Origin: Vulcanimicrobiota bacterium
Lineage (GTDB): Bacteria > Vulcanimicrobiota > Vulcanimicrobiia > Vulcanimicrobiales > Vulcanimicrobiaceae
Length of the DNA stretch: 64,000 nt
Reading direction: 5' to 3'
NCBI GenBank assembly: GCA_003151115.1
Contig: PLWS01000002.1
Coordinates: 806,001 to 870,000 of the forward strand
The position numbers and the translations under genes are program-made. Positions 1-64,000 of this stretch are shown here, piece after piece. Every line of letters begins with the position of its first letter. Within the stretch, counting starts at the first letter, position 1. A model generated the notes under the pieces. That model saw only the letters and a list, made by a program, of their open reading frames with translations. It searched no databases and had not been told where the DNA came from.

Positions 1-214
1 CTTGGACAAGGCGTCGATCGTGCACACGATCGTCGGCAAGGCCAGCTTCGCCGAAAACCAGCTTGCCGAGAACGTGACGACGCTGCTCGACGCGATCATC
101 CGCGCCAAGCCCGCCGCTTCGAAAGGGACCTATCTTCGCAGCATCACGCTGACGAGCACGATGGGCCCCGGGGTGAAAGTCGATCCGAACAAAGTTCGAA
201 CGACAACCGCCTAG
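1..214 (+). CDS. rplA: 50S ribosomal protein L1, C-terminal fragment
   Basis: This is the last ~70 codons of ribosomal protein L1; the start lies before the window. L1 forms the mobile stalk of the 50S subunit and represses its own operon by binding mRNA. The fragment has the typical L1 ending: an amphipathic helix leading into [21 protein letters not shown]. The reading frame enters at base 2 and stops at 212-214. In most bacteria rplJ follows directly on the same strand, but here an inverted carbonic anhydrase gene begins to read back only 6 bases after the stop. The identification rests on recognising the conserved C-terminus. Confidence 0.93.
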
Positions 215-220
215 CCGAAA

Positions 221-880
221 CTAGACGAGCGAAACTTTCCCGGAAGCGAGATCGTAGATGCCTCCTACGACCTCGGCTTTTCCGATAATCGGGTCGGCCT
301 TTAATTTTGCAACGTTTGCTTTAACGTTAGCGACGATCGCATTGTGCAGCCAATCGCCCGATGCGTGCCGGGTGCTCTTAGCGACCGGCGCGAGCGCCGC
401 GGCCAGCGTTTGAATCTGTCCCGGAAACGGCTTACCGGTTTTGACGAAATCGGTTGCCGCTTTGACAGCGCCGCACGCGGTGTGGCCGAGGACCATAACC
501 AGCGACGACTTTAGCACCGCGACCGAGTATTGCAGCGAGCCGATGCCGACCGGGTCGGCAAAATTTCCGGCCACGCGGACGACGAAAATGTCGCCGGGTT
601 CGTGATCGAAAACGGTCTCGACGGGAACCCGCGAGTCCGAACAGCCCAGGACGGCGGCGAAGGGCGCCTGGCCGTTGGCCAATTCGGCGCGCCTGACCGT
701 GGCGGGCAAACAGGCGGGCGTGCCGGCCACGAACCGGGCGTTGCCCCTGAGGAGTGCTTTGAGGGAGTCTGAGGCGCTCATTCGGGCTTGCTCGTTCGCT
801 GCCTGAGCGGTGGATTCCGCAGCGGTGATGGCCACCGCGGCGGCGGATGATAGCAAAAAGGAACGGCGGTTTGTCTTCAT
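221..880 (-). CDS. Beta-class carbonic anhydrase with Tat-type signal
   Basis: Interconverts CO2 and bicarbonate with a zinc ion. The zinc-site motifs of beta-carbonic anhydrases are clear: C-S-D-S-R-V-P followed later by H-T-A-C-G-A-V. The N-terminus M-K-T-N-R-R-S-F-L-L with a following Ala-rich stretch ending A-Q-A is a twin-arginine signal peptide, so the enzyme is probably exported folded. I chose the ATG at 880 because it begins exactly at the Tat signal; an upstream in-frame start at 922 adds 14 residues unlike a signal peptide. It reads against the ribosomal genes and sits between rplA and rplJ, an unusual place. Function is firm from motifs; export is inferred. Confidence 0.9.
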   Translation of the reverse strand: MKTNRRSFLLSSAAAVAITAAESTAQAANEQARMSASDSLKALLRGNARFVAGTPACLPATVRRAELANGQAPFAAVLGCSDSRVPVETVFDHEPGDIFVVRVAGNFADPVGIGSLQYSVAVLKSSLVMVLGHTACGAVKAATDFVKTGKPFPGQIQTLAAALAPVAKSTRHASGDWLHNAIVANVKANVAKLKADPIIGKAEVVGGIYDLASGKVSLV

Positions 881-914
881 GGGCGCTTGGTTGGCTCGAC
901 CCGCCCGCGGGCCC

Positions 915-944
915 TTGCGCAAGCCGCCCGTCCTCTGTTATGAT
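915..944 (+). promoter_or_regulatory. Candidate sigma-70-type promoter for rplJL
   Basis: TTGCGC at 915-920 and TATGAT at 939-944 are separated by 18 bases. The -10 box matches 5 of 6 consensus positions, the -35 box 4 of 6. It lies just upstream of the L10-type leader, which would make rplJL a transcription unit independent of rplKA. Sequence evidence only. Confidence 0.5.
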
Positions 945-956
945 GGCCGACGGCTC

Positions 957-1005
957 CGAAGACCGCACCTGGCCTAGGCCTTAATTTGGTGCAGAGGACG
1001 CACTC
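957..1005 (+). promoter_or_regulatory. L10-type ribosomal protein leader (autoregulatory mRNA structure)
   Basis: A stem GCACC (965-969) pairs with GGTGC (988-992). It encloses GGCCTAGGCC and a TTAAT segment, and is flanked by CCGAAGAC and AGAGGAC. This is the arrangement of the L10 leader, whose kink-turn binds the L10-(L12)4 complex and shuts down rplJL when the proteins are in excess. It is followed at once by a terminator-like hairpin. I matched it from memory of the family; a covariance-model search was not possible. Confidence 0.6.
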
Positions 1006-1018
1006 GAAGACTTTTGTG

Positions 1019-1058
1019 CGCGCCCTCCGGACGGATGGAGCGCGTTTTGTTTTTTTTT
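1019..1058 (+). terminator. Terminator/attenuator-like hairpin ahead of rplJ
   Basis: CGCGC (1019-1023) pairs with GCGCG (1040-1044), and after a 2-base bulge TCC pairs with GGA. A tract of 14 bases (1045-1058) follows in which 13 are T. It stops just short of the GAGGGA ribosome-binding site of rplJ. With the L10 leader upstream it could be the OFF state of transcription attenuation, as known for some Gram-positive L10 leaders. The mechanism is inferred. Confidence 0.55.
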
Positions 1059-1066
1059 GAGGGACG

Positions 1067-1594
1067 ATGCCGACAGCGAAAAAAGAAGCCGCGATCGCCG
1101 AACTCCAGCGCAAACTTTTGGGATCGACCAATCTCTTTCTCACGGATTACACGGGCCTGACCGTCGAGCAGATCACGCGTTTGCGCGGCGAGCTGCGCAA
1201 AGACGGCAGTTCGTATGCCGTCGTGAAGAACACGCTGTTTTCGATCGCCGCAGCCGACCTGGCGAAAACGTTGGAAAAATATCTCGCCGGTCCGACCGGC
1301 GTAGTTTTCGCGGGTAAAGATCCGGTCGCTCCTGCCAAGGCGCTGAAAACATTTTCGGACGACGTCAAAGCGATCGGCATCAAGGCGGCTTACATCGAAG
1401 GCCGCATCGTCGACGCCAAAGAGGTTATGGTCCTCGCGTCTCTTCCTTCCAAACAAGAACTCATCGCAAAACTGGTCGGTTCGCTCGCCTCGCCGCTGCG
1501 CGGCTTGGTAACGGTCCTTTCGGGAAATCAAAGCGGACTCGTCCGCGTGCTCAATGCTATCCGCGAGCAAAAAGCCGCGGCTACGAACGCTTAA
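1067..1594 (+). CDS. rplJ: 50S ribosomal protein L10
   Basis: L10 anchors the L7/L12 dimers to the base of the 50S stalk, where translation factors are recruited. The 175-residue product is the usual length. It shows the conserved N-terminal segment (F-L-T-D-Y-T-G-L-T-V-E-Q-I-T-x-L-R) and a C-terminal helix of the kind that binds L12 dimers. GAGGGA at 1059-1064 is the ribosome-binding site for the ATG at 1067. rplL follows after 18 bases with its own AAAGGAG site. Expression is probably controlled by the L10-type leader and terminator hairpin just upstream. Confidence 0.97.
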   Translation: MPTAKKEAAIAELQRKLLGSTNLFLTDYTGLTVEQITRLRGELRKDGSSYAVVKNTLFSIAAADLAKTLEKYLAGPTGVVFAGKDPVAPAKALKTFSDDVKAIGIKAAYIEGRIVDAKEVMVLASLPSKQELIAKLVGSLASPLRGLVTVLSGNQSGLVRVLNAIREQKAAATNA

Positions 1595-1612
1595 AGGAGA
1601 ATCACACCTATC

Positions 1613-1984
1613 ATGGCAGTCGCCGAAATCATCGAAACAATTGATAAACTCACCGTGCTCGAACTCGCCGATCTCGTCAAGCAGCTTGAAGAGAAATACG
1701 GCGTTTCGGCCGCGGCTCCGGTTGCAATGATGGCCGCCGGCGCCGCCGCCGCTGCCGCGCCTGCAGCGGAAAAAACCGAGTTCGACGTCATCTTGACCGA
1801 GGCAGGGCCGGAAAAGATCAAAGTCATTAAGGCCGTCCGCGAGCTCACGAGCCTCGGATTGACCGAAGCCAAGACCTTCGTGGAAAGCGCGCCCAAACCG
1901 GTTAAGGAAGGCGTGACCAAAGACGAAGCCGAGGCCGTCAAGAAGAAGCTCGAAGAGGCCGGCGCAAAGGTCGAGATCAAGTAA
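1613..1984 (+). CDS. rplL: 50S ribosomal protein L7/L12
   Basis: The 123-residue stalk protein recruits and activates GTPase translation factors. An N-terminal dimerisation domain (to about residue 30) is followed by an Ala/Pro-rich flexible hinge. The C-terminal domain has the signature E-K-T-E-F-D-V-I-L and the G-L-x-E-A-K factor-binding helix. An AAAGGAG ribosome-binding site precedes the ATG. It is co-transcribed with rplJ. The next gene starts 3 bases after the stop, so the ribosomal unit reads on into genes unrelated to the ribosome. Confidence 0.98.
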
Positions 1985-1987
1985 CGG

Positions 1988-2509
1988 GTGATTCCAGCCG
2001 CGCACGGGCCGCCACAGCCTTCGGTGTGGAGTCAGCTGGCGGTCTACGTCGTGCTTGCCGCAATCGTGTTGTTTCGCTATTCGCGTCCAATGAAGATGAG
2101 CGTTGCGCGGCTCTTCATCACCCCGGTCGTTTTCCTTGGACTCACGGTCGTGAGCATATGGGCGTCGGAACAGATGAACCCCGCTCCGGCATGGGCGATC
2201 GTGGCCGCAATCGTCATCGGGGTCGTCTTCGGCGTGCCGTTGGGGATTGGGATGTCGGCACATCGCATAGTCCGCCGCACGGAAAAACGGCACATCATGT
2301 ACGTGGAACCTTCTTGGATTACGGCGGTAATCTGGATTGGCGCGTTTATTTTGCGTGCCGTTATCCGGCTGCTTTTGCCCCAAGGGGTGATGGCGACTGT
2401 CGTCGGTGACGGACTCGTGCTCTTCGGTATCTCGGCAATTCTGGCATCGTACTTCGTGCTCTATCGGAAGTTCCGCGCGCTCGACGAAACGTCGGCGCCG
2501 GCGACGTAG
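1988..2509 (+). CDS. CcdC/DUF1453-like integral membrane protein
   Basis: A 173-residue protein with four or five hydrophobic helices (about residues 17-34, 45-60, 68-88, 109-126, 138-158) separated by short basic loops such as R-R-T-E-K-R. The helix layout and the central M-Y-V-E-P-S-W segment resemble the CcdC/DUF1453 family, whose members have been linked to cytochrome c maturation, though their role is unclear. The start is GTG, 3 bases after rplL. lemA follows 8 bases after the stop, so it lies in one run with rplJL, lemA and the TPM genes. Family match is by pattern only. Confidence 0.6.
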   Translation: MIPAAHGPPQPSVWSQLAVYVVLAAIVLFRYSRPMKMSVARLFITPVVFLGLTVVSIWASEQMNPAPAWAIVAAIVIGVVFGVPLGIGMSAHRIVRRTEKRHIMYVEPSWITAVIWIGAFILRAVIRLLLPQGVMATVVGDGLVLFGISAILASYFVLYRKFRALDETSAPAT

Positions 2510-2517
2510 GAGGAAAG

Positions 2518-3141
2518 ATGGGACAAGTTCAGGGCCGCCCGCGCTCGTACGGCATTTGGATCATACTGGCGATCGTCGTCATCATCCTGATTGCGGTTGG
2601 AGCGACATACAACAGCCTGGTGACGATGGATCAAGCGGTGCAGTCACAGTGGGCCCAGGTGCAAAATCAGTATCAGCGCCGCGCCGACCTCGTTCCGAAT
2701 CTCGTGGCGACGGTCAAAGGCGCCGCCAATTTCGAGAAAAGCACCTACATCGCGGTGGCGCAAGCGCGGGCGAGCGTCGGTCAATTATCACCGCAAGCAG
2801 TCGCGAATGCCGCCAACGATCCAAAAATAATGGCCCAGTTCTCGCAAGCGCAGAATAATCTGGGATCGGCCCTTTCGCGCCTTTTGGTGACCGTCGAAAA
2901 TTACCCGCAACTCACAGCCACCGCAAATTTTCAGACATTGCAGTCGCAACTCGAGGGCACCGAGAACCGGATATCCGTTGAACGGCGGCGGTATAACGAG
3001 CTGGCTCAGGCGTTTAACACGAAGCGCAACACCTTTCCAACCGTCATGATCGCCGGAATCTTCGGCTCGCGCTTCAACGACAAAGCCTACTTCCAAGCCG
3101 CGACCGGAGCCGAGAAAGCGCCGCAAGTCAACTTCCCGTGA
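2518..3141 (+). CDS. lemA: LemA family protein
   Basis: LemA proteins are membrane-anchored helical-bundle proteins of unclear biochemical role, often encoded beside TPM-domain proteins. The 207-residue product has one N-terminal transmembrane helix (about residues 11-28) followed by the family core: Y-N-S-L-V-T-M-D-Q-A-V, W-A-Q-V-Q-N-Q-Y-Q-R-R-A-D-L-V-P-N-L-V and E-N-R-I-S-V-E-R-R-R-Y-N. It begins at an ATG preceded by AGGAGGAA-type sequence overlapping the space after the membrane protein. Its stop overlaps the GTG of the next gene, a TPM protein. The lemA-TPM-TPM order is the classical association. Confidence 0.93.
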   Translation: MGQVQGRPRSYGIWIILAIVVIILIAVGATYNSLVTMDQAVQSQWAQVQNQYQRRADLVPNLVATVKGAANFEKSTYIAVAQARASVGQLSPQAVANAANDPKIMAQFSQAQNNLGSALSRLLVTVENYPQLTATANFQTLQSQLEGTENRISVERRRYNELAQAFNTKRNTFPTVMIAGIFGSRFNDKAYFQAATGAEKAPQVNFP

Positions 3142-3521
3142 CTACCGTCGACCGCGGCCGCGTTCAGGCGGCGATCGATTCAGCCGAGCGCGGCACGACC
3201 GGCCGCGTCGCCGTGCACGTGATGCATCACGAGACGCCCGACGCGCTGGAGTCGGCACGCGAGCACTTGCACCGCGCCGACCTGCACAAACATCCGCACC
3301 GCAACGCGATCATTTTTTTGATTGCGCCGAAGTCGCGGCGCTTTGCCGTTTACGGAGACGAGGCCATACATAAGATCGTCGGCGATCGCTTCTGGCAGGA
3401 TGTCGTAGATGAAATGACTCCGCACTTCAAACGCGGTGACATGACTGCGGCGCTCGAGCACGGGATCGCGCGCGCGGGCGAACAGCTCCGTCTGCACTTC
3501 CCGCGGAACGGCGCATCATGA
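3138..3521 (+). CDS. Small TPM-domain protein
   Basis: A 127-residue protein without a signal peptide, made of one TPM (TLP18.3/Psb32/MOLO-1) fold. Visible features are the strand T-G-R-V-A-V-H-V-M, the I-I-F-L-I-A-P-K-S-R-R-F-A-V-Y-G-D-E segment and the final helix. TPM domains have been reported as phosphatase-like or chaperone-like; no activity can be assigned here. The GTG start overlaps the lemA stop by 4 bases and its own stop overlaps the next TPM gene by 4 bases, so all three are translationally coupled. This short cytoplasmic TPM protein probably works with LemA and the longer exported one. Confidence 0.85.
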   Translation: MTTVDRGRVQAAIDSAERGTTGRVAVHVMHHETPDALESAREHLHRADLHKHPHRNAIIFLIAPKSRRFAVYGDEAIHKIVGDRFWQDVVDEMTPHFKRGDMTAALEHGIARAGEQLRLHFPRNGAS

Positions 3522-4249
3522 TCGCCGCCTTTGTGCTGGCCGCGGCACTGACGGCGCCTCCGCGCCCCACCGAGTACGTGACCGATAATGCCAACGTTCT
3601 TAGCACGAGCACGGTGACGAATCTCGACAGCGAGCTGAAGACGTACGAAGATACGACCGGCCACCGGGTGATCGTCTGGATCGACCAAACGACCGGCGAC
3701 GTTCCGCTCGAAGACTTTACGATCAAAGCGGCGGAGACGTGGAAGATCGGCCGGCCGGGCAAGGACGACGGCGCGATCCTATTCTTGTTCATGCAGGATC
3801 ACAAGGCGCGTATCGAAGTCGGCTACGGGCTGGAACCCGTGCTCACCGATGCGGCGTCGTTCCGCATCATCAATGACACGATTCGGCCGAAGATGCGCGC
3901 GAACGACGCCGACGGCGCCGTGCAGGACGGCGTCGATCAGATGCTGCTGACGATCACGCCGTCGTTCAAGGATAAGATCGGCCACACTGTCGCTGCGCCA
4001 AGCGATAACAGCGACGAATTGCCGGGCGGCATAATCGGCTCGATCGTCATCTTCATACTGATCTTAGGACTGCTTATATTTCTTGCGCGTATACGACGCG
4101 GACGAGGCGGCGCCGGGATGTGGATTCTCGGCAGCGCGCTCGGCGGCGGTTGGGGTGGCAGCAGCGGTGGCGGCGGATTCGGTGGTGGCCTAGGCGGCGG
4201 CGGGTTTGGCGGGGGATTCGGCGGCGGCGGAGCTTCCGGCGGCTGGTAA
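3518..4249 (+). CDS. YgcG-like TPM-domain protein with glycine-rich tail
   Basis: A 243-residue exported, membrane-anchored TPM protein. A short N-terminal signal is followed by the TPM domain (about residues 20-150) with the motifs V-T-D-N-A-N-V-L, D-G-A-I-L-F-L-F and R-I-E-V-G-Y-G-L-E. A transmembrane helix (about 172-190) comes next, then a tail of Gly-Gly-Phe/Gly-Gly-Ser repeats to the end. This is the usual YgcG layout. It ends the rplJL-lemA-TPM run. A gene on the opposite strand converges 29 bases downstream. The glycine-rich tail is low-complexity and its role is unknown. Confidence 0.88.
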   Translation: MIAAFVLAAALTAPPRPTEYVTDNANVLSTSTVTNLDSELKTYEDTTGHRVIVWIDQTTGDVPLEDFTIKAAETWKIGRPGKDDGAILFLFMQDHKARIEVGYGLEPVLTDAASFRIINDTIRPKMRANDADGAVQDGVDQMLLTITPSFKDKIGHTVAAPSDNSDELPGGIIGSIVIFILILGLLIFLARIRRGRGGAGMWILGSALGGGWGGSSGGGGFGGGLGGGGFGGGFGGGGASGGW

Positions 4250-4278
4250 AAGCGCTCTAAAGCCAGACACGAGCGCCA

Positions 4279-4701
4279 CTAGTGTCGCGTAAGGCTTAAT
4301 AGAATTCCTTGGAGATCTTTCGTGTGCGCCTGCACGAGAGCGGCTTGGTTCAAATCTACTTCCATTGGATAGATTGTGCCATATTCGAACTGTTTGTCGG
4401 CGGCTGGGTATAGCGCCACAAGGTACGCGGCGACGTACGCGCGCCAGGCTTGCTGCATGGCTTTGATCTTCGCAAGCGTCGCCGGTTGACCGGCGAGGTG
4501 CGAGAGAATCGCCGAATAAACGGACTGCATCTGTCTGTTGCGCACAGCGAGCTCGTTACTCGCGCAAACGCCCAAAGCAAACTGGGTCTTTGCGGTCTTA
4601 TCGCAAGCCTGAAACTGTGCCGAGGTTTGGGCGAAGCCCGGTGCTGCGGTTGCCGTGGCGCAGAGCAACAGAGCACTAACAACGATCGGTGGTCTCATCA
4701 T
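4279..4701 (-). CDS. LprI-like (DUF1311) secreted protein
   Basis: A ~140-residue exported protein with a clear signal peptide (hydrophobic core V-S-A-L-L-L-C-A-T-A, cleavage near G-F-A-Q). The mature part has paired cysteines (A-C-D-K-T and V-C-A-S-N-E-L) and the helix Y-S-A-I-L-S-H-L followed by Q-Q-A-W-R-A-Y, the pattern of the LprI/DUF1311 family. Some members inhibit lysozyme. I placed the start at the ATG at 4701 (or 4698). The in-frame TTG at 4728 falls inside a dispersed repeat and adds residues unlike a signal peptide. Function as a lysozyme inhibitor is only suggested by family. Confidence 0.72.
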   Translation of the reverse strand: MMRPPIVVSALLLCATATAAPGFAQTSAQFQACDKTAKTQFALGVCASNELAVRNRQMQSVYSAILSHLAGQPATLAKIKAMQQAWRAYVAAYLVALYPAADKQFEYGTIYPMEVDLNQAALVQAHTKDLQGILLSLTRH

Positions 4702-4726
4702 AACCCATGGAGTTTGCCGATTGGCC

Positions 4727-4792
4727 AACCGGCCCTTCGATAGACGCTCCTTCGGAGCGCTACTCAGGGTGGTTCGACAAGCTCACCATGAC
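4727..4792 (-). repeat. Dispersed REP-like repeat, copy A
   Basis: Read on the minus strand this 66-base unit runs from GTCATGGTGAGC to CCGGTT. It contains two stems: TGGT...ACCA around GAGCTTGTCGA, and CGCTCC-GAA-GGAGCG. It aligns over its whole length with copy B at 8040-8105, and both stems keep pairing despite base changes. It lies between the LprI-like and M48 genes. Confidence 0.75.
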
Positions 4793-4799
4793 AATATTC

Positions 4800-5723
4800 T
4801 TAGCAGTACTTCCAGCCGACCGGGCACTTGCGCTTGGCGGTGGAGCTGACCGGCGCGATGTGGGTGATACCCGAGTGCGTGGCCGTTACCGAGGTGCTGG
4901 TCTGCCGGCGCGGTACGCCGCAGCCGCCCTTGTACTGATCGTAGAGTCCGCCATAACTCAGCGGCGTACCGCATGCGATCTGTTGATTATATTTCCCGAA
5001 CAACGCCGGGTCGCTCGCGAATTCGCTTTGGAGTGCCGCGATTCTATGGGCGTCGCTCGGGTGGTCGGAAATGACTTCCGGCGGATTCGACATGTTGGAC
5101 GTTTGGAAAGCTTGCATCAGCCAGACCAGTCCGTAGGGCGTCAGGCCCGCTTGCGCGCAAGTAATCGCGCCTTTATGATCGGCGTTTTCTTCCACTATTC
5201 GCGAGAAATGCAGCGCTTCGAGGTTGGCGGCGATGTTAATAGCCGCATTGGCGAGGCCGCTCGCGCCTCGGCCCAGCAGCAGTTCGGCCAGCGTGCCGTA
5301 CAAACTCAAACGTTGATCCTTCTGGTAGAGATTGAGAACGTCGTGGTGGAGGTCGTGCGAGGTCTCGTGGCAGAGAACGCCCGCGAGCTCTTCCTTATTC
5401 TTCACGAAGCGCATCATCGCGGTCGTCACGTACACGTTGCCGCCGGGCACGGCAAAAGCGTTGGGCGAGCTTTCGTTCACCAAAATGAAATGAAACGGAA
5501 CGAAGTATTGCGGGTCGGCGATGCGTTTGATCTTCGCCGCGATCGGATTGAGGATAGCGTAATAGGGAGAGTTCGTAAGTATCTCGCCTTTTTGCTGCAG
5601 CTGCTGGTACTCTTGCTGCCCGATCTGCATCTCGGTCTGCTCGTCTTGCGTGTAAGCCAGAGCCGGCGCCACACACCCGAGGGCCAGCGCTGCCGCAGTC
5701 ACGAGTCCCCAGAATCGTTTCAT
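4800..5723 (-). CDS. Exported M48-family zinc metallopeptidase
   Basis: A ~307-residue periplasmic peptidase related to BepA/YfgC and HtpX. A signal peptide (ends near A-P-A-L-A) is followed by the M48 domain. H-E-T-S-H, at about residues 119-123 of this start, is the HExxH zinc motif, and E-E-N-A-D about 55 residues later supplies the third ligand. V-P-G-G-N-V-Y-V precedes the active-site helix, as in the family. The C-terminus has four cysteines (A-C-G-T, G-G-C-G, K-C-P-V, Y-C). The ATG at 5723 is preferred over the GTG at 5738 because AGGAT lies about 10 bases upstream. It probably takes part in envelope protein quality control. Confidence 0.88.
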   Translation of the reverse strand: MKRFWGLVTAAALALGCVAPALAYTQDEQTEMQIGQQEYQQLQQKGEILTNSPYYAILNPIAAKIKRIADPQYFVPFHFILVNESSPNAFAVPGGNVYVTTAMMRFVKNKEELAGVLCHETSHDLHHDVLNLYQKDQRLSLYGTLAELLLGRGASGLANAAINIAANLEALHFSRIVEENADHKGAITCAQAGLTPYGLVWLMQAFQTSNMSNPPEVISDHPSDAHRIAALQSEFASDPALFGKYNQQIACGTPLSYGGLYDQYKGGCGVPRRQTSTSVTATHSGITHIAPVSSTAKRKCPVGWKYC

Positions 5724-5803
5724 CGATGATATCCTCACTTCGATGAAACGTACGTACCCGTAGGGGCGTTCGGCGCAGCAACCAACCGCTTACCGCCTGC
5801 TTT

Positions 5804-5850
5804 GTCATGGTGAGCCTGTCGAACCACGGCTGAGCGTTAGTCGAAGCCCG
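5804..5850 (+). repeat. Dispersed REP-like repeat, partial copy C
   Basis: GTCATGGTGAGCCTGTCGAACCAC followed by a shorter, diverged right part. It keeps the first stem (TGGT...ACCA) but lacks the second hairpin seen in copies A and B. It lies in the ~140-base gap between the M48 gene and the stop of hppA. Confidence 0.65.
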
Positions 5851-5862
5851 CGGACTCCCCAG

Positions 5863-7995
5863 CTAGTGGATGAGGAAAGCTACCAGCAGTAGCGCGACGA
5901 TGTTCAGCACCTTGATCATCGGATTGATCGCTGGCCCAGCCGTATCCTTATACGGATCGCCGACCGTGTCGCCCGTGACCGCAGCCTTGTGCGCGTCCGA
6001 ACCTTTGCCCCCGTAATGTCCGTCTTCGATGTACTTCTTGGCGTTGTCCCACGCACCGCCGCCGCTGGTCATTGCAATCGCGAGGAACAATCCGGTCACG
6101 ATCGCGCCGACGAGCACACCGCCCATGACTTGCGCGGCGCTGATTCCCGGAAAGACGTGCGCGGCGCCGAGCAGCACGATCAGCACGGGTACGCCGACCG
6201 GAATAAGCGAGGGCAGAATCATTTCTTTGAGCGCTGCGCGAGTGACGATATCGACGGTCTTTGCGTAATCAGGCCGCGTCGTGCCCGCCATGATCCCGGG
6301 GTTCTCGCGGAATTGCCGGCGCACGTCCTCAACGACGGATCCTGCTGCGCGCCCGACCGCTTCCATTGAAAGCGACGAGAAGAAGAACGGTAGCATTCCG
6401 CCGATGAGCAAGCCCGCGAGCACGTAAGGCGATTCGATGCTGAACAAACCCGCGCCGGCGACGCAGCCGGCAACGGCGGCGCACTTATCGCTCAGCTCTT
6501 GCGAGAAGGATGCAAAGAGCACGATCGCCGCCAAACCCGCGGAACCGATCGCATACCCTTTGGTGACGGCTTTAGTTGTATTGCCGACCGCATCGAGCGG
6601 GTCGGTGACGCCGCGCACTTCGGCGGGCAAGTCCGCCATCTCCGCAATGCCGCCCGCGTTATCGGTGATTGGTCCGAACGAGTCGATCGCTACGATGATG
6701 CCGGCCATCGAAAGCATCGCCATGACCGCGATCCCGACGCCGTACAAGCCGACGAGCGCATACGAGGCCAGAATGCCGATGACGATAACCAGGCCGGGCA
6801 ATGCTGTTGCCTGCATCGAAACGGCCAGACCGCTGATAATGTTTGTCGCATGCCCGGTGATTGAAGCGTTGGCGATTCTGCGCACCGGCCCGTACTGCGT
6901 GCCGGTGTAGTATTCGGTGATCCATGTGATGAGGCCGGTGACGGCCAGGCCGATAATCGCGCACGCCCAAATGTTGAGCGGTGCAACGTGGCGCGCCAGC
7001 GCGCCCACGCCCACGGTGATGCCGCCCGTGAATTCGCGGTTCGTGATGAAGTAGAAGACGATCGCAGCTAGAATGCCCGCGACGCCCAACCCCGAGTAGA
7101 GCGAGTTCATGATCTTAGCGCGATCGACTTTTCCGATGCCGACGAAGAACGTGCCGACGATCGATGCCACGATCGAGATCGCGCCGATAACGATCGGGAA
7201 TGTCGTCGCGCCGCCGACTTTGCCGAGCAGCAGGTTTCCGAGCAGCATCGCAGCGACCGTCGTGACGACGTAGGTTTCGAAAAGGTCGGCCGCCATGCCG
7301 GCGCAGTCGCCGACGTTGTCGCCGACGTTGTCGGCAATAACCGCGGGATTGCGCGGGTCGTCTTCGGGAATGCCTGCTTCGACTTTGCCGACCAAGTCCG
7401 CGCCGACGTCGGCCGCCTTCGTATAAATACCGCCGCCCAGACGCGCGAAGACCGAGATCAGCGAACAGCCGAACGCGAGGCCGATCATGGCGCCGAGCGA
7501 CTGCGTTTCGTTGCCGTGGTTGACCGAGAGCAAGATCCAGTAATAGCCCGCAACCGCGAGAATGCCCAAGCCGACAACGAGCAATCCCGTGACGGCTCCT
7601 CCGCGGAACGCCACCGCGAGCGCCGGTCCCAATCCGCTGCGTGCCGCTTCAGCCGTGCGGACGTTCGCGCGAACGGAGACCGTCATGCCGATGAAGCCCG
7701 CCGCGCCCGAGAGCACCGCGCCAATCAGAAATCCGACCGCCGGCTGCCATTTCAGGCCAATGAGTATGACGACGAACAGGACGACCGCGACGATGCCGAT
7801 CGTCGTGTACTGCCGCCGCAGGAACGCCATCGCGCCCTCTTCGATCGCACCCGCGATCTCTTGCATACGGGCGTTGCCGGGGGAGCGGCCCAGAACCCAG
7901 CTTATAAGGATGATTCCGTACACAATTGCGAGCACGCCCGCGCCCAGACCCAAGTAGATGGCGACCGATGAACTGATCCCGCTTACTGATTGCAT
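5863..7995 (-). CDS. hppA: Membrane-bound proton-translocating pyrophosphatase
   Basis: Couples pyrophosphate hydrolysis to proton pumping across the cytoplasmic membrane. The 710-residue, ~16-helix protein has the catalytic loops intact. D196-x7-K204-x-E206 ([11 protein letters not shown]) is followed by E-D-D-P-R-N-P and [12 protein letters not shown] (residues 211-233). After G-N-T-T (471-474) stands K475, with T478 three residues on. These are the residues that mark potassium-independent H+-pumping enzymes, whereas potassium-dependent ones have Ala at the first place. It is transcribed alone, with a REP-like repeat at each end. No inhibitory or extra domain is seen. Confidence 0.97.
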
Positions 7996-8039
7996 AGGGG
8001 CCGCGAATTAGCCACGACGTCATCGCGAGCCTTTCCAAT

Positions 8040-8105
8040 GTCATCCTGAGCCTGTCGAAGGACCCCGAGTAGCGCCCTATGGGCGCATATCGAGGGGAGC
8101 CGGTA
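8040..8105 (+). repeat. Dispersed REP-like repeat, copy B
   Basis: Runs from GTCATCCTGAGC to AGCCGGTA. The first stem is TCCT...AGGA (copy A has TGGT...ACCA) and the second is GCGCCC-TAT-GGGCGC (copy A has CGCTCC-GAA-GGAGCG). It lies in the divergent gap between hppA and the phosphoesterase gene. A degenerate partial start (GTCATCGCGAGCC) sits just upstream at about 8019. Confidence 0.75.
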
Positions 8106-8144
8106 CCGTTTGCCTCTATTGGCGTTTTGCCTTAAGATCCGGCG

Positions 8145-9125
8145 ATGAACTTAGGATTGTCATCGTGCGCAACCGGCCTCACGTGCGCATTTCTGGTCGC
8201 CGGAGCGGTATCGATTGCCGCCGCGCCGTCGGGAAGCGATCTGCGCGTGCCCCGGTACGCACATATTTTTCTCATCGTCGATGAAAACAAGAGTTACGAA
8301 CGAATCGTGAACGGCCAAGATGCGCCGGTCATCGCTGCTTTGGCCAAGCAGTACGGCACCGCTACACAATTCTCCGCCGAGGCACATCCGAGCGAGCCGA
8401 ACTATGTTGCGATCGTCGGCGGCTCAACCTTTGGCATCGCCGATGACGCGCCTTTCTCATCTTCTGGCCACACGATTGACGCACCGAACCTGTCCACGCA
8501 GCTGCAATCATCGAGGCTCACCTGGAAGGGTTACTACGAGTCCTTACCCGAGCCTGGATCGCTTACGATTGGCTCCGGCTTGTATGCCTCAAAGCATTCG
8601 GGTTTTCTCAACTTTCGATCCGTCCAGCAGGATCCTAAACGCGGCGAACATCTCGTCGATTTTCTTCAGATGGAAAAAGATCTGCAGAGCGGCGATATTC
8701 CGAACTTTGCATTGATCGTTCCGAACCTTTGCAACGACATGCACGGCGCCATCGGTGGGGGTCCATTCGACTGCTGGACGGCTCGCGGTCTCATCCGCCG
8801 GGGCGACAACGAGATAAAGACGCTTGTCGACGACATCATGGCGTCATCCGCGTGGAGATCCGGGGCGAACGCCGCGATCGTCATAACATTTGATGAAGGC
8901 GACAGTGGAGAGGCGGGTGGCGGGCACATTCCCACAATTGTTGTTACAAACCACGGGCCGCGGCACACCACGGATCCCACGCCCTACAGTCACTACTCTT
9001 TGCTGCGCACGATCGAAGATGCGTTCGGTATTCACAACTACTTAGCGCACGCGGGTGACGCGAGCATCGTTCCGATGCTCCCGCTCTTTGCGGTCCGGAC
9101 CGCCCCTTACTCGCGAAGGAACTGA
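8145..9125 (+). CDS. Secreted phosphoesterase (acid phosphatase/phospholipase C superfamily)
   Basis: A 326-residue exported protein of the PF04185-type phosphoesterase family, related to the alkaline phosphatase fold. After a signal peptide (cleavage near I-A-A-A-P) come F-L-I-V-D-E-N-K-S-Y, H-P-S-E-P-N-Y, and near the end V-I-T-F-D-E-G-D and H-Y-S-L-L-R-T-I-E-D. These are the metal-binding and catalytic blocks of the family. Substrate cannot be told; members include acid phosphatases and phospholipases C. Its last 19 bases overlap the 3' end of the convergent flavoprotein gene. Confidence 0.85.
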   Translation: MNLGLSSCATGLTCAFLVAGAVSIAAAPSGSDLRVPRYAHIFLIVDENKSYERIVNGQDAPVIAALAKQYGTATQFSAEAHPSEPNYVAIVGGSTFGIADDAPFSSSGHTIDAPNLSTQLQSSRLTWKGYYESLPEPGSLTIGSGLYASKHSGFLNFRSVQQDPKRGEHLVDFLQMEKDLQSGDIPNFALIVPNLCNDMHGAIGGGPFDCWTARGLIRRGDNEIKTLVDDIMASSAWRSGANAAIVITFDEGDSGEAGGGHIPTIVVTNHGPRHTTDPTPYSHYSLLRTIEDAFGIHNYLAHAGDASIVPMLPLFAVRTAPYSRRN

Positions 9126-10792
9126 TGCACGAAGGCGATCGCGATCGATCCTTCGCCGACTGCCGAGGCGACGCGCTTGACGTTGCCCTCGCGCACGTCA
9201 CCGGCGGCGAACACTCCGGGTAAACTCGTCTCCAGCAGATAAGGACTGCGCGCTAGCGGCCAGCGGGCTGCGGACAAGTCTTCCGGCGAAAGCGCCGGCC
9301 CCGTCTTGATGAAACCGTCTTCGTCGAGCGCGACGCAGCCGTTCAACCATTGCGTGTTGGGTATCGCGCCCGTCATCACAAAGACGTGCCGGATCGCTTG
9401 TGACTCAACTTTTTGCGACTCATTATCGCGCCAGTTCACGCGTTCCAGATGATTGCCTCCCTCGAGCCCGACGATCTCGGTGTGAGTTCTTAATTCAATC
9501 GCTGGATTATCTTCAATGCGGCGCACCAAGTAGCGCGACATGCTGTTTGCCAATCCGCTGCCGCGTACGAGTAGGTACACCCGGCGCGCGGTCTGCGCAA
9601 GAAATACCGCGGCTTGACCCGCAGAGTTTCCGCCGCCGACCACAATGACGTCCTGAGTGCCGCAGAGCTGCGACTCGACGAATGTCGCGGCATAGTAGAT
9701 TCCGGCGCCTTCGAATTGCGCAAGATTATCGAGCGCGAGTTTCCGATAGTGGGCTCCCGAGGCAATGACGACCGTCCGCGCCGTGACTCGGGCAGTGTCG
9801 TCGATCTCCACGACGAGCGGCCTCGGCTTGCATTCCAACGCTTTTGCACTTTTCGCAATCAGTACTTGCGCGCCGAATTTTTGCGCCTGCACATATCCGC
9901 TTGCGGCAAGGTCCTGGCCTGAGATCCCGGCCGGAAAACCCAAATAGTTTTCGATCTTCGAACTCGATCCGGCTTGGCCGCCGGGGGCATTTGACTCTAC
10001 CACCAGCGCGTCCAATCCTTCGGAGGCCGCGTAGACGGCGGCCGCCAGACCCGCCGGCCCGGCGCCCACGACAACCACGTCGCGCGGCCGCACGTCGTCG
10101 ATTGCTTCGTTGAAGTCGAGACAATCGGCGATTGCTGCGTTACTTGGATTTCGCAGCACGCGGTCGCCGCGGCATATCAGCACCGGAATGTCGCTCACCG
10201 AGACGTGAAAATGGTCCAACAGTTCCTGAGCGCCGGCATCACGGTCGAGATCGACGTACGAAAACGGGTGGCCGTTTCGCGTGAGGAATTCCCTAATACG
10301 AAGCGTGTCCGGCGAGTGAGCCGAACCAAGGACCACCACATCGGCGAGGCCTTCCGAAAGTATTTCGACGCGCCGGAGGATGAACGCGCGCATGAAAATG
10401 TCGCTCAGTTCAGCATCAGCCTGCACCAGCCCGAGCAAAACCGCACGATCGACTTCAACGATTTCGCTTGCTTCGGTCGCCCGCAGCCGGCCGAGAATGC
10501 GGCGTCCGAAAAGGATGCCGATCTCGCCCGTGAATTGGCCGGGCTGGAAAACCGCGATCGGCCTTTCGGTTCGGCCGGTATGTTGGACGAATTCCAACTG
10601 GCCGCTGGTTACCAAGAAGATGCGAGTATTCTTCTCGCCGGCCTCGACGAGAAGCTCACCGGCTGCGACCTTCCGAACGTTTCCGTGTGACGCAACGCGC
10701 GCCGCTTGCGCCGGGGTCAAAACCGGAAAGGCCTGATCGGCGCGCGGGGCTGGCAATTCTCTCACCTGGTTGAGAATGCGCGCAGCGCGCAA
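9107..10792 (-). CDS. cNMP-binding domain fused to cysteine-less glutaredoxin-like and thioredoxin-reductase-like domains
   Basis: A 561-residue three-part flavoprotein. Residues ~15-140 are a cyclic-nucleotide-binding-type beta barrel (G-E-L-L-V-E-A-G, F-T-G-E-I-G-I-L-F-G-R-R). Residues ~155-240 are a glutaredoxin/GST-N-like fold in which the usual C-x-x-C is S-A-H-S-P-D-T. The rest is a two-dinucleotide-fold oxidoreductase: G-A-G-P-A-G-L-A-A-A near 243, A-P-G-G-Q-A-G-S-S-S-K-I-E-N-Y, V-V-G-G-G-N-S-A-G-Q-A near 388, and A-A-G-D-V-R near 529. The thioredoxin-reductase CxxC is also absent. The same architecture is known in other bacteria, with unknown substrate. It overlaps the convergent phosphoesterase gene by 19 bases. 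Confidence 0.88.
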   Translation of the reverse strand: MRAARILNQVRELPAPRADQAFPVLTPAQAARVASHGNVRKVAAGELLVEAGEKNTRIFLVTSGQLEFVQHTGRTERPIAVFQPGQFTGEIGILFGRRILGRLRATEASEIVEVDRAVLLGLVQADAELSDIFMRAFILRRVEILSEGLADVVVLGSAHSPDTLRIREFLTRNGHPFSYVDLDRDAGAQELLDHFHVSVSDIPVLICRGDRVLRNPSNAAIADCLDFNEAIDDVRPRDVVVVGAGPAGLAAAVYAASEGLDALVVESNAPGGQAGSSSKIENYLGFPAGISGQDLAASGYVQAQKFGAQVLIAKSAKALECKPRPLVVEIDDTARVTARTVVIASGAHYRKLALDNLAQFEGAGIYYAATFVESQLCGTQDVIVVGGGNSAGQAAVFLAQTARRVYLLVRGSGLANSMSRYLVRRIEDNPAIELRTHTEIVGLEGGNHLERVNWRDNESQKVESQAIRHVFVMTGAIPNTQWLNGCVALDEDGFIKTGPALSPEDLSAARWPLARSPYLLETSLPGVFAAGDVREGNVKRVASAVGEGSIAIAFVHQFLRE

Positions 10793-10902
10793 AGGCTTCC
10801 CTCTACAGGCCCGAGATCTGCCGGCGATGCGTGCGCGTTGCTTCGCACTGGTGCGCTCGTCGTCGCAAGGAGATTGAGCAGCGCGTCCCGGAGACGGACA
10901 TC

Positions 10903-11235
10903 ATGAGCGACCTTAAAGTGCAATACGTCTCGGTCCTCACTTTCAACGTCGAGCCCGACGACTTCCCGGGACTCTCGCGCGAGGCTGTGACCTTGTTGCA
11001 ACGCAAGGGGACGGCCATTAACGGATTGGTGGAGTCGGTAATCATGGGAAACGAACCGAAGACTCAGATGCTGATCGTTTCGCAGTGGAGCACGCAGAAC
11101 AGTTGGAGTGCGGCGCAATGGGACGAGGATGTCGCCCGCTCGCTTGCAGTTATCGTTGAAAGCGCGTTGTCTTTTGAGGTGCACTCGTTCGAACCGGTTG
11201 CGGTGGTGAGACCGGCGACGCCGTCGAACTCATAA
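10903..11235 (+). CDS. Small ABM-like dimeric alpha/beta-barrel protein
   Basis: A ~110-residue cytoplasmic protein beginning M-S-D-L-K-V-Q-Y-V-S-V-L-T-F. The strand-helix pattern and the S-Q-W-S-T-Q-N-S-W-S-A-A-Q-W-D-E segment recall the antibiotic biosynthesis monooxygenase-like (dimeric alpha/beta barrel) superfamily. No catalytic residue can be named. The ATG at 10903, preceded by GGAGACGG, is preferred to an in-frame GTG at 10831 whose extra 24 residues look non-coding. It ends 4 bases before the start of the geranylgeranyl-reductase-like gene, so the two are probably co-transcribed and may act on the same compound. Function unknown. Confidence 0.65.
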   Translation: MSDLKVQYVSVLTFNVEPDDFPGLSREAVTLLQRKGTAINGLVESVIMGNEPKTQMLIVSQWSTQNSWSAAQWDEDVARSLAVIVESALSFEVHSFEPVAVVRPATPSNS

Positions 11236-11239
11236 AGCC

Positions 11240-12430
11240 ATGGAGCAAGCCGAGTTCGTCGTTGTTGGCTGCGGGCCGGCGGGCGGAGTGGCGGCGCGAG
11301 AAGCAGCGCGGGCCGGCGTGCGCACAGTGGTTCTCGAGAAAGATTCGGTCGTCGGCGCGAAGCGCGTCTGTGCGGCCGGGCTGCGTCCGGGATTTTGCGC
11401 GACGTTCGACTTGCCGCGCGAGATCGTGCATTGTGATACGCCGCGTTTAGCGCTCTTCGATCCGGCAGGCAAAGAGTACGAATTGGCAATCGTCCCCGGC
11501 CATACGACGACGCGCGAAGAACTCGACGGAACGATCGGAAGACTTGCAGCCGCCGAAGGTGCGGACGTGCGCACCTCGGCGATGTTTCGTGAAATGCGCC
11601 GCGACGGCGATCGCGTGCTGATCGAATACGCCGACGCTCGTGCGGGTGATCGAAAAACGATTGCGGCGCGCAACGTTTTTTTTGCGCAGGGGTCGACGGC
11701 AAAGTTAGAAGAGACCGACTTCGCCTATCCGCTATGGCAGAAGAGCCTGGTGACCACGCTGCAATACCGGGTGTATCTGGACCGGCCCGCCGACGCGGTT
11801 GCGTATCGTTCGCTGGAGATGCATTATTTCGCGACGCGCGATGGCCGGATGACCGTGGCCTGGATGTTTCCCAAGCGCGATCATTTGGCGATCGGCCTGG
11901 GCGTCATGGGCAAAATGCCGGGCGCGCAGCTGCGCGAAGAGCTCGATCGTTTTACCGAACGCGTGCGGGCAAGACTCTATCCGGCCGCAGCTTTTACGAC
12001 GAAGCTTGAGGGCCATCTGCTCTACGGCGGCGCACCGCGCACCGTAATGGCCATTCCCGGCGCCATGGTCGGCGGAACGGCCGCGGGTTTGGTCGATGCA
12101 ACCAACGGCGAAGGCATTTATGAGGCCGCCATTAGCGGACGCCTTGCGGCGGAAGCCGTTAGCATAGCGCGCGCACAGCCGGCGCAGGCCTACGAACGTT
12201 ACGGTGCGGCGCTAAAAAAACGCTTCTACGGACGTTTGCGCCATCGCGCCGAGCTCATGCGCTTTCTCGAACGTAAACCTTCGCGTTACGCCAAACTCTT
12301 CGATCAGCTTGCAAGATCGCCGCGCTTCATCGATATTCTGCAGCGCGAAGATCACGAGCGCTCGGTGCGCGACAAAACGTTTCTTTACGGTCAAGCGCTG
12401 CGCTTTGCAGCTCGTTGCATGCATGGCTAG
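11240..12430 (+). CDS. Geranylgeranyl-reductase-family FAD-dependent oxidoreductase
   Basis: A 396-residue flavoprotein related to archaeal and plant geranylgeranyl reductases, which saturate isoprenoid double bonds. The N-terminal FAD-binding motif is V-V-G-C-G-P-A-G-G-V-A-A-R-E (residues 7-20). V-G-A-K-R-V-C-A-A-G-L has the place of the family's C-G-G motif. P-G-A-M-V-G-G-T-A-A-G-L-V-D-A-T-N-G-E-G-I-Y-E-A is the second flavin-contact block. The end overlaps the start of the ABC permease by 8 bases. Likely substrates are quinone side chains, polyprenols or membrane lipids; the context does not decide. Confidence 0.83.
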   Translation: MEQAEFVVVGCGPAGGVAAREAARAGVRTVVLEKDSVVGAKRVCAAGLRPGFCATFDLPREIVHCDTPRLALFDPAGKEYELAIVPGHTTTREELDGTIGRLAAAEGADVRTSAMFREMRRDGDRVLIEYADARAGDRKTIAARNVFFAQGSTAKLEETDFAYPLWQKSLVTTLQYRVYLDRPADAVAYRSLEMHYFATRDGRMTVAWMFPKRDHLAIGLGVMGKMPGAQLREELDRFTERVRARLYPAAAFTTKLEGHLLYGGAPRTVMAIPGAMVGGTAAGLVDATNGEGIYEAAISGRLAAEAVSIARAQPAQAYERYGAALKKRFYGRLRHRAELMRFLERKPSRYAKLFDQLARSPRFIDILQREDHERSVRDKTFLYGQALRFAARCMHG

Positions 12431-13442
12431 GTTCGCGGCGGCGCGCGTGCTGCGGCTGGTGTTCGTACTGATAGCGATTACGATCGTGAGCTTCGCGTTC
12501 ATGAAAGCGATACCGGGCGATCCGGTGGCGATTCGGCTAGGAGAGCATGCTTCGCCCGTTGAGGCGGCCGCGCTGCGCGCATCGCTGGGATTGGACAAAC
12601 CCTGGTATGTGCAGCTCGGCATCTACATGGCGCACGCGGCGCGCGGCGATCTCGGGCAGTCAATCGTCGACAACGAGAGCGTTGCCGGAAAACTGGCGCA
12701 GTATTTTCCGGCAACGGTCGAGCTCGCGTTGGGCGCGATGGTCGTCGCGATTGCCTTCGGCATTCCGCTCGGCATCATCGCGGCGGTCAAATTCCGGTCG
12801 GCGGCCGATGCTTTCACGATGAGCCTGGCGCTGCTGGGCGTCTCGATTCCCGTTTTTTGGCTTGGTTGGATGCTGGTCTACTTGCTTTCGGTGGTACCAT
12901 CGCATTACGGGCTCAATCTCTTTCCGATTTCGGGGCGCATCTCGCTGCAGTACACCGTTACGCCGATCACGCACCTCATCGTCCTGGACGCGCTCCTGGA
13001 AGGCAACTGGCAAGCTGCCGCCGATGCGCTCTGGCACCTGGTGCTCCCGGCGCTGACGCTGGGCACGATTCCGCTGGCGATCATCGCGAAGATCACGCGC
13101 AGCGGGATGCTCGACGTGCTGCGCAGCGACTACATTCGCACGGCGCGGGCCAAGGGTTTGAGCGAACGCACGGTTCTGCTGCGGCACGCGCTGCGCAACG
13201 CGCTCATCCCGATCCTCACGATCGTCGGCTTACAAACGGGCCTGCTGCTCGGCGGAGCCGTGCTGACCGAACACATCTTCGCCTGGCCGGGCGTGGGGCG
13301 CTTGGCGTTCGATGCGATCGGCAACCGCGACATGCCGCTCGTCAACGGCGTCATCTTGCTGTTCGCGACCGTCTTCGTGATGGTCAATACGATCGTCGAC
13401 CTGCTCTATGCAGCCGTGAATCCCCGCATCAGGTACACGTGA
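12423..13442 (+). CDS. DppB/OppB-type ABC transporter permease (orphan)
   Basis: Inner-membrane permease of the peptide/nickel ABC importer family, ~339 residues with six helices. It shows the family N-terminus (I-P-G-D-P-V-A-I-R-L-G), the periplasmic loop ending Y-F-P-A-T-V-E-L-A, the coupling loop Y-I-R-T-A-R-A-K-G-L-S-E-R, and the ending V-N-P-R-I-R-Y. The ATG at 12423 lies inside the end of the flavoprotein gene; an earlier in-frame start at 12309 would be antisense-like filler. No DppC, ATPase or binding protein gene is nearby, so partners must be encoded elsewhere. Its stop overlaps the sigma factor GTG. Confidence 0.9.
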   Translation: MARFAAARVLRLVFVLIAITIVSFAFMKAIPGDPVAIRLGEHASPVEAAALRASLGLDKPWYVQLGIYMAHAARGDLGQSIVDNESVAGKLAQYFPATVELALGAMVVAIAFGIPLGIIAAVKFRSAADAFTMSLALLGVSIPVFWLGWMLVYLLSVVPSHYGLNLFPISGRISLQYTVTPITHLIVLDALLEGNWQAAADALWHLVLPALTLGTIPLAIIAKITRSGMLDVLRSDYIRTARAKGLSERTVLLRHALRNALIPILTIVGLQTGLLLGGAVLTEHIFAWPGVGRLAFDAIGNRDMPLVNGVILLFATVFVMVNTIVDLLYAAVNPRIRYT

Positions 13443-14254
13443 AGACCGGCGGCGGCAAGCGCCGCTACCGCATTAACGGCGTCGAATATTCGCGCGAGGA
13501 ACTCATCCACAAGTATTTGCACATCGTCAAATACGTGGCGGGAAAAATCTCCGTGAGCCTTCCGCCCAACGTGGACCTCAACGATTTGATCAACGACGGC
13601 ATCGTCGGGTTGATCGACGCGATAGAAAAGTACGACGACTCCCGCGGCGTCAAGTTCGAAACGTACGCGATCACGCGCATCAACGGCGCGATCATCGATG
13701 CGCTGCGCGCGCTCGACTGGGTCCCGCGGGCAGTCCGGCAGCGCGCGCGCGAAATCGAGCGTGCCTATCAGGAGCTCGAAGTCAAATTCGGACGCTTACC
13801 GACCGACGCCGAAGTGGCCGCGCATCTTTCGATGCCGATCGCCGAATATAACGCGCTGCTGCAGCGCGTGCGCGGGACCTCGCTGCTTTCGCTCGAGGAG
13901 CCGCTTCCGAGCGAGAAAGGCTATCAAATCCCGCTCGCCGACACGCTCAAAGACGCCGGCGTCGACATCACCGCGAGTGTCGAGCAGCGCGAACTGCGCC
14001 AGGCGCTCGTGCAAGCCGTCGGCGAACTCCCGCCGCAAGAACGCGTCGTCATCTCGCTCTACTATTTCGAGGGCCAGGCGCTCAAAGATATCAAGGAACG
14101 GCTCAGCGTCTCCGAATCGCGCGTCTCGCAGATCCACGCGCAAGCCGTCATTCACTTGCGCCAGCTCTTGCGCGAACTCCAAAGCGACCTCGGGATCCGC
14201 GAAGGCGACCCCACACTCAAACAAAAGTACGTCCGCAAAGTGCCACCAGGCTAA
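13439..14254 (+). CDS. FliA/WhiG-type sigma factor (sigma-28 family)
   Basis: A 271-residue group 3 sigma factor. Region 2 (about residues 20-95) contains N-D-L-I-N-D-G-I-V-G-L-I-D-A-I-E-K-Y-D and F-E-T-Y-A-I-T-R-I-N-G-A-I-I-D. Region 3 includes R-E-I-E-R-A-Y-Q-E-L-E-x-K-F-G-R-L-P-T-D. Region 4 ends with the helix-turn-helix L-K-D-I-K-E-R-L-S-V-S-E-S-R-V-S-Q-I-H. The GTG start overlaps the permease stop (GTGA), and the ~195 upstream in-frame codons are a shadow of the permease. Relatives drive flagellar or developmental genes. No flagellar operon is present here, so its regulon is unknown. Confidence 0.93.
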   Translation: MKTGGGKRRYRINGVEYSREELIHKYLHIVKYVAGKISVSLPPNVDLNDLINDGIVGLIDAIEKYDDSRGVKFETYAITRINGAIIDALRALDWVPRAVRQRAREIERAYQELEVKFGRLPTDAEVAAHLSMPIAEYNALLQRVRGTSLLSLEEPLPSEKGYQIPLADTLKDAGVDITASVEQRELRQALVQAVGELPPQERVVISLYYFEGQALKDIKERLSVSESRVSQIHAQAVIHLRQLLRELQSDLGIREGDPTLKQKYVRKVPPG

Positions 14255-14391
14255 TGCGGGTGGGCGGAGCCCCAACGGGGGCGGAGCCGGGGACCCAGCC
14301 GGCTTTTGCCGGCTGGGGGCGTGGAGCGCGCAGCGCGAATACGCTGTTGATCGAACAGGAGTTCGATTGAGCGCGTGGAAGCCTTAAGCCC
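14255..14391 (+). repeat. GC-rich intergenic element with perfect hairpin and LexA-like box
   Basis: This 137-base gap holds two GGCGGAGCC motifs, then a perfect 10-base-pair hairpin CCCAGCCGGC-TTTT-GCCGGCTGGG at 14294-14317 without a T tract. CGAAC-AGGA-GTTCG lies at 14352-14365. The texture suggests a dispersed repeat, but only one copy lies in the window. The last motif fits the CGAAC-N4-GTTCG SOS-box pattern and precedes ftsY-recA-recX. Confidence 0.5.
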
Positions 14392-15309
14392 GTGAGCTGG
14401 CTTACTAAGCTCCGGGCCTCGTTCGGCATGGCGAGGGAAGCACTGGCCGGCGTCGAGGCGCTGGGCCGGGCCCGCAAGCCCATCACCCCCGAGGTCTGGG
14501 AAGAACTCGAGGAGCTTTTGCTCTCCGCGGATTTCGGCGTGGCCACGACCACGAAAATCGTCGCCGGTCTCAAGACCGTCGCCAAACAAGAGCTCTGGAG
14601 CACCAGCGATCAGATTGTCGCGCGGTTCCGTAAAGACGTCGAGCGATTCCTCACGCTTCCGGGCGGTGAACTGAATCTCACCGGTACGCCCGCTGTGCTC
14701 TTAATCGTCGGGGTGAACGGCAGCGGCAAGACCACAACCATCGGCAAACTCGCAACGCGCCTGGGTTCCCAGGGCAAGCGCGTCACCCTCGTCGCCGCGG
14801 ATACATTTCGTGCCGCCGCCGCCGAGCAGCTGGGCATTTGGGCGGAGCGCTCGGGCGCTTCGTTCGTGCGGGGCAAGGAAGGCGCCGACCCGTCCTCGGT
14901 TGTTTTCGACGGTTTGCAAGCCGCGCGTTCCCGCGCGGCGGACGTCGTGATCGTCGACACCGCCGGCCGGCTGCAAACGAAAACCAATCTTATGGAAGAA
15001 CTGAAAAAAATGCGCCGCGTGATCGAGCGTGAGATGGGCGCGCCGCCCGCCGAGACGCTGCTCGTGCTCGACGGCACGACCGGGCAAAATGCGATCTCAC
15101 AGGCCAAACTTTTCCATGAGGCGGCCGCCTTGACCGGCGCCATCGTGACCAAACTCGACTCGACCGCCAAGGGCGGCGTACTCGTCGCCATCGTCGACGA
15201 GCTCGAGGTGCCCATAAAATTCGTCGGGCTGGGAGAGACAGCGGAGGACCTCAGGCCATTTTCACCCGGCGAGTTCATTGACGCCCTTTTTGAAAATGCG
15301 GAATTCTGA
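14392..15309 (+). CDS. ftsY: Signal recognition particle receptor FtsY
   Basis: GTPase that docks SRP-ribosome-nascent-chain complexes at the membrane. The 305-residue NG-domain form lacks the long acidic A domain of E. coli. G1 is G-V-N-G-S-G-K-T at 107-114, D-T-A-G-R at 189-193 is G3, and T-K-L-D at 253-256 is G4. The closing motif G-L-G-E-T-A-E-D-L-R-P-F is intact. The start is GTG at 14392 with only a weak ribosome-binding site. recA follows 76 bases downstream on the same strand, an unusual pairing. Confidence 0.97.
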   Translation: MSWLTKLRASFGMAREALAGVEALGRARKPITPEVWEELEELLLSADFGVATTTKIVAGLKTVAKQELWSTSDQIVARFRKDVERFLTLPGGELNLTGTPAVLLIVGVNGSGKTTTIGKLATRLGSQGKRVTLVAADTFRAAAAEQLGIWAERSGASFVRGKEGADPSSVVFDGLQAARSRAADVVIVDTAGRLQTKTNLMEELKKMRRVIEREMGAPPAETLLVLDGTTGQNAISQAKLFHEAAALTGAIVTKLDSTAKGGVLVAIVDELEVPIKFVGLGETAEDLRPFSPGEFIDALFENAEF

Positions 15310-15385
15310 GTGCCAGGCACTTGGCATTCTGACCCTATATCGTGATAGAGAAATAGCAGAGTTTAGAAAGAAATAGGAGATCAAC

Positions 15386-16423
15386 ATGGCAGCGCAAGAC
15401 GAACGGCAGACCGCCCTCAATAACGCCCTCGCGCAGATCGAGCGACAATTCGGCAAAGGCTCGATCATGCGGATGGGTGAGTTCAGCGAACGGATGGCCT
15501 TTGACGTCGTCCCTTCGGGCTCGATCGCGATCGATCTCGCGCTCGGCGTCGGCGGGTTCCCGCGCGGTCGCATCGCGGAGATCTACGGTCCTGAAGCGAG
15601 CGGAAAGACGACGCTCGCGCTGCACGCCATCGCCGAAGCGCAGAAACTCGGCGGCACGGCAGCCTTCATCGACGTGGAACACGCGCTGGATCCCACGTAC
15701 GCGGCGGCTCTGGGCGTGGACTTGGATAATCTGCTCGTTTCACAGCCGGATACCGGCGAACAGGCGCTCGACATCGCCGAAATGCTGATACGCAGCAACG
15801 CGGTCGACGTGATCGTGCTCGACTCGGTGGCCGCGCTCGTCACCAAAGCCGAACTCGAAGGCGATATGGGCGACGCTCACGTCGGTTTGCAGGCCCGGCT
15901 CATGTCGCAGGCGCTGCGCAAACTGACCGCATGCATCTCGCGCAGCAAGGCCGTGATGATTTTCATCAATCAGCTGCGCGAAAAAGTCGGCGTGATGTTC
16001 GGCAGCCCCGAAACGACCTCCGGAGGCCGCGCGCTCAAGTTTTACGCCTCGATTCGTCTCGACGTTCGCAAACTCGAACAAATCAAAGTCGGGCAGGACG
16101 TGGTCGGGACGCGCACGCGCGTCAAAGTCGTCAAGAACAAGGTCGCGCCGCCGTTCCGTCAGGCGGAGTTCGACATTACCTACGGGCGCGGCATCAGCAA
16201 GATGGGCTCCATTCTCGATATCGCGCTCGAACGCAACATCGTGGGCAAGAGCGGCTCGTGGTACACCTACGGCGAGCAGCGCATCGGGCAAGGCCGCGAG
16301 AACGCCAAGTCCTATCTGGAAGAGCACTTGGATCTGGCCGACGAAATCGCGGCCAAGATTCGCGAAGAGCTCACGGCAACGGTCTCGCGCAACGGCACGG
16401 CAACGGCGGTTTCGACCGAGTAA
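15386..16423 (+). CDS. recA: Recombinase RecA
   Basis: Forms filaments on single-stranded DNA, drives strand exchange and triggers LexA self-cleavage. The 345-residue protein is full length. Walker A G-P-E-A-S-G-K-T lies at 68-75, and [21 protein letters not shown] and [10 protein letters not shown] are all present. AGGAGATCAAC precedes the ATG. No CGAAC-N4-GTTCG box stands directly in front; the nearest match is at 14352, before ftsY. AGTGCC-A-GGCACT at 15309-15321 is a small palindrome in the gap. recX follows 3 bases after the stop. Confidence 0.98.
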
Positions 16424-16426
16424 CCG

Positions 16427-16891
16427 ATGGCCACCGCCTACGTCTGCGCGCTGAGGATGCTCGCGCACCGGCGGCTAACCGAAGCGCAGCTTTGGCAGAA
16501 GCTGGAATGCAAGACGTTTGACGGCGACGCAATCCGCGACGCGGTCGAACGGTGTAAGCGCGACGGTTACGTCGACGACAAGCTCTTCGCGCAACTCTAC
16601 GTCGAGGGCAAGCAGAAGGCGGTCGGCGACGTGCGGCTGGTGGGAGAGCTGGTGCGCAAAGGCATCGATCGCGCGGCGGCCTGGTCTGCCGTGCAATGCG
16701 CCTCGGCCGGCGAAGATACGCGACTTCGAAAAGCGCTCGACAAACTTTTTCGCACGAAAGCGGAGCTGAACTATCCCTCCGCCGCGCGCGCGTTGGAGCG
16801 TCTCGGATTTCCGGCGCCCCTGGTTTACCGCAGGCTGCGCGAGCACGCCGCCGAGTTCGGTCCGTTTGCCGAGGTGTCCACCGCCTCTTAA
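16427..16891 (+). CDS. recX: RecA regulator RecX
   Basis: RecX binds RecA filaments and limits their growth. The 154-residue protein shows the three-helix repeat layout: [18 protein letters not shown] at the N-terminus, then [15 protein letters not shown], and [17 protein letters not shown] near the end. It starts 3 bases after recA, the usual neighbour, and was probably co-transcribed with it. A response regulator gene follows after 20 bases. Confidence 0.93.
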
Positions 16892-16911
16892 TCGCGGGCA
16901 CACCTGGTGGC

Positions 16912-17601
16912 ATGCCGGTGCTTCGCGTGCTGATCGCCGAGGACGACGCGAGCATCGCGGATCTGTTGAAGCACCACTTGAAACGTGAGGGCCTCGACGT
17001 TTGCATCGCAAGCGACGGAAACGCCACGCTGCGCATGGCCCGCAATTGGGCGGATATGCTGATCTTGGACATCGGCCTGCCGGCGATCGACGGGTTTGAG
17101 GTCGCGCGCACCCTGCGGCGGGAGAAGCGCGAGCTGCCGATCGTGATGTTGACGGCGCGCGCCGACGAAGTGGACCGCATCGTCGGCTTGGAACTGGGCG
17201 CCGACGATTACGTCACGAAGCCATTCTCGCCGCGCGAGGTCATCGCGCGCGTGAAGACGCTCGCACGGCGCATCGGCAAAGCCTATCAGGACCATCCGGC
17301 AATTCTGAAATTCGGGCGCCTCGAAATCGACGAGGTTGCGCGCGAAGTGCGTGTGGACGGCGCCTGCATCCGCATGAAGCCGCGTGAGTTCTCGCTGCTT
17401 CTGGAATTGGCAAGCAACGCCGGCATGGCGATGTCGCGCCAAATGCTGCTGGAAAAAATCTGGGGATTCGATTTCGAGGGCGACGAGCGGACCGTCGACG
17501 TGCACGTCCGGCGTATCCGCCTGAAGCTCGAGGAGCAGCGCAGACTTCCGGGCGTGCTGTTGACCGTGCATGGGTTCGGCTACAAGTTCGCCTGCCGCTA
17601 A
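16912..17601 (+). CDS. OmpR/PhoB-family response regulator
   Basis: A 229-residue DNA-binding response regulator. The receiver domain carries the acidic pair in A-E-D-D, the phospho-acceptor D53, T81 in M-L-T-A-R and K103 in T-K-P-F. A winged-helix effector domain (from ~130) follows, with R-P-x-E-type segment M-K-P-R-E-F-S-L-L-L-E-L and the end V-H-G-F-G-Y-K-F. The ATG at 16912 begins exactly at the receiver strand; an in-frame start at 16696 inside recX would add meaningless residues. The kinase gene overlaps its 3' end by 32 bases, so the two form a pair. Position after recA-recX is notable. Confidence 0.95.
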   Translation: MPVLRVLIAEDDASIADLLKHHLKREGLDVCIASDGNATLRMARNWADMLILDIGLPAIDGFEVARTLRREKRELPIVMLTARADEVDRIVGLELGADDYVTKPFSPREVIARVKTLARRIGKAYQDHPAILKFGRLEIDEVAREVRVDGACIRMKPREFSLLLELASNAGMAMSRQMLLEKIWGFDFEGDERTVDVHVRRIRLKLEEQRRLPGVLLTVHGFGYKFACR

Positions 17602-18670
17602 TGGCGGCGGAATACCTCTGCTGGTGCTGCGCGTTCCCGAATTCGAACATATCGCGTGGCGTGAAGGAAAACGTGCGGCCCGACGAGTCGAGCGGCGTGC
17701 GGCACAAGCCTTTGCAACCGCGTCCCGGCGCGTGCTGCGCCGCGGCGACAGCCGCATTCACGATCGCGGTCGCGATACGTTCGCGGTCCTGGTTGCCGAG
17801 CCGCCGCGCGGCACGTCGCGTCCGAGTCCCGCGATCTGCCGGGCGATGCTGCAGCGGATCGCTTCAGAGATGGCGGCCGAGACCGGTTTGCGCGTCGAGA
17901 GCGGATGGACGCTGGCGCAAGTCCCCGTCGACTTGGACGCCGAGATCGAGATCGCGCTCGAACGGGGCGCGCGCGAGCGGGAGCGCTATGAATTCTTTGC
18001 CGCGATCGGACACGAGCTGCGTACTCCGCTGGCTTCGATTCGCGGTTATCTCGAAACGCTGCTCGATGGAGAGATCGACGTTCCGACGTCGCAGCGGTTC
18101 CTGCAGACCGCTCAGCGTGAAGCGCTGCGCATGGGGCGCATGATCGACGGGATGTTCGAATTCTCGCTCTTGGACCTGTCGGCCGGCGCGTGCGGCACGC
18201 GCGGCTGCGACGTCGGCGAGCAACTCGATCTCGCTTGCGATGCGGTCGCTCCGCTGGCACGAGCGCGCAGAATGACCATGGAACGAAATGTCGGTGCATG
18301 CGCCATCGCAAACATCGAGCCGGACGCGTGTCTGCAATTGCTGATCAATCTCCTAGAAAACGCGACGAAGTATGGTTCTGACGGCGGACGGATCGCGATC
18401 GGTGTGCATGCACCGGAAGAACGAGTCGTCGTTACGGTCGACGACGACGGTCCGGGCATCGCTCTACAGGAGCGCGCGTCGGTTTTCGATCTGCGCGTTC
18501 GCGGCAAAGACGCAGCTATTGGGCGCGGCGCCGGCATCGGCTTGGCGATCGTGAAGCTGATCGCCGAGCGCAGCGGCGGCAGCGTTACGATCGTCGATTC
18601 GGCGTTGGGCGGCGCCCGGTTCGAAGTGGTCCTGCCCGCCAAGGCGGAGTTTTCCACAGAGCCGTCGTAG
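17570..18670 (+). CDS. Soluble histidine kinase with degenerate GGDEF-like N-terminus
   Basis: A 366-residue sensor kinase without transmembrane helices. Residues ~15-80 look like the second half of a GGDEF domain (F-A-T-A-S-R-R-V-L-R-R-G-D, then G-R-D-T-F-A-V-L at 67-74 in place of GGDEF). HisKA holds H148 in F-A-A-I-G-H-E-L-R-T-P-L. The ATPase domain has the N box L-I-N-L-L-E-N-A-T-K-Y, G1 V-D-D-D-G-P-G-I and G2 G-R-G-A-G-I-G-L-A-I. The start could be ATG 17570 or GTG 17624. It surely pairs with the overlapping response regulator. Signal is unknown, but the kinase is probably cytosolic. Confidence 0.92.
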   Translation: MGSATSSPAANGGGIPLLVLRVPEFEHIAWREGKRAARRVERRAAQAFATASRRVLRRGDSRIHDRGRDTFAVLVAEPPRGTSRPSPAICRAMLQRIASEMAAETGLRVESGWTLAQVPVDLDAEIEIALERGARERERYEFFAAIGHELRTPLASIRGYLETLLDGEIDVPTSQRFLQTAQREALRMGRMIDGMFEFSLLDLSAGACGTRGCDVGEQLDLACDAVAPLARARRMTMERNVGACAIANIEPDACLQLLINLLENATKYGSDGGRIAIGVHAPEERVVVTVDDDGPGIALQERASVFDLRVRGKDAAIGRGAGIGLAIVKLIAERSGGSVTIVDSALGGARFEVVLPAKAEFSTEPS

Positions 18671-18680
18671 ATGTAAGTCC

Positions 18681-19013
18681 GTGGCAACGACTGTCGCCCG
18701 GTTCGCTCATCGCAGCGAAGAAGAATTTGCCCGGCTTCTGGATTTCTACGAAGTCAGTTGGATCTACGAACCATGCGCCTTTCCGATCTGCTGGGACGCA
18801 CACGGCTACGTCAGCGAGTGGTTCACACCCGATTTCTTCTTGTCTGAATTCGATCTTTTTGTAGAAATGACCGTACTGAGCCCGCGCCTGCTTACCCGAA
18901 AGAACCGCAAGATGAGGCTGCTGCGCCAGGCGTACCCCGACATCCAAATCAAACTCTTCACCCGCCGCGACGTGGAGCGCGTGTTCTCCAATAGGCTCAC
19001 GCGGGCTTCATGA
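18681..19013 (+). CDS. PD-(D/E)XK nuclease-like small protein
   Basis: A 110-residue cytoplasmic protein of a conserved but uncharacterised family. The order of conserved acids (E in W-I-Y-E-P, D in F-T-P-D-F-F-L, E in L-F-V-E-M-T) followed by basic R-K-N-R-K-M-R-L-L-R and D-I-Q-I-K-L-F-T-R-R-D recalls a minimal restriction-endonuclease-like fold. The lysine normally next to the last acid is not obvious, so activity is doubtful. GTG start. The stop overlaps the hpt start by 4 bases, so it is coupled to hypoxanthine phosphoribosyltransferase. Function unknown. Confidence 0.7.
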   Translation: MATTVARFAHRSEEEFARLLDFYEVSWIYEPCAFPICWDAHGYVSEWFTPDFFLSEFDLFVEMTVLSPRLLTRKNRKMRLLRQAYPDIQIKLFTRRDVERVFSNRLTRAS

Positions 19014-19522
19014 TCGCCGAACAGCTCTACGACGAAGCCGCCATCGCGGCTCGCGTTCGAGAACTCGGAGCTGCCATCTCGCGCGACTATGCCGGACTCA
19101 ACCCGATGGTGGTCGGCGTGCTTACCGCCTCCGCGGTGTTCTTGGCCGATCTGACTCGCGCGATCGAGATTCCGTGCGAATTCGACGTGATCGCTTTGAC
19201 TCGGTACCAGGACGCTGAAGGCTTGCGCTTCGTCAAGGACACGTCAGCTTCGGTCGAACGGCGGCACGTGATCCTGGTCGAGGACACCATCGACACCGGT
19301 CTCACGCTGCAATACGTCTCGCGTACGCTTCGCGCGCGTCAACCGGCATCGCTCGAAATCTGCACCCTGCTCGATCGGCCGCACCGCCGGATCGCCGGGC
19401 TCGACGTGAAATATCGCGGGTTTGAGATTCCCGACGTCTTTGTGGTCGGCTACGGCCTCGATTACCAGGGACGGTACAGAGAGTTGCCCGCGCTCTACGC
19501 TCACGGCAGCTGGCCGCGGTAA
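19010..19522 (+). CDS. hpt: Hypoxanthine phosphoribosyltransferase
   Basis: Salvages hypoxanthine and guanine by joining them to PRPP, giving IMP and GMP. The 170-residue protein has the PRPP-binding motif V-I-L-V-E-D-T-I-D-T-G at 87-97. P-M-V-V-G-V-L-T-A-S-A-V-F-L-A-D-L lies at 32-48 and the flexible-loop region contains L-T-R-Y. The C-terminal I-P-D-V-F-V-V-G-Y-G-L-D-Y is the typical hpt ending. The ATG overlaps the preceding gene by 4 bases. purA, another purine gene, lies 1.3 kb downstream. Confidence 0.95.
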   Translation: MIAEQLYDEAAIAARVRELGAAISRDYAGLNPMVVGVLTASAVFLADLTRAIEIPCEFDVIALTRYQDAEGLRFVKDTSASVERRHVILVEDTIDTGLTLQYVSRTLRARQPASLEICTLLDRPHRRIAGLDVKYRGFEIPDVFVVGYGLDYQGRYRELPALYAHGSWPR

Positions 19523-19528
19523 CCGGCG

Positions 19529-20830
19529 GTGCCCGGAAGCGTGCCGCGCCGCATTTCAACGTTCCTCGCGCTGCTGATTATCGCGCTGGTCGCCGTCGCG
19601 CCGGCGTCGGGCCTGGAGATCCAGTCGATCGTGCGCGCGGCCACGCAGTACCAGAATCCCAACCTCCATCTGCAGACAATGTTCCGAGCGGCGCTCTTGG
19701 ATACGACCAAGCTCGCGGAGTTTGCGCCCGACGGCACGGCATACGTCAAGACCGGTGACATTCCGGCAGAGTGGCTGCGCGACGCCAGCGCCCAAGTGCG
19801 TCCTTACCTGTACTACGCGAGCGACCCCACCGTCCGCGCGCTCTTGCGCGCCATCATCGCACGTCAGGCGAAGTACGTGCAGATCGATCCGTATGCCAAT
19901 GCGTTTACGCTCGACTATCGCGTGTGGGAAGAAAAATACGAGCTCGATTCGCTGGCCTACCCCATCACGCTGGCGTGGAGCTATTGGCACGAGACCGGCG
20001 ATGCTTCGATTTTTACGCCCGACGAGCAAAAAGCGTTGGACGCGGCCTTGGCGACGATGCAGCGCGAACAGAATCACGCGCGCAGTTCGCGTTACTCGCA
20101 CACGGAGCTCGTCAACGGTGGAAAAGGCCGTCCGGTGGGCTACACCGGAATGATTTGGACCGGCTTTCGCCCTTCCGACGACGCTTGCTACTATAATTAT
20201 TTGATTCCGTCGGAGATGTTCGCGGTCGTCGCGCTCGGCGATATGGAGCAGATCGAGCGCCAAGTCTACCATGACGGCGCCAAGGCGCGCGCTGCGGCGC
20301 TCTTAGGCAACCAAGTTCGCGGCGGCATCGAAAAATACGGCATGCTGGACGACAAGAAGTACGGACGGATCTACGCGTTCGAAGCGGACGGCTTGGGAAA
20401 CGCCATCATGACCGACGACGCGAATATTCCAAGCTTGCTTTCGGCGCCGTACATCGGCTATGCGAAGGCCGACGACCCGTATTATCTGAACACGCGCGCG
20501 TTCTTATTATCTCAAGACAACGCGTCGTATTATTCTGGAAATGTTGCGCGCGGCATCGGCAGCTATCATACGCCGGATCACTGGATCTGGCCGCTGGCGC
20601 TGGTCATGGAAGGGCTCACGTCGGATTCGCCTACCGAGAAACAGGACGTCCTCAACCAGTTACTGGCGAGCGATCCGGGCGATCATCTGCTGCACGAGTC
20701 CTTCGATCCGAACGATCCGAAGCGCTATACGCGCGTGGATTTCGGCTGGCCGAACGCGCTTTTCAGCGAATACATACTGACGTCGTTTGACGGCGTCTCA
20801 CCTATTCCGATGGGTGAGAAATCGACGTAA
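19529..20830 (+). CDS. GH125 exo-alpha-1,6-mannosidase-like secreted enzyme
   Basis: A 433-residue exported glycoside hydrolase of family 125 (formerly DUF1237), metal-independent enzymes that remove alpha-1,6-mannose from glycans. A signal peptide (ends near A-S-G) is followed by T-G-D-I-P-A-E-W-L-R-D-A-S-A-Q-V near residues 75-90, K-Y-E-L-D-S-L-A-Y-P, W-T-G-F-R-P-S-D-D-A, and R-G-I-G-S-Y-H-T-P-D-H-W-I-W-P. These are the family's active-site blocks. GTG start, 6 bases after hpt. Its last codons overlap the apparent AUC start of purA. Presence suggests use of external mannan or turnover of its own mannosylated polymers. Confidence 0.9.
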   Translation: MPGSVPRRISTFLALLIIALVAVAPASGLEIQSIVRAATQYQNPNLHLQTMFRAALLDTTKLAEFAPDGTAYVKTGDIPAEWLRDASAQVRPYLYYASDPTVRALLRAIIARQAKYVQIDPYANAFTLDYRVWEEKYELDSLAYPITLAWSYWHETGDASIFTPDEQKALDAALATMQREQNHARSSRYSHTELVNGGKGRPVGYTGMIWTGFRPSDDACYYNYLIPSEMFAVVALGDMEQIERQVYHDGAKARAAALLGNQVRGGIEKYGMLDDKKYGRIYAFEADGLGNAIMTDDANIPSLLSAPYIGYAKADDPYYLNTRAFLLSQDNASYYSGNVARGIGSYHTPDHWIWPLALVMEGLTSDSPTEKQDVLNQLLASDPGDHLLHESFDPNDPKRYTRVDFGWPNALFSEYILTSFDGVSPIPMGEKST

Positions 20831-21966
20831 TCGTCGGCCTACAGTGGGGTGACGAAGGCAAAGGCCGCATCGTCGACTATTACGCACGCGATTTCGACAT
20901 CGTGGCGCGCTTCGGCGGCGGCGACAACGCCGGACACACGATTCGTGTGGGCGATCTGAAGCTGGCGCTGCGCATCGTTCCATCGGCCGTGCTGCAAGAA
21001 CATTGCGAACTCTTCATCGGCGGCGGAACGGTCGTCAGCCTCGCCGGTTTGCTTGCGGAGCTCGAGGGCCTCGCTAAAATCGGCGTCGATACCTCGCGGG
21101 TCAAAATCTCCGACCGCGCGCACGTCGTCTTCCCGCACCACGCCGATGCCGATCGCGAAGCGGAACGCGCTCGCGGCGCGTCCGCGCTAGGAACGACGGG
21201 GCGCGGCATCGGGCCGGCCTACGTCGACAAAGTTGCACGCAAGGGCGTGACGTTCGGCGAGATGCTCGTCGCAGGTAAGCTCGACGAAGGCATCGCGCGG
21301 CACGTGGTGGACGGCGTCGAGTATCTGCATTCCGCGCTCGAACGGGGCAGGAAAGTCTTGGCCGAGGGCGCGCAGGGCACGTTGCTGGATGTGGGTTACG
21401 GCACGTACCCGTACGTTACGAGCTCGCATACGCTCGCGGGCGGCGCGTGCATCGGCTTGGGAGTCGGACCGCGCGCGATCGATCGCGTGCTCGGAGTCGT
21501 CAAAGCGTACGCAACGCGCGTCGGCGGCGGACCCTTTCCTTCGGAACTTCCGGGTAAAGACGGCGAGCGTTTGCGCGCGGCGGGCGCCGAGTTCGGAACC
21601 GTAACCGGCCGTCCGCGACGCTGCGGATGGTTTGATGCGGTCGCCGCACGTTACTCAGCACGACTCAACGGTTTGACCGCAGCGGCGATCACGAAACTCG
21701 ACGTTCTTTCGGGGTTGGAGAAGATCGGCATCGTCACGGGGTACCGCGTCGCCGGAAAACCCACGGCGTTTGCATCGGCTGCGGATCCGCGCCTCGAGGT
21801 TGAAATCGAATTCGTCCCGGGCTGGAACGATGACATCTCAGGCATCACGCGGATCGGCGGCCTTCCGGCCGCGGCGCAGGCGTACGTGAAACGCATCGAA
21901 GCCGCTCTAGGCGTACCGGTCGAGTGCGTTTCGGTCGGCCCCGAACGTTCGCAATTGGCCGTGTGA
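20821..21966 (+). CDS. purA: Adenylosuccinate synthetase, apparent AUC start
   Basis: Joins IMP and aspartate using GTP, the first step from IMP to AMP. The GTP/IMP-binding start of the protein (V-G-L-Q-W-G-D-E-G-K-G-R-I-V-D) is encoded at 20833-20877. Yet the first in-frame ATG/GTG/TTG is GTG at 20902, beyond it. An in-frame stop at 20815-20817 limits the upstream side. The residue where PurA normally begins is encoded by ATC at 20821, preceded by GGGTGAG. I therefore annotate an AUC start, giving 381 residues. That is shorter than the usual ~430, with a gap after F-G-E-M-L-V. G-A-Q-G-T-L-L-D and G-R-P-R-R-C-G-W-F-D are intact. Confidence 0.88.
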   Translation: MDVIVGLQWGDEGKGRIVDYYARDFDIVARFGGGDNAGHTIRVGDLKLALRIVPSAVLQEHCELFIGGGTVVSLAGLLAELEGLAKIGVDTSRVKISDRAHVVFPHHADADREAERARGASALGTTGRGIGPAYVDKVARKGVTFGEMLVAGKLDEGIARHVVDGVEYLHSALERGRKVLAEGAQGTLLDVGYGTYPYVTSSHTLAGGACIGLGVGPRAIDRVLGVVKAYATRVGGGPFPSELPGKDGERLRAAGAEFGTVTGRPRRCGWFDAVAARYSARLNGLTAAAITKLDVLSGLEKIGIVTGYRVAGKPTAFASAADPRLEVEIEFVPGWNDDISGITRIGGLPAAAQAYVKRIEAALGVPVECVSVGPERSQLAV

Positions 21967-21973
21967 GATCGCG

Positions 21974-22354
21974 TTGGCGGACGCGCTCGAAACGCTGCTC
22001 GCACAGCGGCGAATCGCCGAGAACGCTAAGCGCGCAGCGCTCGCGCACGCGCAGGCGCAGCTAGAGCAAGCCGAGCGGCGGCTCGCCAATCTCGAACGCG
22101 ATTTCGCGCGTGCCTGTCGCGAGATCGAGCGCACCGGAACTTCGTTGGCCGCCAACCTGGAACGTGCGGTTGAGGCGGCGCGGTCCGCCGTTTTGCTGCG
22201 CCGGACTGAAACGGAAGAGTTGCGAAGTCAGGCGCTGGCGGCAATCCGCGAACGCGAGATCGCCGAGGCGCTGAAAAGACGCCGGGCCGCGGAATACGCC
22301 GCACTCCAAGCCCGAAAGGAAGAGCGAGAGCTCGACGAAGCCAACCAGGCCTAA
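21974..22354 (+). CDS. FliJ-like coiled-coil protein
   Basis: A 126-residue, wholly helical protein rich in Ala, Arg and Glu, with heptad-like spacing throughout (L-A-Q-R-R-I-A-E-N-A-K-R, L-E-Q-A-E-R-R-L-A-N-L-E-R-D). Size and composition recall FliJ, the coiled-coil chaperone of flagellar export, but there is no diagnostic motif and no export apparatus gene nearby. TTG start 7 bases after purA. Its stop abuts the ATG of trpE, so it is in the same transcript. Could equally be an unrelated structural coiled coil. Confidence 0.6.
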   Translation: MADALETLLAQRRIAENAKRAALAHAQAQLEQAERRLANLERDFARACREIERTGTSLAANLERAVEAARSAVLLRRTETEELRSQALAAIREREIAEALKRRRAAEYAALQARKEERELDEANQA

Positions 22355-23716
22355 ATGGCCAGCCTCGCCTCGCGCAGCCGTACCATTGCGTCCGATACCA
22401 TCACGCCCATCAGCGCGCTCGCGGCGTTAGGAACGCCCGGCGCGTCGTGCTTGCTCGAGAGCGTGGAAAGCGGCGGCCGGATCTCGCGCTACTCCTTTGT
22501 CGGCATCGATTACCTCGAAGCCCGCACCTTTAAAGACGACGGCAACATGGTTGCGGCGATCCGCGCCTTTGTGAACGGCCATCGCGACCACGTCGACGAC
22601 CCGCTCCGGCTGGGCGGCGCGCTGGTGGCATTCTCCTACGATGCGGCACGCTCGTTCGCGCGATTGCCGGAACGCGAGCCTGCCGATCCGCCGATGCCGG
22701 CTGCCTATGTCGCTTTGCCCGCGACGTGGCTGATCTTCGATCATTTCAGCGACGAACTTGCGATCTGGACGTGCGGCGAACGAGAGGGTGATCTCGAAGC
22801 GCGCGTCGGCTCGTACGTCGACCGGCTGATGTCCGCGCGGCCGTCGCTTCCCGGCTCGGTACGGGGAATCGAGCCGGCTGAAGCTTCGCTGGACCGCTCG
22901 CAGTTTCTCGAGCTCGCGCGACGGGTCAAGGAGTACATTCTGGACGGCGAAGTGTATCAGCTCCAACTCGGGATACGTTTTTCTGCGCGCCTCGACGGAA
23001 GAGCTTTCGACGTGTATCGTGCGGTCCGTTCGCGCAATCCGTCACCCTATATGTTTTATGTGGACGCGCCTTTCGGCCAACTGCTCGGTGCGTCGCCCGA
23101 GTTCTTGGTGCGGCTCGAAGGCAGAACCGCGCGCATCCGCCCGCTGGCCGGTACGCGCCTGCGCGGCAGCGACGAGTCGCAGGACGTGATCATCGCGGGC
23201 GAGCTGCTCGCGAACGAAAAAGAACGGGCCGAGCACGTCATGCTCGTCGACCTTGGCCGCAACGATCTCGGAGCCGTGTGTGACTTCGGGTCGGTCAAAG
23301 TTTCGGAGCTGCTGCAGTTGGAGCGCTACAGCCACGTCATGCACATCGTTTCCGATGTGACTGGGACGCTGCGGTCGGGTTGCGACGCGCTCGATCTCTT
23401 TGCCGCCGGCTTCCCGGCCGGGACCGTCACCGGCACGCCGAAGATTCGCGCCATGCAGCTGATCGACGAACTCGAGCCGGTCGCGCGCGGATTTTACGCG
23501 GGCAGCATCGGACGCTGGGCTTTCAGCGGCGATTTCGATTCTTGCATCACGCTGCGGAGCATGCACGTGCACGACGGAAACATTCATTGGCAAGCTTCCG
23601 CGGGGATCGTCGCTGACAGCGATCCGGAAGCGGAGTACGACGAAATCCTGGGCAAAACAGAAATCGCGCGTGTCGTTTTGAGCCTGTCGAAGGGCGCGGA
23701 GCTTGCGGCTACATGA
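22355..23716 (+). CDS. trpE: Anthranilate synthase component I
   Basis: Makes anthranilate from chorismate with ammonia from TrpG, the first step of tryptophan synthesis. The 453-residue protein has the tryptophan-feedback motif L-L-E-S at 33-36. The chorismate-binding blocks are G-T-V-T-G-T-P-K-I-R-A-M, Y-A-G-S-I-G-R-W-A-F-S-G and A-S-A-G-I-V-A-D-S-D-P-E-A-E-Y. The start abuts the previous stop. The last ~10 residues (L-S-L-S-K-G) come from a REP-like repeat core. trpG overlaps by 4 bases. It could also serve folate synthesis (PabB-like), but the feedback motif and the aromatic attenuator downstream favour tryptophan. Confidence 0.92.
   Translation: MASLASRSRTIASDTITPISALAALGTPGASCLLESVESGGRISRYSFVGIDYLEARTFKDDGNMVAAIRAFVNGHRDHVDDPLRLGGALVAFSYDAARSFARLPEREPADPPMPAAYVALPATWLIFDHFSDELAIWTCGEREGDLEARVGSYVDRLMSARPSLPGSVRGIEPAEASLDRSQFLELARRVKEYILDGEVYQLQLGIRFSARLDGRAFDVYRAVRSRNPSPYMFYVDAPFGQLLGASPEFLVRLEGRTARIRPLAGTRLRGSDESQDVIIAGELLANEKERAEHVMLVDLGRNDLGAVCDFGSVKVSELLQLERYSHVMHIVSDVTGTLRSGCDALDLFAAGFPAGTVTGTPKIRAMQLIDELEPVARGFYAGSIGRWAFSGDFDSCITLRSMHVHDGNIHWQASAGIVADSDPEAEYDEILGKTEIARVVLSLSKGAELAAT
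23672..23693 (+). repeat. REP-like repeat core inside the trpE C-terminus (copy D)
   Basis: GTTTTGAGCCTGTCGAAGG matches the core GAGCCTGTCGAAGG of the dispersed repeat (copies A-C). Here it is read as protein, giving V-L-S-L-S-K-G at the very end of TrpE. Confidence 0.65.
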
Positions 23717-24282
23717 AAGTGCTCTTCGTCGATAACTTCGATTCGTTCACGTATAACGTCGTGCACCTGTTGGCCGAACAAGGCGCGCAGCCCGACGTCG
23801 TGCACAACGACGATCCGCGTCTCGGCGCGAAACTGTTGGAAGAGTATGATGCGCTCGTGATCGGGCCGGGTCCGGGCAATCCGAGCCAAACGCCGCAGAT
23901 CGTGCAGCTGGTCCGCGACGCTGCCGCCCGCAAGATGCCCGTCTTCGGAGTCTGCCTGGGCCTGCAGGCGATCGGCGAGGCGTTCGGCGCACGGGTGACG
24001 CGCGCGCCCGAACCGATGCACGGAAAAGTCTCCGCGATTACGCACCGCGGCGGAACGCTCTTCGAAGGACTTGCGTCACCGCTGCACGAGACGCGCTATC
24101 ATTCGCTCTGCCTCGATCCGGCCACACTTCCCGACGAGCTCGAGGTCTGCGCGCGCAGCTCCGACGGCGTCGTTCAAGCGATCGCGCACCGCACGCTGCC
24201 GATCACCGCCGTGCAGTTTCACCCCGAGTCGGTTCTGAGCGAAAACGGCGCGCGGATCGTCCGCAACGCGCTGGGCCTGTAA
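23713..24282 (+). CDS. trpG: Anthranilate synthase component II (glutamine amidotransferase)
   Basis: Class I glutamine amidotransferase that supplies ammonia to TrpE. The 189-residue protein opens D-N-F-D-S-F-T-Y-N. The oxyanion loop G-P-G-P-G-N-P is at 51-57, the catalytic C81 in G-V-C-L-G, and H170/E172 in Q-F-H-P-E-S complete the triad. The ATG overlaps the trpE stop by 4 bases. It may be shared with folate synthesis, as PabA is in many bacteria. The next promoter begins 8 bases after its stop. Confidence 0.95.
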   Translation: MKVLFVDNFDSFTYNVVHLLAEQGAQPDVVHNDDPRLGAKLLEEYDALVIGPGPGNPSQTPQIVQLVRDAAARKMPVFGVCLGLQAIGEAFGARVTRAPEPMHGKVSAITHRGGTLFEGLASPLHETRYHSLCLDPATLPDELEVCARSSDGVVQAIAHRTLPITAVQFHPESVLSENGARIVRNALGL

Positions 24283-24290
24283 CGCGAAAA

Positions 24291-24320
24291 TTGACAGCCC
24301 GCGCTAAGCCGTGATAGACT
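24291..24320 (+). promoter_or_regulatory. Promoter of the aromatic attenuator/DAHP synthase unit
   Basis: A perfect TTGACA at 24291-24296 is followed after 18 bases by TAGACT at 24315-24320 (4 of 6). Transcription from it would begin near 24327, one or two bases before the ATG of the leader peptide. Confidence 0.65.
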
Positions 24321-24328
24321 GCCCTTCA

Positions 24329-24394
24329 ATGAAGATCTCGTCCGCGCGCTATTCCTATTGGTGGTACCTCACCGCAGAAATGCCGGTACGTTAA
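24329..24394 (+). CDS. Tyr/Trp-rich attenuator leader peptide
   Basis: A 21-codon reading frame, too short for ordinary gene callers. After a start M-K-I-S-S-A-R it encodes Y-S-Y-W-W-Y at residues 8-13 and stops at TAA 24392. Three tyrosines and two adjacent tryptophans in six codons cannot be expected by chance. Such runs are the hallmark of ribosome-mediated attenuation leaders. No Shine-Dalgarno sequence precedes it, and the promoter places the transcript start almost at its ATG, so it is probably translated leaderless. Stalling on these codons would report charged tRNA-Tyr and tRNA-Trp levels to the DAHP synthase gene downstream. Confidence 0.88.
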   Translation: MKISSARYSYWWYLTAEMPVR

Positions 24395-24454
24395 GCGCGC
24401 CAACGAAGATCCTCGTTCACTCTTCAAAAGCCGCCCTTACCGGGGCGGTTTTTT
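24364..24454 (+). terminator. Transcription attenuator (pause, antiterminator and terminator hairpins)
   Basis: The terminator is CCGCCC (24431-24436) paired with GGGCGG (24443-24448), followed by six T (24449-24454). Upstream, GTACC (24364-24368), overlapping the Trp-Tyr codons, pairs with GGTAC (24385-24389). The segment CCGGTA (24383-24388) can instead pair with TACCGG (24438-24443), which lies in the loop and 3' arm of the terminator. A ribosome stalled at the Tyr/Trp codons would mask the first strand, free CCGGTA and break the terminator. A third small hairpin, AACGA...TCGTT, lies at about 24402-24417. The pairing is read from sequence; regulation is inferred. Confidence 0.85.
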
Positions 24455-24474
24455 ATCTCTTTGAGGCTGCAATC

Positions 24475-25302
24475 GTGTATAAACTCGCGAGTAAAGAAGG
24501 AGCCGGAGCGACCGTAGTTCGCGTGGGATCGGCGAGCTTCGGCGACGGAGGTTTTACGATGATCGCCGGTCCGTGCGCGATCGAGAGCCGCGCGCAGATC
24601 GACCTGACGGCGAAATTCGTGGCTTCGGCCGGGGCGGCGATGGTGCGCGGCGGCGCCTACAAGCCGCGTACGTCGCCCTACGCGTTTCAAGGCCTCGGAG
24701 AAGAGGGCGTCAAGCTGATCGCCGCGGCGTGCCAGAGCGCGGGTCTACCCGCAGTCGTCGAAGCGCTCGCCGAAACGCAGCTGCTCGTGCTCGACTGGTA
24801 CGTGGACATGATTCAAATCGGTGCACGCAACATGCAGAACTTCACGCTGCTGCAGGCTGCGGCGCGCACGGGAAGGCCCGTGCTGCTCAAACGTGCGCCC
24901 TTCGCGACGCTCGACGAGGTGCTCTATGCGGCCGAATACATTTTGCTCGAAGGGAACCCCAACGTCGTCTTGTGCGAACGCGGCGTGCGCGGATTCGATC
25001 CACAGACGCGCAATCTTTTCGACCTTGGCGGAGCGCTGCGTCTCAAGGAACTCACGCATCTGCCCGTGATCGCCGATCCTAGCCACGCGACCGGGCGCGC
25101 GAGCTTGATCGAACCGCTCGTACTGGCAGCGGCGGCTGCCGGTTTGGACGGCGCGATCGTCGAGGTCCATCCGGAACCGCGCACGGCGCTCTCCGATGCC
25201 GCGCAAGCGCTCGATTTCGACGCCTTCGCGCAGTTGATGCGCAAACTCGAAGCGCTGCGCGGTTCGCTCGAACTCAAACCCAAATTGGCGGCTTGCAAAT
25301 AA
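24475..25302 (+). CDS. aroF: 3-deoxy-D-arabino-heptulosonate 7-phosphate (DAHP) synthase
   Basis: Condenses phosphoenolpyruvate and erythrose 4-phosphate, the entry step to all aromatic amino acids. The ~275-residue enzyme is of the short AroA-beta/KDO8P-synthase-like type: G-P-C-A-I-E-S at 32-38, G-G-A-Y-K-P-R-T-S-P-Y, I-G-A-R-N-M-Q-N-F, and D-P-S-H-A-T-G-R. The GTG at 24475 has GAGG 8 bases upstream and is the first start after the attenuator. An in-frame ATG at 24358 would translate the attenuator itself and is rejected. No ACT or chorismate mutase domain is fused, so control seems to rest on the Tyr/Trp attenuator. Confidence 0.93.
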   Translation: MYKLASKEGAGATVVRVGSASFGDGGFTMIAGPCAIESRAQIDLTAKFVASAGAAMVRGGAYKPRTSPYAFQGLGEEGVKLIAAACQSAGLPAVVEALAETQLLVLDWYVDMIQIGARNMQNFTLLQAAARTGRPVLLKRAPFATLDEVLYAAEYILLEGNPNVVLCERGVRGFDPQTRNLFDLGGALRLKELTHLPVIADPSHATGRASLIEPLVLAAAAAGLDGAIVEVHPEPRTALSDAAQALDFDAFAQLMRKLEALRGSLELKPKLAACK

Positions 25303-25341
25303 TGGCGCGTCCGGCGCTTCACTGGGCTCTTACGATAGAAC

Positions 25342-25611
25342 GTGGGATTTGCGCTGCACTATCTCTTCGCGCTCGGCATCGTGGCGCTATTGTTGGCCGG
25401 GCTGCACGCCGCGGCGCGCGTTTTCGCACGCCGGCACCAAACGTCGCAGGCCGGTAAGGCCGTACGCATCTTGGAATCGGCTGCGCTGACCAAGGAGGCC
25501 GCACTGCACGTGGCCGGCATTGAAGGGCGCAGATATCTGGTTGGTACTGCCGATGGCTGCATCGCGCTGCTGGCGGAGCTGCCGCCCGAACCGGGCGAAG
25601 CCGCGGATTAG
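25342..25611 (+). CDS. FliO-like small membrane protein
   Basis: An 89-residue protein with one N-terminal transmembrane helix (about residues 5-25). A short cytoplasmic domain follows: V-R-I-L-E-S-A-A-L-T-K-E-A-A-L-H-V-A-G-I-E-G-R-R-Y-L-V-G, given here in parts of the FliO pattern (R-x-L-E, L-x-V-x-x-V/I-x-G-R-x-Y-L-V-G). FliO helps assemble the flagellar type III export gate. GTG start. It stands alone after aroF and overlaps the convergent lipoprotein gene by 4 bases. With no export gate genes nearby its real role is uncertain. Confidence 0.65.
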   Translation: MGFALHYLFALGIVALLLAGLHAAARVFARRHQTSQAGKAVRILESAALTKEAALHVAGIEGRRYLVGTADGCIALLAELPPEPGEAAD

Positions 25612-26630
25612 AAGTAGGTCAGCCGCGCGACTTTATTTGCCGCAGTCTCCGTAAAGTAGATTTCGGAGTCCGGACCGAGCGAGAGGAACGAAGCCTGCGA
25701 AGTCGCGGTCGGAATCGCAAATTCGCTCACTGCGAACGAGATGCCGGAGATTTGGCCCACCTTGTTCTGCGCGCGATCCGTGAAGTAGAGGTTGAAGTCG
25801 GCGCCGCCGACCAAGCCGAACGCCGAAGTTGCCGGCGAGAGCGAGTGCTCGGTAACGACGCCTGCGGGCGTGATCTGTCCGAGCTTGGCCGCGTTATTCT
25901 CCGTGAAGCACAGCGTCTGACCGTCGGGGCAAACCACGATTTGCGTCGGCGCGGCATTTGCCGTTAGCGTCGGGCGCGGCGTTCCGAACGTTTGCGCGGT
26001 GACGTCGAAACGGACGATCGCCGAAGCGTTGCTTTCGACAATCCAGATTCCGCCGTCGCTGAACCCGACAAGGCCGGCGAGCCCGGCGTTAGCGGTCGGT
26101 ACGGGGAATTCGGTGATATTGCCGGTGAGGTCGATGCGCCCGAGCTTGTTGGCGTTTGTTTCGGTGAACCACAGCGCGCCGTCAGGCCCGCGAGTGATAT
26201 ACGTCGGACCGGCGTTTGGCGTCGGCAGCGGGTACTCAGTTGTGTTTGTGCTCGTTTGCATGGCGATCTGGTTGGCGCTGTTTTCGGTGTACCAGATGTT
26301 GCCGTCGGGCGTCGCGACGACGCCGAACGGGCCGGCATTGGCAGTCGGCACCGCGGTTTCGGTAAAGACTCCGCCGGTCGTCATCTTGCCGATCTTGTTG
26401 CCTGCCGTTTCCGCAAAGTAGATAAAGCCGTCGGAACCCAGCGTGATGCCTTGCGGCGCGCTTGCCCCTGTGGGCACGGTGAACTCTGCCGAAACGTGCG
26501 GCACCACCGGCGTGGGAGTGGGCAAAGGCCCGCTGCCGATGACCGTGCCACCGGAGCAGGCAGTTGAGGCCAGCAAGGCCAGGGCGGCCAGGACCAGCCC
26601 GGCGCTGCGAAAGACGAAGGGACGCCGCAT
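25608..26630 (-). CDS. Vgb-like beta-propeller lipoprotein
   Basis: A ~340-residue exported protein with a signal ending L-L-A-S-T-A-C, probably a lipoprotein though the lipobox is imperfect, and a Pro/Thr linker. Six or seven repeats of about 42 residues follow, each with a core such as G-P-D-G-A-L-W-F-T-E-T-N-A-N-K-L-G-R. This is the blade pattern of virginiamycin B lyase and related streptogramin-lyase-like propellers. Antibiotic lyase activity should not be assumed, because many such propellers are structural. The ATG at 26630 has GGAG upstream; the ATG at 26642 has none. Divergent from the blaI promoter. Confidence 0.83.
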   Translation of the reverse strand: MRRPFVFRSAGLVLAALALLASTACSGGTVIGSGPLPTPTPVVPHVSAEFTVPTGASAPQGITLGSDGFIYFAETAGNKIGKMTTGGVFTETAVPTANAGPFGVVATPDGNIWYTENSANQIAMQTSTNTTEYPLPTPNAGPTYITRGPDGALWFTETNANKLGRIDLTGNITEFPVPTANAGLAGLVGFSDGGIWIVESNASAIVRFDVTAQTFGTPRPTLTANAAPTQIVVCPDGQTLCFTENNAAKLGQITPAGVVTEHSLSPATSAFGLVGGADFNLYFTDRAQNKVGQISGISFAVSEFAIPTATSQASFLSLGPDSEIYFTETAANKVARLTYF

Positions 26631-26722
26631 TCGAGTCTCCATTGATAGGGGTAACGAATCGGCGCTATTCGTCCTCTCTCGCTACGGGGCCCGCCACCCT
26701 TGCCTGTATATTAATTCCATAG

Positions 26723-26751
26723 TTGACAAGATGCGCCGGAGGTCTTATATT
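26723..26751 (+). promoter_or_regulatory. Strong promoter of the blaI-M56 operon
   Basis: A perfect TTGACA (26723-26728) and TATATT (26746-26751, 5 of 6) are spaced by exactly 17 bases. They sit in an AT-rich island between the divergent lipoprotein and blaI genes. Confidence 0.85.
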
Positions 26752-26752
26752 C

Positions 26753-26768
26753 TATTAAAGAATTAATA
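26753..26768 (+). promoter_or_regulatory. Probable BlaI operator (inverted repeat)
   Basis: TATTAA-AGAA-TTAATA is a perfect 6-base inverted repeat starting 1 base after the -10 box and covering the expected transcription start. The place suits autorepression by BlaI. The sequence differs from the TACA/TGTA-type bla operators, so binding is inferred. Confidence 0.6.
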
Positions 26769-26793
26769 CATCCCAATTCTTCTGGAGGTTGCC

Positions 26794-27177
26794 ATGGCTC
26801 GTAAGAAATCGCCGACTCTGACCGAGGCGGAGTTGCGTTTGATGGAAGTGCTGTGGCAAAAACGCAGCGCCACGATCGCCGACGTGACCGAAGCCCTGCC
26901 TCCACCGCCGATCGCGTACAACACGGTGCTGACAACGATGCGCATTCTCGAACAAAAAGGCTACGTCAGCCACGAAGAACAGGGTCGCGCGTACCTCTAT
27001 TCGCCGCTTGTCGAACGCGAAGAGGCGGCGCAGTCCGCGGTCGGACTGCTGCTCAACCGTTTCTTTGGAAACAAGTCCGCCGAACTCGCGCTACGCTTAA
27101 TCGAAAACGAACGCCCGGGTGAAGCGGAGCTCCAGCGGCTCAAGACGCTCATCGAACAGTACGAGGAAGGCACGTAA
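26794..27177 (+). CDS. blaI: BlaI/MecI/CopY-family repressor
   Basis: A 127-residue winged-helix repressor, normally inactivated when a BlaR1-type membrane protease is triggered. The N-terminal domain has L-T-E-A-E-L-R-L-M-E-V-L-W and the recognition region P-P-I-A-Y-N-T-V-L-T-T-M-R-I-L. Y-V-S-H-E-E-Q-G-R-A-Y-L-Y follows, then the C-terminal dimerisation helices with L-L-N-R-F-F-G. TGGAGG precedes the ATG. The stop abuts the ATG of the M56 sensor gene. A strong promoter overlapped by an inverted repeat lies upstream. No beta-lactamase gene is nearby, so the name describes the family and not the inducer. Confidence 0.93.
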   Translation: MARKKSPTLTEAELRLMEVLWQKRSATIADVTEALPPPPIAYNTVLTTMRILEQKGYVSHEEQGRAYLYSPLVEREEAAQSAVGLLLNRFFGNKSAELALRLIENERPGEAELQRLKTLIEQYEEGT

Positions 27178-29307
27178 ATGCACGCGCTCGCTGCTTTTTC
27201 TGAACCCGCGGCGCGGATTGCCGTCGCGACGCTCTTCAACAGCCTATGGGAAGGCGCGCTCCTCGCCGTTGCCGTTTGGGCGCTTTTGAACTATCTGCCG
27301 AACATCAACGCGACGACGCGCTATGCCGCTTGGTGCGTCGCGCTGATCGCAGCGCTGGTCGTTCCGGTCGTAACCGCCGTCCCGCAAGTCAGCGTGCAAA
27401 GCGCGCCGGCCTATCACCACGCGGTCGCGCCGCCGCCGGCGGCGATAACGCGCGGCGCCGTCACGGCCGCACGCGTCAAACTGCCGGCAAATGCCGTCAG
27501 CAAAACCGGTGCTGCGGCCGGTGCATCACAACCCGCCGCGATCGCGCCGAGCTTCCCGAGCCGGTTGCGCTTTGCGTTGCCGGAAGCGCTGGCCCTCGGA
27601 ATCTTCGCCGTATGGATCGTTGCGTCGCTCTTCCTTTTAATGCGGCTGGCTTTCAATCTCTTCAAACTCGAGGCGCTCAAGCGCGACGCGCTCCCGCTCT
27701 CGCTCGACTACCGCGAGCAGCTCGCTCGCTGGACGCGTGCGGAAAAAGGCGGGCGCGACATACGCCTGTGCGTTTCCGATCACATCGAAGTGCCCGTGGC
27801 CGTCGGTCTGTTCGACTCGATGGTGCTGATTCCAAAGCACCTGCTCGAAACGCTCTCCGAAAAAGAGATCGATCAAATCACCCTGCACGAACTCGCGCAT
27901 CTGCGCCGCGCCGACGACTGGACCAACGGTTTGCAGCGCGTCATTCAAGCGATCTTTTTCTTCAACCCCGCGGTATTGTTCATGGCGCAACAGCTCGATC
28001 TCGAACGTGAGGTCGCGTGCGACGACTGGGTGCTGCACCAAACCGGCGACGTCCGCCCGTACGCAACCTGTCTCACGCGGATGGCCGAAGTCACGGCGTG
28101 GCCCCATCGCCCACTCGCAGCCCCGGGCGTGTTTCTTACGCGCCGCGGGCTCTCGGTGCGCGTTGAGAGACTGCTTCGGGCAGGCCGCAACGTCCGCACG
28201 AGCGTTTCGTTCGGCCCGGCCGGTGCGGTCGCGGCGGCGCTGATCGTCACGTTCTTCGTCGCGCAAAACGTGGCGCCGTCATTCGCATTCACGCTCGCGC
28301 CCGGCGCGCACGTTACCCAAGCGCACTCTGCCCAAGCACACGCATCTGCGCTGGTCAAACCCGCTAGTGAAGTTGCCAAGACGACGGTCGTCTATCGCAA
28401 CAAGTATGTGCCTTCGCAACAGGGTACGTTCCCGGCGGCAATCGTGGCAGCCGCCACGCCGGCCGCTCGACCGTCGTCCGTCGCAACGAGGAAACAAACG
28501 AAAGTGGTAAAGCGCACGGCGATTCATAACGGTATGGTCGACGTCAACATCCCCGCCGTCAACGTCCACGTTCCGGAAGTCAACGTGAACGTTCCGGCTA
28601 CCGACGTACGCGTCCCGGCCGTCAACGTTCACGTGGCGCCCATCAACGTGAATATTCCGGCGATGCGCTACAAGGTGCCGTACGGCTACAAGGCCGGCCT
28701 AAAACGGGTCGCGGATCTCAACGGCTCGTGCACGGGCTGCGATTTCAGCCACGTGCAGTGGGCCGGACGCAACCTCTCGCGCGTCGCGCTGGTCGGTTCG
28801 GACTTTTCCAACGCGGATCTGCACGGCGCGAACTTCTCGTACGCCAACCTCACGGGCGTGGACTTTACCGGCGCGAATCTGCGCGACGTCAACTTCGCAA
28901 ATGCAAATATGGAAGGCTGCGACATGCGGCATGCCGATTTGACCGGCGCGAACTTTGCCGGCGCGCACATCAACGGCTGCGACATAGAAATATCGAAGTT
29001 GGCGCCGTCGCAGGCACGCGCCATTCTGGCCGGATGCCAAGGCTGCGATTTCCGCGGCGCAAACTTGCGTGGAGCGGACTTGCGCGGGCTATCGGTATCG
29101 GGCGACGATTTCAACTCGGCGGATCTTCGCGGCGCCGACATGCGCAACGCTTCGTTCAACGGTATCGACTTCAAGAATGCCAAACTCGACGGCGCACATC
29201 TTGACGGGGCTTCGTTTAATGGGTGCGATTTTACAAGCGTCGATCTGCGCAACGTCGACTTGAGCCACGCGCAAATCACGGGTAGCAAAATCAACATCAT
29301 GAGGTAG
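27178..29307 (+). CDS. BlaR1-like M56 metalloprotease with C-terminal pentapeptide-repeat sensor
   Basis: A 709-residue membrane protein. The N-terminal part is the BlaR1/MecR1 M56 protease: four helices (about 18-36, 46-66, 138-160, 347-368), the zinc motif H-E-L-A-H at 237-241 and E278 in E-V-A-C-D. Where BlaR1 has a penicillin-binding domain outside the cell, this protein has a linker with V-N-V-x-V-P repeats (~453-495) and then pentapeptide repeats of the A-D/N-L-x-x type (~516-705). C518-x-x-C521 and C620-x-x-C623 open two ~100-residue modules. By topology the repeats should be periplasmic. It is coupled to blaI; the inducer is unknown. Confidence 0.92.
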   Translation: MHALAAFSEPAARIAVATLFNSLWEGALLAVAVWALLNYLPNINATTRYAAWCVALIAALVVPVVTAVPQVSVQSAPAYHHAVAPPPAAITRGAVTAARVKLPANAVSKTGAAAGASQPAAIAPSFPSRLRFALPEALALGIFAVWIVASLFLLMRLAFNLFKLEALKRDALPLSLDYREQLARWTRAEKGGRDIRLCVSDHIEVPVAVGLFDSMVLIPKHLLETLSEKEIDQITLHELAHLRRADDWTNGLQRVIQAIFFFNPAVLFMAQQLDLEREVACDDWVLHQTGDVRPYATCLTRMAEVTAWPHRPLAAPGVFLTRRGLSVRVERLLRAGRNVRTSVSFGPAGAVAAALIVTFFVAQNVAPSFAFTLAPGAHVTQAHSAQAHASALVKPASEVAKTTVVYRNKYVPSQQGTFPAAIVAAATPAARPSSVATRKQTKVVKRTAIHNGMVDVNIPAVNVHVPEVNVNVPATDVRVPAVNVHVAPINVNIPAMRYKVPYGYKAGLKRVADLNGSCTGCDFSHVQWAGRNLSRVALVGSDFSNADLHGANFSYANLTGVDFTGANLRDVNFANANMEGCDMRHADLTGANFAGAHINGCDIEISKLAPSQARAILAGCQGCDFRGANLRGADLRGLSVSGDDFNSADLRGADMRNASFNGIDFKNAKLDGAHLDGASFNGCDFTSVDLRNVDLSHAQITGSKINIMR

Positions 29308-29378
29308 GACCCCGTAACCCCGGTTTTTAGCGCCTGCGCGTGCAAGCTTGGTTTCGTGCGGACTTTTCGGAGAGAAAC

Positions 29379-30209
29379 ATGAGCAAACGTCTTGTAAATC
29401 TGATTGCGGCGGCCTTCGTTGCAGGGTTGTTGATTGGCGGTAGTTCGGGTGCGGCGCGCGCACAGCTGGGAATTCCCCGCTCGTGCGTCGGGTGCGACTT
29501 GCGCGGCAACGACCTCCACGGGCGCGATCTTCGTTCGGTTGCGTGGGTCGGCGTGGATCTGCGCGGCGTGAACTTGCGAAATGCGAACTTCTCGGGCGCG
29601 AAGCTGGCCGGCGTGAACCTTCGCGGCGCGGATCTGCGCGGGGCCGATCTGCGCGATGCCAAATTGGCGGGTTGCGACCTGCGCGACGCCAAGCTGGACG
29701 GCGCAAAGCTGGACGGCATCAAACTTGCCGGCGTCAATCTCGCTGGCAGTTTCTTGAACGGCCTGCCGGATGCCCAGATTCACGCGCTGCTCTCCACCTG
29801 CGCAGGCTGCAACGTCAGCAGCGTCGATCTGCACGGCAAGAACCTGCAAGGCATCAGAACCGCGGGCAGTAATTTTTCCGGCTCAAACTTGAGCGGCACG
29901 AACCTGCGCGACGCGACGCTGATGGCGGACAACTTGTCAGGGGTGAACCTTCAGAACGCGGACCTGGGCGGGGCGGCGCTCTGCGGACACGAGACCGACT
30001 GGAACGACGGCAACGTTGCCCGCGGCTCGCGTATTATCTGCACGAACCTGCGCGGCGCCGATTTGCGTGGCGCGGATCTGCGCGGGGCGTTGCTCTGCGA
30101 TTCGCGCAACGGCCCGGATTACGCAGACCGGCGGGATTGCGCGCCGCTCGACGCCGCGACGCTGCGCGACGTCGCGCACGCCAACCTCACCGGTGCGAAG
30201 GGACCCTGA
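29379..30209 (+). CDS. Secreted pentapeptide-repeat protein
   Basis: A 276-residue protein with a signal peptide (cleavage near A-R-A-Q). The mature part is a right-handed quadrilateral beta-helix of pentapeptide repeats (N-L-R-G-A-D-L-R-G-A-D-L and similar). Two modules each begin with a C-x-G-C motif: C36/C39 in S-C-V-G-C and C141/C144 in T-C-A-G-C. The same modular plan is seen in the sensor part of the M56 protein just upstream, so the two genes share an origin. The ATG at 29379 follows CGGAGAG. It may be a periplasmic partner or decoy of the M56 sensor; no enzyme activity is evident. Confidence 0.88.
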   Translation: MSKRLVNLIAAAFVAGLLIGGSSGAARAQLGIPRSCVGCDLRGNDLHGRDLRSVAWVGVDLRGVNLRNANFSGAKLAGVNLRGADLRGADLRDAKLAGCDLRDAKLDGAKLDGIKLAGVNLAGSFLNGLPDAQIHALLSTCAGCNVSSVDLHGKNLQGIRTAGSNFSGSNLSGTNLRDATLMADNLSGVNLQNADLGGAALCGHETDWNDGNVARGSRIICTNLRGADLRGADLRGALLCDSRNGPDYADRRDCAPLDAATLRDVAHANLTGAKGP

Positions 30210-30210
30210 C

Positions 30211-32277
30211 ATGAAAGCGTTGCTCGCCGTGGCGATCATCGCCGCACTTACCACGGGAACGGCCGCCGCTATCGAACCGGTTGCCGCACAGGATCTGTTG
30301 ACGGTTCCGGTGATCGCGTCGGCGCCGGCGATGGACGGAACGTTAGGAGATCCGCTGTGGCAAAAAGCTGTGACGGCGAGTCTGGGCTATGACGTCAACC
30401 TGCATCAGCCAGCGAAGCAGCCTACGACGGCCTACATGTTGACCGACGGGAGTTTCTTGTACGTCGCGTTCGACGTAAAGACGACGGCGCCGATCAGCGC
30501 TCGGGAGCACACGAACGGCGTCGGTATGGATACGGATGACGAAGTGCAAGTCGACTTGTGGCCCGGCGGCGACCAAGGCTTTATGTATAAGTTCACGTCG
30601 ACCCCGATCGGCACGCATTACCAATTTTCAACCGAAAACAATTCGTACGAGCCGAATTGGATCTCATCCGGTAAGGTCAATGCGGGCGGATTTACCGTGA
30701 CGATGAAGATTCCGCTGGCGGGAATGCGCGGCGCAGGCAAAATGTGGCGCGTGCAATTCATACGCTTGTCTCCGGCCACGCGCGAGAGTTTGGTGTGGCG
30801 GGGCGCCGCGAGTCAAAGCGACTTCAACGACGTGACGTTCGCCGGCCGGCTGACCGGAATTCCGACCGTGGGGTCGTCGCATCCCAAGAGCCGCATCGCC
30901 GTTTACGGATTGGGATCGCTGGCTTCGCGTTCGATCGGCGGCAGCACGTCGCGCGCGGGCGTCGATCTGTCGATCCCAATCGACTCGAGCACGTCGTTCG
31001 TGGCGACGCTGCATCCGGACTATTCGAACGTGGAGACGGATCAGCAGAGCATTTCGCCGACCGCGTTCAGGCGGTTCTTCAACGAAGTTCGCCCGTTCTT
31101 CACGCAGGGAGCGAACTTTTACAATCCGTTCTCGTGCACGGGCTGCCCGGGTATCCAGGAACTCTACACGCCGGCCATCCCGACGCCGCGCGACGGATAC
31201 GCCATTGAAGGAAAAGAAGGGCGGTTCAACTTCGCCGGCTTCGACGCCGTCGGAATCGATCGGAACGACAACGCGCAATCGTTCTACTATAAGACGCCGA
31301 ACCGCCGCGTGCAAATTGCGACGCAGCGCGTCGCCGTAAGTATGCCGGGTTTCAACGACGTCACCGTTACCGACGGCATCACGTACGACAACCATTCGGA
31401 CCTCTTTGCGTACTACAATTGGGGTTACGACCGCGGCACTTCGGTGCTCGACAACAACGATAACAAACGTTCCGATTTCGGAATTGCTTACGATCCCCCG
31501 AACCTCTTCGCGGATTTCAGTATCCGGAAGCTCGGCACATATTACAATCCGTTTGACGGCATCGTCTCGCACCCGGGCATCGCCGGTTATAATTTCAATG
31601 TTTGGAAACAATGGAACTATACGGGAAACAGCGCCTTTAAGTGGATCCAGGTCTTTGGCTCCATCGACCGTTACCACGGAACCACAGGCGCGCTCAATCA
31701 GACCGATAACAACCTCGGCTTCGACGTGCTGACGCGCAACTTCATCGAGCTCTGGGCTAACACGGGCTCGTCCTACCTGCTGCTCGGCAACGGCGTCTTC
31801 GCGCCGATCACCATCAACTCGCGCGGCTTCGGCTGGCGCAGTTCGACTGCATATCCAACCTTCATCGAATACGATTCCGGCCGGTTCGGGCCGGGCCGCA
31901 TCGTATCGTGGGCACGCAGCAGCGTCATGCGCGTGGGTAACCGCGCGTCGATCACGCTGCAGGCGAACGACACGCAGCAGTACCTCGATAACGGACCCAC
32001 CTACACGCAATGGTTAGAGCGCCTGAGCTATGCATACCAAAGCGGTTTGAACGAGTCGTTCGCGGTCGGCGTACGGCGCATCATCGGCTTCTCGCCGGTG
32101 CTCGCTGCGGGCGACGTTCCGTCTTTTTCCAGTGGCTGGAATCTTTCGTTCGCCTATCATAAACTGCTGGCGCACAACGAGATCTATCTGGTGTACGGAG
32201 ATGCCAGCGCGTTCTCGACCTCGCCCCAGCTGATCTTCAAAGTCGTGCACTATTTCGGCGCCGATAAGGGAACGTAA
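30211..32277 (+). CDS. DUF5916 protein with CBM9-like N-terminal domain
   Basis: A 688-residue exported protein. After a signal peptide (ends near T-A-A-A) comes a family 9 carbohydrate-binding-like domain (A-P-A-M-D-G-T-L-G-D-P-L-W-Q, L-Y-V-A-F-D-V-K, D-T-D-D-E-V-Q-V-D-L), followed by DUF5916. Alternating hydrophobic strands in the long C-terminal part and an aromatic ending suggest an outer-membrane beta barrel. E-V-R-P-F-F-T-Q-G-A-N-F-Y is a typical DUF5916 block. It starts 1 base after the pentapeptide gene and is probably co-transcribed. Function unknown; family members are often annotated as hydrolases without proof. Confidence 0.83.
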   Translation: MKALLAVAIIAALTTGTAAAIEPVAAQDLLTVPVIASAPAMDGTLGDPLWQKAVTASLGYDVNLHQPAKQPTTAYMLTDGSFLYVAFDVKTTAPISAREHTNGVGMDTDDEVQVDLWPGGDQGFMYKFTSTPIGTHYQFSTENNSYEPNWISSGKVNAGGFTVTMKIPLAGMRGAGKMWRVQFIRLSPATRESLVWRGAASQSDFNDVTFAGRLTGIPTVGSSHPKSRIAVYGLGSLASRSIGGSTSRAGVDLSIPIDSSTSFVATLHPDYSNVETDQQSISPTAFRRFFNEVRPFFTQGANFYNPFSCTGCPGIQELYTPAIPTPRDGYAIEGKEGRFNFAGFDAVGIDRNDNAQSFYYKTPNRRVQIATQRVAVSMPGFNDVTVTDGITYDNHSDLFAYYNWGYDRGTSVLDNNDNKRSDFGIAYDPPNLFADFSIRKLGTYYNPFDGIVSHPGIAGYNFNVWKQWNYTGNSAFKWIQVFGSIDRYHGTTGALNQTDNNLGFDVLTRNFIELWANTGSSYLLLGNGVFAPITINSRGFGWRSSTAYPTFIEYDSGRFGPGRIVSWARSSVMRVGNRASITLQANDTQQYLDNGPTYTQWLERLSYAYQSGLNESFAVGVRRIIGFSPVLAAGDVPSFSSGWNLSFAYHKLLAHNEIYLVYGDASAFSTSPQLIFKVVHYFGADKGT

Positions 32278-32301
32278 GCCGCTCGCGGCGTAAAAAGGGG
32301 C

Positions 32302-33081
32302 ATGTGGATCACGCTCGCGATGGCGGTCTCGCTCGCCACTCCGGCGCCGGCTGCCACGCCCCTCAAGACGATTGAGCACTTGCACGTTTCGCCGCTTTGC
32401 ACGGGCCTGCGGCAAAACATCGGGCCCGCAATCGGCAAGGTGCTGCAAAACGACAACACGATTGCGCAAAGCCGTCCGCTGCTGCGCGGTTATGTCAAGG
32501 CGGCCGGCACGGACAGCGGCTCAAAAGATTTGCAAGTGTCGCGCATCGAGCGCCTGATCACGCCGCTGGTCAAAAATACGGCCGCGATTGAAAAACTGCT
32601 GAACGATCCATACGTCTTCCCGAAGCGTGCGATCTCCGATTCCGACCGGCAACTGCTCGAAATACGCGCGAATTTGCAGGAAGTCGTGACCCAGCAAAAG
32701 CGCGCACTGGATGTTATTAGCGGTTTCGTCGACACCGAGCAGCTCGGTCAAATGCAAGCCGCGGGCTCGGAAGCGATCAAACTCACCCAGACGCACGAGA
32801 TTCCCGGCGCGCAAGGCGGCGATTCGAGCGCACGAGACGCCGCCGCTGGGCCGACGCCGCCGCCTTCGGAGATTTTAAATGCGGGCGTCAGCAGCCCGCC
32901 GCAGATTGCGCCGGATCCGCGGCTCCGGGATTCGGGACTGGTCGTCGGCCACAACCCGCTCGACATTTTCGATCAGGCGATCGCAGAATATCAGCAGATG
33001 CTGCAGACGAGTGAAGGTCGCGCGGCAGACCTCGTGGTGAAAGCGTTACCGCTTTGCGGAGGGCGGGTCCCCGGTACCTAA
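32302..33081 (+). CDS. Secreted protein of unknown function
   Basis: A 259-residue exported protein. A short signal peptide (ends P-A-P-A-A-T) is followed by helical sequence with a H-L-H-V-S-P-L-C-T-G-L-R-Q-N-I-G segment. A long helix comes next (L-L-E-I-R-A-N-L-Q-E-V-V-T-Q-Q-K-R), then a Pro/Ala-rich stretch with P-T-P-P-P-S, and a final helical part. I recognise no family. It follows the DUF5916 gene by 24 bases and overlaps the convergent hyuB gene by 36 bases. It may be the last gene of the blaI-pentapeptide transcript. Confidence 0.7.
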   Translation: MWITLAMAVSLATPAPAATPLKTIEHLHVSPLCTGLRQNIGPAIGKVLQNDNTIAQSRPLLRGYVKAAGTDSGSKDLQVSRIERLITPLVKNTAAIEKLLNDPYVFPKRAISDSDRQLLEIRANLQEVVTQQKRALDVISGFVDTEQLGQMQAAGSEAIKLTQTHEIPGAQGGDSSARDAAAGPTPPPSEILNAGVSSPPQIAPDPRLRDSGLVVGHNPLDIFDQAIAEYQQMLQTSEGRAADLVVKALPLCGGRVPGT

Positions 33082-34650
33082 TCCGCCGCCGCCCGGCGTT
33101 TGCACTTCCAGCGTCTCTCCCGGTTCGAATGCGAAAGTCGTTTTTGCGGGAAGCTTTTCCGCGCTTGCGCCCGCGCGCAGAAGAGTGTGCCGTCCGCACG
33201 CGCCGTTTTCTCCGCCGCCGCTTCCGCGCGGTTCGACGGTGTGCCGCTCCGAGAGTAACGAGATGTGTGCGCGGCCTTGTGTGAGCTGCAGCGCGCGAAC
33301 GAGCCCATTCCCGCCGTTGAATTTCCCGCGGCCGCCCGTTCCTTCGGCAATTTCATAGCGCGTGACGCGCAGCGGATAGTCGCGCTCGATGGCTTCAATG
33401 GGTGTATTCAGGGTATTGGTCATGTGGCACTGGATGGCGTCCAGGCCGTCCAGGCCCGGGCGCGCGCCCATTCCGCAGCCGTTCGTCTCGTAAAAAGCCC
33501 AGGGCGTACCGTCATCGCGCGTTCCGCCAATCATGACGTTGGTCATCGTTCCGCCGCTCTGCGCGGGGACGCGATCCGGCGCGGCTTGCCCGAGCGCGGC
33601 GAGGACCACGTCGGCGTTGCGCGTGCTCGTTTCGACGTTGCCTCCGCCGACTGGCGCCGGTCTGAACGGATTGAGCAGCGTTCCCTCCGGAACGTCGACG
33701 GAGACCGGGCGGAAGCAACCCTCGTTCATCGGAATCGACGGGTCGGTAACTGCGCGCAAGGCGTAGTAAACACCTGAAAGCGTAACTCCGTATACGGCAT
33801 TCATCGGAAACGGCAGCTGCGCGGCCGTGCCCGCGTAATCAAAATGCGCGCTGCCGTCCTTCAGCGTGAGGCGTAACGCTATCCGGATCGAAGGCTGGCC
33901 ATCGCGATCCTCCAAGACGTCTTCGCTTTCGAACGTGCCTTCGCACATCCGGCCGAGCGCGGCGCGCATGCGCGTTTCGCTTTGGTCGATGATTCTATCG
34001 ATAGCAGCGCGCAGGGTATGGATGCCGTACCGCTCGCAGAGTTCTTGGAACCGGCGCTCGCCCGTATAATTGCCGGCGGTTTGCGCGCGCAGATCGCCGC
34101 TGCGCGCATCGGGCGTGCGCGAGTTTGCGCGAAACATATCGATCGTCGAAGAAACGTCGCGATCTTCAACGACCAGGCGCATTGGCGGGACCACGAGTCC
34201 CTCGGCAAAGAGATCCGCTGCGTCGGCTGACATCGACCCGGGAACCATTCCGCCGACGTCGGTATGATGCGCCTTGTTGGCTGCGTAGCCGGCGAGCTCG
34301 CCGCGAAAGAAGATCGGACGAATAACCGTGACGTCGTTGAGGTGTGTACCGGAGATATAGGGATCGTTGACAACCCACATCTCGCCGTTTTCAAGCGCAC
34401 TTGTTTCGCGCACGATAACCTCGACGGTGCGACGCAGTCCCCACGGAAGGGAGCCGAGATGAACCGGAATGTGCTCGGCCTGCGCGATCAGGCGCGCGTC
34501 GCGGTCGAAGAGCGCGCACGAATGGTCGAGACGTTCTTTGATATTGGGCGAGTACGCGCTGTTGCGAACGGCAATGCCCATCTCTTCGCTCGCATAGATC
34601 AGCGAATTTTTGATCACTTCGACGGTGATCGGATCGAGGTCCGCGGTCAT
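33046..34650 (-). CDS. hyuB: Hydantoinase B/oxoprolinase-type subunit
   Basis: B subunit of an ATP-dependent hydantoinase/5-oxoprolinase/acetone-carboxylase-type enzyme. The 534-residue protein starts D-P-I-T-V-E-V-I-K-N-S-L, has N-D-P-Y-I-S-G-T-H-L-N-D, G-G-M-V-P-G-S-M-S-A-D and G-G-G-N-V-E-T-S. It ends with the Gly-rich Q-T-P-G-G-G-G-L-G typical of HyuB. It overlaps hyuA by 4 bases; the two subunits form one enzyme. Substrate (5-oxoproline, hydantoin or other lactam) cannot be read from sequence. It overlaps the convergent secreted-protein gene by 36 bases. Confidence 0.93.
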   Translation of the reverse strand: MTADLDPITVEVIKNSLIYASEEMGIAVRNSAYSPNIKERLDHSCALFDRDARLIAQAEHIPVHLGSLPWGLRRTVEVIVRETSALENGEMWVVNDPYISGTHLNDVTVIRPIFFRGELAGYAANKAHHTDVGGMVPGSMSADAADLFAEGLVVPPMRLVVEDRDVSSTIDMFRANSRTPDARSGDLRAQTAGNYTGERRFQELCERYGIHTLRAAIDRIIDQSETRMRAALGRMCEGTFESEDVLEDRDGQPSIRIALRLTLKDGSAHFDYAGTAAQLPFPMNAVYGVTLSGVYYALRAVTDPSIPMNEGCFRPVSVDVPEGTLLNPFRPAPVGGGNVETSTRNADVVLAALGQAAPDRVPAQSGGTMTNVMIGGTRDDGTPWAFYETNGCGMGARPGLDGLDAIQCHMTNTLNTPIEAIERDYPLRVTRYEIAEGTGGRGKFNGGNGLVRALQLTQGRAHISLLSERHTVEPRGSGGGENGACGRHTLLRAGASAEKLPAKTTFAFEPGETLEVQTPGGGGLGTGDPPSAKR

Positions 34651-36695
34651 GCGCGTTCCAAAACGAGCGCGGCATCTTCAACGCGCGCGTTCCAGCCGAG
34701 TGCCACGTACGTGCAGCTGTCGGCTTCCTCGATCAGCGCCGGCCCCGGTAGGAGCGTCTCTGCGTCCAACCCGGTGCGATCGTAGACCGGAGCGGATGCG
34801 TACCGTCCGTCCAGCCACACCTCTCGCGACCCCGTCGCGGCGCCGTTTAGGTTCGCAGGAGTTGCGCGCGGAAGTGGAGCCAGCGACGCGGTGGCCGTCA
34901 AGCGCGCGCTCACGATCTCGACGGGTTCCTCTTCGACACAATATCCGTAACGGCGGCGGTGTTCGTCGTGAAACGCGCGCGCGGCGCGTTTCGTCCCTTC
35001 GACCTCGAGTTCGAAGCTTTGGCCTCGGTAACGCGCGTCGAAGGTGCGGCGCATCGCGAGCGCGCCGTTCGCGGCGCCCTGCGCGCGCAACACCGAACGC
35101 GCTTGAACTTCCAGATCATCGAAGAGCTCCGCGAGCTGCATCTCGGTGAGATCGGCGGTGCGCAGCACGGATCGTACCAGCGAGGTTTGCAGCGGAGCGG
35201 CGAGTAATCCGCGCGCGGAAAAGACGCCTGGGCTCTTGGGTATGACGATCCGTTCGATGCCGAGTTCTGCCGCGAGCGCGCACGCGTGCAGCGGCCCGTT
35301 TCCGCCGAAAGCGACCATCGCGAAATCACGCGGGTCGAGTCCGCGCTCGGTGGTGACGATGTGCAGAACGCGCGCCATCTGCGAATCGACGATGCGCACG
35401 ACGCCGGCGGCCGTTTCCGGAATCGAGAGGCCGATGTCGCGCGCCAGCTGCCCGATCGCGTCGTGAGAACGCTGCGCATCGATCGGAAACGTTCCGCCCG
35501 CGAGTGCATGCTGGTTGAGCCGTCCCAGAACGACGTTGGCATCGGTGACCGTCGCGCGAGTGCTGATACCGTAACATGCCGGGCCAGGATCGGCGCCCGC
35601 GGAAAGCGGCCCGACGCGCAACGCTCGCGCCTCGTCGACATAGGCGATCGTTCCGCCGCCGGCGCTGATTTCGGCCAGGTCCACAAAAGGAAAACGAACC
35701 GGATATCCGCTGCCTTTGACACCACGGCCGCTGTGCGTCGAACCGGCGGCTTCAAATTCCGCCGCAACCGCAACGGTGCCGTCGACGATTGTTCCGGCCT
35801 TGGCGCTCGTGCCGCCCATGTCGAATGAAATGGCGCGTTCGATTCCGGTGGCGCGCGCGAGATCCGCGGCGGCGATGGCTCCGCTTGCAGGCCCGCTTTC
35901 GATGATCGCTGCGGGCGTGGATGCGATGCGCTGCGCGTCGGCCAGTCCGCCGTTGCTCTGCATGACGTAGAGCGGTGCGTCGATTTGGAGATCTTTTAGC
36001 GCGGCAGCGAGCCGTTCGATGTAGCCGGAAACGATCGGCGCCAGTGCTGCGTTGACGACGGCGGTCGAGAAACGCTCGTACTCGCGGTACTCGGGATCGA
36101 TCTCGCACGACAGCGTCACGGGAATCTGCGGAAACGCGCGCGTTAGGGCCGCTCCCAGTTCGCGTTCGTGAGAACCGTTCACATACGAGTGTAAAAAGCC
36201 GATGGCGATCGAGGCTGGGTTGCGATCGCGTACCGCTGCGATCGCGTGGTCGATCTCGTCTTGGTCGAGCGCGACGAGCACTTCGCCGCGATGGTCCATA
36301 CGTTCGCGGACCGCGATCCGGTCGCCGCGCGCAACCAGCGGTTTCGGGCGCGTGACGAAGAGGTTATAGACTTCGCTGCGATTTTGCCGTCCGATCTCAA
36401 TAATGTCGCGAAAACCGGCGGTCGTGAGGAAGACGACGCGCGGCAGTTCCAGATGAATCTGCCCGAGCAGCGCGTTGGTGGCGATCGTCGTGGAGTGCGC
36501 GATATGTTCGAACCGCGGCGGCGTGGAGTACATGGCCAGAATGGCGCGCAGTGCGGAAATAACACCGAGCTCCGGGGCTTGTGGCGTCGAAGAGACTTTT
36601 AACGCGATGCTTTCGCCCGTCACCGTATCGACAGCCGCGACATCCGTAAAGGTGCCGCCGACGTCGATACCTACCCGCAAGATGGCTCCGGCCAT
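34647..36695 (-). CDS. hyuA: Hydantoinase A/oxoprolinase-type subunit
   Basis: ATP-using A subunit with an actin/hexokinase-like fold, partner of HyuB. The 682-residue protein starts with the phosphate-binding loop G-I-D-V-G-G-T-F-T-D-V. It has E-Y-E-R-F-S-T-A-V-V-N-A, a second phosphate loop F-D-M-G-G-T-S-A-K, and G-G-G-T-I-A-Y-V-D. Near the middle, F-G-G-N-G-P-L-H-A is typical of the family. It opens a two-gene operon with hyuB. Only 9 bases separate it from a small secreted-protein gene upstream on the same strand, so that gene may belong to the transcript. Confidence 0.94.
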   Translation of the reverse strand: MAGAILRVGIDVGGTFTDVAAVDTVTGESIALKVSSTPQAPELGVISALRAILAMYSTPPRFEHIAHSTTIATNALLGQIHLELPRVVFLTTAGFRDIIEIGRQNRSEVYNLFVTRPKPLVARGDRIAVRERMDHRGEVLVALDQDEIDHAIAAVRDRNPASIAIGFLHSYVNGSHERELGAALTRAFPQIPVTLSCEIDPEYREYERFSTAVVNAALAPIVSGYIERLAAALKDLQIDAPLYVMQSNGGLADAQRIASTPAAIIESGPASGAIAAADLARATGIERAISFDMGGTSAKAGTIVDGTVAVAAEFEAAGSTHSGRGVKGSGYPVRFPFVDLAEISAGGGTIAYVDEARALRVGPLSAGADPGPACYGISTRATVTDANVVLGRLNQHALAGGTFPIDAQRSHDAIGQLARDIGLSIPETAAGVVRIVDSQMARVLHIVTTERGLDPRDFAMVAFGGNGPLHACALAAELGIERIVIPKSPGVFSARGLLAAPLQTSLVRSVLRTADLTEMQLAELFDDLEVQARSVLRAQGAANGALAMRRTFDARYRGQSFELEVEGTKRAARAFHDEHRRRYGYCVEEEPVEIVSARLTATASLAPLPRATPANLNGAATGSREVWLDGRYASAPVYDRTGLDAETLLPGPALIEEADSCTYVALGWNARVEDAALVLERA

Positions 36696-36704
36696 CCCGC
36701 TTAC

Positions 36705-37232
36705 TTACAGCGTGACGTCCGTTGTTCCGGTTCCGGTGACGACCACATGTTCGGGTCCGACCAAGAGCAGATCAGGGCCAGGTTGGCTATTACCGGTCCA
36801 GGTCACCGAGTAGTAGCACGGGTCCACTTGCCCCGATATTGCATCCTCCCGCTGACGGCAAAAGGAGACGGGAGGGATACGGAAGTCCGGTGTGTAGCCT
36901 TCCACCCAAACCAAATAGCGCCCCGAAGCCAAGCCTTCACACGTAAACGTGCGATCTTTCGCGAGCTGGGCACGGTGCACGTACGGGGTCAAACGCGAAT
37001 CGTAGTTGCCGTTCGGGCTCAGCTTTCTTCTTTCGACATACCAAGCAACGTACGGAATATCGGGCGCGCAAAATGCTTGTACTGCGCCCCCGAAATTTGT
37101 GAACCCGGAGATCGTGCCGTTACCGTGCGCGTATGCCGCCAAGCCGGCCGCATCAATCGGTGGCGCCGTGTTTCCGGCAAATGCCGGCGCGGCGCACGCG
37201 ATCAAAACGCACAGAAGTGCGAGGCGCTTCAC
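36705..37232 (-). CDS. Secreted protein of unknown function
   Basis: A 175-residue exported protein with a clean signal peptide (L-A-L-L-C-V-L-I-A-C-A-A-P-A-F-A). The mature part is beta-rich, with four cysteines (A-F-C-A-P, F-T-C-E-G, F-C-R-Q, P-C-Y-Y) that could form two disulfides. The end is T-V-T-W-T-G-N-type followed by repeated V-V-V-T-G-T. No family recognised. I chose the GTG at 37232 because the signal peptide begins there; the in-frame region up to 37556 is antisense to imuA. A 7-base inverted repeat lies just upstream. Confidence 0.68.
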   Translation of the reverse strand: MKRLALLCVLIACAAPAFAGNTAPPIDAAGLAAYAHGNGTISGFTNFGGAVQAFCAPDIPYVAWYVERRKLSPNGNYDSRLTPYVHRAQLAKDRTFTCEGLASGRYLVWVEGYTPDFRIPPVSFCRQREDAISGQVDPCYYSVTWTGNSQPGPDLLLVGPEHVVVTGTGTTDVTL

Positions 37233-37239
37233 ACCGTTA

Positions 37240-37259
37240 GAATACCACTTTTGGTATTC
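37240..37259 (-). promoter_or_regulatory. Inverted repeat upstream of the secreted-protein gene
   Basis: GAATACC-ACTTTT-GGTATTC is a perfect 7-base inverted repeat ending 7 bases from the GTG at 37232. It may be an operator or a hairpin in the short 5' leader. No regulator is assigned. Confidence 0.4.
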
Positions 37260-37339
37260 CGGGCAGCGACGGAGTTGGGGCCAAGAACCTCGTCCCCATT
37301 TTTTGGACCGAGGTCCCCCCGGGAGGGCCGAATGGCCTG

Positions 37340-37369
37340 TTGACAATCGAACATATGTTCGATTAGGAT
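37340..37369 (+). promoter_or_regulatory. LexA-controlled promoter of the mutasome operon
   Basis: TTGACA at 37340-37345 runs into the perfect 20-base palindrome AATCGAACATATGTTCGATT (37345-37364), then TAGGAT at 37364-37369 as -10 box (spacer 18). CGAAC-ATAT-GTTCG inside it is an exact match to the SOS box of Gram-positive-type LexA. The box fills the promoter spacer, ideal for repression. Downstream are imuA, imuB and dnaE2, known SOS genes. Confidence 0.92.
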
Positions 37370-37377
37370 CAGAGCCC

Positions 37378-38040
37378 ATGGTTTCCGCCGCGGTTGCCGA
37401 CACGTTCGCGAGCCTGAAGGCGGGACTGGACGCGCGCGCCGCGGGGCGCATCGTGGAGTCCGGCGGAAAGCCGGTCTCGAGCGGCTTTGCGGAGCTGGAT
37501 CGGGCGCTGGCCGGCGGGTTCATCCGCGGAAGCATTGCGACTCTCGAGGGGAGCACCGGTTCCGGGCGGACGGCGATTTTAGCCGCGGCGCTGGCGAGCG
37601 CGACGCGTTCGGGTTTGGCGGCTGCGATTCACGACGGTACGCTCTACCCTCCGGATTTAGAACGCGCGGGTGTCATTCTCGAGCGGTTGCTTCTCGTGAG
37701 CGCAAGCACTCCGCTGAAGTCGGCGCGCTGCGCGGATATTTTGCTGCGCTCGCGAGCTTTTTCGCTGGTTACCCTTCCCGCGGTGCACGTGCGCGGGACC
37801 GTCTGGTCGCGGCTGGGCGCGCTTGCAAAAAAATCCGACGCGCTGCTGTTGACTTTGGGACATGCGAGCACGGAGTTGGGATATTTTGCTTCGACGCGCG
37901 TGCGGTGCGCGATCGATCGCATTTTTTGGACTGAAGGCAGCGGAGTGCTGCGCGAGCTGGCCGGCTATGAAGTCTGCACGCAGGTCTTTAAACACCGCCG
38001 CAGCGCTCCCGGCGCGGTTGCGCGTTTGCGGATCGCTTGA
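37378..38040 (+). CDS. imuA: ImuA-type (RecA-like) mutasome protein
   Basis: ImuA is a RecA/SulA-like helper of ImuB and DnaE2 in SOS mutagenesis. The 220-residue protein has a RecA-like N-terminus: S-G-F-A-E-L-D-R-A-L-A-G-G-F-I-R-G-S, then E-G-S-T-G-S-G-R-T as P-loop with Arg for the usual Lys. A truncated core domain follows. The ATG at 37378 lies 9 bases after the -10 box, so the transcript is almost leaderless, although TAGGAT could act as a weak ribosome site. imuB overlaps its stop by 1 base (TGATG). An in-frame start at 37006 lies upstream of the promoter and is rejected. Confidence 0.88.
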   Translation: MVSAAVADTFASLKAGLDARAAGRIVESGGKPVSSGFAELDRALAGGFIRGSIATLEGSTGSGRTAILAAALASATRSGLAAAIHDGTLYPPDLERAGVILERLLLVSASTPLKSARCADILLRSRAFSLVTLPAVHVRGTVWSRLGALAKKSDALLLTLGHASTELGYFASTRVRCAIDRIFWTEGSGVLRELAGYEVCTQVFKHRRSAPGAVARLRIA

Positions 38041-39479
38041 TGCTGCTCTGCATACACGTGGCCGCTTTCCGGCTGGCAGTAGCCCGGCGCGGCACCGGTA
38101 CACCGGATGACGTTTTTTTGCTCGCCGACAAAGCCGATCGCGGACGCGTGCTCGAGGTCGACGATCGCGCTCACGCGCTCGGCGCACGTCGCGGACAGAC
38201 GGTCTTACAAGCGTGCGTGGCGGCCGGCGGAGCGCGCGTCCTCGTTCACGATGCGCCGTACGCGCGTACCGTGTGGGAAGACATGCTCGACGAGCTCGAC
38301 GCGCTTTCACCGCTGGTGGACGACGCGGCCGAAGGCACCACATACGTGGAGATGCGCGGCTGCGACGGCATGGCAAGCGACTGGATCGCGCGCGCGCATG
38401 CCGCCCTGGAGCGTTTCGATCTGCCCGTGCGCGTTGCGGTCGGTCCCAATAAGTTCGCGACGCGCGCGGTAACCTACGTACGCGACGGCTGCATCTGCGC
38501 GCCCGGCGAGGCGGCCCAACTGCTCGCACCGTTGCGGCTCGAAGTGCTCGAGGTGGAACCGGCGGTTATCGAGCGGCTGCACTTGCTCGGAGTTGCGACG
38601 CTGGGCGAACTGGCGCGCTTGCCGCACGGTCCGTTCGTTCGCCGCTTCGGCGCGCGGGCCGCGCGCTGGCACGAATGCGCGCGCGGAATCGATCCCACGC
38701 CGTTTCGTCCGCGTCCTTATGCGCTGCAGATCGAAGCTGCCGCATTCGGCGAGGGCAGCGCCGCGCAAGAAGAGCAAGTCTACTTTGCGCTGCGCGTTTT
38801 GGCCGAGCGCGTCTGTAGCGATTTGAGTCGCGCGGGGAGAGCCGCGGCGCTCTTGCGCACGACGTTCGAATGCGAGAACGGCGATCTGCGCGAGTTGGAC
38901 GCCGGCTTCGCGCAGCCGACTGCCGATCCGCGCGTCGTGCTCGATATTTTGCGAGCCAAGCTCGAAGGCTTAATTTTCGATACGCCCATTACGGGGCTGA
39001 AGCTGCAAGCGCTGCGTTTGGAAGAGTGCGGCACCTTCACGACGCTCTTTTCGGGGACGCAGCCCGATCCGCAGACGCTCGCGATTGCCTGCGAACGTTT
39101 GCAAGCGGTGGGAGATATCCAGGCGCTACAGGCGCACGTGCGCCCGGCTCATCTTTTGGAATCGCGCTTTACTTACGGTGTGCCGTCTTTGGGTTACCAG
39201 TGTCATGGTGACACAGGGTGTCATCCTGAGCGCAGCACTCCAACCCAGCTGCGCATGCTGCCGGTCCGCGAAGTCGCGGTGAAATTGCGCGGGAATACGC
39301 CGGCCAGCGTAGACGCGCGGCCCGTCGTGAATTGCGCGGGACCATGGCGAGTGGACGACGGCTGGTTTGAAAGCGAACACGTCGCGCGGGACGAGTACGA
39401 CGTCCTGCTCGACGGCGGTATGCTCTGGCGCGTCTACAGAGAAGGCGAAAAGTGGTATGTGCGCGGCGCTTATGACTGA
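38040..39479 (+). CDS. imuB: ImuB, non-catalytic Y-family polymerase-like protein
   Basis: ImuB bridges DnaE2 to the sliding clamp during translesion synthesis. The ~479-residue protein is Y-family in layout. The first catalytic Asp is replaced (L-C-I-H-V-A-A-F), and the palm motif is T-T-Y-V-E-M-R-G-C instead of S-x-D-E. The helix-hairpin region (L-L-G-V-A-T-L-G-E-L-A-R-L-P) is intact. It is thus probably inactive as a polymerase, as other ImuB proteins. At about residues 387-405 an insert read from repeat-like DNA encodes C-H-G-D-T-G-C-H-P-E-R-S. The start overlaps imuA; the next gene overlaps the end by 8 bases. Confidence 0.9.
   Translation: MLLCIHVAAFRLAVARRGTGTPDDVFLLADKADRGRVLEVDDRAHALGARRGQTVLQACVAAGGARVLVHDAPYARTVWEDMLDELDALSPLVDDAAEGTTYVEMRGCDGMASDWIARAHAALERFDLPVRVAVGPNKFATRAVTYVRDGCICAPGEAAQLLAPLRLEVLEVEPAVIERLHLLGVATLGELARLPHGPFVRRFGARAARWHECARGIDPTPFRPRPYALQIEAAAFGEGSAAQEEQVYFALRVLAERVCSDLSRAGRAAALLRTTFECENGDLRELDAGFAQPTADPRVVLDILRAKLEGLIFDTPITGLKLQALRLEECGTFTTLFSGTQPDPQTLAIACERLQAVGDIQALQAHVRPAHLLESRFTYGVPSLGYQCHGDTGCHPERSTPTQLRMLPVREVAVKLRGNTPASVDARPVVNCAGPWRVDDGWFESEHVARDEYDVLLDGGMLWRVYREGEKWYVRGAYD
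39200..39230 (+). repeat. Repeat-derived insert inside imuB
   Basis: GTGTCA-TGG-TGACAC (39200-39214) is a hairpin followed by GTGTCATCCTGAGC (39217-39230), which resembles the left edge of the dispersed repeat (GTCATCCTGAGC). It stays in frame within imuB and encodes the C-H-P-E-R-S-containing insert. Confidence 0.5.
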
Positions 39480-39966
39480 GTGCCTGCGCTTTCAGCGCGT
39501 GGCCTGGGACTGGCTGCGCAGCGGCGAGATAACGCGCACGTCGCACCTGCTTTCGCCGCTGGAAGAGCTGGCCGGTTTCAACTACGGCTTCATCTACCTC
39601 TTAGAGATAACGGGAGACCCCACGCCCCTTCGTCTCGTTCAAGCTAATTTTCTTACGAAAATTGGCTACTCAGAACACCCGATGCGGCGGATCCGGGAAT
39701 TACAGCCCGCATATAAAGGAAGGCTGCGGCTGCGAGCCTGTTTCGTGGGCGATCCGCCCGCCGAGCGTTTCGCGCACCGGCGCTTCAAGAGCTTGCGGGT
39801 CAAGAACGAATTGTTTCTGGCCCATCCGATCATCGACGAGTATTTCCGGAGCTCGCGCGAGCAGATGCGCTCGCAGCTGCGCGAGGTTCACGTCTGTTCG
39901 CAAGCCTGCCCGCAGTTGCTGGCGCGGCTGGACCTCTCGATGTTGAGTGCGTGGCTAGCGCGCTAG
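39472..39966 (+). CDS. GIY-YIG-like (MUG113/T5orf172-type) protein in the mutasome operon
   Basis: A 164-residue protein with a GIY-YIG-like core. G-F-I-Y-L-L-E-I supplies the first strand (GIY), T-K-I-G-Y-S (with K-I-G-Y) the second, and H-P-M-R-R-I-R-E-L the following helix with its Arg. The segment H-R-R-F-K-S-L-R-V-K-N-E-L-F contains the likely catalytic Glu. This is the pattern of the MUG113/T5orf172 branch of GIY-YIG nucleases. The ATG overlaps imuB by 8 bases and dnaE2 starts 4 bases after the stop, so it is locked within the SOS operon. This gene is not part of the usual imuA-imuB-dnaE2 set. A DNA nick or incision role during SOS is a guess. Confidence 0.75.
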   Translation: MTECLRFQRVAWDWLRSGEITRTSHLLSPLEELAGFNYGFIYLLEITGDPTPLRLVQANFLTKIGYSEHPMRRIRELQPAYKGRLRLRACFVGDPPAERFAHRRFKSLRVKNELFLAHPIIDEYFRSSREQMRSQLREVHVCSQACPQLLARLDLSMLSAWLAR

Positions 39967-39969
39967 CCG

Positions 39970-42900
39970 ATGCGTGGCTACGCCGAGCTCCACGCGCACA
40001 GCAACTTCACGTTTCTGGAAGGTTCGTCGCACCCTGAAGAATTAGTCGAGGCCGCCGCCGGGCTCGGCCTGGCGGCGTTGGCGCTGACCGACCGCGACGG
40101 ACTGTACGGCGCGGTGCGATTTAGTAAAGCCGCGGCCGATCGTAAACTTCCGGGGATTATCGGCAGTGACCTGACTTTCGGCGACGGCGATCGCGTGACC
40201 GCGCTCGTCGAAAACGCGCTTGGGTATGCAAATCTCTGCGAGCTGATCTCGCTTGGCCAGCTGCGCGGAAGCAAAGGCGAGCCGCGTCTGGAACCCGGCG
40301 ATTTCGATAACCGCACCGGCGGCCTTGTGATTCTCGCGGGCGGTGACGCCGCCGCTCGAAAAGCTGCCGTTTTACGCGAACGTTTCGGCCCGGTGCTTTA
40401 TCTGGAACTGCAGCATCACTTGCACGCGGCCGACGCGCGCGCGTGCCGGGAGACGCTCGAGTTGTCGCGGCGGCTCGATATTCCGTGCGTCGCGACCAAC
40501 GGCGTTTTTTATGCCACCAAAGAGAGCGCGCGTTTGGCCGACGTTCTTTTTTGCGTCAAAACGAAAACCACGCTCGCGCAGGCGCGCGAGGATGCGATAC
40601 TTCGCCCCAACGCCGAGTATTACGTGAAAGCGCCGCGCATGATGGCGCAGATCTTCGAAGGCTACCCGCAAGCGCTCGACAACACGCTCGCGATTGCGGA
40701 ACGCTGCGCTTTCCGGCTCGAACGGCTAACCGGGCAGTTCCCGCTCTTCCCCGTCGCGCAAGGGTATACGCGGCAAAGCTATTTGCGCGAACTGGTCTAC
40801 CGGGGCGCCGCCGAGCGCTACGGCACGCCGTTCGATTCCACCGTCGAACGCCAGCTCGAATACGAACTCGGGATGATCGCAAAAGCCGATCTGGCGGGAT
40901 ATTTTTTGATCGTCTGGGACATCGTGCGCGCCGCCGGCGAACTCGGCGTGCTTTGCCAGGGACGCGGATCGGCGGCCAATTCGGCGGTCTGTTACGCGCT
41001 CGGCATCACCGCGGTCGATCCGATCGGCATGAATCTGCTCTTCGAACGTTTCATGTCGGAAGGGCGGCAAGAGATTCCCGACATCGACGTGGATTTCGCC
41101 CACCAAGATCGCGAGAAGGTGATCCAATACGTCTACGAACGCTACGGCCGGACGCACGCGGCGATGGCGGCGGAAGTGGTCACCTACCATACGCGTTCGG
41201 CGATTCGCGACGTTGGGAAAGCGATCGGTTTGACGCTCGCGCAAGTCGATGGCGTCGCGCGGGAGTACGACGTGCGCGAATCGCTCGAAGACGCGGCCGG
41301 TGCTTCGGAGGTCGGCGAACGGCTCTTTGCATTGTGCGGACGCATCGACGGCTTTCCGCGCCACATGGGGATCCATTCGGGCGGCATGGTCATTACGCGC
41401 GATCCGCTCGTGCGGGTCGCTCCGGTGGAATGGGCGACCATGCGCGACCGCACGATCGTGCAGTGGGACAAAGACGATCTGCAAGACTTGGGATTGATCA
41501 AAATCGATTTGCTCGGGTTGGGCATGCTCTCGCTTTTGCGTGAAGCGTTTGCGATTCACGAACGGGTGAGCGGCGAACGGTTAAAGTTGCATACGATTCC
41601 GCAAGACGATCCCGCGACGTACGCGATGATCCAAAAAGCCGATACGATCGGTGTCTTTCAAATCGAGTCGCGCGCGCAGCAGTCGATGCTGCCGCGCATG
41701 AAGCCGGCCTGTTTTTACGACATCGTCATGCAGGTGGCGATCATCCGGCCGGGGCCGATTCAAGGGCAGATGATCCATCCGTTTTTGCGGCGCCGGTCTG
41801 GCGCGGAACCGGTAACGTATCCGCACCCCAAACTCAAGCCGGTGCTCGAACGCACGCTGGGCGTGCCGCTCTTTCAAGAACAGGGGATGCGCATGGCGGT
41901 CGAAGCCGCGGGCTTTTCACCGGCCGAAGCCGATCGCTTGCGCCGCGCGATGGGACATAAGCGCTCGCACGAGCGCATGCGCGAGCTCTACCCGAAGCTC
42001 GTCGAAGGCATGGTCGAGAACGGCATCGATCGCGCCGCCGCCGAGCAGCTCTTTCATATGCTCGAAGGTTTCGCCGATTACGGTTTTCCCGAATCGCACG
42101 CCGCCAGTTTCGCGCTGCTCGCTTACGAGTCGGCGTATCTCAAGTGTCACCATCCGGCCGTTTTTGCCGCGGCGATCCTCAACGTGCAGCCGATGGGGTT
42201 TTATTCCACCGAAGTTCTGGTCAACGACGCGCGCCGCCACGGCGTTACCGTCAAACCCGTGGCAGTTAACGCGAGTGAGTTCTGGAGTTTCGTGGATCCG
42301 GGCGGTGCGCTGCGGCTGGGTTTTCACGTGATTCGCGGCCTGGGCGAAGCGCAGCGCGAGCGTTTGCAGTCCGCCCTGGAACAAGGACCGTTTGCGGACT
42401 TGCGCGATTTCGCGCAGCGCACGCAGCTCGAAAAAGAAGCGATCGAGAATCTCGCGGTCGCCGGCGCTTTCGATCCATGGTTTGCCTCACGCCGCGAGGC
42501 GATGTGGGCGTTACGCGGTTTAGACGAGCGCGAAACGCGCGGCGAGCTCGGCCGGCTGATGGATGTCGACGAACCGGCGGCGCGCTTCGCCGCGATCTCG
42601 GCGCGGCAGGAGACGGCTTTCGATCTCTGGTCGACCGGCATCTCTGCAAAGGTTCAGCCGATCGCGCACATGCGCGCCGAACTCGAAAAAGAAAACGTCA
42701 TCCCCGCCGGGCGCTTGGCGGAGATGCCGGGCAATCTCGTCTGCAAAGTCGGCGGCCTGGTGATCACGCGGCAGCGGCCTGGTACGGCGAAAGGCTTCGT
42801 CTTTTTGACGCTCGAGGACGAAACCGGCTTGGTGAACGTCATCGTACGGCCCGACGTCTACGAGCGCTACCGGCGCACGATCCGTCAGTCGATGACCGTT

Positions 42901-43017
42901 ATCGTCGAAGGCAAACTGCAGAAGGAGGACGGCTGCATCGACGTACTGGCGCGCAAAGTCTGGAGTTTCGAGGCAAGCGACGTCGTGGGCGGAGTCCGTT
43001 CGCGCAATTTTCAATAG
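39970..43017 (+). CDS. dnaE2: Error-prone DNA polymerase III alpha subunit DnaE2
   Basis: SOS-induced translesion polymerase. The 1015-residue protein is the shorter DnaE2 form. It has a PHP domain (A-E-L-H-A-H-S-N-F-T-F-L-E-G), the polymerase core with G-R-G-S-A-A-N-S and the catalytic I-P-D-I-D-V-D-F, the later D-L-L-G-L-G-M-L-S block, helix-hairpin-helix and a C-terminal OB fold (G-L-V-I-T-R-Q-R-P, F-L-T-L-E-D-E-T-G). It lacks the extended tau-binding tail of the replicative DnaE. Expression should follow the LexA box at 37345. Its stop directly abuts the stop of the convergent TonB-like gene. Confidence 0.96.
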   Translation: MRGYAELHAHSNFTFLEGSSHPEELVEAAAGLGLAALALTDRDGLYGAVRFSKAAADRKLPGIIGSDLTFGDGDRVTALVENALGYANLCELISLGQLRGSKGEPRLEPGDFDNRTGGLVILAGGDAAARKAAVLRERFGPVLYLELQHHLHAADARACRETLELSRRLDIPCVATNGVFYATKESARLADVLFCVKTKTTLAQAREDAILRPNAEYYVKAPRMMAQIFEGYPQALDNTLAIAERCAFRLERLTGQFPLFPVAQGYTRQSYLRELVYRGAAERYGTPFDSTVERQLEYELGMIAKADLAGYFLIVWDIVRAAGELGVLCQGRGSAANSAVCYALGITAVDPIGMNLLFERFMSEGRQEIPDIDVDFAHQDREKVIQYVYERYGRTHAAMAAEVVTYHTRSAIRDVGKAIGLTLAQVDGVAREYDVRESLEDAAGASEVGERLFALCGRIDGFPRHMGIHSGGMVITRDPLVRVAPVEWATMRDRTIVQWDKDDLQDLGLIKIDLLGLGMLSLLREAFAIHERVSGERLKLHTIPQDDPATYAMIQKADTIGVFQIESRAQQSMLPRMKPACFYDIVMQVAIIRPGPIQGQMIHPFLRRRSGAEPVTYPHPKLKPVLERTLGVPLFQEQGMRMAVEAAGFSPAEADRLRRAMGHKRSHERMRELYPKLVEGMVENGIDRAAAEQLFHMLEGFADYGFPESHAASFALLAYESAYLKCHHPAVFAAAILNVQPMGFYSTEVLVNDARRHGVTVKPVAVNASEFWSFVDPGGALRLGFHVIRGLGEAQRERLQSALEQGPFADLRDFAQRTQLEKEAIENLAVAGAFDPWFASRREAMWALRGLDERETRGELGRLMDVDEPAARFAAISARQETAFDLWSTGISAKVQPIAHMRAELEKENVIPAGRLAEMPGNLVCKVGGLVITRQRPGTAKGFVFLTLEDETGLVNVIVRPDVYERYRRTIRQSMTVIVEGKLQKEDGCIDVLARKVWSFEASDVVGGVRSRNFQ

Positions 43018-43800
43018 CTAGTCGTGTGCAACCGGACACGAAGCAAAGTGATGCTCGTAGCAAAACGCGACGAGCGGGTGCGGATTGACGTCGGGCGGCA
43101 TAACGTAACCAGGCTCCGGCCCGGGGAGCGGCATAGTGCGCCAGCCCAGTTTGATCGGATCTTGTGATTGCGGAAACCGGACGGGCCACGGCACGCTGCC
43201 CGTTTCGCTCGTTCCGTCCGGATACAGCACCCAGTAGCGCACGTAGTAGTAATCCCACGGGCCTCGCTGCCACGCTTGCGTCGGATAGAGAATGCCTTGT
43301 CCGATGTTCGGCGAGCCGATGCTGCCGGAAAAATTGAACGTGTAGCGCTTGGTCGTCGCCGGCGCGCTCACGGGCTGTGCAGCGCCTACGACCGGATTGT
43401 TTTCCTCACGCAGCCTGGCGATCGTTTTTGTGAATTGCTGTTGCTGCTGCGCGAGCTGTTGGCTGAAGCTTTGCGTCTGCGGCCCGTGATGCGTCGTTTC
43501 CCGCGGCACGCTGATCGCGGCGCGCGGCGTGATCCGCGCGAGCTCGCGGTGCGGAGCTTGTTCGGGGGCGGACTTCGTCACCGCTCGCGGCTTCGGCTGC
43601 GGAGCCGGCGGGTGGATGGGCGAGGGACGCTGCGGTTGCGGGCGCCGCTCGAAACGCAAGGCGCTCGACGTGATCGAGATCGTTTCCACCGGCTGCAACT
43701 GCTGCGCACCGGAGATAAAACGCGCGCGCAAAAGCCACGCCAGCAACGGTCCGGCGACGAGATGAAACCCGATCGATAAGACAAACGCCCAGAACAGCAC
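43018..43800 (-). CDS. TonB/TolA-like envelope protein of unknown role
   Basis: A 260-residue protein anchored by one N-terminal helix (F-W-A-F-V-L-S-I-G-F-H-L-V-A-G-P-L-L-A-W), where S-x3-H recalls the TonB anchor. A Pro/Gln/Arg-rich periplasmic linker (~55-150) and a small beta-rich C-terminal domain with Y-Y-Y-V-R-Y-W-V-L-Y-P-D-G-T follow. The layout fits TonB/TolA-type energy-transducing or spanning proteins, but ExbB/ExbD genes are absent here and the C-terminal domain is not clearly TonB. It ends with a C-Y-E-H-H-F-A-S-C-P segment. Its stop codon touches that of dnaE2. Confidence 0.62.
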   Translation of the reverse strand: MLFWAFVLSIGFHLVAGPLLAWLLRARFISGAQQLQPVETISITSSALRFERRPQPQRPSPIHPPAPQPKPRAVTKSAPEQAPHRELARITPRAAISVPRETTHHGPQTQSFSQQLAQQQQQFTKTIARLREENNPVVGAAQPVSAPATTKRYTFNFSGSIGSPNIGQGILYPTQAWQRGPWDYYYVRYWVLYPDGTSETGSVPWPVRFPQSQDPIKLGWRTMPLPGPEPGYVMPPDVNPHPLVAFCYEHHFASCPVAHD

Positions 43801-43829
43801 GCGTTCGGCGCGTTTGCGCCGTGACGTGT

Positions 43830-44639
43830 TCAGGCTGGCGGTTTCCCTTTGACGACCTTCGGATGCGAGAAATACCGCACGCCGGCAGCTTCGAGCATGT
43901 GCCTCCCTTCGCCCGATAGTATGAAGTTCGAGAACGTCCGAGCTGCTAACGGATGCGGGGCCCGCGGCATTACCGCGAGCGCGTAAGTGATTTCGCCGGA
44001 AAGATTCGCGCCGGCCGGAAGTTCGATCGTGCGCAGTCCGGGCCGCGCCGTTTCGGTTGAATAGAAGAAGCCGGCGTCGAGGGCTCCAGTCTCGACGCGG
44101 ACGGTCAAATCTTCCTCAGGATACTCGCCGGCGCGCGCCAGCAGAATTTGCGCCAGCTTGGGAAGGCGCTCGAAGCTCCCGAGCCGGACGACGGATCGCA
44201 CGGTCCGCGCGCCTTTTGGATCGAGCCTCGGATCGGTCCGGCCGACTCGCACGCCGGCCGCGGTGAGCGCATCCAAGAGCGGGAGCTTCCCGCGAGCCGC
44301 CGCCGCGAACTGCGGCGCATGCGGCGAGTTGGGTGAGTAGGCGATCACCATCCGCGCCGATCCGAAGATCGTATAAGAACTCGCCAAGCCGTCCAGCAGC
44401 GAAGGGTCGGCGCTGATAAAAACGTCGGGATCGCGCAGGCCGGCCCGGATCAGGTTCGCGAGCGCGCGGCTTCCCTTCGCCTCCCCGGCAAAACGAACTC
44501 CGGTGCGCTCGGCCAGGGCGCGGGCAACCGGTCCTTCCATGGCGGCCACTAGCGAAGCGGCGTAGGCGACGGAAACAGTTCCGGAAGAACTGGGTACGAA
44601 AGCTATGGCCGCGGCGAGGAGCGCGGCGGAAAATTTCAC
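43830..44639 (-). CDS. WtpA/ModA-like tungstate/molybdate-binding protein
   Basis: A ~270-residue exported solute-binding protein. After the signal peptide comes V-A-Y-A-A-S-L-V-A-A-M-E-G-P, then G-E-A-K-G-S-R-A-L-A-N-L-I and P-D-V-F-I-S-A-D-P-S-L-L. The oxyanion-binding region Y-S-P-N-S follows, as in the WtpA branch of the ModA family. The start is GTG 44639 or ATG 44669; I prefer the GTG because it begins at the signal peptide and has GGAAG upstream, while GAGGA lies too close to the ATG. No permease or ATPase gene is adjacent. Function as molybdate or tungstate uptake protein is likely but not proven. Confidence 0.82.
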   Translation of the reverse strand: MKFSAALLAAAIAFVPSSSGTVSVAYAASLVAAMEGPVARALAERTGVRFAGEAKGSRALANLIRAGLRDPDVFISADPSLLDGLASSYTIFGSARMVIAYSPNSPHAPQFAAAARGKLPLLDALTAAGVRVGRTDPRLDPKGARTVRSVVRLGSFERLPKLAQILLARAGEYPEEDLTVRVETGALDAGFFYSTETARPGLRTIELPAGANLSGEITYALAVMPRAPHPLAARTFSNFILSGEGRHMLEAAGVRYFSHPKVVKGKPPA

Positions 44640-44716
44640 GCGCGGATCTTCCGTGGCGCGAAAAGACATTCCTCACAACCGTGACGAACACGGCTTCTTA
44701 AGGGAGCACCCGCTTA

Positions 44717-44950
44717 ATGCACGCGCACGAGATCGACATGAACGGAAGCGACGGATCGCATGGGAAACGCGATGGCAGCCTTACCCGAACGCTGGTCTGG
44801 GTCGGCGTGGCAGGGCTTTCGGCTGCGCTCGCGTTCGCGCTGATTCGCGCCGCGATCTCGCGCAGGCCCGCCGATCCGACGAGCCGGCGCATTCAACAAC
44901 TGATCGACGAGGCAAATCAACTTCTCAAAACGCTTGACGATCAGCGTTAG
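44717..44950 (+). CDS. Small single-helix membrane protein
   Basis: A 77-residue protein of no recognised family. A polar, His/Asp-rich N-terminus is followed by one transmembrane helix (about residues 26-46: L-V-W-V-G-V-A-G-L-S-A-A-L-A-F-A-L-I) and a short helical tail (R-R-I-Q-Q-L-I-D-E-A-N-Q-L-L). AGGGAG lies 10 bases before the ATG. Its end overlaps the TTG start of the RNA methyltransferase gene by 17 bases, so it is coupled to that gene. Confidence 0.65.
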   Translation: MHAHEIDMNGSDGSHGKRDGSLTRTLVWVGVAGLSAALAFALIRAAISRRPADPTSRRIQQLIDEANQLLKTLDDQR

Positions 44951-46277
44951 CGCCGGCTCCGAACTCGAACTCGCGTTTACCGATGTGCTCGCCAACGGCC
45001 AGGCGGTCGGGCGTGCCGGCGGCATCGTCGTTTTTTGTTCCGGTCCGCTCCCCAGAGAACGCGCGCGCGTGCGCATCACCGCGGTCAAGCCGAAGTACGC
45101 CGTCGCCGAACTGCTCACGATCCTGGAGACGTCCGACGACCGCGTCGCGCCGTTCTGTCCCGTCTTCGGCGAGTGCGGCGGCTGTCAGCTGCAGCACCTC
45201 GCCTATCCCGCACAACTCGCTTGGAAACGCGAGGTCGTTCGCAACACGCTGGCACGCATCGGCGGGTTCGCGGATATCGCCGTCGCCGAAACGATCGGGA
45301 TGCCCAATCCGCGCGCGTATCGCAACAAGATGTCGCTGGTCGTGGATCGATCCTGCGAGCGCGTGGGCTTCTACAAGCAGCGTTCGCACGACATGGTGCA
45401 GATCGACGCTTGCCCGATCGTGTTGCCGCGCCTTGACGAGCAGATAGCGCGCGTAAACGCCGCAAAGTCCGATCCGGCGACCGCGGATGCATTCGCGCGC
45501 ACGCGTCACGTCGTCGCACGCACGGCGCAGGCGACAGGCGAAGTGGTCGTGACGTTCACGACCGACCGTCCGGACGAAACACTGAAAGCCAAAGCTGCGC
45601 AAGTCGCCGGCAAACTCGAACGAATTTCGGGGCTGACAAACTCCTACGACCTTTCCGGACCCAATGCGATCTTGGGCCGGAAGCAGCGCACGCTTATGGG
45701 TTCTGCGACGATCGAAGAGTCGATTGGCGGTCTGCGCTACCGCGTTTCGTCGGGCTCGTTCTTCCAAGTCAACGTCGAGATCGTGGAACGCATCTTCGAA
45801 CGTCTCGAGCCGCTGCTGAACCGGCCGATGCGCATTCTCGATTTCTATTGCGGCGCCGGCACGTTTTCGCTGCACTTCGCAAAGCGCGGCGCGACGGTCT
45901 TTGGAGTAGACGAAAACGCGCTCGCGGTCGCCGAGGCGCGCGAGAACGCGGCCCTCAACAGTCTGGGGCAGAAGGCGCGGTTTGCGGCCGGAACCGTGCA
46001 GCATGCGCTCTCCCACCCCGGGCTTGCCAAGGAGGTCGCCGGAACCGACGCCGTGTTCTTGGATCCGCCGCGCAAAGGGTGTGACGAACGCGCGCTCGCG
46101 GCTTTGGCTGCGAGGCGAATCCCCGCAATCTGGTACCTGTCGTGCGATCCGGCCACGCTCGCCCGGGATTTGAAGTTTCTGGCCGCCAAAGGGTACCGCC
46201 CCGGCGAGGTGCAGCCGTTCGACATGTTTCCGCAAACCGGGCACGTCGAGACGCTGGCGCTGCTCGCCCTTTCCTGA
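44934..46277 (+). CDS. rlmD: RlmD/TrmA-family 23S rRNA (uracil-C5)-methyltransferase
   Basis: S-adenosylmethionine-dependent enzyme that methylates uracil C5 in 23S rRNA (RlmD/RlmCD-type). The 447-residue protein has an N-terminal TRAM domain. A 4Fe-4S cluster is marked by C75, C81, C84 (C-P-V-F-G-E-C-G-G-C-Q-L-Q-H) and C160. The SAM site is F-Y-C-G-A-G-T-F-S, and D-P-P-R-K-G-C is followed by the catalytic Cys in W-Y-L-S-C-D-P-A-T-L. TTG start inside the preceding gene. Position of the modified base (U1939, U747 or other) cannot be decided here. Confidence 0.88.
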   Translation: MTISVSAGSELELAFTDVLANGQAVGRAGGIVVFCSGPLPRERARVRITAVKPKYAVAELLTILETSDDRVAPFCPVFGECGGCQLQHLAYPAQLAWKREVVRNTLARIGGFADIAVAETIGMPNPRAYRNKMSLVVDRSCERVGFYKQRSHDMVQIDACPIVLPRLDEQIARVNAAKSDPATADAFARTRHVVARTAQATGEVVVTFTTDRPDETLKAKAAQVAGKLERISGLTNSYDLSGPNAILGRKQRTLMGSATIEESIGGLRYRVSSGSFFQVNVEIVERIFERLEPLLNRPMRILDFYCGAGTFSLHFAKRGATVFGVDENALAVAEARENAALNSLGQKARFAAGTVQHALSHPGLAKEVAGTDAVFLDPPRKGCDERALAALAARRIPAIWYLSCDPATLARDLKFLAAKGYRPGEVQPFDMFPQTGHVETLALLALS

Positions 46278-46284
46278 GGCAAGC

Positions 46285-46578
46285 GTGGCATCTGAAAAAA
46301 TAGACGTCCGGTACGTCGCAAAACTCGCGCGAATCGCACTGAGCGAAGACGAAGCCGAACGCTTTGGCAAACAGCTGGGCGATCTGCTCGCGCACGTGAA
46401 CGTGCTTTCGGAATTGGAGACGGCCTCGGTGCCGGCCACCGCGCAAGTGGTGGAATCGCGTAACGTCGAGCGCTCCGACGAAGCCGGGCCGTGCCTGGAT
46501 CGCGAAACGGTGCTCTCGATGGCGCCGCAGCGGGAAGGCTCCTTTTTCCGCGTTCCCAAGATTATCGGGCAGCCGTGA
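46285..46578 (+). CDS. gatC: Asp-tRNA(Asn)/Glu-tRNA(Gln) amidotransferase subunit C
   Basis: Small 97-residue subunit that wraps round GatA and links it to GatB. Typical blocks: V-R-Y-V-A-K-L-A-R-I-A-L-S-E-D-E, F-G-K-Q-L-G-D-L-L-A-H-V-N-V-L and near the C-terminus F-F-R-V-P-K-I-I. GTG start. It leads the gatCAB operon; the gatA GTG overlaps its stop (GTGA). The complex is needed where glutaminyl- or asparaginyl-tRNA synthetase is missing, so this cell probably charges Gln-tRNA and/or Asn-tRNA indirectly. Confidence 0.95.
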   Translation: MASEKIDVRYVAKLARIALSEDEAERFGKQLGDLLAHVNVLSELETASVPATAQVVESRNVERSDEAGPCLDRETVLSMAPQREGSFFRVPKIIGQP

Positions 46579-48035
46579 ACGACGTCGTCAAACGATCGGC
46601 CGCGGAGATCGCGCGCGACGTTAACGCTAAACGCATTTCGGCGCGCGACGTCACCGAAGCCGTCCTCGCTCGCGTCGATGAAGTGGACGACCGGCTGGGA
46701 TGCTATCTCACGCGGCTGCACGACCTTGCACGCGAACAGGCGTCTCGAGTGGACGAGCGCGTCGCGGCGGGAGAATCGTTGCCGCTCGCGGGCGTGCCCT
46801 TAGCAGTCAAAGACAACATGTGCCTCTCCGGAACGCGGACGACAGCCGCTTCCAAGATCTTAGAGAATTGGATCGCGCCGTACACATCGACCGCCGTGCA
46901 GCGCATGCTCGACGCGGGCGCGGTTCCGATCGGCAAATCGAACCTCGACGAATTTGCGATGGGCAGCTCGTGTGAAAACAGCGCGCTCGGCGTCACGCGC
47001 AACCCGTACGACTTGCAGCGCGTGCCGGGCGGCAGCTCCGGCGGATCCGCGGCGGCGGTCGCGGCATTCGAAGCCGCCATCGGCATGGGCAGCGATACCG
47101 GCGGATCGATTCGCGAGCCCGGAGCCTTTTGCAACGTGGTTGGATTCAAGCCCACGTACGGCCGCGTGTCGCGCTACGGTTTGATCGCCTTTGCATCGAG
47201 CTTGGATCAGATCGGCCCGCTGACCCGGACGGTGGAAGATGCGGCGCTTGCATACGACGCGATGGCCGGGCATGACCCCATGGATTCGACGAGCATCGAT
47301 CGTCCGGTCGAGCCGGCCGCGCCTTCGCTGCGTGAAGATCTGGAAGGCCTGCGCATCGGCATCGTCAAGGAATTCGTCACCGCCAAGCTCGGCGCGGAAA
47401 TCGATGCGCTGTACAAACGTGCGTACGCCGAGCTCGCCAAGCTCGGAGCGGAACTCGTCGAGGTGTCGCTGCCGACGGCCGATTACGGACTGGCAACTTA
47501 CTACTTGATCGCGCCCGCGGAATGCAGCAGCAACCTAGCAAGGTTCGACGGCGTCCGCTACGGTTTGCGCGTGGATGGCGCCGACGTCGGACAAATGTAT
47601 GAGCAAACGCGCGCGGCCGGATTTGGTCCGGAGGTAAAGCGGCGCATCCTGATCGGCACATACGCGCTTTCGAGCGGGTACTATGACGCGTACTACGTCA
47701 AGGCGCAGAAAGCGCGCACGATGTCCGCGCAAGACTTCAAGAAAGCGTTCGAACATTGCGACCTGATCGCCGCACCGGCCGCGAGCAGCCCGGCGTTCGA
47801 ATTCGACTCCAAGAGCGATCCGTACAGCATGTACATGATGGACTATTACACGATACCGATGTCGCTGGCGGGTTTGCCGGCACTCTCGGTTCCCTGCGGA
47901 TATGCGGGAACGCCGGCGATGCCCATGGGTCTGCAGCTCGCGGCACCGCTCTTTGAAGAAACCAGGTTGCTTGGCGCGGCGCATGCGTACGAACGCGCGA
48001 CCGCGTACGCTGTGGAAGGCGCGATCGCGGTATGA
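46575..48035 (+). CDS. gatA: Asp-tRNA(Asn)/Glu-tRNA(Gln) amidotransferase subunit A
   Basis: Glutaminase subunit that releases ammonia for tRNA amidation. With the GTG at 46575 the protein has 486 residues. The amidase triad falls at K79 (P-L-A-V-K-D-N), S154 (P-G-G-S-S-G-G) and S178 (T-G-G-S-I-R), exactly the numbering known for the Staphylococcus enzyme, which supports this start. An earlier in-frame ATG at 46491 lies within gatC. gatB overlaps its stop by 4 bases. Confidence 0.97.
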   Translation: MNDVVKRSAAEIARDVNAKRISARDVTEAVLARVDEVDDRLGCYLTRLHDLAREQASRVDERVAAGESLPLAGVPLAVKDNMCLSGTRTTAASKILENWIAPYTSTAVQRMLDAGAVPIGKSNLDEFAMGSSCENSALGVTRNPYDLQRVPGGSSGGSAAAVAAFEAAIGMGSDTGGSIREPGAFCNVVGFKPTYGRVSRYGLIAFASSLDQIGPLTRTVEDAALAYDAMAGHDPMDSTSIDRPVEPAAPSLREDLEGLRIGIVKEFVTAKLGAEIDALYKRAYAELAKLGAELVEVSLPTADYGLATYYLIAPAECSSNLARFDGVRYGLRVDGADVGQMYEQTRAAGFGPEVKRRILIGTYALSSGYYDAYYVKAQKARTMSAQDFKKAFEHCDLIAAPAASSPAFEFDSKSDPYSMYMMDYYTIPMSLAGLPALSVPCGYAGTPAMPMGLQLAAPLFEETRLLGAAHAYERATAYAVEGAIAV

Positions 48036-49492
48036 CCGTGCAGACGCGTTACGAAGCGGTCATCGGCATCGAGTGCCACGTCGAGTTGAAGACGCGCAGC
48101 AAGATGTTTTGTGCTTGCGCCAACGAGTTCGGCGGCGAACCCAACACCAAGGTCTGCCCGGTCTGCCTGGCGCTTCCCGGCGCGCTGCCGGTTGCAAACG
48201 CCGAAGCGATCCGCCACATGATCCGGGCCGGGCTTGCGTTCGGCGCTTCGATTCCGGCCTTCTCCAAGTTCGATCGCAAGAACTACTTCTATCCCGACAT
48301 GCCCAAGGATTACCAGATCTCGCAATACGACATGCCGCTGACGCTCGGCGGCAGCGTGCGCTACTGGCTCGAAGACGGCACGCTCAAAGAGTGCAAGCTC
48401 ACGCGCATCCATTTAGAAGAAGATACGGGGAAATCGATACACGGCGGCGGCGGAGACGGCCGCATTGCGGGCAGCTCGTTTTCGCTGATCGATTTCAACC
48501 GGGCCGGCGTGCCCCTCATGGAGTGCGTTTCCGAACCCGATCTCCGCAGCGCGCAAGAAGCGGTCGGTTATCTCGAGGCGCTCAAGCGTACGTTCGTGCA
48601 ACTCGGCGTAAGCGACGTAAAAATGGAAGAAGGCTCGCTGCGCTGCGATGCCAACGTTTCGATCCGTCCGGCGGGCAGCACGGAGTTGGGCACCAAGACC
48701 GAGATCAAGAACATGAATTCATTCAGGTCGGTCTTACGCGCGATCGAAAGCGAGATCGAGCGGCAGATTGCCGTGTTGGAGTCCGGTAGCCGCATTGTTC
48801 AGGAAACGCGCGGCTGGGACGAAGGCCAGGGCGTAACGCATTCGATGCGCAGTAAGGAAGAAGCGCACGATTACCGCTATTTTCCGGATCCCGATCTCGT
48901 GCCGATCGAGGTCGACGCGGCGCTGATCGACGAACTCAAGAAAACGATTCCCGTGCTACCGCCCGAGCGCTTTGCGCGCTACCGCGGATATGGCATGGAC
49001 CCCAAACAAGCCACGCAGCTCGTCGACAACTTTCCGCTTGCCGATTATTTCGACGCGTGCGTTGCGGCCGGCGCAAATCCGCAGGCGAGCATGAACTTCG
49101 TCTTGAGCGATCTGTCGCGGCTGGCAAACGAAACCGGTACGCCGGTAAACGAGTCGGCGGTCACCCCCGAAGCCTTGGCGGAACTGGTAGCGCTGGTCGA
49201 ATCCAAAACGGTGAACTCGAAAATCGCCAAAGAACTGCTCGAGCGCATGTGGGCCGGCGAGGGTTCTCCGAAAGCGATCGTCGAGCAAGAGGGTCTCGCG
49301 CAAACCAGCGACACGGGCGAGATCGAACGGCTGATCGACGAGGTCTTGGCCGCGAACGAAAAAGCGGCAACCGACTACAAAGCCGGAAAAACGAACATTC
49401 TGGGTTTTCTCACGGGGCAAGTGATGAAGGCGTCGCGCGGGAAAGCCAATCCGGCGCTCGTGAACGAGCTGCTGCGCAAGAAATTGGAGTAA
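48032..49492 (+). CDS. gatB: Asp-tRNA(Asn)/Glu-tRNA(Gln) amidotransferase subunit B
   Basis: Kinase/amidotransferase subunit that activates the mischarged tRNA and accepts ammonia from GatA. The 486-residue protein opens G-I-E-C-H-V-E-L-K-T and has L-A-L-P-G-A-L-P-V. The G-I-E-x-H core and F-N-R-A-G-V-P-L-M-E block are followed by E-G-S-L-R-C-D-A-N-V-S and Y-R-Y-F-P-D-P-D-L. A C-terminal YqeY-like helical tail ends it. C-A-C...C-P-V-C near residues 25-45 is a zinc site. Overlaps gatA by 4 bases. Confidence 0.97.
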   Translation: MTVQTRYEAVIGIECHVELKTRSKMFCACANEFGGEPNTKVCPVCLALPGALPVANAEAIRHMIRAGLAFGASIPAFSKFDRKNYFYPDMPKDYQISQYDMPLTLGGSVRYWLEDGTLKECKLTRIHLEEDTGKSIHGGGGDGRIAGSSFSLIDFNRAGVPLMECVSEPDLRSAQEAVGYLEALKRTFVQLGVSDVKMEEGSLRCDANVSIRPAGSTELGTKTEIKNMNSFRSVLRAIESEIERQIAVLESGSRIVQETRGWDEGQGVTHSMRSKEEAHDYRYFPDPDLVPIEVDAALIDELKKTIPVLPPERFARYRGYGMDPKQATQLVDNFPLADYFDACVAAGANPQASMNFVLSDLSRLANETGTPVNESAVTPEALAELVALVESKTVNSKIAKELLERMWAGEGSPKAIVEQEGLAQTSDTGEIERLIDEVLAANEKAATDYKAGKTNILGFLTGQVMKASRGKANPALVNELLRKKLE

Positions 49493-49496
49493 CGAT

Positions 49497-49850
49497 ATGG
49501 CTGTCAACGGAATCGATGCGAGCTACTATACGGTCATCGACTTGAGAAAGATGACCGATTTTTACTTGAAAATCCTCGGTGAGCCGCAAACGCGCGCCGA
49601 GCGGTGGTCAGAGTGGACCTTTGCCGACGGCTCGTCTTTCGGCATCTATATGGCGGACGGCAAAACGGGCGGCCGCAGCGGCAGCATCATGTTCGCCGTG
49701 GATGATGTGCCGGCGACGGCGAAGCGGGCGGAAGAAGCCGGCGCGACCATCGACGCCGATCACGAACTGATCGACATGCCGAGCTGCCAGATGATGTTCG
49801 CCGACGATCCGGAGGGCAATCAATTCATCCTCCACAAGCGGAAAACGTAG
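49497..49850 (+). CDS. VOC-family (glyoxalase-like) protein
   Basis: A 117-residue single vicinal-oxygen-chelate domain protein built of two beta-alpha-beta-beta-beta units. The first begins S-Y-Y-T-V-I-D-L-R-K-M-T-D-F-Y-L-K-I-L-G. The second includes M-F-A-V-D-D-V-P-A-T-A-K-R-A-E-E-A-G and ends in D-P-E-G-N-Q-F-I-L. The final Glu-type metal ligand is not obvious in this variant, so enzymatic class is open. The ATG is 4 bases after gatB. Its 3' end overlaps the apparent AUU start of mutS2 by 28 bases. Confidence 0.85.
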   Translation: MAVNGIDASYYTVIDLRKMTDFYLKILGEPQTRAERWSEWTFADGSSFGIYMADGKTGGRSGSIMFAVDDVPATAKRAEEAGATIDADHELIDMPSCQMMFADDPEGNQFILHKRKT

Positions 49851-52171
49851 CGCTCGCCGACGAGCGCACGCTCGAAACCCTCGACTTTGCGGCGCTGCGC
49901 GCGCGCGTCGCGGGCCGGTGCGTTACCGAGCGCGGGCGGCGGCACGCCGGAGAGCTTCAGCCGTTTGCGGATTTCGAGCGCGCGGTTCTCGAGCAAGCCA
50001 AGACGGCGGCCGTGCGCGACCTTGTGGCCGCCGCCGATTTCCATGTTCTGCCCGCCGTCGAAACCGCCGAGCTCACGACGCGCGCCGCGATCGGCACGGC
50101 GCTTTCGGCGATCGATTTGCGCTCGCTCGCCGAGGCGATCGGCGCGGCCGCGGCGGCCTTCAATAAGACGCGCGAACATAGTGGTGACGCTCTCGCGGCG
50201 GTAACCGCTCCTTACCGCCCGCTGAAAGTTCTCCAGCGCACATTGACCGACGCGATCGACGAGCGCGGCACCGTTCTCGACCGTGCATCACCGGCGCTGG
50301 CACGCATTCGTAAGAACTTGCAGAGCGCGCAGCGGGAAGCGCGCGATCGCGTGAGCGCGCTGCTGCGATCGCCGAAGTACGCGCGCGCGATCCAAGATTC
50401 GGTCGTTACGATCCGCGATGGCCGCTTTGTGGTCCCCGTCAAGACCGAGTTCACCGCCGATGTGCCCGGAATCGTGCACGACACCAGCTCCAGCGGGCAG
50501 ACGGTTTTCGTCGAGCCGCTGGCTGCGCTGGAAACGAACAACCGCGTCCGTACGCTGCAGATCGACGAAGAGCGCGAAGTCGGGCGAATTCTCGCGCAGC
50601 TCTCGCAGCAAGCCGGCGCGCAGTCGCCTCAGATCGAAGCCAACGTCGACATGCTCGCGCAGCTCGACGTGCTCGCCGCGAAGGCGACTATCGCACAAGC
50701 CATGGACGCACGTGCGCCCGAGCTGACCGAAGAATCCGGGGTGAGCGTGCAGTCGGGTCGCCATCCGCTGCTCGGCGACCGCGCCGTTCCTCAATCGCTG
50801 ACCTTGGACGAAAACACGCGCGTGCTGGTGATCAGCGGTCCGAATATGGGCGGCAAAACCGTAGCGCTGAAAATGGTCGGGTTGTTCGTGCTGATGACGT
50901 ACGCCGGCATGCAAGTACCGGCGGCGGACGGGACACGCATCGGACGGTTCGACTGCGTCTTTGCCGATATCGGCGACGAGCAGTCCATCGCGGCGAACAC
51001 GTCGACGTTTTCAGCGCATCTGGCACGTATGCGCGATATTCTCGCGCGGGCTGGCCCGCGCTCTTTGGTTCTCGTGGACGAAATCGGCGGCGGAACAGAG
51101 CCGGGAAGCGGCGCCGCGCTGGCGGTCGCGATGCTCGAGCGGCTCCTTGCCGTGGGCGCATGTGCGATCGTCACCACGCACAGCACCGAACTCAAACTCT
51201 TCGCTCACGAAGCCGTGAAGGTGACCAATGCGAGCGTGAGGTTCGATCCCCAGACCTTCGCGCCGACGTTTCACCTGGACGTGGGCACACCCGGCCAATC
51301 GCTGGCTTTCGCGCTCGCGCGTTCGATCGGCATCGATCGCGAACTGATCGCAAACGCCGAGGCGCTGCTGACGTCGCGCGATCGCGACTACGAGCGCGCG
51401 CTCAGCCAGCTTGCCGATCTCAATGCGAAACTTCAGCAAGAACGCGAAACGCTCCAGCGCGATCGCGCGCACGTCGGGACGCTCCAAGAGAATCTCCGTT
51501 CGCGTACTGAGTCGATCGAACGCGAGCGGCGGTCGTTTGCGGAGAATGCGGATGCGCGCTTACGGGAGACCCTGCGCGATTTTGCCGCAAACCTCGCCGC
51601 GCACGGGACGCAGAGGGCGCCCAAGGTAACTCGCGGACAGGCTGAACTCTTGCAGCGCACCCTCGACGAGCTGCACCGCGATCTTGGAATGAGTTCTCAT
51701 GAGCCGGGCGGCAACGCGGCGCCGGCGCGCGCGTTTGCGCAAGGCGATCCCGTTCGCGTGCTCTCGCTTGCGCAAGATGGTTCAGTGATAGCGGACAACG
51801 GCGAGAACGTGCTGGTCGCAGTCGGCCCGATGAAGATGATGGTGGGCAAGAACGATCTGCGGCCGATCGCGGCCGCTAAGAGTGTCGCGCCTTCTCAAGG
51901 GCAAGCGCAATTGGAAGCCGCCGGCAACACGACGGCGGAATTGGATGTGCGCGGAAAGCGGTACGTCGAAGCCGAGCCGCTCGTCGAGCGCTGGATCGAC
52001 GAAGCGGTGCTGGCCGGAAATACACCGCTGCGGCTCATTCACGGAAAAGGCACCGGTATGCTTGGCCGCGGGCTGCAAGAGTATTTGCGCGCGCATCCAC
52101 AGGTTGCCGATGTGCGATATGGCCGCGAAGACGAGGGAGGCGGCGGCGTAACCGTCTTTGAACTGCGCTGA
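49823..52171 (+). CDS. mutS2: MutS2 (RqcU/recombination-suppressing MutS homologue), apparent AUU start
   Basis: MutS2 proteins bind branched DNA and/or stalled or collided ribosomes. The domains are a helical core, the ATPase (G-P-N-M-G-G-K-T near residue 340, then D-E-I-G-G-G-T-E-P-G-S-G), a long coiled coil and a C-terminal Smr nuclease domain (L-D-V-R-G, H-G-K-G-T-G). The conserved N-terminus (R-T-L-E-T-L-D-F-A-A-L-R) is encoded at 49865-49900, but the first in-frame ATG/GTG/TTG is GTG 50012. The open frame begins at 49706. ATT at 49823, 6 bases after GGAGGG, is the best start and gives 782 residues, the normal length. Confidence 0.88.
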   Translation: MHPPQAENVALADERTLETLDFAALRARVAGRCVTERGRRHAGELQPFADFERAVLEQAKTAAVRDLVAAADFHVLPAVETAELTTRAAIGTALSAIDLRSLAEAIGAAAAAFNKTREHSGDALAAVTAPYRPLKVLQRTLTDAIDERGTVLDRASPALARIRKNLQSAQREARDRVSALLRSPKYARAIQDSVVTIRDGRFVVPVKTEFTADVPGIVHDTSSSGQTVFVEPLAALETNNRVRTLQIDEEREVGRILAQLSQQAGAQSPQIEANVDMLAQLDVLAAKATIAQAMDARAPELTEESGVSVQSGRHPLLGDRAVPQSLTLDENTRVLVISGPNMGGKTVALKMVGLFVLMTYAGMQVPAADGTRIGRFDCVFADIGDEQSIAANTSTFSAHLARMRDILARAGPRSLVLVDEIGGGTEPGSGAALAVAMLERLLAVGACAIVTTHSTELKLFAHEAVKVTNASVRFDPQTFAPTFHLDVGTPGQSLAFALARSIGIDRELIANAEALLTSRDRDYERALSQLADLNAKLQQERETLQRDRAHVGTLQENLRSRTESIERERRSFAENADARLRETLRDFAANLAAHGTQRAPKVTRGQAELLQRTLDELHRDLGMSSHEPGGNAAPARAFAQGDPVRVLSLAQDGSVIADNGENVLVAVGPMKMMVGKNDLRPIAAAKSVAPSQGQAQLEAAGNTTAELDVRGKRYVEAEPLVERWIDEAVLAGNTPLRLIHGKGTGMLGRGLQEYLRAHPQVADVRYGREDEGGGGVTVFELR

Positions 52172-52174
52172 GAA

Positions 52175-53362
52175 ATGTCCATTGCGATTGAAGAACTGCT
52201 CGACGGGTTCGACCACGTCGAGACGCGACGCGAATTCGAGGAACGGCTGTCCGCGGGCGAGTCGCTCACCGTTAAACTCGGCTTGGATCCGACGTCGCCC
52301 GATTTACATCTGGGGCACGCTGTCGTGTTGCGCAAGCTTCAGCAATTCGTCGAGGCCGGGCACAAGGTCGTGCTTGTTATCGGATCGTTTACCGCCCGCA
52401 TCGGCGATCCGTCGGGGCGCAACGAACTGCGTCCGCCGCTCACGACGGCCGAGATTACCGCCAACATGAAAACGTACGCGGAGCAGGCCGGCAAGGTGCT
52501 CGACATGGATCGCGTGCGCCTGGAATATAACTCCACGTGGCTGGACCGCCTCACGTCGGCCGATCTGCTTCGACTGCTTTCGCAAGTCACCGTCGCGCAA
52601 ATGATCGAGCGTGAAGATTTTCACGAACGCTACAAAGCCGGCACGCCGATAGCGCTTCACGAATTTCTTTATCCGATCGCGCAGGCATACGACAGCATCG
52701 CGCTGCACGCGGACGTCGAGCTCGGCGGCAACGATCAGCTCTTCAACCTGCTCATGGGGCGCGACTATCAACGTGAAGCCGGGCAGCGCGAACAGGTTTG
52801 CATGACGGTTCCGCTGCTCGAAGGCTTGGACGGTTCCAAGAAGATGTCCAAATCGGCCGGCAACTACGTCGGCTTGACCGAACCGGCGGAGCAGCAGTTC
52901 GGAAAACTCATGCGGATTCCGGACGAATCGATCGTACGCTACGCGCGGCTCGCGGCGTTCCGCTCGCAAGAAGAGTGCGACCGGCTTTCGCAAGCCCTTT
53001 CGAGCGGCAAAGCCCATCCGATGCAAGAGAAGAAGCAGATTGCGCAAGAGGTCGTAGCGCTCTATCACGGCGCTGCGGCTGCGAACGCGGCCCGGGAGTA
53101 TTTCGAGCGGACGGTTCAGCAGCGCGAGCTGCCGAGGGAGAACGTGCCCGAGATCAAGCAGGGCGATGCGCGCCGCGTCACCGACGTGATGGTCGCCGGC
53201 GGCCTGGCGGAAAGCCGGCGTGCTGCGGAGCGGCTTGTTGCGGGTAAAGGCGTGCGCATCAATGGTATACTTGTCGAGGACCCGAAGGCGCCATGGCCGG
53301 CAAGCGGCCCCGTGACGCTCTCGGTCGGCGCGCGAAAATTTCTCAGAGTGTTGCCGAATTGA
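52175..53362 (+). CDS. tyrS: Tyrosyl-tRNA synthetase
   Basis: Charges tRNA-Tyr. The 395-residue protein is of the TyrRS-2 (TyrZ-like) kind: class I motif H-L-G-H near residue 46, G-L-D-P-T-S-P-D-L just before it, L-G-G-N-D-Q-L-F-N in the tyrosine pocket, K-M-S-K-S near 227, and a C-terminal S4 RNA-binding domain (A-G-K-G-V-R-I-N-G). It starts 3 bases after mutS2. The Tyr codons in the attenuator at 24329 report the product of this enzyme. The start of the zinc-ribbon gene overlaps its stop. Confidence 0.96.
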   Translation: MSIAIEELLDGFDHVETRREFEERLSAGESLTVKLGLDPTSPDLHLGHAVVLRKLQQFVEAGHKVVLVIGSFTARIGDPSGRNELRPPLTTAEITANMKTYAEQAGKVLDMDRVRLEYNSTWLDRLTSADLLRLLSQVTVAQMIEREDFHERYKAGTPIALHEFLYPIAQAYDSIALHADVELGGNDQLFNLLMGRDYQREAGQREQVCMTVPLLEGLDGSKKMSKSAGNYVGLTEPAEQQFGKLMRIPDESIVRYARLAAFRSQEECDRLSQALSSGKAHPMQEKKQIAQEVVALYHGAAAANAAREYFERTVQQRELPRENVPEIKQGDARRVTDVMVAGGLAESRRAAERLVAGKGVRINGILVEDPKAPWPASGPVTLSVGARKFLRVLPN

Positions 53363-53547
53363 TGATGAAAAGATTTATTTGCAAGCGCTGCAAGCGCGAG
53401 TACGCCTACCCGCAACCGGGAAGCCCGCCGATCAAATGCGAGTGCGGATGGTGGTACGAAAACGTCCGCGGCAAGATCCGGGAAGCGTTCTGGGAACGGA
53501 TCGATCCCTATCGCGACCCGCCGCCTACGCTTTTTTCAAAAGGGTAA
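53362..53547 (+). CDS. Small zinc-ribbon protein
   Basis: A 61-residue protein with F-I-C-K-R-C-K (C-x2-C) and I-K-C-E-C-G-W-W (C-x-C), spaced as a single zinc ribbon, then a basic helix and Pro-rich tail. It resembles DNA-directed RNA polymerase Rpb12-like or other small zinc-ribbon proteins, but no partner is evident. ATG at 53362 overlaps the tyrS stop (TGATG); a second ATG follows at 53365. Its last 23 bases overlap the convergent hslO gene. Confidence 0.7.
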   Translation: MMKRFICKRCKREYAYPQPGSPPIKCECGWWYENVRGKIREAFWERIDPYRDPPPTLFSKG

Positions 53548-54415
53548 CGAGCTCGGCGAGCTCCGCCGCACTGAATACGTAGACGCTTTTACAAAATTCG
53601 CAGGTCGCATCGGTCTGCGGTCGTTCGCGCGACATCTTGAGCAGTTCGTCCGCGCCCAACCCCGCCAAAGCTGTTTCGACTCGCTCGCGCGTGCAGCGGC
53701 AGGCGAAACCGACTTCGAGGGTGCGTTCGGATCGCAGCGCCGCATCGCCGGCAAACCGCCTGACCAGTTCGTGCGCGTCGGCTCCGCCCGCAATCAGCGC
53801 GGTGATCGGCGGCAACTCCAGCGCGCGGCGTTCGAGCATCGCGACGGCGCGTTCGTGCGCATCGGGCAAAACCTGGGCGATGACGCCGCCCGCCGCAACG
53901 ATTCCGGACGGATCGGTAAGCACGCCGAGCGCGACGGCACTGGGAATTTGTTCGGACTTTAAAAGATAGAAGGCGAGATCTTCGGCGAGCTCTCCGCTCT
54001 GGAGCGGAACGACGCCGGAATACGGCTGCCCATCTTCGTATGCTTTGGTGACGTGCAGCGTTCCGGCTCCGATGGCGCCGGCGACGTCAAATTTTCCGGC
54101 GGCGTTGAGCGGCAGCTCAGCGTGCGGCACCCGGACGTACGCGCGTGCCCCGACCCGACCCGAGCCGGTGATCCACGCCTCGGCGGCGACCCGCTGCAGA
54201 GGGCCGTCGCCTGCGGCCTGCAGTGAAATGCGCAATGTGTCTTTGAGGCCGGCGCCGAGCAACGCCGCTCCGGTAATGAGCCGGCCGGCGGCGGCGGTAG
54301 CGGTCGGGCTCAGGCCGTGCCGGCGCTGTGTTTCGCGAACCAGGCCGGTGGTGACGGCCGCGGTTATCGCAAATCCGGCTTCGGGCGCCGAGGCCGTGAC
54401 AATCGTGTCGCGCAT
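53525..54415 (-). CDS. hslO: Redox-regulated chaperone Hsp33
   Basis: Chaperone switched on by oxidation of a zinc-bound cysteine cluster. The ~296-residue protein starts M-R-D-T-I-V-T-A, has G-R-L-I-T-G-A-A-L-L-G-A-G-L-K and the linker G-L-x-D-P-S-type V-L-T-D-P-S-G. The C-terminal switch is C-R-C-T-R-E-R-V (CxC) and C-E-F-C-K-S-V-Y (CxxC), both intact. ATG 54415 is preferred to the in-frame 54472 because the family begins M-R-D. It is divergent from aroQ with 56 bases between. Confidence 0.95.
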   Translation of the reverse strand: MRDTIVTASAPEAGFAITAAVTTGLVRETQRRHGLSPTATAAAGRLITGAALLGAGLKDTLRISLQAAGDGPLQRVAAEAWITGSGRVGARAYVRVPHAELPLNAAGKFDVAGAIGAGTLHVTKAYEDGQPYSGVVPLQSGELAEDLAFYLLKSEQIPSAVALGVLTDPSGIVAAGGVIAQVLPDAHERAVAMLERRALELPPITALIAGGADAHELVRRFAGDAALRSERTLEVGFACRCTRERVETALAGLGADELLKMSRERPQTDATCEFCKSVYVFSAAELAELVTLLKKA

Positions 54416-54471
54416 AATCCGGGCCGCAATGCCCCGAGGTTCGCTTTCTTTCCTTCCCGAAAGCGCCGCCA

Positions 54472-54900
54472 ATGCGAGTCCTGGTTATCCACGGGCCGAA
54501 TCTGAATCTGCTCGGCGAGCGAGAGCCTGCCGTTTACGGCACGCAAACGCTGCCGCAGATCGACGCGCAGATCGCCGAGCTGGCAAAAGAGCTGCAGCTC
54601 GAGGTGCGCAGCGTGCAGCATAATTCGGAAGGCGCGATCGTCGACGAGTTGCACGCGGCGCGCGGATCGTATGACGCGGTGATCTTGAATCCCGGCGCGT
54701 ACACGCATTACGCGTATGCGATTGCCGACGCGATCGCGGCGATCGGCACTCCCGTCATCGAAGTGCATCTTTCGAACATTTTCGCGCGCGAAGCGTTCCG
54801 CCGCAAGAGTGTGGTCGCGCCGGTCTGCGCGGGCACGATCGGAGGTTTCGGCGCCGATTCCTATCTGCTGGCGCTGCGCGCGGCGGCCCATAAAATATGA
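54472..54900 (+). CDS. aroQ: 3-dehydroquinate dehydratase, type II
   Basis: Third step of the shikimate pathway, dehydration of 3-dehydroquinate. The 142-residue protein shows [12 protein letters not shown] at 8-19 and the catalytic Tyr22. It has Q-H-N-S-E-G, N-P-G-A-Y-T-H and [11 protein letters not shown], with the catalytic His in this last block. It stands alone, apart from the DAHP synthase at 24.5 kb but in the same pathway. Confidence 0.97.
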
Positions 54901-55005
54901 GTTTTCGGCTGCGTTGCGGGAAGGAGGCCACCGGATACCTTCGTATAACAATCCAGGCGGCAGGGCCCATCATCGCACTAATGCCGCATAAGGAGACTTG
55001 AGAAC

Positions 55006-55329
55006 TTGACGAAAGCCGAAATCGTAGATTCCGTTGCCAGCGAGTCCGAACTCTCGAAACGCCAAGCGACGGAAATAGTCGACTTGATCATCGAAGAGAT
55101 CACGTCGGCGCTGCAAAAGGGTGATGAAGTCGCTCTCACGCCGTTCGGAAGATTCAAGGTGCGCGCCCGCAAAGCGCGCGAAGGGCGCAACCCCAAGACG
55201 GGCGCAAAGATTAAGATTCCGGCGCGCAAAGTGCCCGCGTTCGTTGCCGGCAAGGCGCTCAAAGATGCCGTCGCCGGCGGCCGCGGCGGTTCGAAAAAGA
55301 CTGCGGCGAAGAAAAAGCGCAGGCGCTAA
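55006..55329 (+). CDS. hup: HU-family DNA-binding protein with basic tail
   Basis: Nucleoid protein that bends DNA as a dimer. The HU fold covers residues 1-90: T-K-A-E-I-V-D-S-V-A, L-T-P-F-G-R-F-K-V, and the DNA-arm segment G-R-N-P-K-T-G-A-K-I-K-I-P. A Gly/Lys/Arg-rich extension (G-G-S-K-K-T-A-A-K-K-K-R-R-R) follows. Start is TTG with AAGGAG 10 bases upstream. TATAAC at 54944-54949 could be a -10 box, without a clear -35. The tail resembles the histone-H1-like extensions seen in some HU proteins. Confidence 0.94.
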   Translation: MTKAEIVDSVASESELSKRQATEIVDLIIEEITSALQKGDEVALTPFGRFKVRARKAREGRNPKTGAKIKIPARKVPAFVAGKALKDAVAGGRGGSKKTAAKKKRRR

Positions 55330-55369
55330 GCATCTCCGGCCCCTGCGGAGTCCGTTTGGCCCCGGCCAT

Positions 55370-55444
55370 CGGGCTGTAGCGAAGCTTGGTTATCGCGCCT
55401 GACTGGGGGTCAGGAGATCGTGGGTTCGAATCCCGCCAGCCCGA
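55370..55444 (+). tRNA. tRNA-Pro (anticodon GGG)
   Basis: A complete 75-base cloverleaf. The acceptor stem CGGGCTG pairs with CAGCCCG, with discriminator A. The D stem is GCGA/TCGC, the anticodon stem CCTGA/TCAGG with loop CTGGGGG, and the T arm GTGGG-TTCGAAT-CCCGC. The anticodon is GGG. CCA is not encoded. It lies between hup and an RNase H gene, which starts 9 bases downstream. A weak hairpin CTCCG...CGGAG lies just upstream at about 55334. Confidence 0.96.
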
Positions 55445-55453
55445 GATTCCTTG

Positions 55454-55885
55454 ATGGAGAAGCTGTTCACGCCGCCGCCGGTCGAAGCCACGCTTTTTAC
55501 CGACGGCGGTTCGCGCGGCAACCCCGGCCCGGCTGCCTCGGGCGCGGTGCTCGTCGGGCCCGACGGACAGATTTTGCACGAGGTGGGGCATTTTCTGGGC
55601 GTCGCGACCAACAACGTCGCGGAGTGGACTGCGGTGCAGCTCGGACTGGAAGCCGCCCTCGAACACGGCGTCAGCAGCCTGGCGGTGCGCATGGACAGCG
55701 AGCTCGTCGTCCGGCAGCTTTCCGGCGAGTATCGCGTCAAGCACCCCGACCTTCAGCCCTTGCACAGCCGCGTTAAGAGCCTGTTGCGGAAATTTTCGCA
55801 CGTCGATATCGCGCACGTGCGGCGCAACGACAACAAGCTGGCGGACGCTGTGGTCAACCGCGTTCTCGACCAGGAGGAGGGATGA
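55454..55885 (+). CDS. RNase H-like protein (RNase HI family)
   Basis: A 143-residue type 1 RNase H fold protein, likely cleaving RNA in RNA-DNA hybrids. The four acidic catalytic residues are in place: D in F-T-D-G-G-S-R-G-N-P-G-P, E in N-N-V-A-E-W-T-A, D in R-M-D-S-E-L-V, and D in R-R-N-D-N-K-L-A-D. It lacks the basic handle of E. coli RNase HI and fits the short YpdQ-like form. ATG 55454 is 9 bases past the tRNA. The next gene overlaps its stop by 4 bases. Confidence 0.9.
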   Translation: MEKLFTPPPVEATLFTDGGSRGNPGPAASGAVLVGPDGQILHEVGHFLGVATNNVAEWTAVQLGLEAALEHGVSSLAVRMDSELVVRQLSGEYRVKHPDLQPLHSRVKSLLRKFSHVDIAHVRRNDNKLADAVVNRVLDQEEG

Positions 55886-56532
55886 TGCGGCGTCCGTGGC
55901 TGCCCACCGCGCTCTTCGTCTTCGCGATCATTTTTCTGCTGGCCGGGTTCTTGATCAAATGGCCGGATTTCCAGAACAAGCCGCAAGTTGAAAAAGTGCT
56001 CCAGGCGCCGACCGTCCTGGACTTGCGCCTTACGATCGCCTACGCCAAACCGCCCATCTACCAAGAGCAGTACGTCATCCGGAATAACAACGGGCTTTCG
56101 ACTGCGCAGTACAAAATCACGGGGTACTCGGGCAAGGTCGTCACCATCACGATCCCGCCGGCGAAACGTTACGACATGACCTTTTTCTTCGAGGACGTCG
56201 TTGCGGACGGCATCTGGCAGCTGACCAACCGGCCGCCGCGCGGGAACACGGACGTCCGCTATACGCTGTACGTGCACGAGATCGCCAACCGCAGGCAAGG
56301 CTCGCGCACCATAACGTTCACCGATCCGCACTACTGGGCGGTGACGGCCGGACGCCAATACGAGATCCACCTGAGCCCGAATAGCCCCACGCCCGACCTG
56401 CTCAAACTCCAAAGCACGACGCTGGCGGATCCGCGTTTCGAGAAGATCGTGCGCGCCTTCAGGTCGTTCGGGCCGGCCTCGTTCCGCCAGAAAATTCTCC
56501 AGGCTCAGCAGCTCGTCACCACGTCGCATTGA
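55882..56532 (+). CDS. Membrane-anchored protein of unknown function
   Basis: A 216-residue protein with one N-terminal transmembrane helix (about residues 9-25) and a beta-rich extracytoplasmic domain. Segments include Y-Q-E-Q-Y-V-I-R-N-N-N-G-L, Y-D-M-T-F-F-F-E-D-V-V-A-D-G-I-W-Q-L and T-I-T-F-T-D-P-H-Y-W-A. A helical tail ends the chain. I recognise no family. It overlaps the RNase H gene by 4 bases and the polysaccharide deacetylase gene by 4 bases, so it is made with an envelope enzyme. Confidence 0.75.
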   Translation: MMRRPWLPTALFVFAIIFLLAGFLIKWPDFQNKPQVEKVLQAPTVLDLRLTIAYAKPPIYQEQYVIRNNNGLSTAQYKITGYSGKVVTITIPPAKRYDMTFFFEDVVADGIWQLTNRPPRGNTDVRYTLYVHEIANRRQGSRTITFTDPHYWAVTAGRQYEIHLSPNSPTPDLLKLQSTTLADPRFEKIVRAFRSFGPASFRQKILQAQQLVTTSH

Positions 56533-57305
56533 TCGCGCTTCGCATCGCCGTCGTCGCAGCGCTGCTGTCAGCGGCGGCTTTCTTGGCCTACGAGCACTTC
56601 GAACAGCCGGCCAATCAGGTATTCGGCCGCACGCTGACGCGCGGGCCCTCGAACGAGCGCGTGATTGCGCTGACCTACGACGACGGGCCCAATCCGCCGT
56701 ACACGGACCGCATCCTGGACGTGCTCGAGCGGGAACGGGTGCACGCGACGTTTTTTCTGGTCGGACGTGCGGTGCAGGCGTACCCCGAAGTCGCGCGGCG
56801 CGAAGCTCGCGACGGCGATGCGCTGGGGAATCACAGCTGGGACCACAGCCACCTGATCGTCTATCCGTCGTCCGGCGTCACGGCGTCGATCCAGCAAACC
56901 GACGCGGCGATTCATGCGGCAGCCGGCGTCCACACCCGCCTCTTTCGTCCACCCTTCGGAGCGCGCGACTGGATCGTGATGCGCGCGGCGCAGCGGCTCG
57001 GCTACACCGTCGTCATGTGGTCGGAGCCTCTGCCGCGCGACTGGGAGTATCCCTCCGCGGCTCAGATCGCGCAGCGCGTGCTGCGCGTGGCGGGCGACGG
57101 CTCGATCGTCGTGCTCCATGACGGCAACCGCGGAGAACTCTGCGCGCAGCAGCATCTGAACCCGCACGTTTGCGACCGGAGCGCCGACATTTCGGCAACA
57201 CGCATCGTCATCGACGAATTGAAGAAGCGCGGCTACCGCTTCGTGACGATTCCCGAATTAATGGCGGGACGGACTACGCGTAAAAGCGCCCGCGCAGCTC
57301 GATAA
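56529..57305 (+). CDS. Polysaccharide deacetylase (NodB/CE4 domain)
   Basis: A 258-residue exported or anchored enzyme of carbohydrate esterase family 4, removing acetyl groups from peptidoglycan or other glycans. After an N-terminal hydrophobic helix comes the NodB domain with A-L-T-Y-D-D-G-P-N (motif 1, catalytic Asp pair) and H-S-W-D-H-S-H-L (metal-binding H-x3-H). R-P-P-F-G-A-R-D is motif 3, and V-V-L-H-D-G-N is the last motif. TTG start overlapping the preceding gene. The 3' end overlaps the convergent DUF3465 gene by 32 bases. Confidence 0.92.
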   Translation: MIALRIAVVAALLSAAAFLAYEHFEQPANQVFGRTLTRGPSNERVIALTYDDGPNPPYTDRILDVLERERVHATFFLVGRAVQAYPEVARREARDGDALGNHSWDHSHLIVYPSSGVTASIQQTDAAIHAAAGVHTRLFRPPFGARDWIVMRAAQRLGYTVVMWSEPLPRDWEYPSAAQIAQRVLRVAGDGSIVVLHDGNRGELCAQQHLNPHVCDRSADISATRIVIDELKKRGYRFVTIPELMAGRTTRKSARAAR

Positions 57306-57603
57306 AGCCGGCGGCGTGTTTGCCCTGCGGATCGTGGTGTGTCCAGTGCACGATGGGGATGCGTCCCGGGTCGTGCACCATTTCGCCGCGCACGCCGATG
57401 CGATCTCCGGGTTGAACCGGGACGCGAGGAGCGATGCCGGTGTTGTCGATCACTTGCACCGGCCCGGCGGCCGTCCGGACGCCGAACGTCTCATGCTCGC
57501 ATCGCGTGCGCGTTCCAAAAAAGAAACGGGGCGTCCCGGTCACCGTGCCGGAAAATGTGACCTCGGCGGGTGCAGTGGCGGCATAGGCAGAGTATAGGTC
57601 CAT
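57274..57603 (-). CDS. DUF3465-like small protein
   Basis: A 109-residue protein with an OB-like beta-rich sequence. The central I-A-P-R-V-P-V-Q-P-G-D-R-I-G-V-R-G-E and V-H-W-T-H-H-D-P-Q-G-K-H motifs, and the close F-I-E-L-R-G-R-F-Y, are those of DUF3465, a family of unknown function. No signal peptide is obvious. It stands alone, tail to tail with the deacetylase gene and divergent from the acetyltransferase gene. Confidence 0.8.
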   Translation of the reverse strand: MDLYSAYAATAPAEVTFSGTVTGTPRFFFGTRTRCEHETFGVRTAAGPVQVIDNTGIAPRVPVQPGDRIGVRGEMVHDPGRIPIVHWTHHDPQGKHAAGFIELRGRFYA

Positions 57604-57686
57604 AAGCCCTCCGCCCTATCCATCACGACGAGCGCTCGCTCATGAAACATGAGCCGGGCCAAAATTGGTAAAACCTCTATGAAGAG

Positions 57687-58259
57687 ATGCAGACGATCGA
57701 AACTGCGCGCCTGCGGCTGATCCCCGTAACACCCCAGAACGCGGGCGTGCTCTGGGAACTGCTCCAGCGGCCCGATCTGCGGACCTATCAAGATCTGCCT
57801 GCGGCGGGACGCAAAGTTTTTGGCCAAATGGTGGCCGCGCGTCCGGCCGAGCTTTCTGCCGGTTCGACCGGACGCTTCGAGTGGCTGGTGCAGTTCGCCA
57901 ATTCTTCGGCCTGCGCGGGCTGGGTCTCGCTGCGTATCTCCGACCGTAAGCAAGCTACCGGCGAGATCGGCTACAGCGTTCTGCGCGAGTTTCGCGGAAA
58001 AGGCGTGGCGACGGAAGCCGTGCGCGCGCTCTTGAGGGAATCTTTTGAGGTCGCCGGCGTCGCGCGCGTGCAGGCCTTTTGCGTTCCGGCCAACGAGCCG
58101 TCGCGGCGCTTACTCAAACGCTTGAATTTCTCGGCGGGCGGCGTTCTGCCGCACGGGGCCACGATTAGCGGACGGCCCGTAGACGTGCTGCTGCACAAGT
58201 TAGAACGCGACGTCTGGCTTCAGTCCGGAAAAACGATCGAAACTCCGGCTTCGGCGTAG
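57687..58259 (+). CDS. GNAT-family N-acetyltransferase (RimJ/RimL type)
   Basis: A 190-residue acetyl-CoA-dependent acetyltransferase. It opens I-E-T-A-R-L-R-L-I-P-V-T, has G-E-I-G-Y-S-V-L before the pyrophosphate loop R-G-K-G-V-A-T-E-A-V-R, and N-E-P-S-R-R-L-L-K-R-L-N-F in the last helix. The RimJ/RimL branch acetylates protein N-termini or small amines; the substrate here is unknown. Its 3' end overlaps the convergent Nudix gene by 40 bases. Confidence 0.9.
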   Translation: MQTIETARLRLIPVTPQNAGVLWELLQRPDLRTYQDLPAAGRKVFGQMVAARPAELSAGSTGRFEWLVQFANSSACAGWVSLRISDRKQATGEIGYSVLREFRGKGVATEAVRALLRESFEVAGVARVQAFCVPANEPSRRLLKRLNFSAGGVLPHGATISGRPVDVLLHKLERDVWLQSGKTIETPASA

Positions 58260-58672
58260 CCCGTATAGCGCGTGCCCTCTTTCAGATACGCAAGCAGCGG
58301 TTCGCGCACGACGGCAATGGCGAGCCGGTTTGCAAGGCCTGCGACAGGCACCCATTCGGCTGCTACAACGTGGTCGCGTTCCTGTTCCGGTGCAGCCGGC
58401 GCGCCCTGCGCGTCGACCGCGAACGTGACGTTGGTAAAGTGGGTTTCTCCGTCGTACGATTCGCTCACGTAACACAGCTCCCGTACACTGCCGGGCAAAC
58501 CGGTTTCTTCCAGGAGTTCGCGCACGGCGGTTTGCGCGAGCAGTTCGCCGGACAACTGCCGTCCGCCGGGCAAGTTCCACAACGGCTGGGCATGATTGGG
58601 ATACCGCGACGCGACGAGCAAAATATTATCGTTACGCCGCACGAGCGCAGTCGCTAAATGGATGCGCGTCAT
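58220..58672 (-). CDS. Nudix hydrolase
   Basis: A ~150-residue pyrophosphohydrolase. The Nudix box runs G-G-R-Q-L-S-G-E-L-L then R-E-L-L-E-E-T-G (G-x5-E-x7-R-E-x-x-E-E-x-G), with W-N-L-P in front. Substrate cannot be read (nucleotide sugars, oxidised nucleotides, ADP-ribose). ATG 58672 lies in the last codons of the glycosyltransferase gene (4-base overlap), so the two are co-translated. The upstream in-frame start at 58723 is within that gene and is not needed. Confidence 0.9.
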   Translation of the reverse strand: MTRIHLATALVRRNDNILLVASRYPNHAQPLWNLPGGRQLSGELLAQTAVRELLEETGLPGSVRELCYVSESYDGETHFTNVTFAVDAQGAPAAPEQERDHVVAAEWVPVAGLANRLAIAVVREPLLAYLKEGTRYTGYAEAGVSIVFPD

Positions 58673-59709
58673 TGGGCCGCGGCTTCGAGCACGGCGAGCG
58701 TGCGCTCGGCGGTTTTTCGCCACGGCATTTCGCGCGCGCGCGCGTATCCGCGCTCGCGCATCGCGGCAGCGAGCGCTTCGTCTCCAGTCACGCGCCGCAA
58801 CGCTTGCGCCAGCGCCGGGGCGTCGCCGGCCGCAACGTAAACCGGCGCATCGCCGCCGGATTCGGGAATGCCCGCCGCCGACGATGCGATGACCGGCGCG
58901 CCGTAGCTCATTGCCTCCAAAACCGGCAGCCCGAAACCTTCATACCGCGACGGGTAGACGAAGACCGCGCATGCGCGATAGAGTGCGGCGAGCATGGCAT
59001 CGTCAACGTGCCCGAGCGCATGCAGGCGGCAGCGCGCGCGTTCGATCAGCGCGCGGGAACGCGTCGTCGAAGTTCCGGCGACGACCAAGGGAATGCTGAT
59101 GCCCGCGCCTTGCAGCCGTGTGAGCGCTTCGATCAGCGTATCTAGCCCTTTGCGCGGGTCGTTTTCGCCGACGAAAAGAGCGAACCGGCCGAAAGCTGCA
59201 ACGTCGAGTTCGACCGGGCGGACCGGAAACGGCGCGCCGATGCCGAGCGGGATCGCGGCGATTCGCGACGGCGCAACGTGCAGCTCGCGCACCAGTTCCG
59301 CCTTGGAAAACTCCGAATCGGTGACGATTGCGTCGCAGCGCCGCGCCGCGCGCCGGAACGTCGCGCGATCGGCTTCGACGTATTCGGGCCGCACGAACGT
59401 GGATGCGTCGTGCAGCGTCGCCACCGACGCAAGAGTGAACCGGTCCCAGCTCGGGCCGTTGAACGGAAACCAGAGCACGTCGAGATCGCACCGGCCGTGC
59501 AGGTGACGCGAGCAGACCGGATAGTCGCCGCCGGCTTCGGTGCGGTACCGTCTTGCGACCGTCCACGTATGCCATTCCGGGACGACGAGTGTGACCTCGA
59601 TACGATCGGCAAACGCGCTGCGCCATTCGGCCAGGAGCGCGCGTACGTACCGGCCGATTCCGCGATGATCGCCCGTCAAGTTCCAAGCGTCGACGCCCAC
59701 GGCAATCAT
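58669..59709 (-). CDS. GT4-family glycosyltransferase
   Basis: A 346-residue GT-B fold enzyme of glycosyltransferase family 4. The N-terminal segment is G-V-D-A-W-N-L-T-G-D-H-R-G-I-G-R-Y. Motifs of the donor-binding half are F-V-G-E-N-D-P-R-K-G-L, Y-P-S-R-Y-E-G-F-G-L-P-V-L-E-A-M and G-A-P-V-I-A-S. The E-x7-E motif is present. It is divergent from a second, clearly related GT4 gene, with 55 bases between. Likely roles are exopolysaccharide or O-antigen-like glycan assembly. Confidence 0.92.
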   Translation of the reverse strand: MIAVGVDAWNLTGDHRGIGRYVRALLAEWRSAFADRIEVTLVVPEWHTWTVARRYRTEAGGDYPVCSRHLHGRCDLDVLWFPFNGPSWDRFTLASVATLHDASTFVRPEYVEADRATFRRAARRCDAIVTDSEFSKAELVRELHVAPSRIAAIPLGIGAPFPVRPVELDVAAFGRFALFVGENDPRKGLDTLIEALTRLQGAGISIPLVVAGTSTTRSRALIERARCRLHALGHVDDAMLAALYRACAVFVYPSRYEGFGLPVLEAMSYGAPVIASSAAGIPESGGDAPVYVAAGDAPALAQALRRVTGDEALAAAMRERGYARAREMPWRKTAERTLAVLEAAAQ

Positions 59710-59764
59710 TGGAACTGCGCGTTCGGTACAGGGCGGCGGGGCTCATTGGGCATACTCCAAGTCC

Positions 59765-60778
59765 GTGCACGTCGCAGTCGATGCTCAGAATCTGCTGACG
59801 GACCGGCGCGGCATCGGCGTCTATCTGCGGGCGGTCCTCACCCGCATTCTCGCCGACGGCGGATGCAGGGTCACGCTGCTGGTGCGGCATCCGCTGCCCG
59901 GATTGCGCAAGCGCGCGCTGGCTCGCGAACTCGGCTCGGCCGATTTCGCAGTGAGTTCGCGCATTCCGCGCGACGCATCTGTCGTATGGCATCCTTGGAA
60001 CGGCACGTTCTTTCGCGGCGGACGCCGTAACGTCGTAACGATGCACGACGTTGCGCCATTCGCCTACCCGGCTGCCGAGGTCAAAAAGCGCCGATCGCAA
60101 CAGGGGCCGTTCGAAATTTCCGCGCGCACTGCCGACCGGATCCTCACCGACTCGAGCTTTTCGAAGGGCGGCATCGAAACGTACCTGCACGTCGAGCCGA
60201 GCCGGATCGCCGTCGTGCCGCTGGCCGCCGGCGAGATCTTCTCGCCCGGGAAACCGGAAATGCTTCCCGCGGCGCTGCAGGGTCAACGCTACGTTCTGTA
60301 CGTCGGAACGCTCGAAGATCGCAAAAACCCGGGCACGCTGATTGCGGCTTGGCGAAACGTATTATCTTCGCAAGGCATCGCGCTTGCGATGGTGAGCGGC
60401 GGCGATCTTCCCGGCGGCGTCATCGCGCTGCGCGAACTAAGTCCGCAACGTTTTCGTGATGTCTACCGCGGTGCGCTCTGTCTGGCGTTTCCAACGCTGT
60501 ATGAAGGCTTCGGGCTGCCGGCGCTGGAGGCGATGTCGTGCGGAACGCCCGCGGTGGTTTCTCGCGTCGCATCGCTTCCGGAGATCTGCGGCGACGCCGC
60601 CCGCTATGTCGACGAGCCGCGCAGCGTGGCCGCCTGGGAGTTGGCTTTGAGCGAGATCGCATCGTCCGATGCGCTGCGAGCCGACTTGTCGCGGCGCGGA
60701 CTCGCGCAAGCGGCAAAATTCTCGTGGGATACAACCGCGCGCGCGACGTTCGCCGTGCTTTCGGAGGCCGCGGAGTGA
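59765..60778 (+). CDS. GT4-family glycosyltransferase
   Basis: A 337-residue GT-B enzyme. Its opening [16 protein letters not shown] mirrors that of the divergent neighbour, so the two are probably ancient duplicates. [28 protein letters not shown] and C-G-T-P-A-V-V-S mark the donor site. GTG start. Its stop overlaps the GTG of the GT2 gene (GTGA). Sugar donor and acceptor unknown. Confidence 0.91.
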
Positions 60779-61662
60779 GCGCAATGCGATGTGCTGCACA
60801 CCTGATCGTCGGATCTCGCGACGAACCGTTCTTGGCGGCTTTGCTCGAGTCGATGGGCGGAGCCGTGGATGCGCTGGTCGTCAACGATAACTCCGACGGT
60901 TCCTCGCCGCACGAGGAAACGTTGCGCGCCAGCTGGTTCGGGCGCAACGATCGCCTCTTTGTCGACCGGTCGCCGTTTACGGATTTCTCAGCGGCGAGGA
61001 ACCGCTGCCTGGATCTGCATGCGCGGATCGGCGCGGGACCCTGGGCGGCGTTCGTGGATGCGGATGAAGTGCACGGCGAGCCGTTCGGGCGGATCGCCCG
61101 CAATTTGGACGCGGTGCCGGACGCATACGATTTCGTGGACGCGTACACGTGGCATTTCTTCCAATCGTTCGATCTGTATACGTCGGTCGAGCGGAGGATG
61201 GCATTTTTCCGCATGAAGCCGGGAATGCGATGGGAGGAGCCGGTTCACGAACGCTTGCGCGGACTCGGCGGCGCGCGGCTGGCGCTGCCCTACGTGTACG
61301 CACATTACGGACACGTGCTGCCGCCGCGCAGGCATGCCGAAAAGGGACGGCAATACGCCGGCCTCGGACAGATCGGCGAAGTCGTTCCGGAGGATAGGCT
61401 CGACGCCATCGATCCAGCCGCTTACTTTAAAAGCATCTGGCCGACCGTATTGCGCTTTAACGGGCAGCATCCGGCGGCCGCTCGTGCGGCGGTCGCAGCT
61501 CTGCGGAAAGAATACTCGCGCGAGCAAGATCGCGCGGAGGTTCTGGCGCGGGCGGCGCAGCCGCCGCCGGTGCGCGCGCGCAACGTGGCGCTCAAACTCA
61601 ATTACGAGCAGCGCTGGCGCTCGCGCTATCTGAATCCGCTCGCGCGGCGCCTACTGCGCTAG
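60775..61662 (+). CDS. GT2-like glycosyltransferase
   Basis: A ~295-residue GT-A-type enzyme. The nucleotide-binding strand L-I-V-G-S-R-D-E-P-F-L is followed by A-L-V-V-N-D-N-S-D-G and the D-x-D-like F-V-D-A-D-E-V. F-R-M-K-P-G-M-R-W-E-E-P-V-H-E-R-L is a block typical of GT2 enzymes of the SPBc2-type family. GTG at 60775 overlaps the GT4 stop; an in-frame start at 60538 is antisense-like. No membrane helix is seen, so it is cytoplasmic. It overlaps the convergent aldolase gene by 12 bases. Confidence 0.86.
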   Translation: MSAMRCAAHLIVGSRDEPFLAALLESMGGAVDALVVNDNSDGSSPHEETLRASWFGRNDRLFVDRSPFTDFSAARNRCLDLHARIGAGPWAAFVDADEVHGEPFGRIARNLDAVPDAYDFVDAYTWHFFQSFDLYTSVERRMAFFRMKPGMRWEEPVHERLRGLGGARLALPYVYAHYGHVLPPRRHAEKGRQYAGLGQIGEVVPEDRLDAIDPAAYFKSIWPTVLRFNGQHPAAARAAVAALRKEYSREQDRAEVLARAAQPPPVRARNVALKLNYEQRWRSRYLNPLARRLLR

Positions 61663-62679
61663 GCCGGCGGCAACCGCCTTGCAAAACGCGTCGACGTCTT
61701 CGTCGCGCGTAGCGTGGTGCGTCATCCAGCGCACTTCGGGCAGCGCTTCGTTGAAGACGTAGAAGAAGAAGCGCTGCTGAATGTGTTCGATCGCGCGCCG
61801 GTCGAGCGTCGCAAAAACCGCGTTACAGCGAACGGGCCGCGTAATGCGCACGCCTGTTATCTCGCTGACGCCTGCTTCCAATTTCTTGGCCATGGCATTG
61901 GCATGATCGGCATACCGGCGCCAACGCTCGTCGTGCAGCAGTGCCGAAAACTGGGCCGCGATGAAGCGCATCTTCGAGGCGAGCTGCATCCCTTGCTTGC
62001 GCGCGAACGGAGCGGCACCGCGGTGCAGGTTTCCGTCGAAAAAGACGACGGCCTCGCCGCCGAGCAGCCCATTCTTGGTTCCGCCGAAGCTGAGCACGTC
62101 GATTCCCAAGTCGCGCGAGGCTTCGCGCAGGCCTAACCGCAGCGCCGCGGCTGCATTGGAAATGCGGGCGCCGTCCATGTGCACGTACCAGTTCTGCGCG
62201 TGCGCGAACTCGCAGAGCTCGCGCAGCTCGGCCGGTTCGTACAGCGTGCCGAACTCGGTGGATTGCGAGATCGAAACGACGCGCGGCTGAACGTGATGCT
62301 CTTCGCGCGACGGGTGCGCGAAGCTCTTGAGATGCTCCAGTGTGAGCTTGCCGTTGTCGCATTGGACCGCCAGCAGTTTGCAGCCGGCGAACCGCTCGAA
62401 GGCGCCGCATTCGTCCGTTTGCAGATGGGCGGTCGCGGGGCAGATCACAGCCTCGTAGGGCTGCGTCAGGCAACTCAACGCGACCACGTTGGCGCCCGTG
62501 CCGTTGAAAGTAAAATAGACGTCGCTCTTCGGTCCGAAAACGTCTTGAAACGCGGCCTTGGCGCGCTCGGTATACGGATCGTGTCCGTAACCGACGGCGT
62601 CGCCGTCGTTGGCGTCTAGAATCGCCTGCATGATCTCGGCGGCGATTGGGGCGTTATTGTCGCTGGCGAACGTGCGCAT
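61651..62679 (-). CDS. Low-specificity threonine aldolase (beta-eliminating lyase family)
   Basis: PLP enzyme that splits threonine or allo-threonine into glycine and acetaldehyde. The 342-residue protein opens F-A-S-D-N-N-A-P-I. It has G-T-G-A-N-V-V-A, H-M-D-G-A-R-I-S-N-A with the PLP-contacting Asp, and the Schiff-base Lys in S-F-G-G-T-K-N-G. A related tryptophanase-like lyase cannot be wholly excluded, but size and motifs favour threonine aldolase. It lies 5 bases downstream of the truncated membrane sensor on the same strand. Confidence 0.9.
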   Translation of the reverse strand: MRTFASDNNAPIAAEIMQAILDANDGDAVGYGHDPYTERAKAAFQDVFGPKSDVYFTFNGTGANVVALSCLTQPYEAVICPATAHLQTDECGAFERFAGCKLLAVQCDNGKLTLEHLKSFAHPSREEHHVQPRVVSISQSTEFGTLYEPAELRELCEFAHAQNWYVHMDGARISNAAAALRLGLREASRDLGIDVLSFGGTKNGLLGGEAVVFFDGNLHRGAAPFARKQGMQLASKMRFIAAQFSALLHDERWRRYADHANAMAKKLEAGVSEITGVRITRPVRCNAVFATLDRRAIEHIQQRFFFYVFNEALPEVRWMTHHATRDEDVDAFCKAVAAGLAQ

Positions 62680-62684
62680 GCTGG

Positions 62685-64000
62685 CTATGTCGGCTGCGTT
62701 TGCAGCGCCGACAGTTCGGCCCGAATCAGCTCGCGCAGCGTCGCGAGATCGATTGCGGGTTCGGCCGGCCGGACTTCGCGTGAGAGCAGCTCGTACGCGG
62801 TCCCGGCGCGGTGTGCGACCAGGGCGAGCGCATCGATTTCTTTGCCTAGGTAATGGGTGCGCTCCACTTTCGGTCCGCAGACGAGCAATCCGAGCAGCCC
62901 CCCGCGGATCGTCATCGGCAGCACAAGCGACTCGCTCAGCGGATGGTCGCCAAGCTCGATTTCGAACGGTTCGTTCCAGCGCCGCAGCTGCACGATGACC
63001 GGGTCGTTTTCGTTGAGATGCGCGGGCAGTGACCCATTCGAGCTGCGCATGCGTTTATAGGCTGTGCCGGATTGAATGTAGATCGCGGCGTAGCCCCCTT
63101 CGATGTTATTGCGGATCGATTCATAGGTGAGATCCAGGAGCGAATGTTTGTCGGTGACGACGTCCGCCTCGAGCGCTAAGCGGCGAAGCGCGGCGAGTGA
63201 TTTCTCACGCCGTGCAAAAAACAGTACGTTGAGCCTCTTCTCGACGGCGGCATGAATCGACCGCGCCGAAAGGCCGACGGCGAGCGCGACCGCCAGCGGA
63301 ACGGTCTTTCCAATCCAGCCGCTCGCGGCGTCCGCGCCGAGGCCGCGTTCCACTATCTGAGCCGCGACCCATTCGCCCGCAATAAAAAGCCCGACGAGGG
63401 TTATCGAGACAAAGCCGAAGACGGCCGCGCGGCTAAAGACGATGGTGATGTCGACCAGGCGATGCCGCAGGATCGCGTACGCGATGGCCAGCAGCGGTAC
63501 GTCCTGAAAAAACGACATCCACGGAAACCACGAATGCGGGTTGGGATCGATCATCAGCGCTATGTTCAAGATCAGCCAACTGGTTTGCGAGAGAATGAGC
63601 GCACCCGCGACCCAGCGCACCTGCGCGCGATGCTCTTCGTCGGCCCGCAGCAAGCCCTCGATGGCGGCAACGAGCGTCACCAGCGAGATGATCGCCCACA
63701 CGAAATTCTGAAACCATTGCGGACTTGGCGATCCCGCGATGGCAAAGAGCTGCGTGCCTGGATAGACGTTGATCAGATAGATCCACAATTGCACGAGAGC
63801 AGCCAAAGTGATAATCGGCAGCGCGACTCTGCGGAGAATCGTGCGGAAGCCGGAGACGAACGGCGGAAAGTGGCTTACGAAGAGCAGGATCATGTACGTA
63901 TTCACCCAGCTCGCAGCCGCGCCGAACAGGTTGCCGGCGAACGCGCCCGCCGGCGAAACGGCAACATCGGAAAACCAGTAGAACGCCATCTGCAGCGCAT
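62685..64000 (-). CDS. Multi-helix membrane sensor with GAF-like domain, start outside window
   Basis: The visible ~438 residues begin with at least six or seven hydrophobic helices. A coiled linker follows (A-A-V-E-K-R-L-N-V-L-F-F-A-R-R-E-K-S-L-A-A-L-R-R-L-A in parts), then a GAF-like domain with Y-A-A-I-Y-I-Q-S-G and L-V-L-P-M-T-I-R-G-G-L-L-G-L-L-V-C-G. No kinase, GGDEF or phosphatase domain is seen after it; the C-terminus is a short helix. The frame stays open to base 64000, so more N-terminal helices are likely outside. It resembles the sensor half of 7TM-type kinases without the output domain. Confidence 0.78.
   Translation of the reverse strand, partial: ALQMAFYWFSDVAVSPAGAFAGNLFGAAASWVNTYMILLFVSHFPPFVSGFRTILRRVALPIITLAALVQLWIYLINVYPGTQLFAIAGSPSPQWFQNFVWAIISLVTLVAAIEGLLRADEEHRAQVRWVAGALILSQTSWLILNIALMIDPNPHSWFPWMSFFQDVPLLAIAYAILRHRLVDITIVFSRAAVFGFVSITLVGLFIAGEWVAAQIVERGLGADAASGWIGKTVPLAVALAVGLSARSIHAAVEKRLNVLFFARREKSLAALRRLALEADVVTDKHSLLDLTYESIRNNIEGGYAAIYIQSGTAYKRMRSSNGSLPAHLNENDPVIVQLRRWNEPFEIELGDHPLSESLVLPMTIRGGLLGLLVCGPKVERTHYLGKEIDALALVAHRAGTAYELLSREVRPAEPAIDLATLRELIRAELSALQTQPT

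Follow-up and report, generated by a model that had tools for sequence, protein, structure and literature searches.

What does a BlaI/M56 relay respond to when its protease carries a pair of pentapeptide modules in place of a penicillin-binding sensor? To our knowledge, most of what is known about relays of the BlaR1 type comes from beta-lactam resistance, plus a single copper switch. We analyzed an operon in a 64,000-nucleotide stretch of DNA (the window; contig PLWS01000002.1, positions 806,001 to 870,000) from a soil bacterium, Ca. Eremiobacterota (Vulcanimicrobiota), in which blaI is followed by a gene for an M56 metalloprotease fused to pentapeptide repeats (PRP). Coordinates below are those of the window.

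Results

The operon pairs blaI with an M56-PRP fusion and genes for predicted envelope proteins. The order is promoter, blaI, the M56-PRP fusion, a secreted PRP, a protein with a CBM9 domain and a barrel (DUF5916), and a small, probably secreted protein.

26709..26724, + strand, candidate operator box A, TATTAATTCCATAGTT, overlapping the -35 element, with two mismatches to TAYTAANNNNTTARTA; most relatives have a box in the corresponding position
26723..26751, + strand, sigma-70-type promoter, TTGACA-17-TATATT, 11 of 12 consensus letters
26753..26768, + strand, candidate operator box B, TATTAAAGAATTAATA, an exact palindrome 44 bp from box A, where transcription is expected to begin
26794..27177, + strand, blaI repressor gene (Pfam Penicillinase_R PF03965, E 1.6e-30), aligning with BlaI/MecI structures
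27178..29307, + strand, M56 metalloprotease with pentapeptide ectodomain, 709 aa (Pfam Peptidase_M56 E 1.3e-36, Pentapeptide E 2.2e-41)
27886..27900, + strand, HELAH zinc site (H237, E238, H241) with third ligand E278, invariant in 49 M56 proteins
28537..28656, + strand, linker of seven-residue repeats VNVxVPx, predicted strands (454-493 in the model)
28729..29028, + strand, pentapeptide module 1, beginning with a CTGC cap (C518, C521; cap motif and model)
29035..29292, + strand, pentapeptide module 2, beginning with a CQGC cap (C620, C623) and containing invariant C683 (cap motif and model)
29379..30209, + strand, putatively secreted two-module PRP with CxGC caps (Pfam E 1.2e-36) and a hydrophobic N-terminus
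30211..32277, + strand, DUF5916 protein (Pfam E 1.7e-6) with a CBM9-like domain and a beta-barrel of the outer-membrane type behind a signal peptide
32302..33081, + strand, small, probably secreted protein without a known family (Pfam/NCBIfam), the last gene of the operon

The original prediction had named the blaI and BlaR1-type gene pair, the two pentapeptide modules of the protease, the separate secreted pentapeptide gene and the DUF5916 barrel-like protein, and the domain searches recovered each of them. It had also named another secreted protein at the end of the operon. That gene is present, and its position is conserved across the genus and in parts of the family, but its product had no family match in Pfam or NCBIfam and secretion is suggested by a weakly signal-peptide-like N-terminus. 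We rejected an anti-phage system, with no PADLOC match.

The protease part of the fusion resembles BlaR1. The spacing of its zinc ligands (H237, H241 and E278) is that of BlaR1 H201, H205 and E242, an HExxH motif followed by a glutamate 37 residues on, and F319 falls roughly where the P1' phenylalanine of an autocleavage loop would be expected (Phe in 37 of the 49 M56 proteins). A structure model of the fusion had a mean pLDDT of 80.4, exceeding 90 over most of the protease and PRP blocks, and its residues 15-323 matched BlaR1 with a Z score of 20.6 (246 residues aligned, rmsd 3.0). The hydrophobic segments and the model both give a four-helix topology like that of BlaR1. The fusion is thus predicted, from this modeled topology, to cross the inner membrane four times with the protease in the cytoplasm and the PRP modules in the periplasm, in agreement with the earlier placement of the repeats outside the membrane. 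Pfam and NCBIfam detected no penicillin-binding domain in the fusion protein, as had been proposed. The fusion is the sole M56 protein in its genome.

Purifying selection acts on the PRP ectodomain as strongly as on the protease. The CxGC caps are at residues 518 and 620, 102 residues apart, and C518, C521, C620, C623 and C683 are invariant in 23 fusions. Residues 508-709 of the model matched solved PRP structures with Z scores of about 20. Estimates of dN/dS were 0.055-0.137 for the PRP ectodomain and 0.097-0.185 for the protease, in contrast to 0.19-0.38 for the linker, which falls in the fastest-evolving part of the fusion.

The fusion is conserved in dozens of genomes. We scanned 84,980 species and examined the best 80 loci; about 42 of these had the M56-PRP fusion, nearly all in one phylum (Eremiobacterota). 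Where the upstream region was visible, blaI preceded the fusion in 37 of 39 loci, and about a third of the fusion loci with room downstream (14/39) lacked an adjacent secreted PRP. The original prediction could have failed if the fusion were unique to one assembly and broke apart in relatives; instead it is kept and linked to blaI. The number of genomes, together with dN/dS, rules out an assembly or fusion artefact. On the M56 tree, the fused-PRP label changed about five times (4-6 in bootstraps; at least three changes are forced by starred branches), with gains of the fused PRP indistinguishable from losses. The association between a PRP sensor and a neighboring PRP has few independent origins, giving too few independent pairs for a phylogeny-corrected test. 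Among the papers covered by our literature search, none gave a precedent for an M56-PRP fusion.

Two candidate operator boxes flank the promoter. A strong promoter overlapped by an inverted repeat had been described; the promoter holds (-35 TTGACA at 26723-26728, a 17-nt spacer, and -10 TATATT at 26746-26751), but there are two repeats rather than one. The boxes fit a candidate consensus YTAA-N4-TTAR and lie on both sides of the promoter, and most family members have paired boxes 44-46 bp apart. Both are putative sites of BlaI binding. The loose two-mismatch pattern alone did no better than its control in the organism's own genome (29 versus 53 per strand), and specificity came only with the composite site, a box plus the -35 element or the pair of boxes. 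The composite site had 65 matches in 117 genomes compared to none in the reversed control. The 58 distinct composite sites were located before blaI/M56 operons (38), DUF5916 genes (9), secreted PRP genes (5) and others (6).

Judging from these sites, the switch appears to act on genes for outer-membrane proteins and secreted PRPs. A second DUF5916 gene, elsewhere in the same genome, also has both boxes. The regulon may be shared, because M56 systems of the same phylum that have no PRP use the same operator type and a second, orphan blaI in this genome has a similar box. The CxGC caps are found on the sensor and on most of the PRPs under the operator. We had asked whether they mark secreted PRPs in general, and rejected this: of the secreted PRPs in this genome, the others that we examined have no such caps. 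Secreted PRPs elsewhere in this genome are fused to long C-terminal parts resembling outer-membrane proteins.

In the secreted PRP, each of the two CxGC pairs opens a module, rather than one pair lying at each end, and the C-terminal tail (...NLTGAKGP) has little charge. Its module 1 is nearest to module 1 of the sensor (mean identity 0.42, versus 0.29-0.38 for the other sensor-partner pairs). The match of the fourth gene product to DUF5916 (PF19313) scored 27.6 bits against a cut-off of 22.6 and was partial (residues 249-307); CBM9_1 was detected in 15 of 30 relatives. Its structure model (mean pLDDT 75) matched CBM9 with a Z score of 19.6 and outer-membrane barrels with Z scores of about 14. 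Searching by sequence, we found no relative of the DUF5916 profile among solved structures, and our literature search found no paper that names DUF5916.

Discussion

We favor, as somewhat better than an even bet, a reading in which BlaI and the M56 protease form a relay, the PRP sensor faces the envelope, and the targets are outer-membrane and secreted PRP genes. Signal transduction, perhaps in response to envelope stress, a metal or a peptide, had been proposed for this locus. The relay, the predicted placement of the PRP modules, the genetic linkage and the presence of the operator upstream of genes for outer-membrane barrels and secreted PRPs partly support the proposal, and what the system detects is probably the condition of the envelope. 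At rest, BlaI dimers would occupy both boxes flanking the promoter and the operon would be off or low. The M56 protein would hold its protease inside the cell, and a flexible linker would carry its two-module PRP beta-helix in the periplasm. A change in the envelope would alter the PRP rod or its binding partner; candidates are outer-membrane damage or imbalance, a metal, and a thiol or redox change at the cysteine caps. The freed protease would cut BlaI, as in BlaR1. Leu102 of BlaI aligns with the scissile Phe of Staphylococcus aureus BlaI; that Phe is absent here, and the equivalent position is Leu in 83 of 95 relatives. Since the scissile Phe is replaced, a cut possibly near residue 102 is a guess. 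The promoter would then open, and the secreted PRP, the outer-membrane barrel with its sugar-binding-like domain and the small secreted protein would be made, along with the second DUF5916 barrel. The secreted PRP, built like the sensor ectodomain, would probably restore or report the envelope state and so close the loop. In a more specific and unlikely version, the sensor rod and the induced secreted PRPs would recognize each other through their cysteine-capped ends, gauging the outer membrane and answering by BlaI proteolysis.

Several other explanations were weighed. The BlaI and M56 domains would fit a receptor for beta-lactams like BlaR1 or MecR1. No penicillin-binding domain was detected, however, the operon has no gene for a beta-lactamase or PBP, and none was recognized among the operator targets; we regard this reading as extremely improbable. 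The PRP part might instead serve passively, as a scaffold or as an anchor to, say, the outer membrane or cell wall, with the signal passing through the M56 helices or an extracellular loop. PRPs are rigid rods with no known ligand pocket, and the outer-membrane-protein-like extensions of other secreted PRPs in this genome would suit an anchor; the five invariant cysteines and the strength of selection along the whole rod argue against it, and we consider it quite unlikely.

A metal sensor seems rather doubtful to us. In that scheme zinc, copper or calcium would bind to the caps or to an acidic face of the PRP, and the barrel and PRPs would deal with metal or with an envelope damaged by it. The CxGC pairs are conserved, the BlaI/M56 pair PetR/PetP responds to copper (PMC7896320), and the Caulobacter PRP YjbI responds to zinc stress and has a calcium-binding relative, 2G0Y (PMC12864828). 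However, neither the operon nor those operator targets that we read contained a recognizable gene for a metal transporter, chaperone or efflux system, and a cysteine-based trigger is weakened because the cysteines of YjbI are dispensable for its zinc-induced turnover (PMC12864828). Somewhat more credible, if still doubtful, is that the cysteine pairs are structural disulfides capping an exported beta-helix and that signaling is triggered by a ligand or a partner protein, such as the secreted PRP binding end to end. The caps at the N-termini of the modules, the shared two-module layout and the similarity between the first modules fit this idea, but the fusion loci without an adjacent secreted PRP show that the neighboring gene is not obligatory.

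The envelope-sensing relay that we favor is a variant of the known BlaI/M56 relay. With BlaI/BlaR1 and MecI/MecR1 of S. aureus it shares a repressor, an M56 gluzincin with four predicted helices, the zinc-ligand spacing and the predicted fold; it differs in its PRP ectodomain, in the Leu at the BlaI scissile position, and in its predicted targets, which are outer-membrane and secreted proteins rather than beta-lactamase or PBP2a. Qnr and MfpA are cytoplasmic DNA mimics that act on gyrase, and their quadrilateral pentapeptide beta-helix is shared by the modules here. We set aside a cytoplasmic gyrase mimic on predicted location, as these modules come after the fourth and last hydrophobic segment and are predicted to face outward. 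The contrast drawn earlier with PRPs as intracellular DNA mimics was nevertheless too strong, as secreted PRPs are known and YjbI of Caulobacter crescentus is a surface PRP (PMC12864828). YjbI has two cysteine pairs and regulates envelope stress and outer-membrane content, and so offers a precedent for a secreted PRP with cysteine pairs in envelope signaling; unlike the fusion, it stands alone and acts through two-component systems, with no protease fusion and no tie to BlaI (PMC12864828). Its cysteine pairs flank the beta-helix and its charged C-terminal tail is in the outer membrane; in the secreted PRP of this operon each pair opens a module and the tail carries little charge. PetR/PetP of Synechocystis, a BlaI-family factor and a BlaR1-family protease that control plastocyanin and cytochrome c6, likewise uses such a pair for a signal other than a beta-lactam, and a commentary on that pair mentions no PRP fusion (PMC7896320).

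If our reading is correct, the BlaR1-type module would be a general plug-in envelope sensor and PRPs would have a receptor role. The fourth gene, which belongs by Pfam to the DUF5916/CBM9-domain outer-membrane proteins, is found here with a candidate regulator; this would be the first regulatory context for the uncharacterized DUF5916 barrels in a little-studied phylum, and the operator pattern allows the predicted regulon to be tested directly.

The M56 protease fusion and its operon

The protease fused to two pentapeptide-repeat (PRP) modules is encoded in an operon of five genes, all in the same direction, on contig C6 of a 2.55 Mb genome whose close named relatives are Candidatus Eremiobacterota (NCBI phylum Vulcanimicrobiota). 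Genes of the operon and its surroundings:

25608-26642, minus strand, divergent; propeller protein of the Vgb-lyase (virginiamycin B lyase-like) family
26794-27177, blaI
27178-29307, M56 protease with pentapeptide C-terminus, beginning directly after the blaI stop
29379-30209, secreted pentapeptide protein
30211-32277, DUF5916 protein
32302-33081, small, probably secreted protein (fifth gene)
33046-34650, minus strand, convergent gene after the operon

The protease part of the fusion retains the BlaR1 active site and has a predicted BlaR1-like fold. Its Pfam matches are Peptidase_M56 (residues 25-329), and those of the C-terminal part are pentapeptide repeats (about 518 to 705). In the AlphaFold2 model (mean pLDDT 80.4), confidence was low in the linker and mostly exceeded 90 in the protease and PRP blocks. 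Residues 15-323 superposed with Z 20.6 (246 residues, rmsd 3.0) on S. aureus BlaR1; for residues 508-709 the matches were solved PRPs, among them HetL (Z 20.3). The zinc ligands of BlaR1 are H201, H205 and E242 (PMC9834060); H237, H241 and E278 keep their spacing and are invariant across 49 M56 proteins. F319 falls close to the BlaR1 self-cleavage place (F284) and is Phe in 37 of the 49. In S. aureus BlaI the scissile residue is Phe; the aligned position here is Leu102, which is Leu in 83 of 95 relatives, so BlaI cleavage at this position is conjectural. The linker (28537-28656, residues 454-493) has seven-residue VNVxVPx repeats, predicted to form regular strands, and is fast-evolving yet found again in many relatives.

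Each PRP module begins with a cysteine cap, CxGC(D/N/S), and the caps are separated by 102 residues in nearly all fusions. C518, C521, C620, C623 and C683 were invariant among 23 fusions with 30-87% identity to that of the window. The secreted partner (third gene) has the same two-module layout, with caps 105 residues apart, and its module 1 is most similar to module 1 of the sensor. We found no CxxC in the other secreted PRPs examined in this genome, indicating that the caps belong with this system. They may be disulfides with a structural role, sites for metal binding or switches responsive to redox state. Two loci of the same genome (L190 3537-6870 and L191 4631-8236) hold more cap-less secreted PRPs, two of which are joined to long C-terminal parts with outer-membrane-barrel-like ends. 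L088, L091 and L103 hold a shorter form of the fusion, in which a single PRP module is capped by CxxxC; DUF5916 genes flank L088 and L103 on both sides.

The modeled DUF5916 protein (mean pLDDT 75.0) combines a signal helix with an N-terminal CBM9-like sandwich (Z 19.6 to CBM9 modules) and, at the C-terminus, a barrel that resembles porins and transporters of the outer membrane (Z about 14). Half of its relatives have a CBM9_1 Pfam match. No mention of DUF5916 was found in the literature searched.

Distribution and conservation

The BlaI-linked M56-pentapeptide fusion noted originally recurs across genomes: among the 80 top loci of a pattern-based GTDB scan, about 42 were fusions, so it is not confined to one assembly. 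All except one (L132) were from Eremiobacterota or from MAGs that group with Eremiobacterota despite other labels; a pattern-based scan restricted to its best 80 loci makes the count outside the phylum a lower bound. The exception, on a contig labelled Gloeobacterales, is without cysteine caps; independent origin and a mislabelled contig are both candidates. Two MAGs labelled Proteobacteria and Rhodospirillales (L075 and L106) match Eremiobacterota genomes, and these labels look wrong. Some match was present in 44 of 60 relatives examined, and the full-length fusion spans two families of the class. The tree is compatible with one or several fusion origins.

Fusion loci had blaI upstream (37/39), a stand-alone PRP downstream (25/39, versus 0/33 non-PRP loci) and DUF5916 (26/39 versus 2/33). 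These counts were generated automatically, with one PRP call (L135) being false, and are not corrected for shared descent; a test with that correction was left with only two to four pairs. Within the genus, dN/dS was 0.055-0.137 for the PRP part, 0.097-0.185 for the protease and 0.19-0.38 for the linker. One genus member (G001, locus L213) has lost, as if by one deletion, the M56-PRP gene, the PRP gene and nearly all of DUF5916, and keeps the operator, blaI and a DUF5916 tail; its last gene is frameshifted.

The predicted operator and its putative regulon

The operon promoter (TTGACA-17-TATATT, 26723-26751) matches 11 of 12 consensus positions and is accompanied by two putative operator boxes: TATTAAAGAATTAATA, an exact palindrome, occupies 26753-26768, and a second, imperfect copy spanning 26709-26724 overlaps the -35. 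Both boxes (core YTAA-N4-TTAR) were found again in relatives, 44-46 bp start to start wherever both were found. The Vgb-lyase-family gene is separated from the imperfect box by 67 bp, a position often kept in relatives, and may share the operator with the operon.

The composite site is specific, unlike the loose single box, for which a search of this genome was without specificity. TTGACA-N25-29-YTAANNNNTTAR was found at 38 sites across 61 genomes, with only a handful in the reversed control, mostly in far phylum members; TTAGTTGACA-N20-29-YTAANNNNTTAR gave 65 sites among the matches listed in 117 genomes of the class, and the reversed control gave 0. Three Gemmatimonadota blaI-M56 loci without PRP (L126, L127 and L128) have the same two-box layout, so the operator plan may predate the PRP sensor.

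Downstream of the 58 distinct composite sites in the retrieved DNA were blaI/M56 (38), DUF5916 (9), secreted PRP (5) and other genes (6, including one DUF4097 gene and one site truncated by a contig end). CxGC caps are present in four of the five trans PRPs, and for at least one of them (L201) the next gene encodes DUF5700, a putative zinc peptidase. A second DUF5916 gene of this genome (C7, start 2306, minus strand) has both boxes. Based on these targets, the predicted operator connects the BlaI/M56 relay with secreted PRPs and barrels of the outer membrane rather than with genes for antibiotic resistance, with the caveats that M56 systems of this phylum that lack PRP share the box type and that an orphan blaI of this genome (C2:221494; L253 7474-7860), without an M56 partner, has a similar upstream box, CCTAAATCATTAGG.

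Discussion

The system is of the BlaI/M56 kind and would operate in the manner of BlaI/BlaR1; a beta-lactam receptor was rejected for it. PetR/PetP, a pair of this type serving another signal, shows that such pairs are not tied to beta-lactams (PMC7896320). BlaR1 cleaves BlaI directly, after a conformational change passed on from its outer domain (PMC9834060). Gene order, the conserved fusion, the active site, the box pair and the genes it precedes are read from the sequence; the topology, secretion, DNA binding, cleavage and induction of the system are predictions. The PRP rod would stand in for the penicillin sensor and track envelope state, and the secreted PRP and barrel would be the response. 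YjbI is a precedent for envelope stress and outer-membrane content being governed by a cysteine-paired secreted PRP; its cysteines were dispensable for zinc-induced turnover (PMC12864828). Our literature search, which does not prove absence, found no earlier report of what seems new here: the union of the BlaI/M56 relay and the secreted-PRP envelope idea in a single protein that comes with an operator code of its own.
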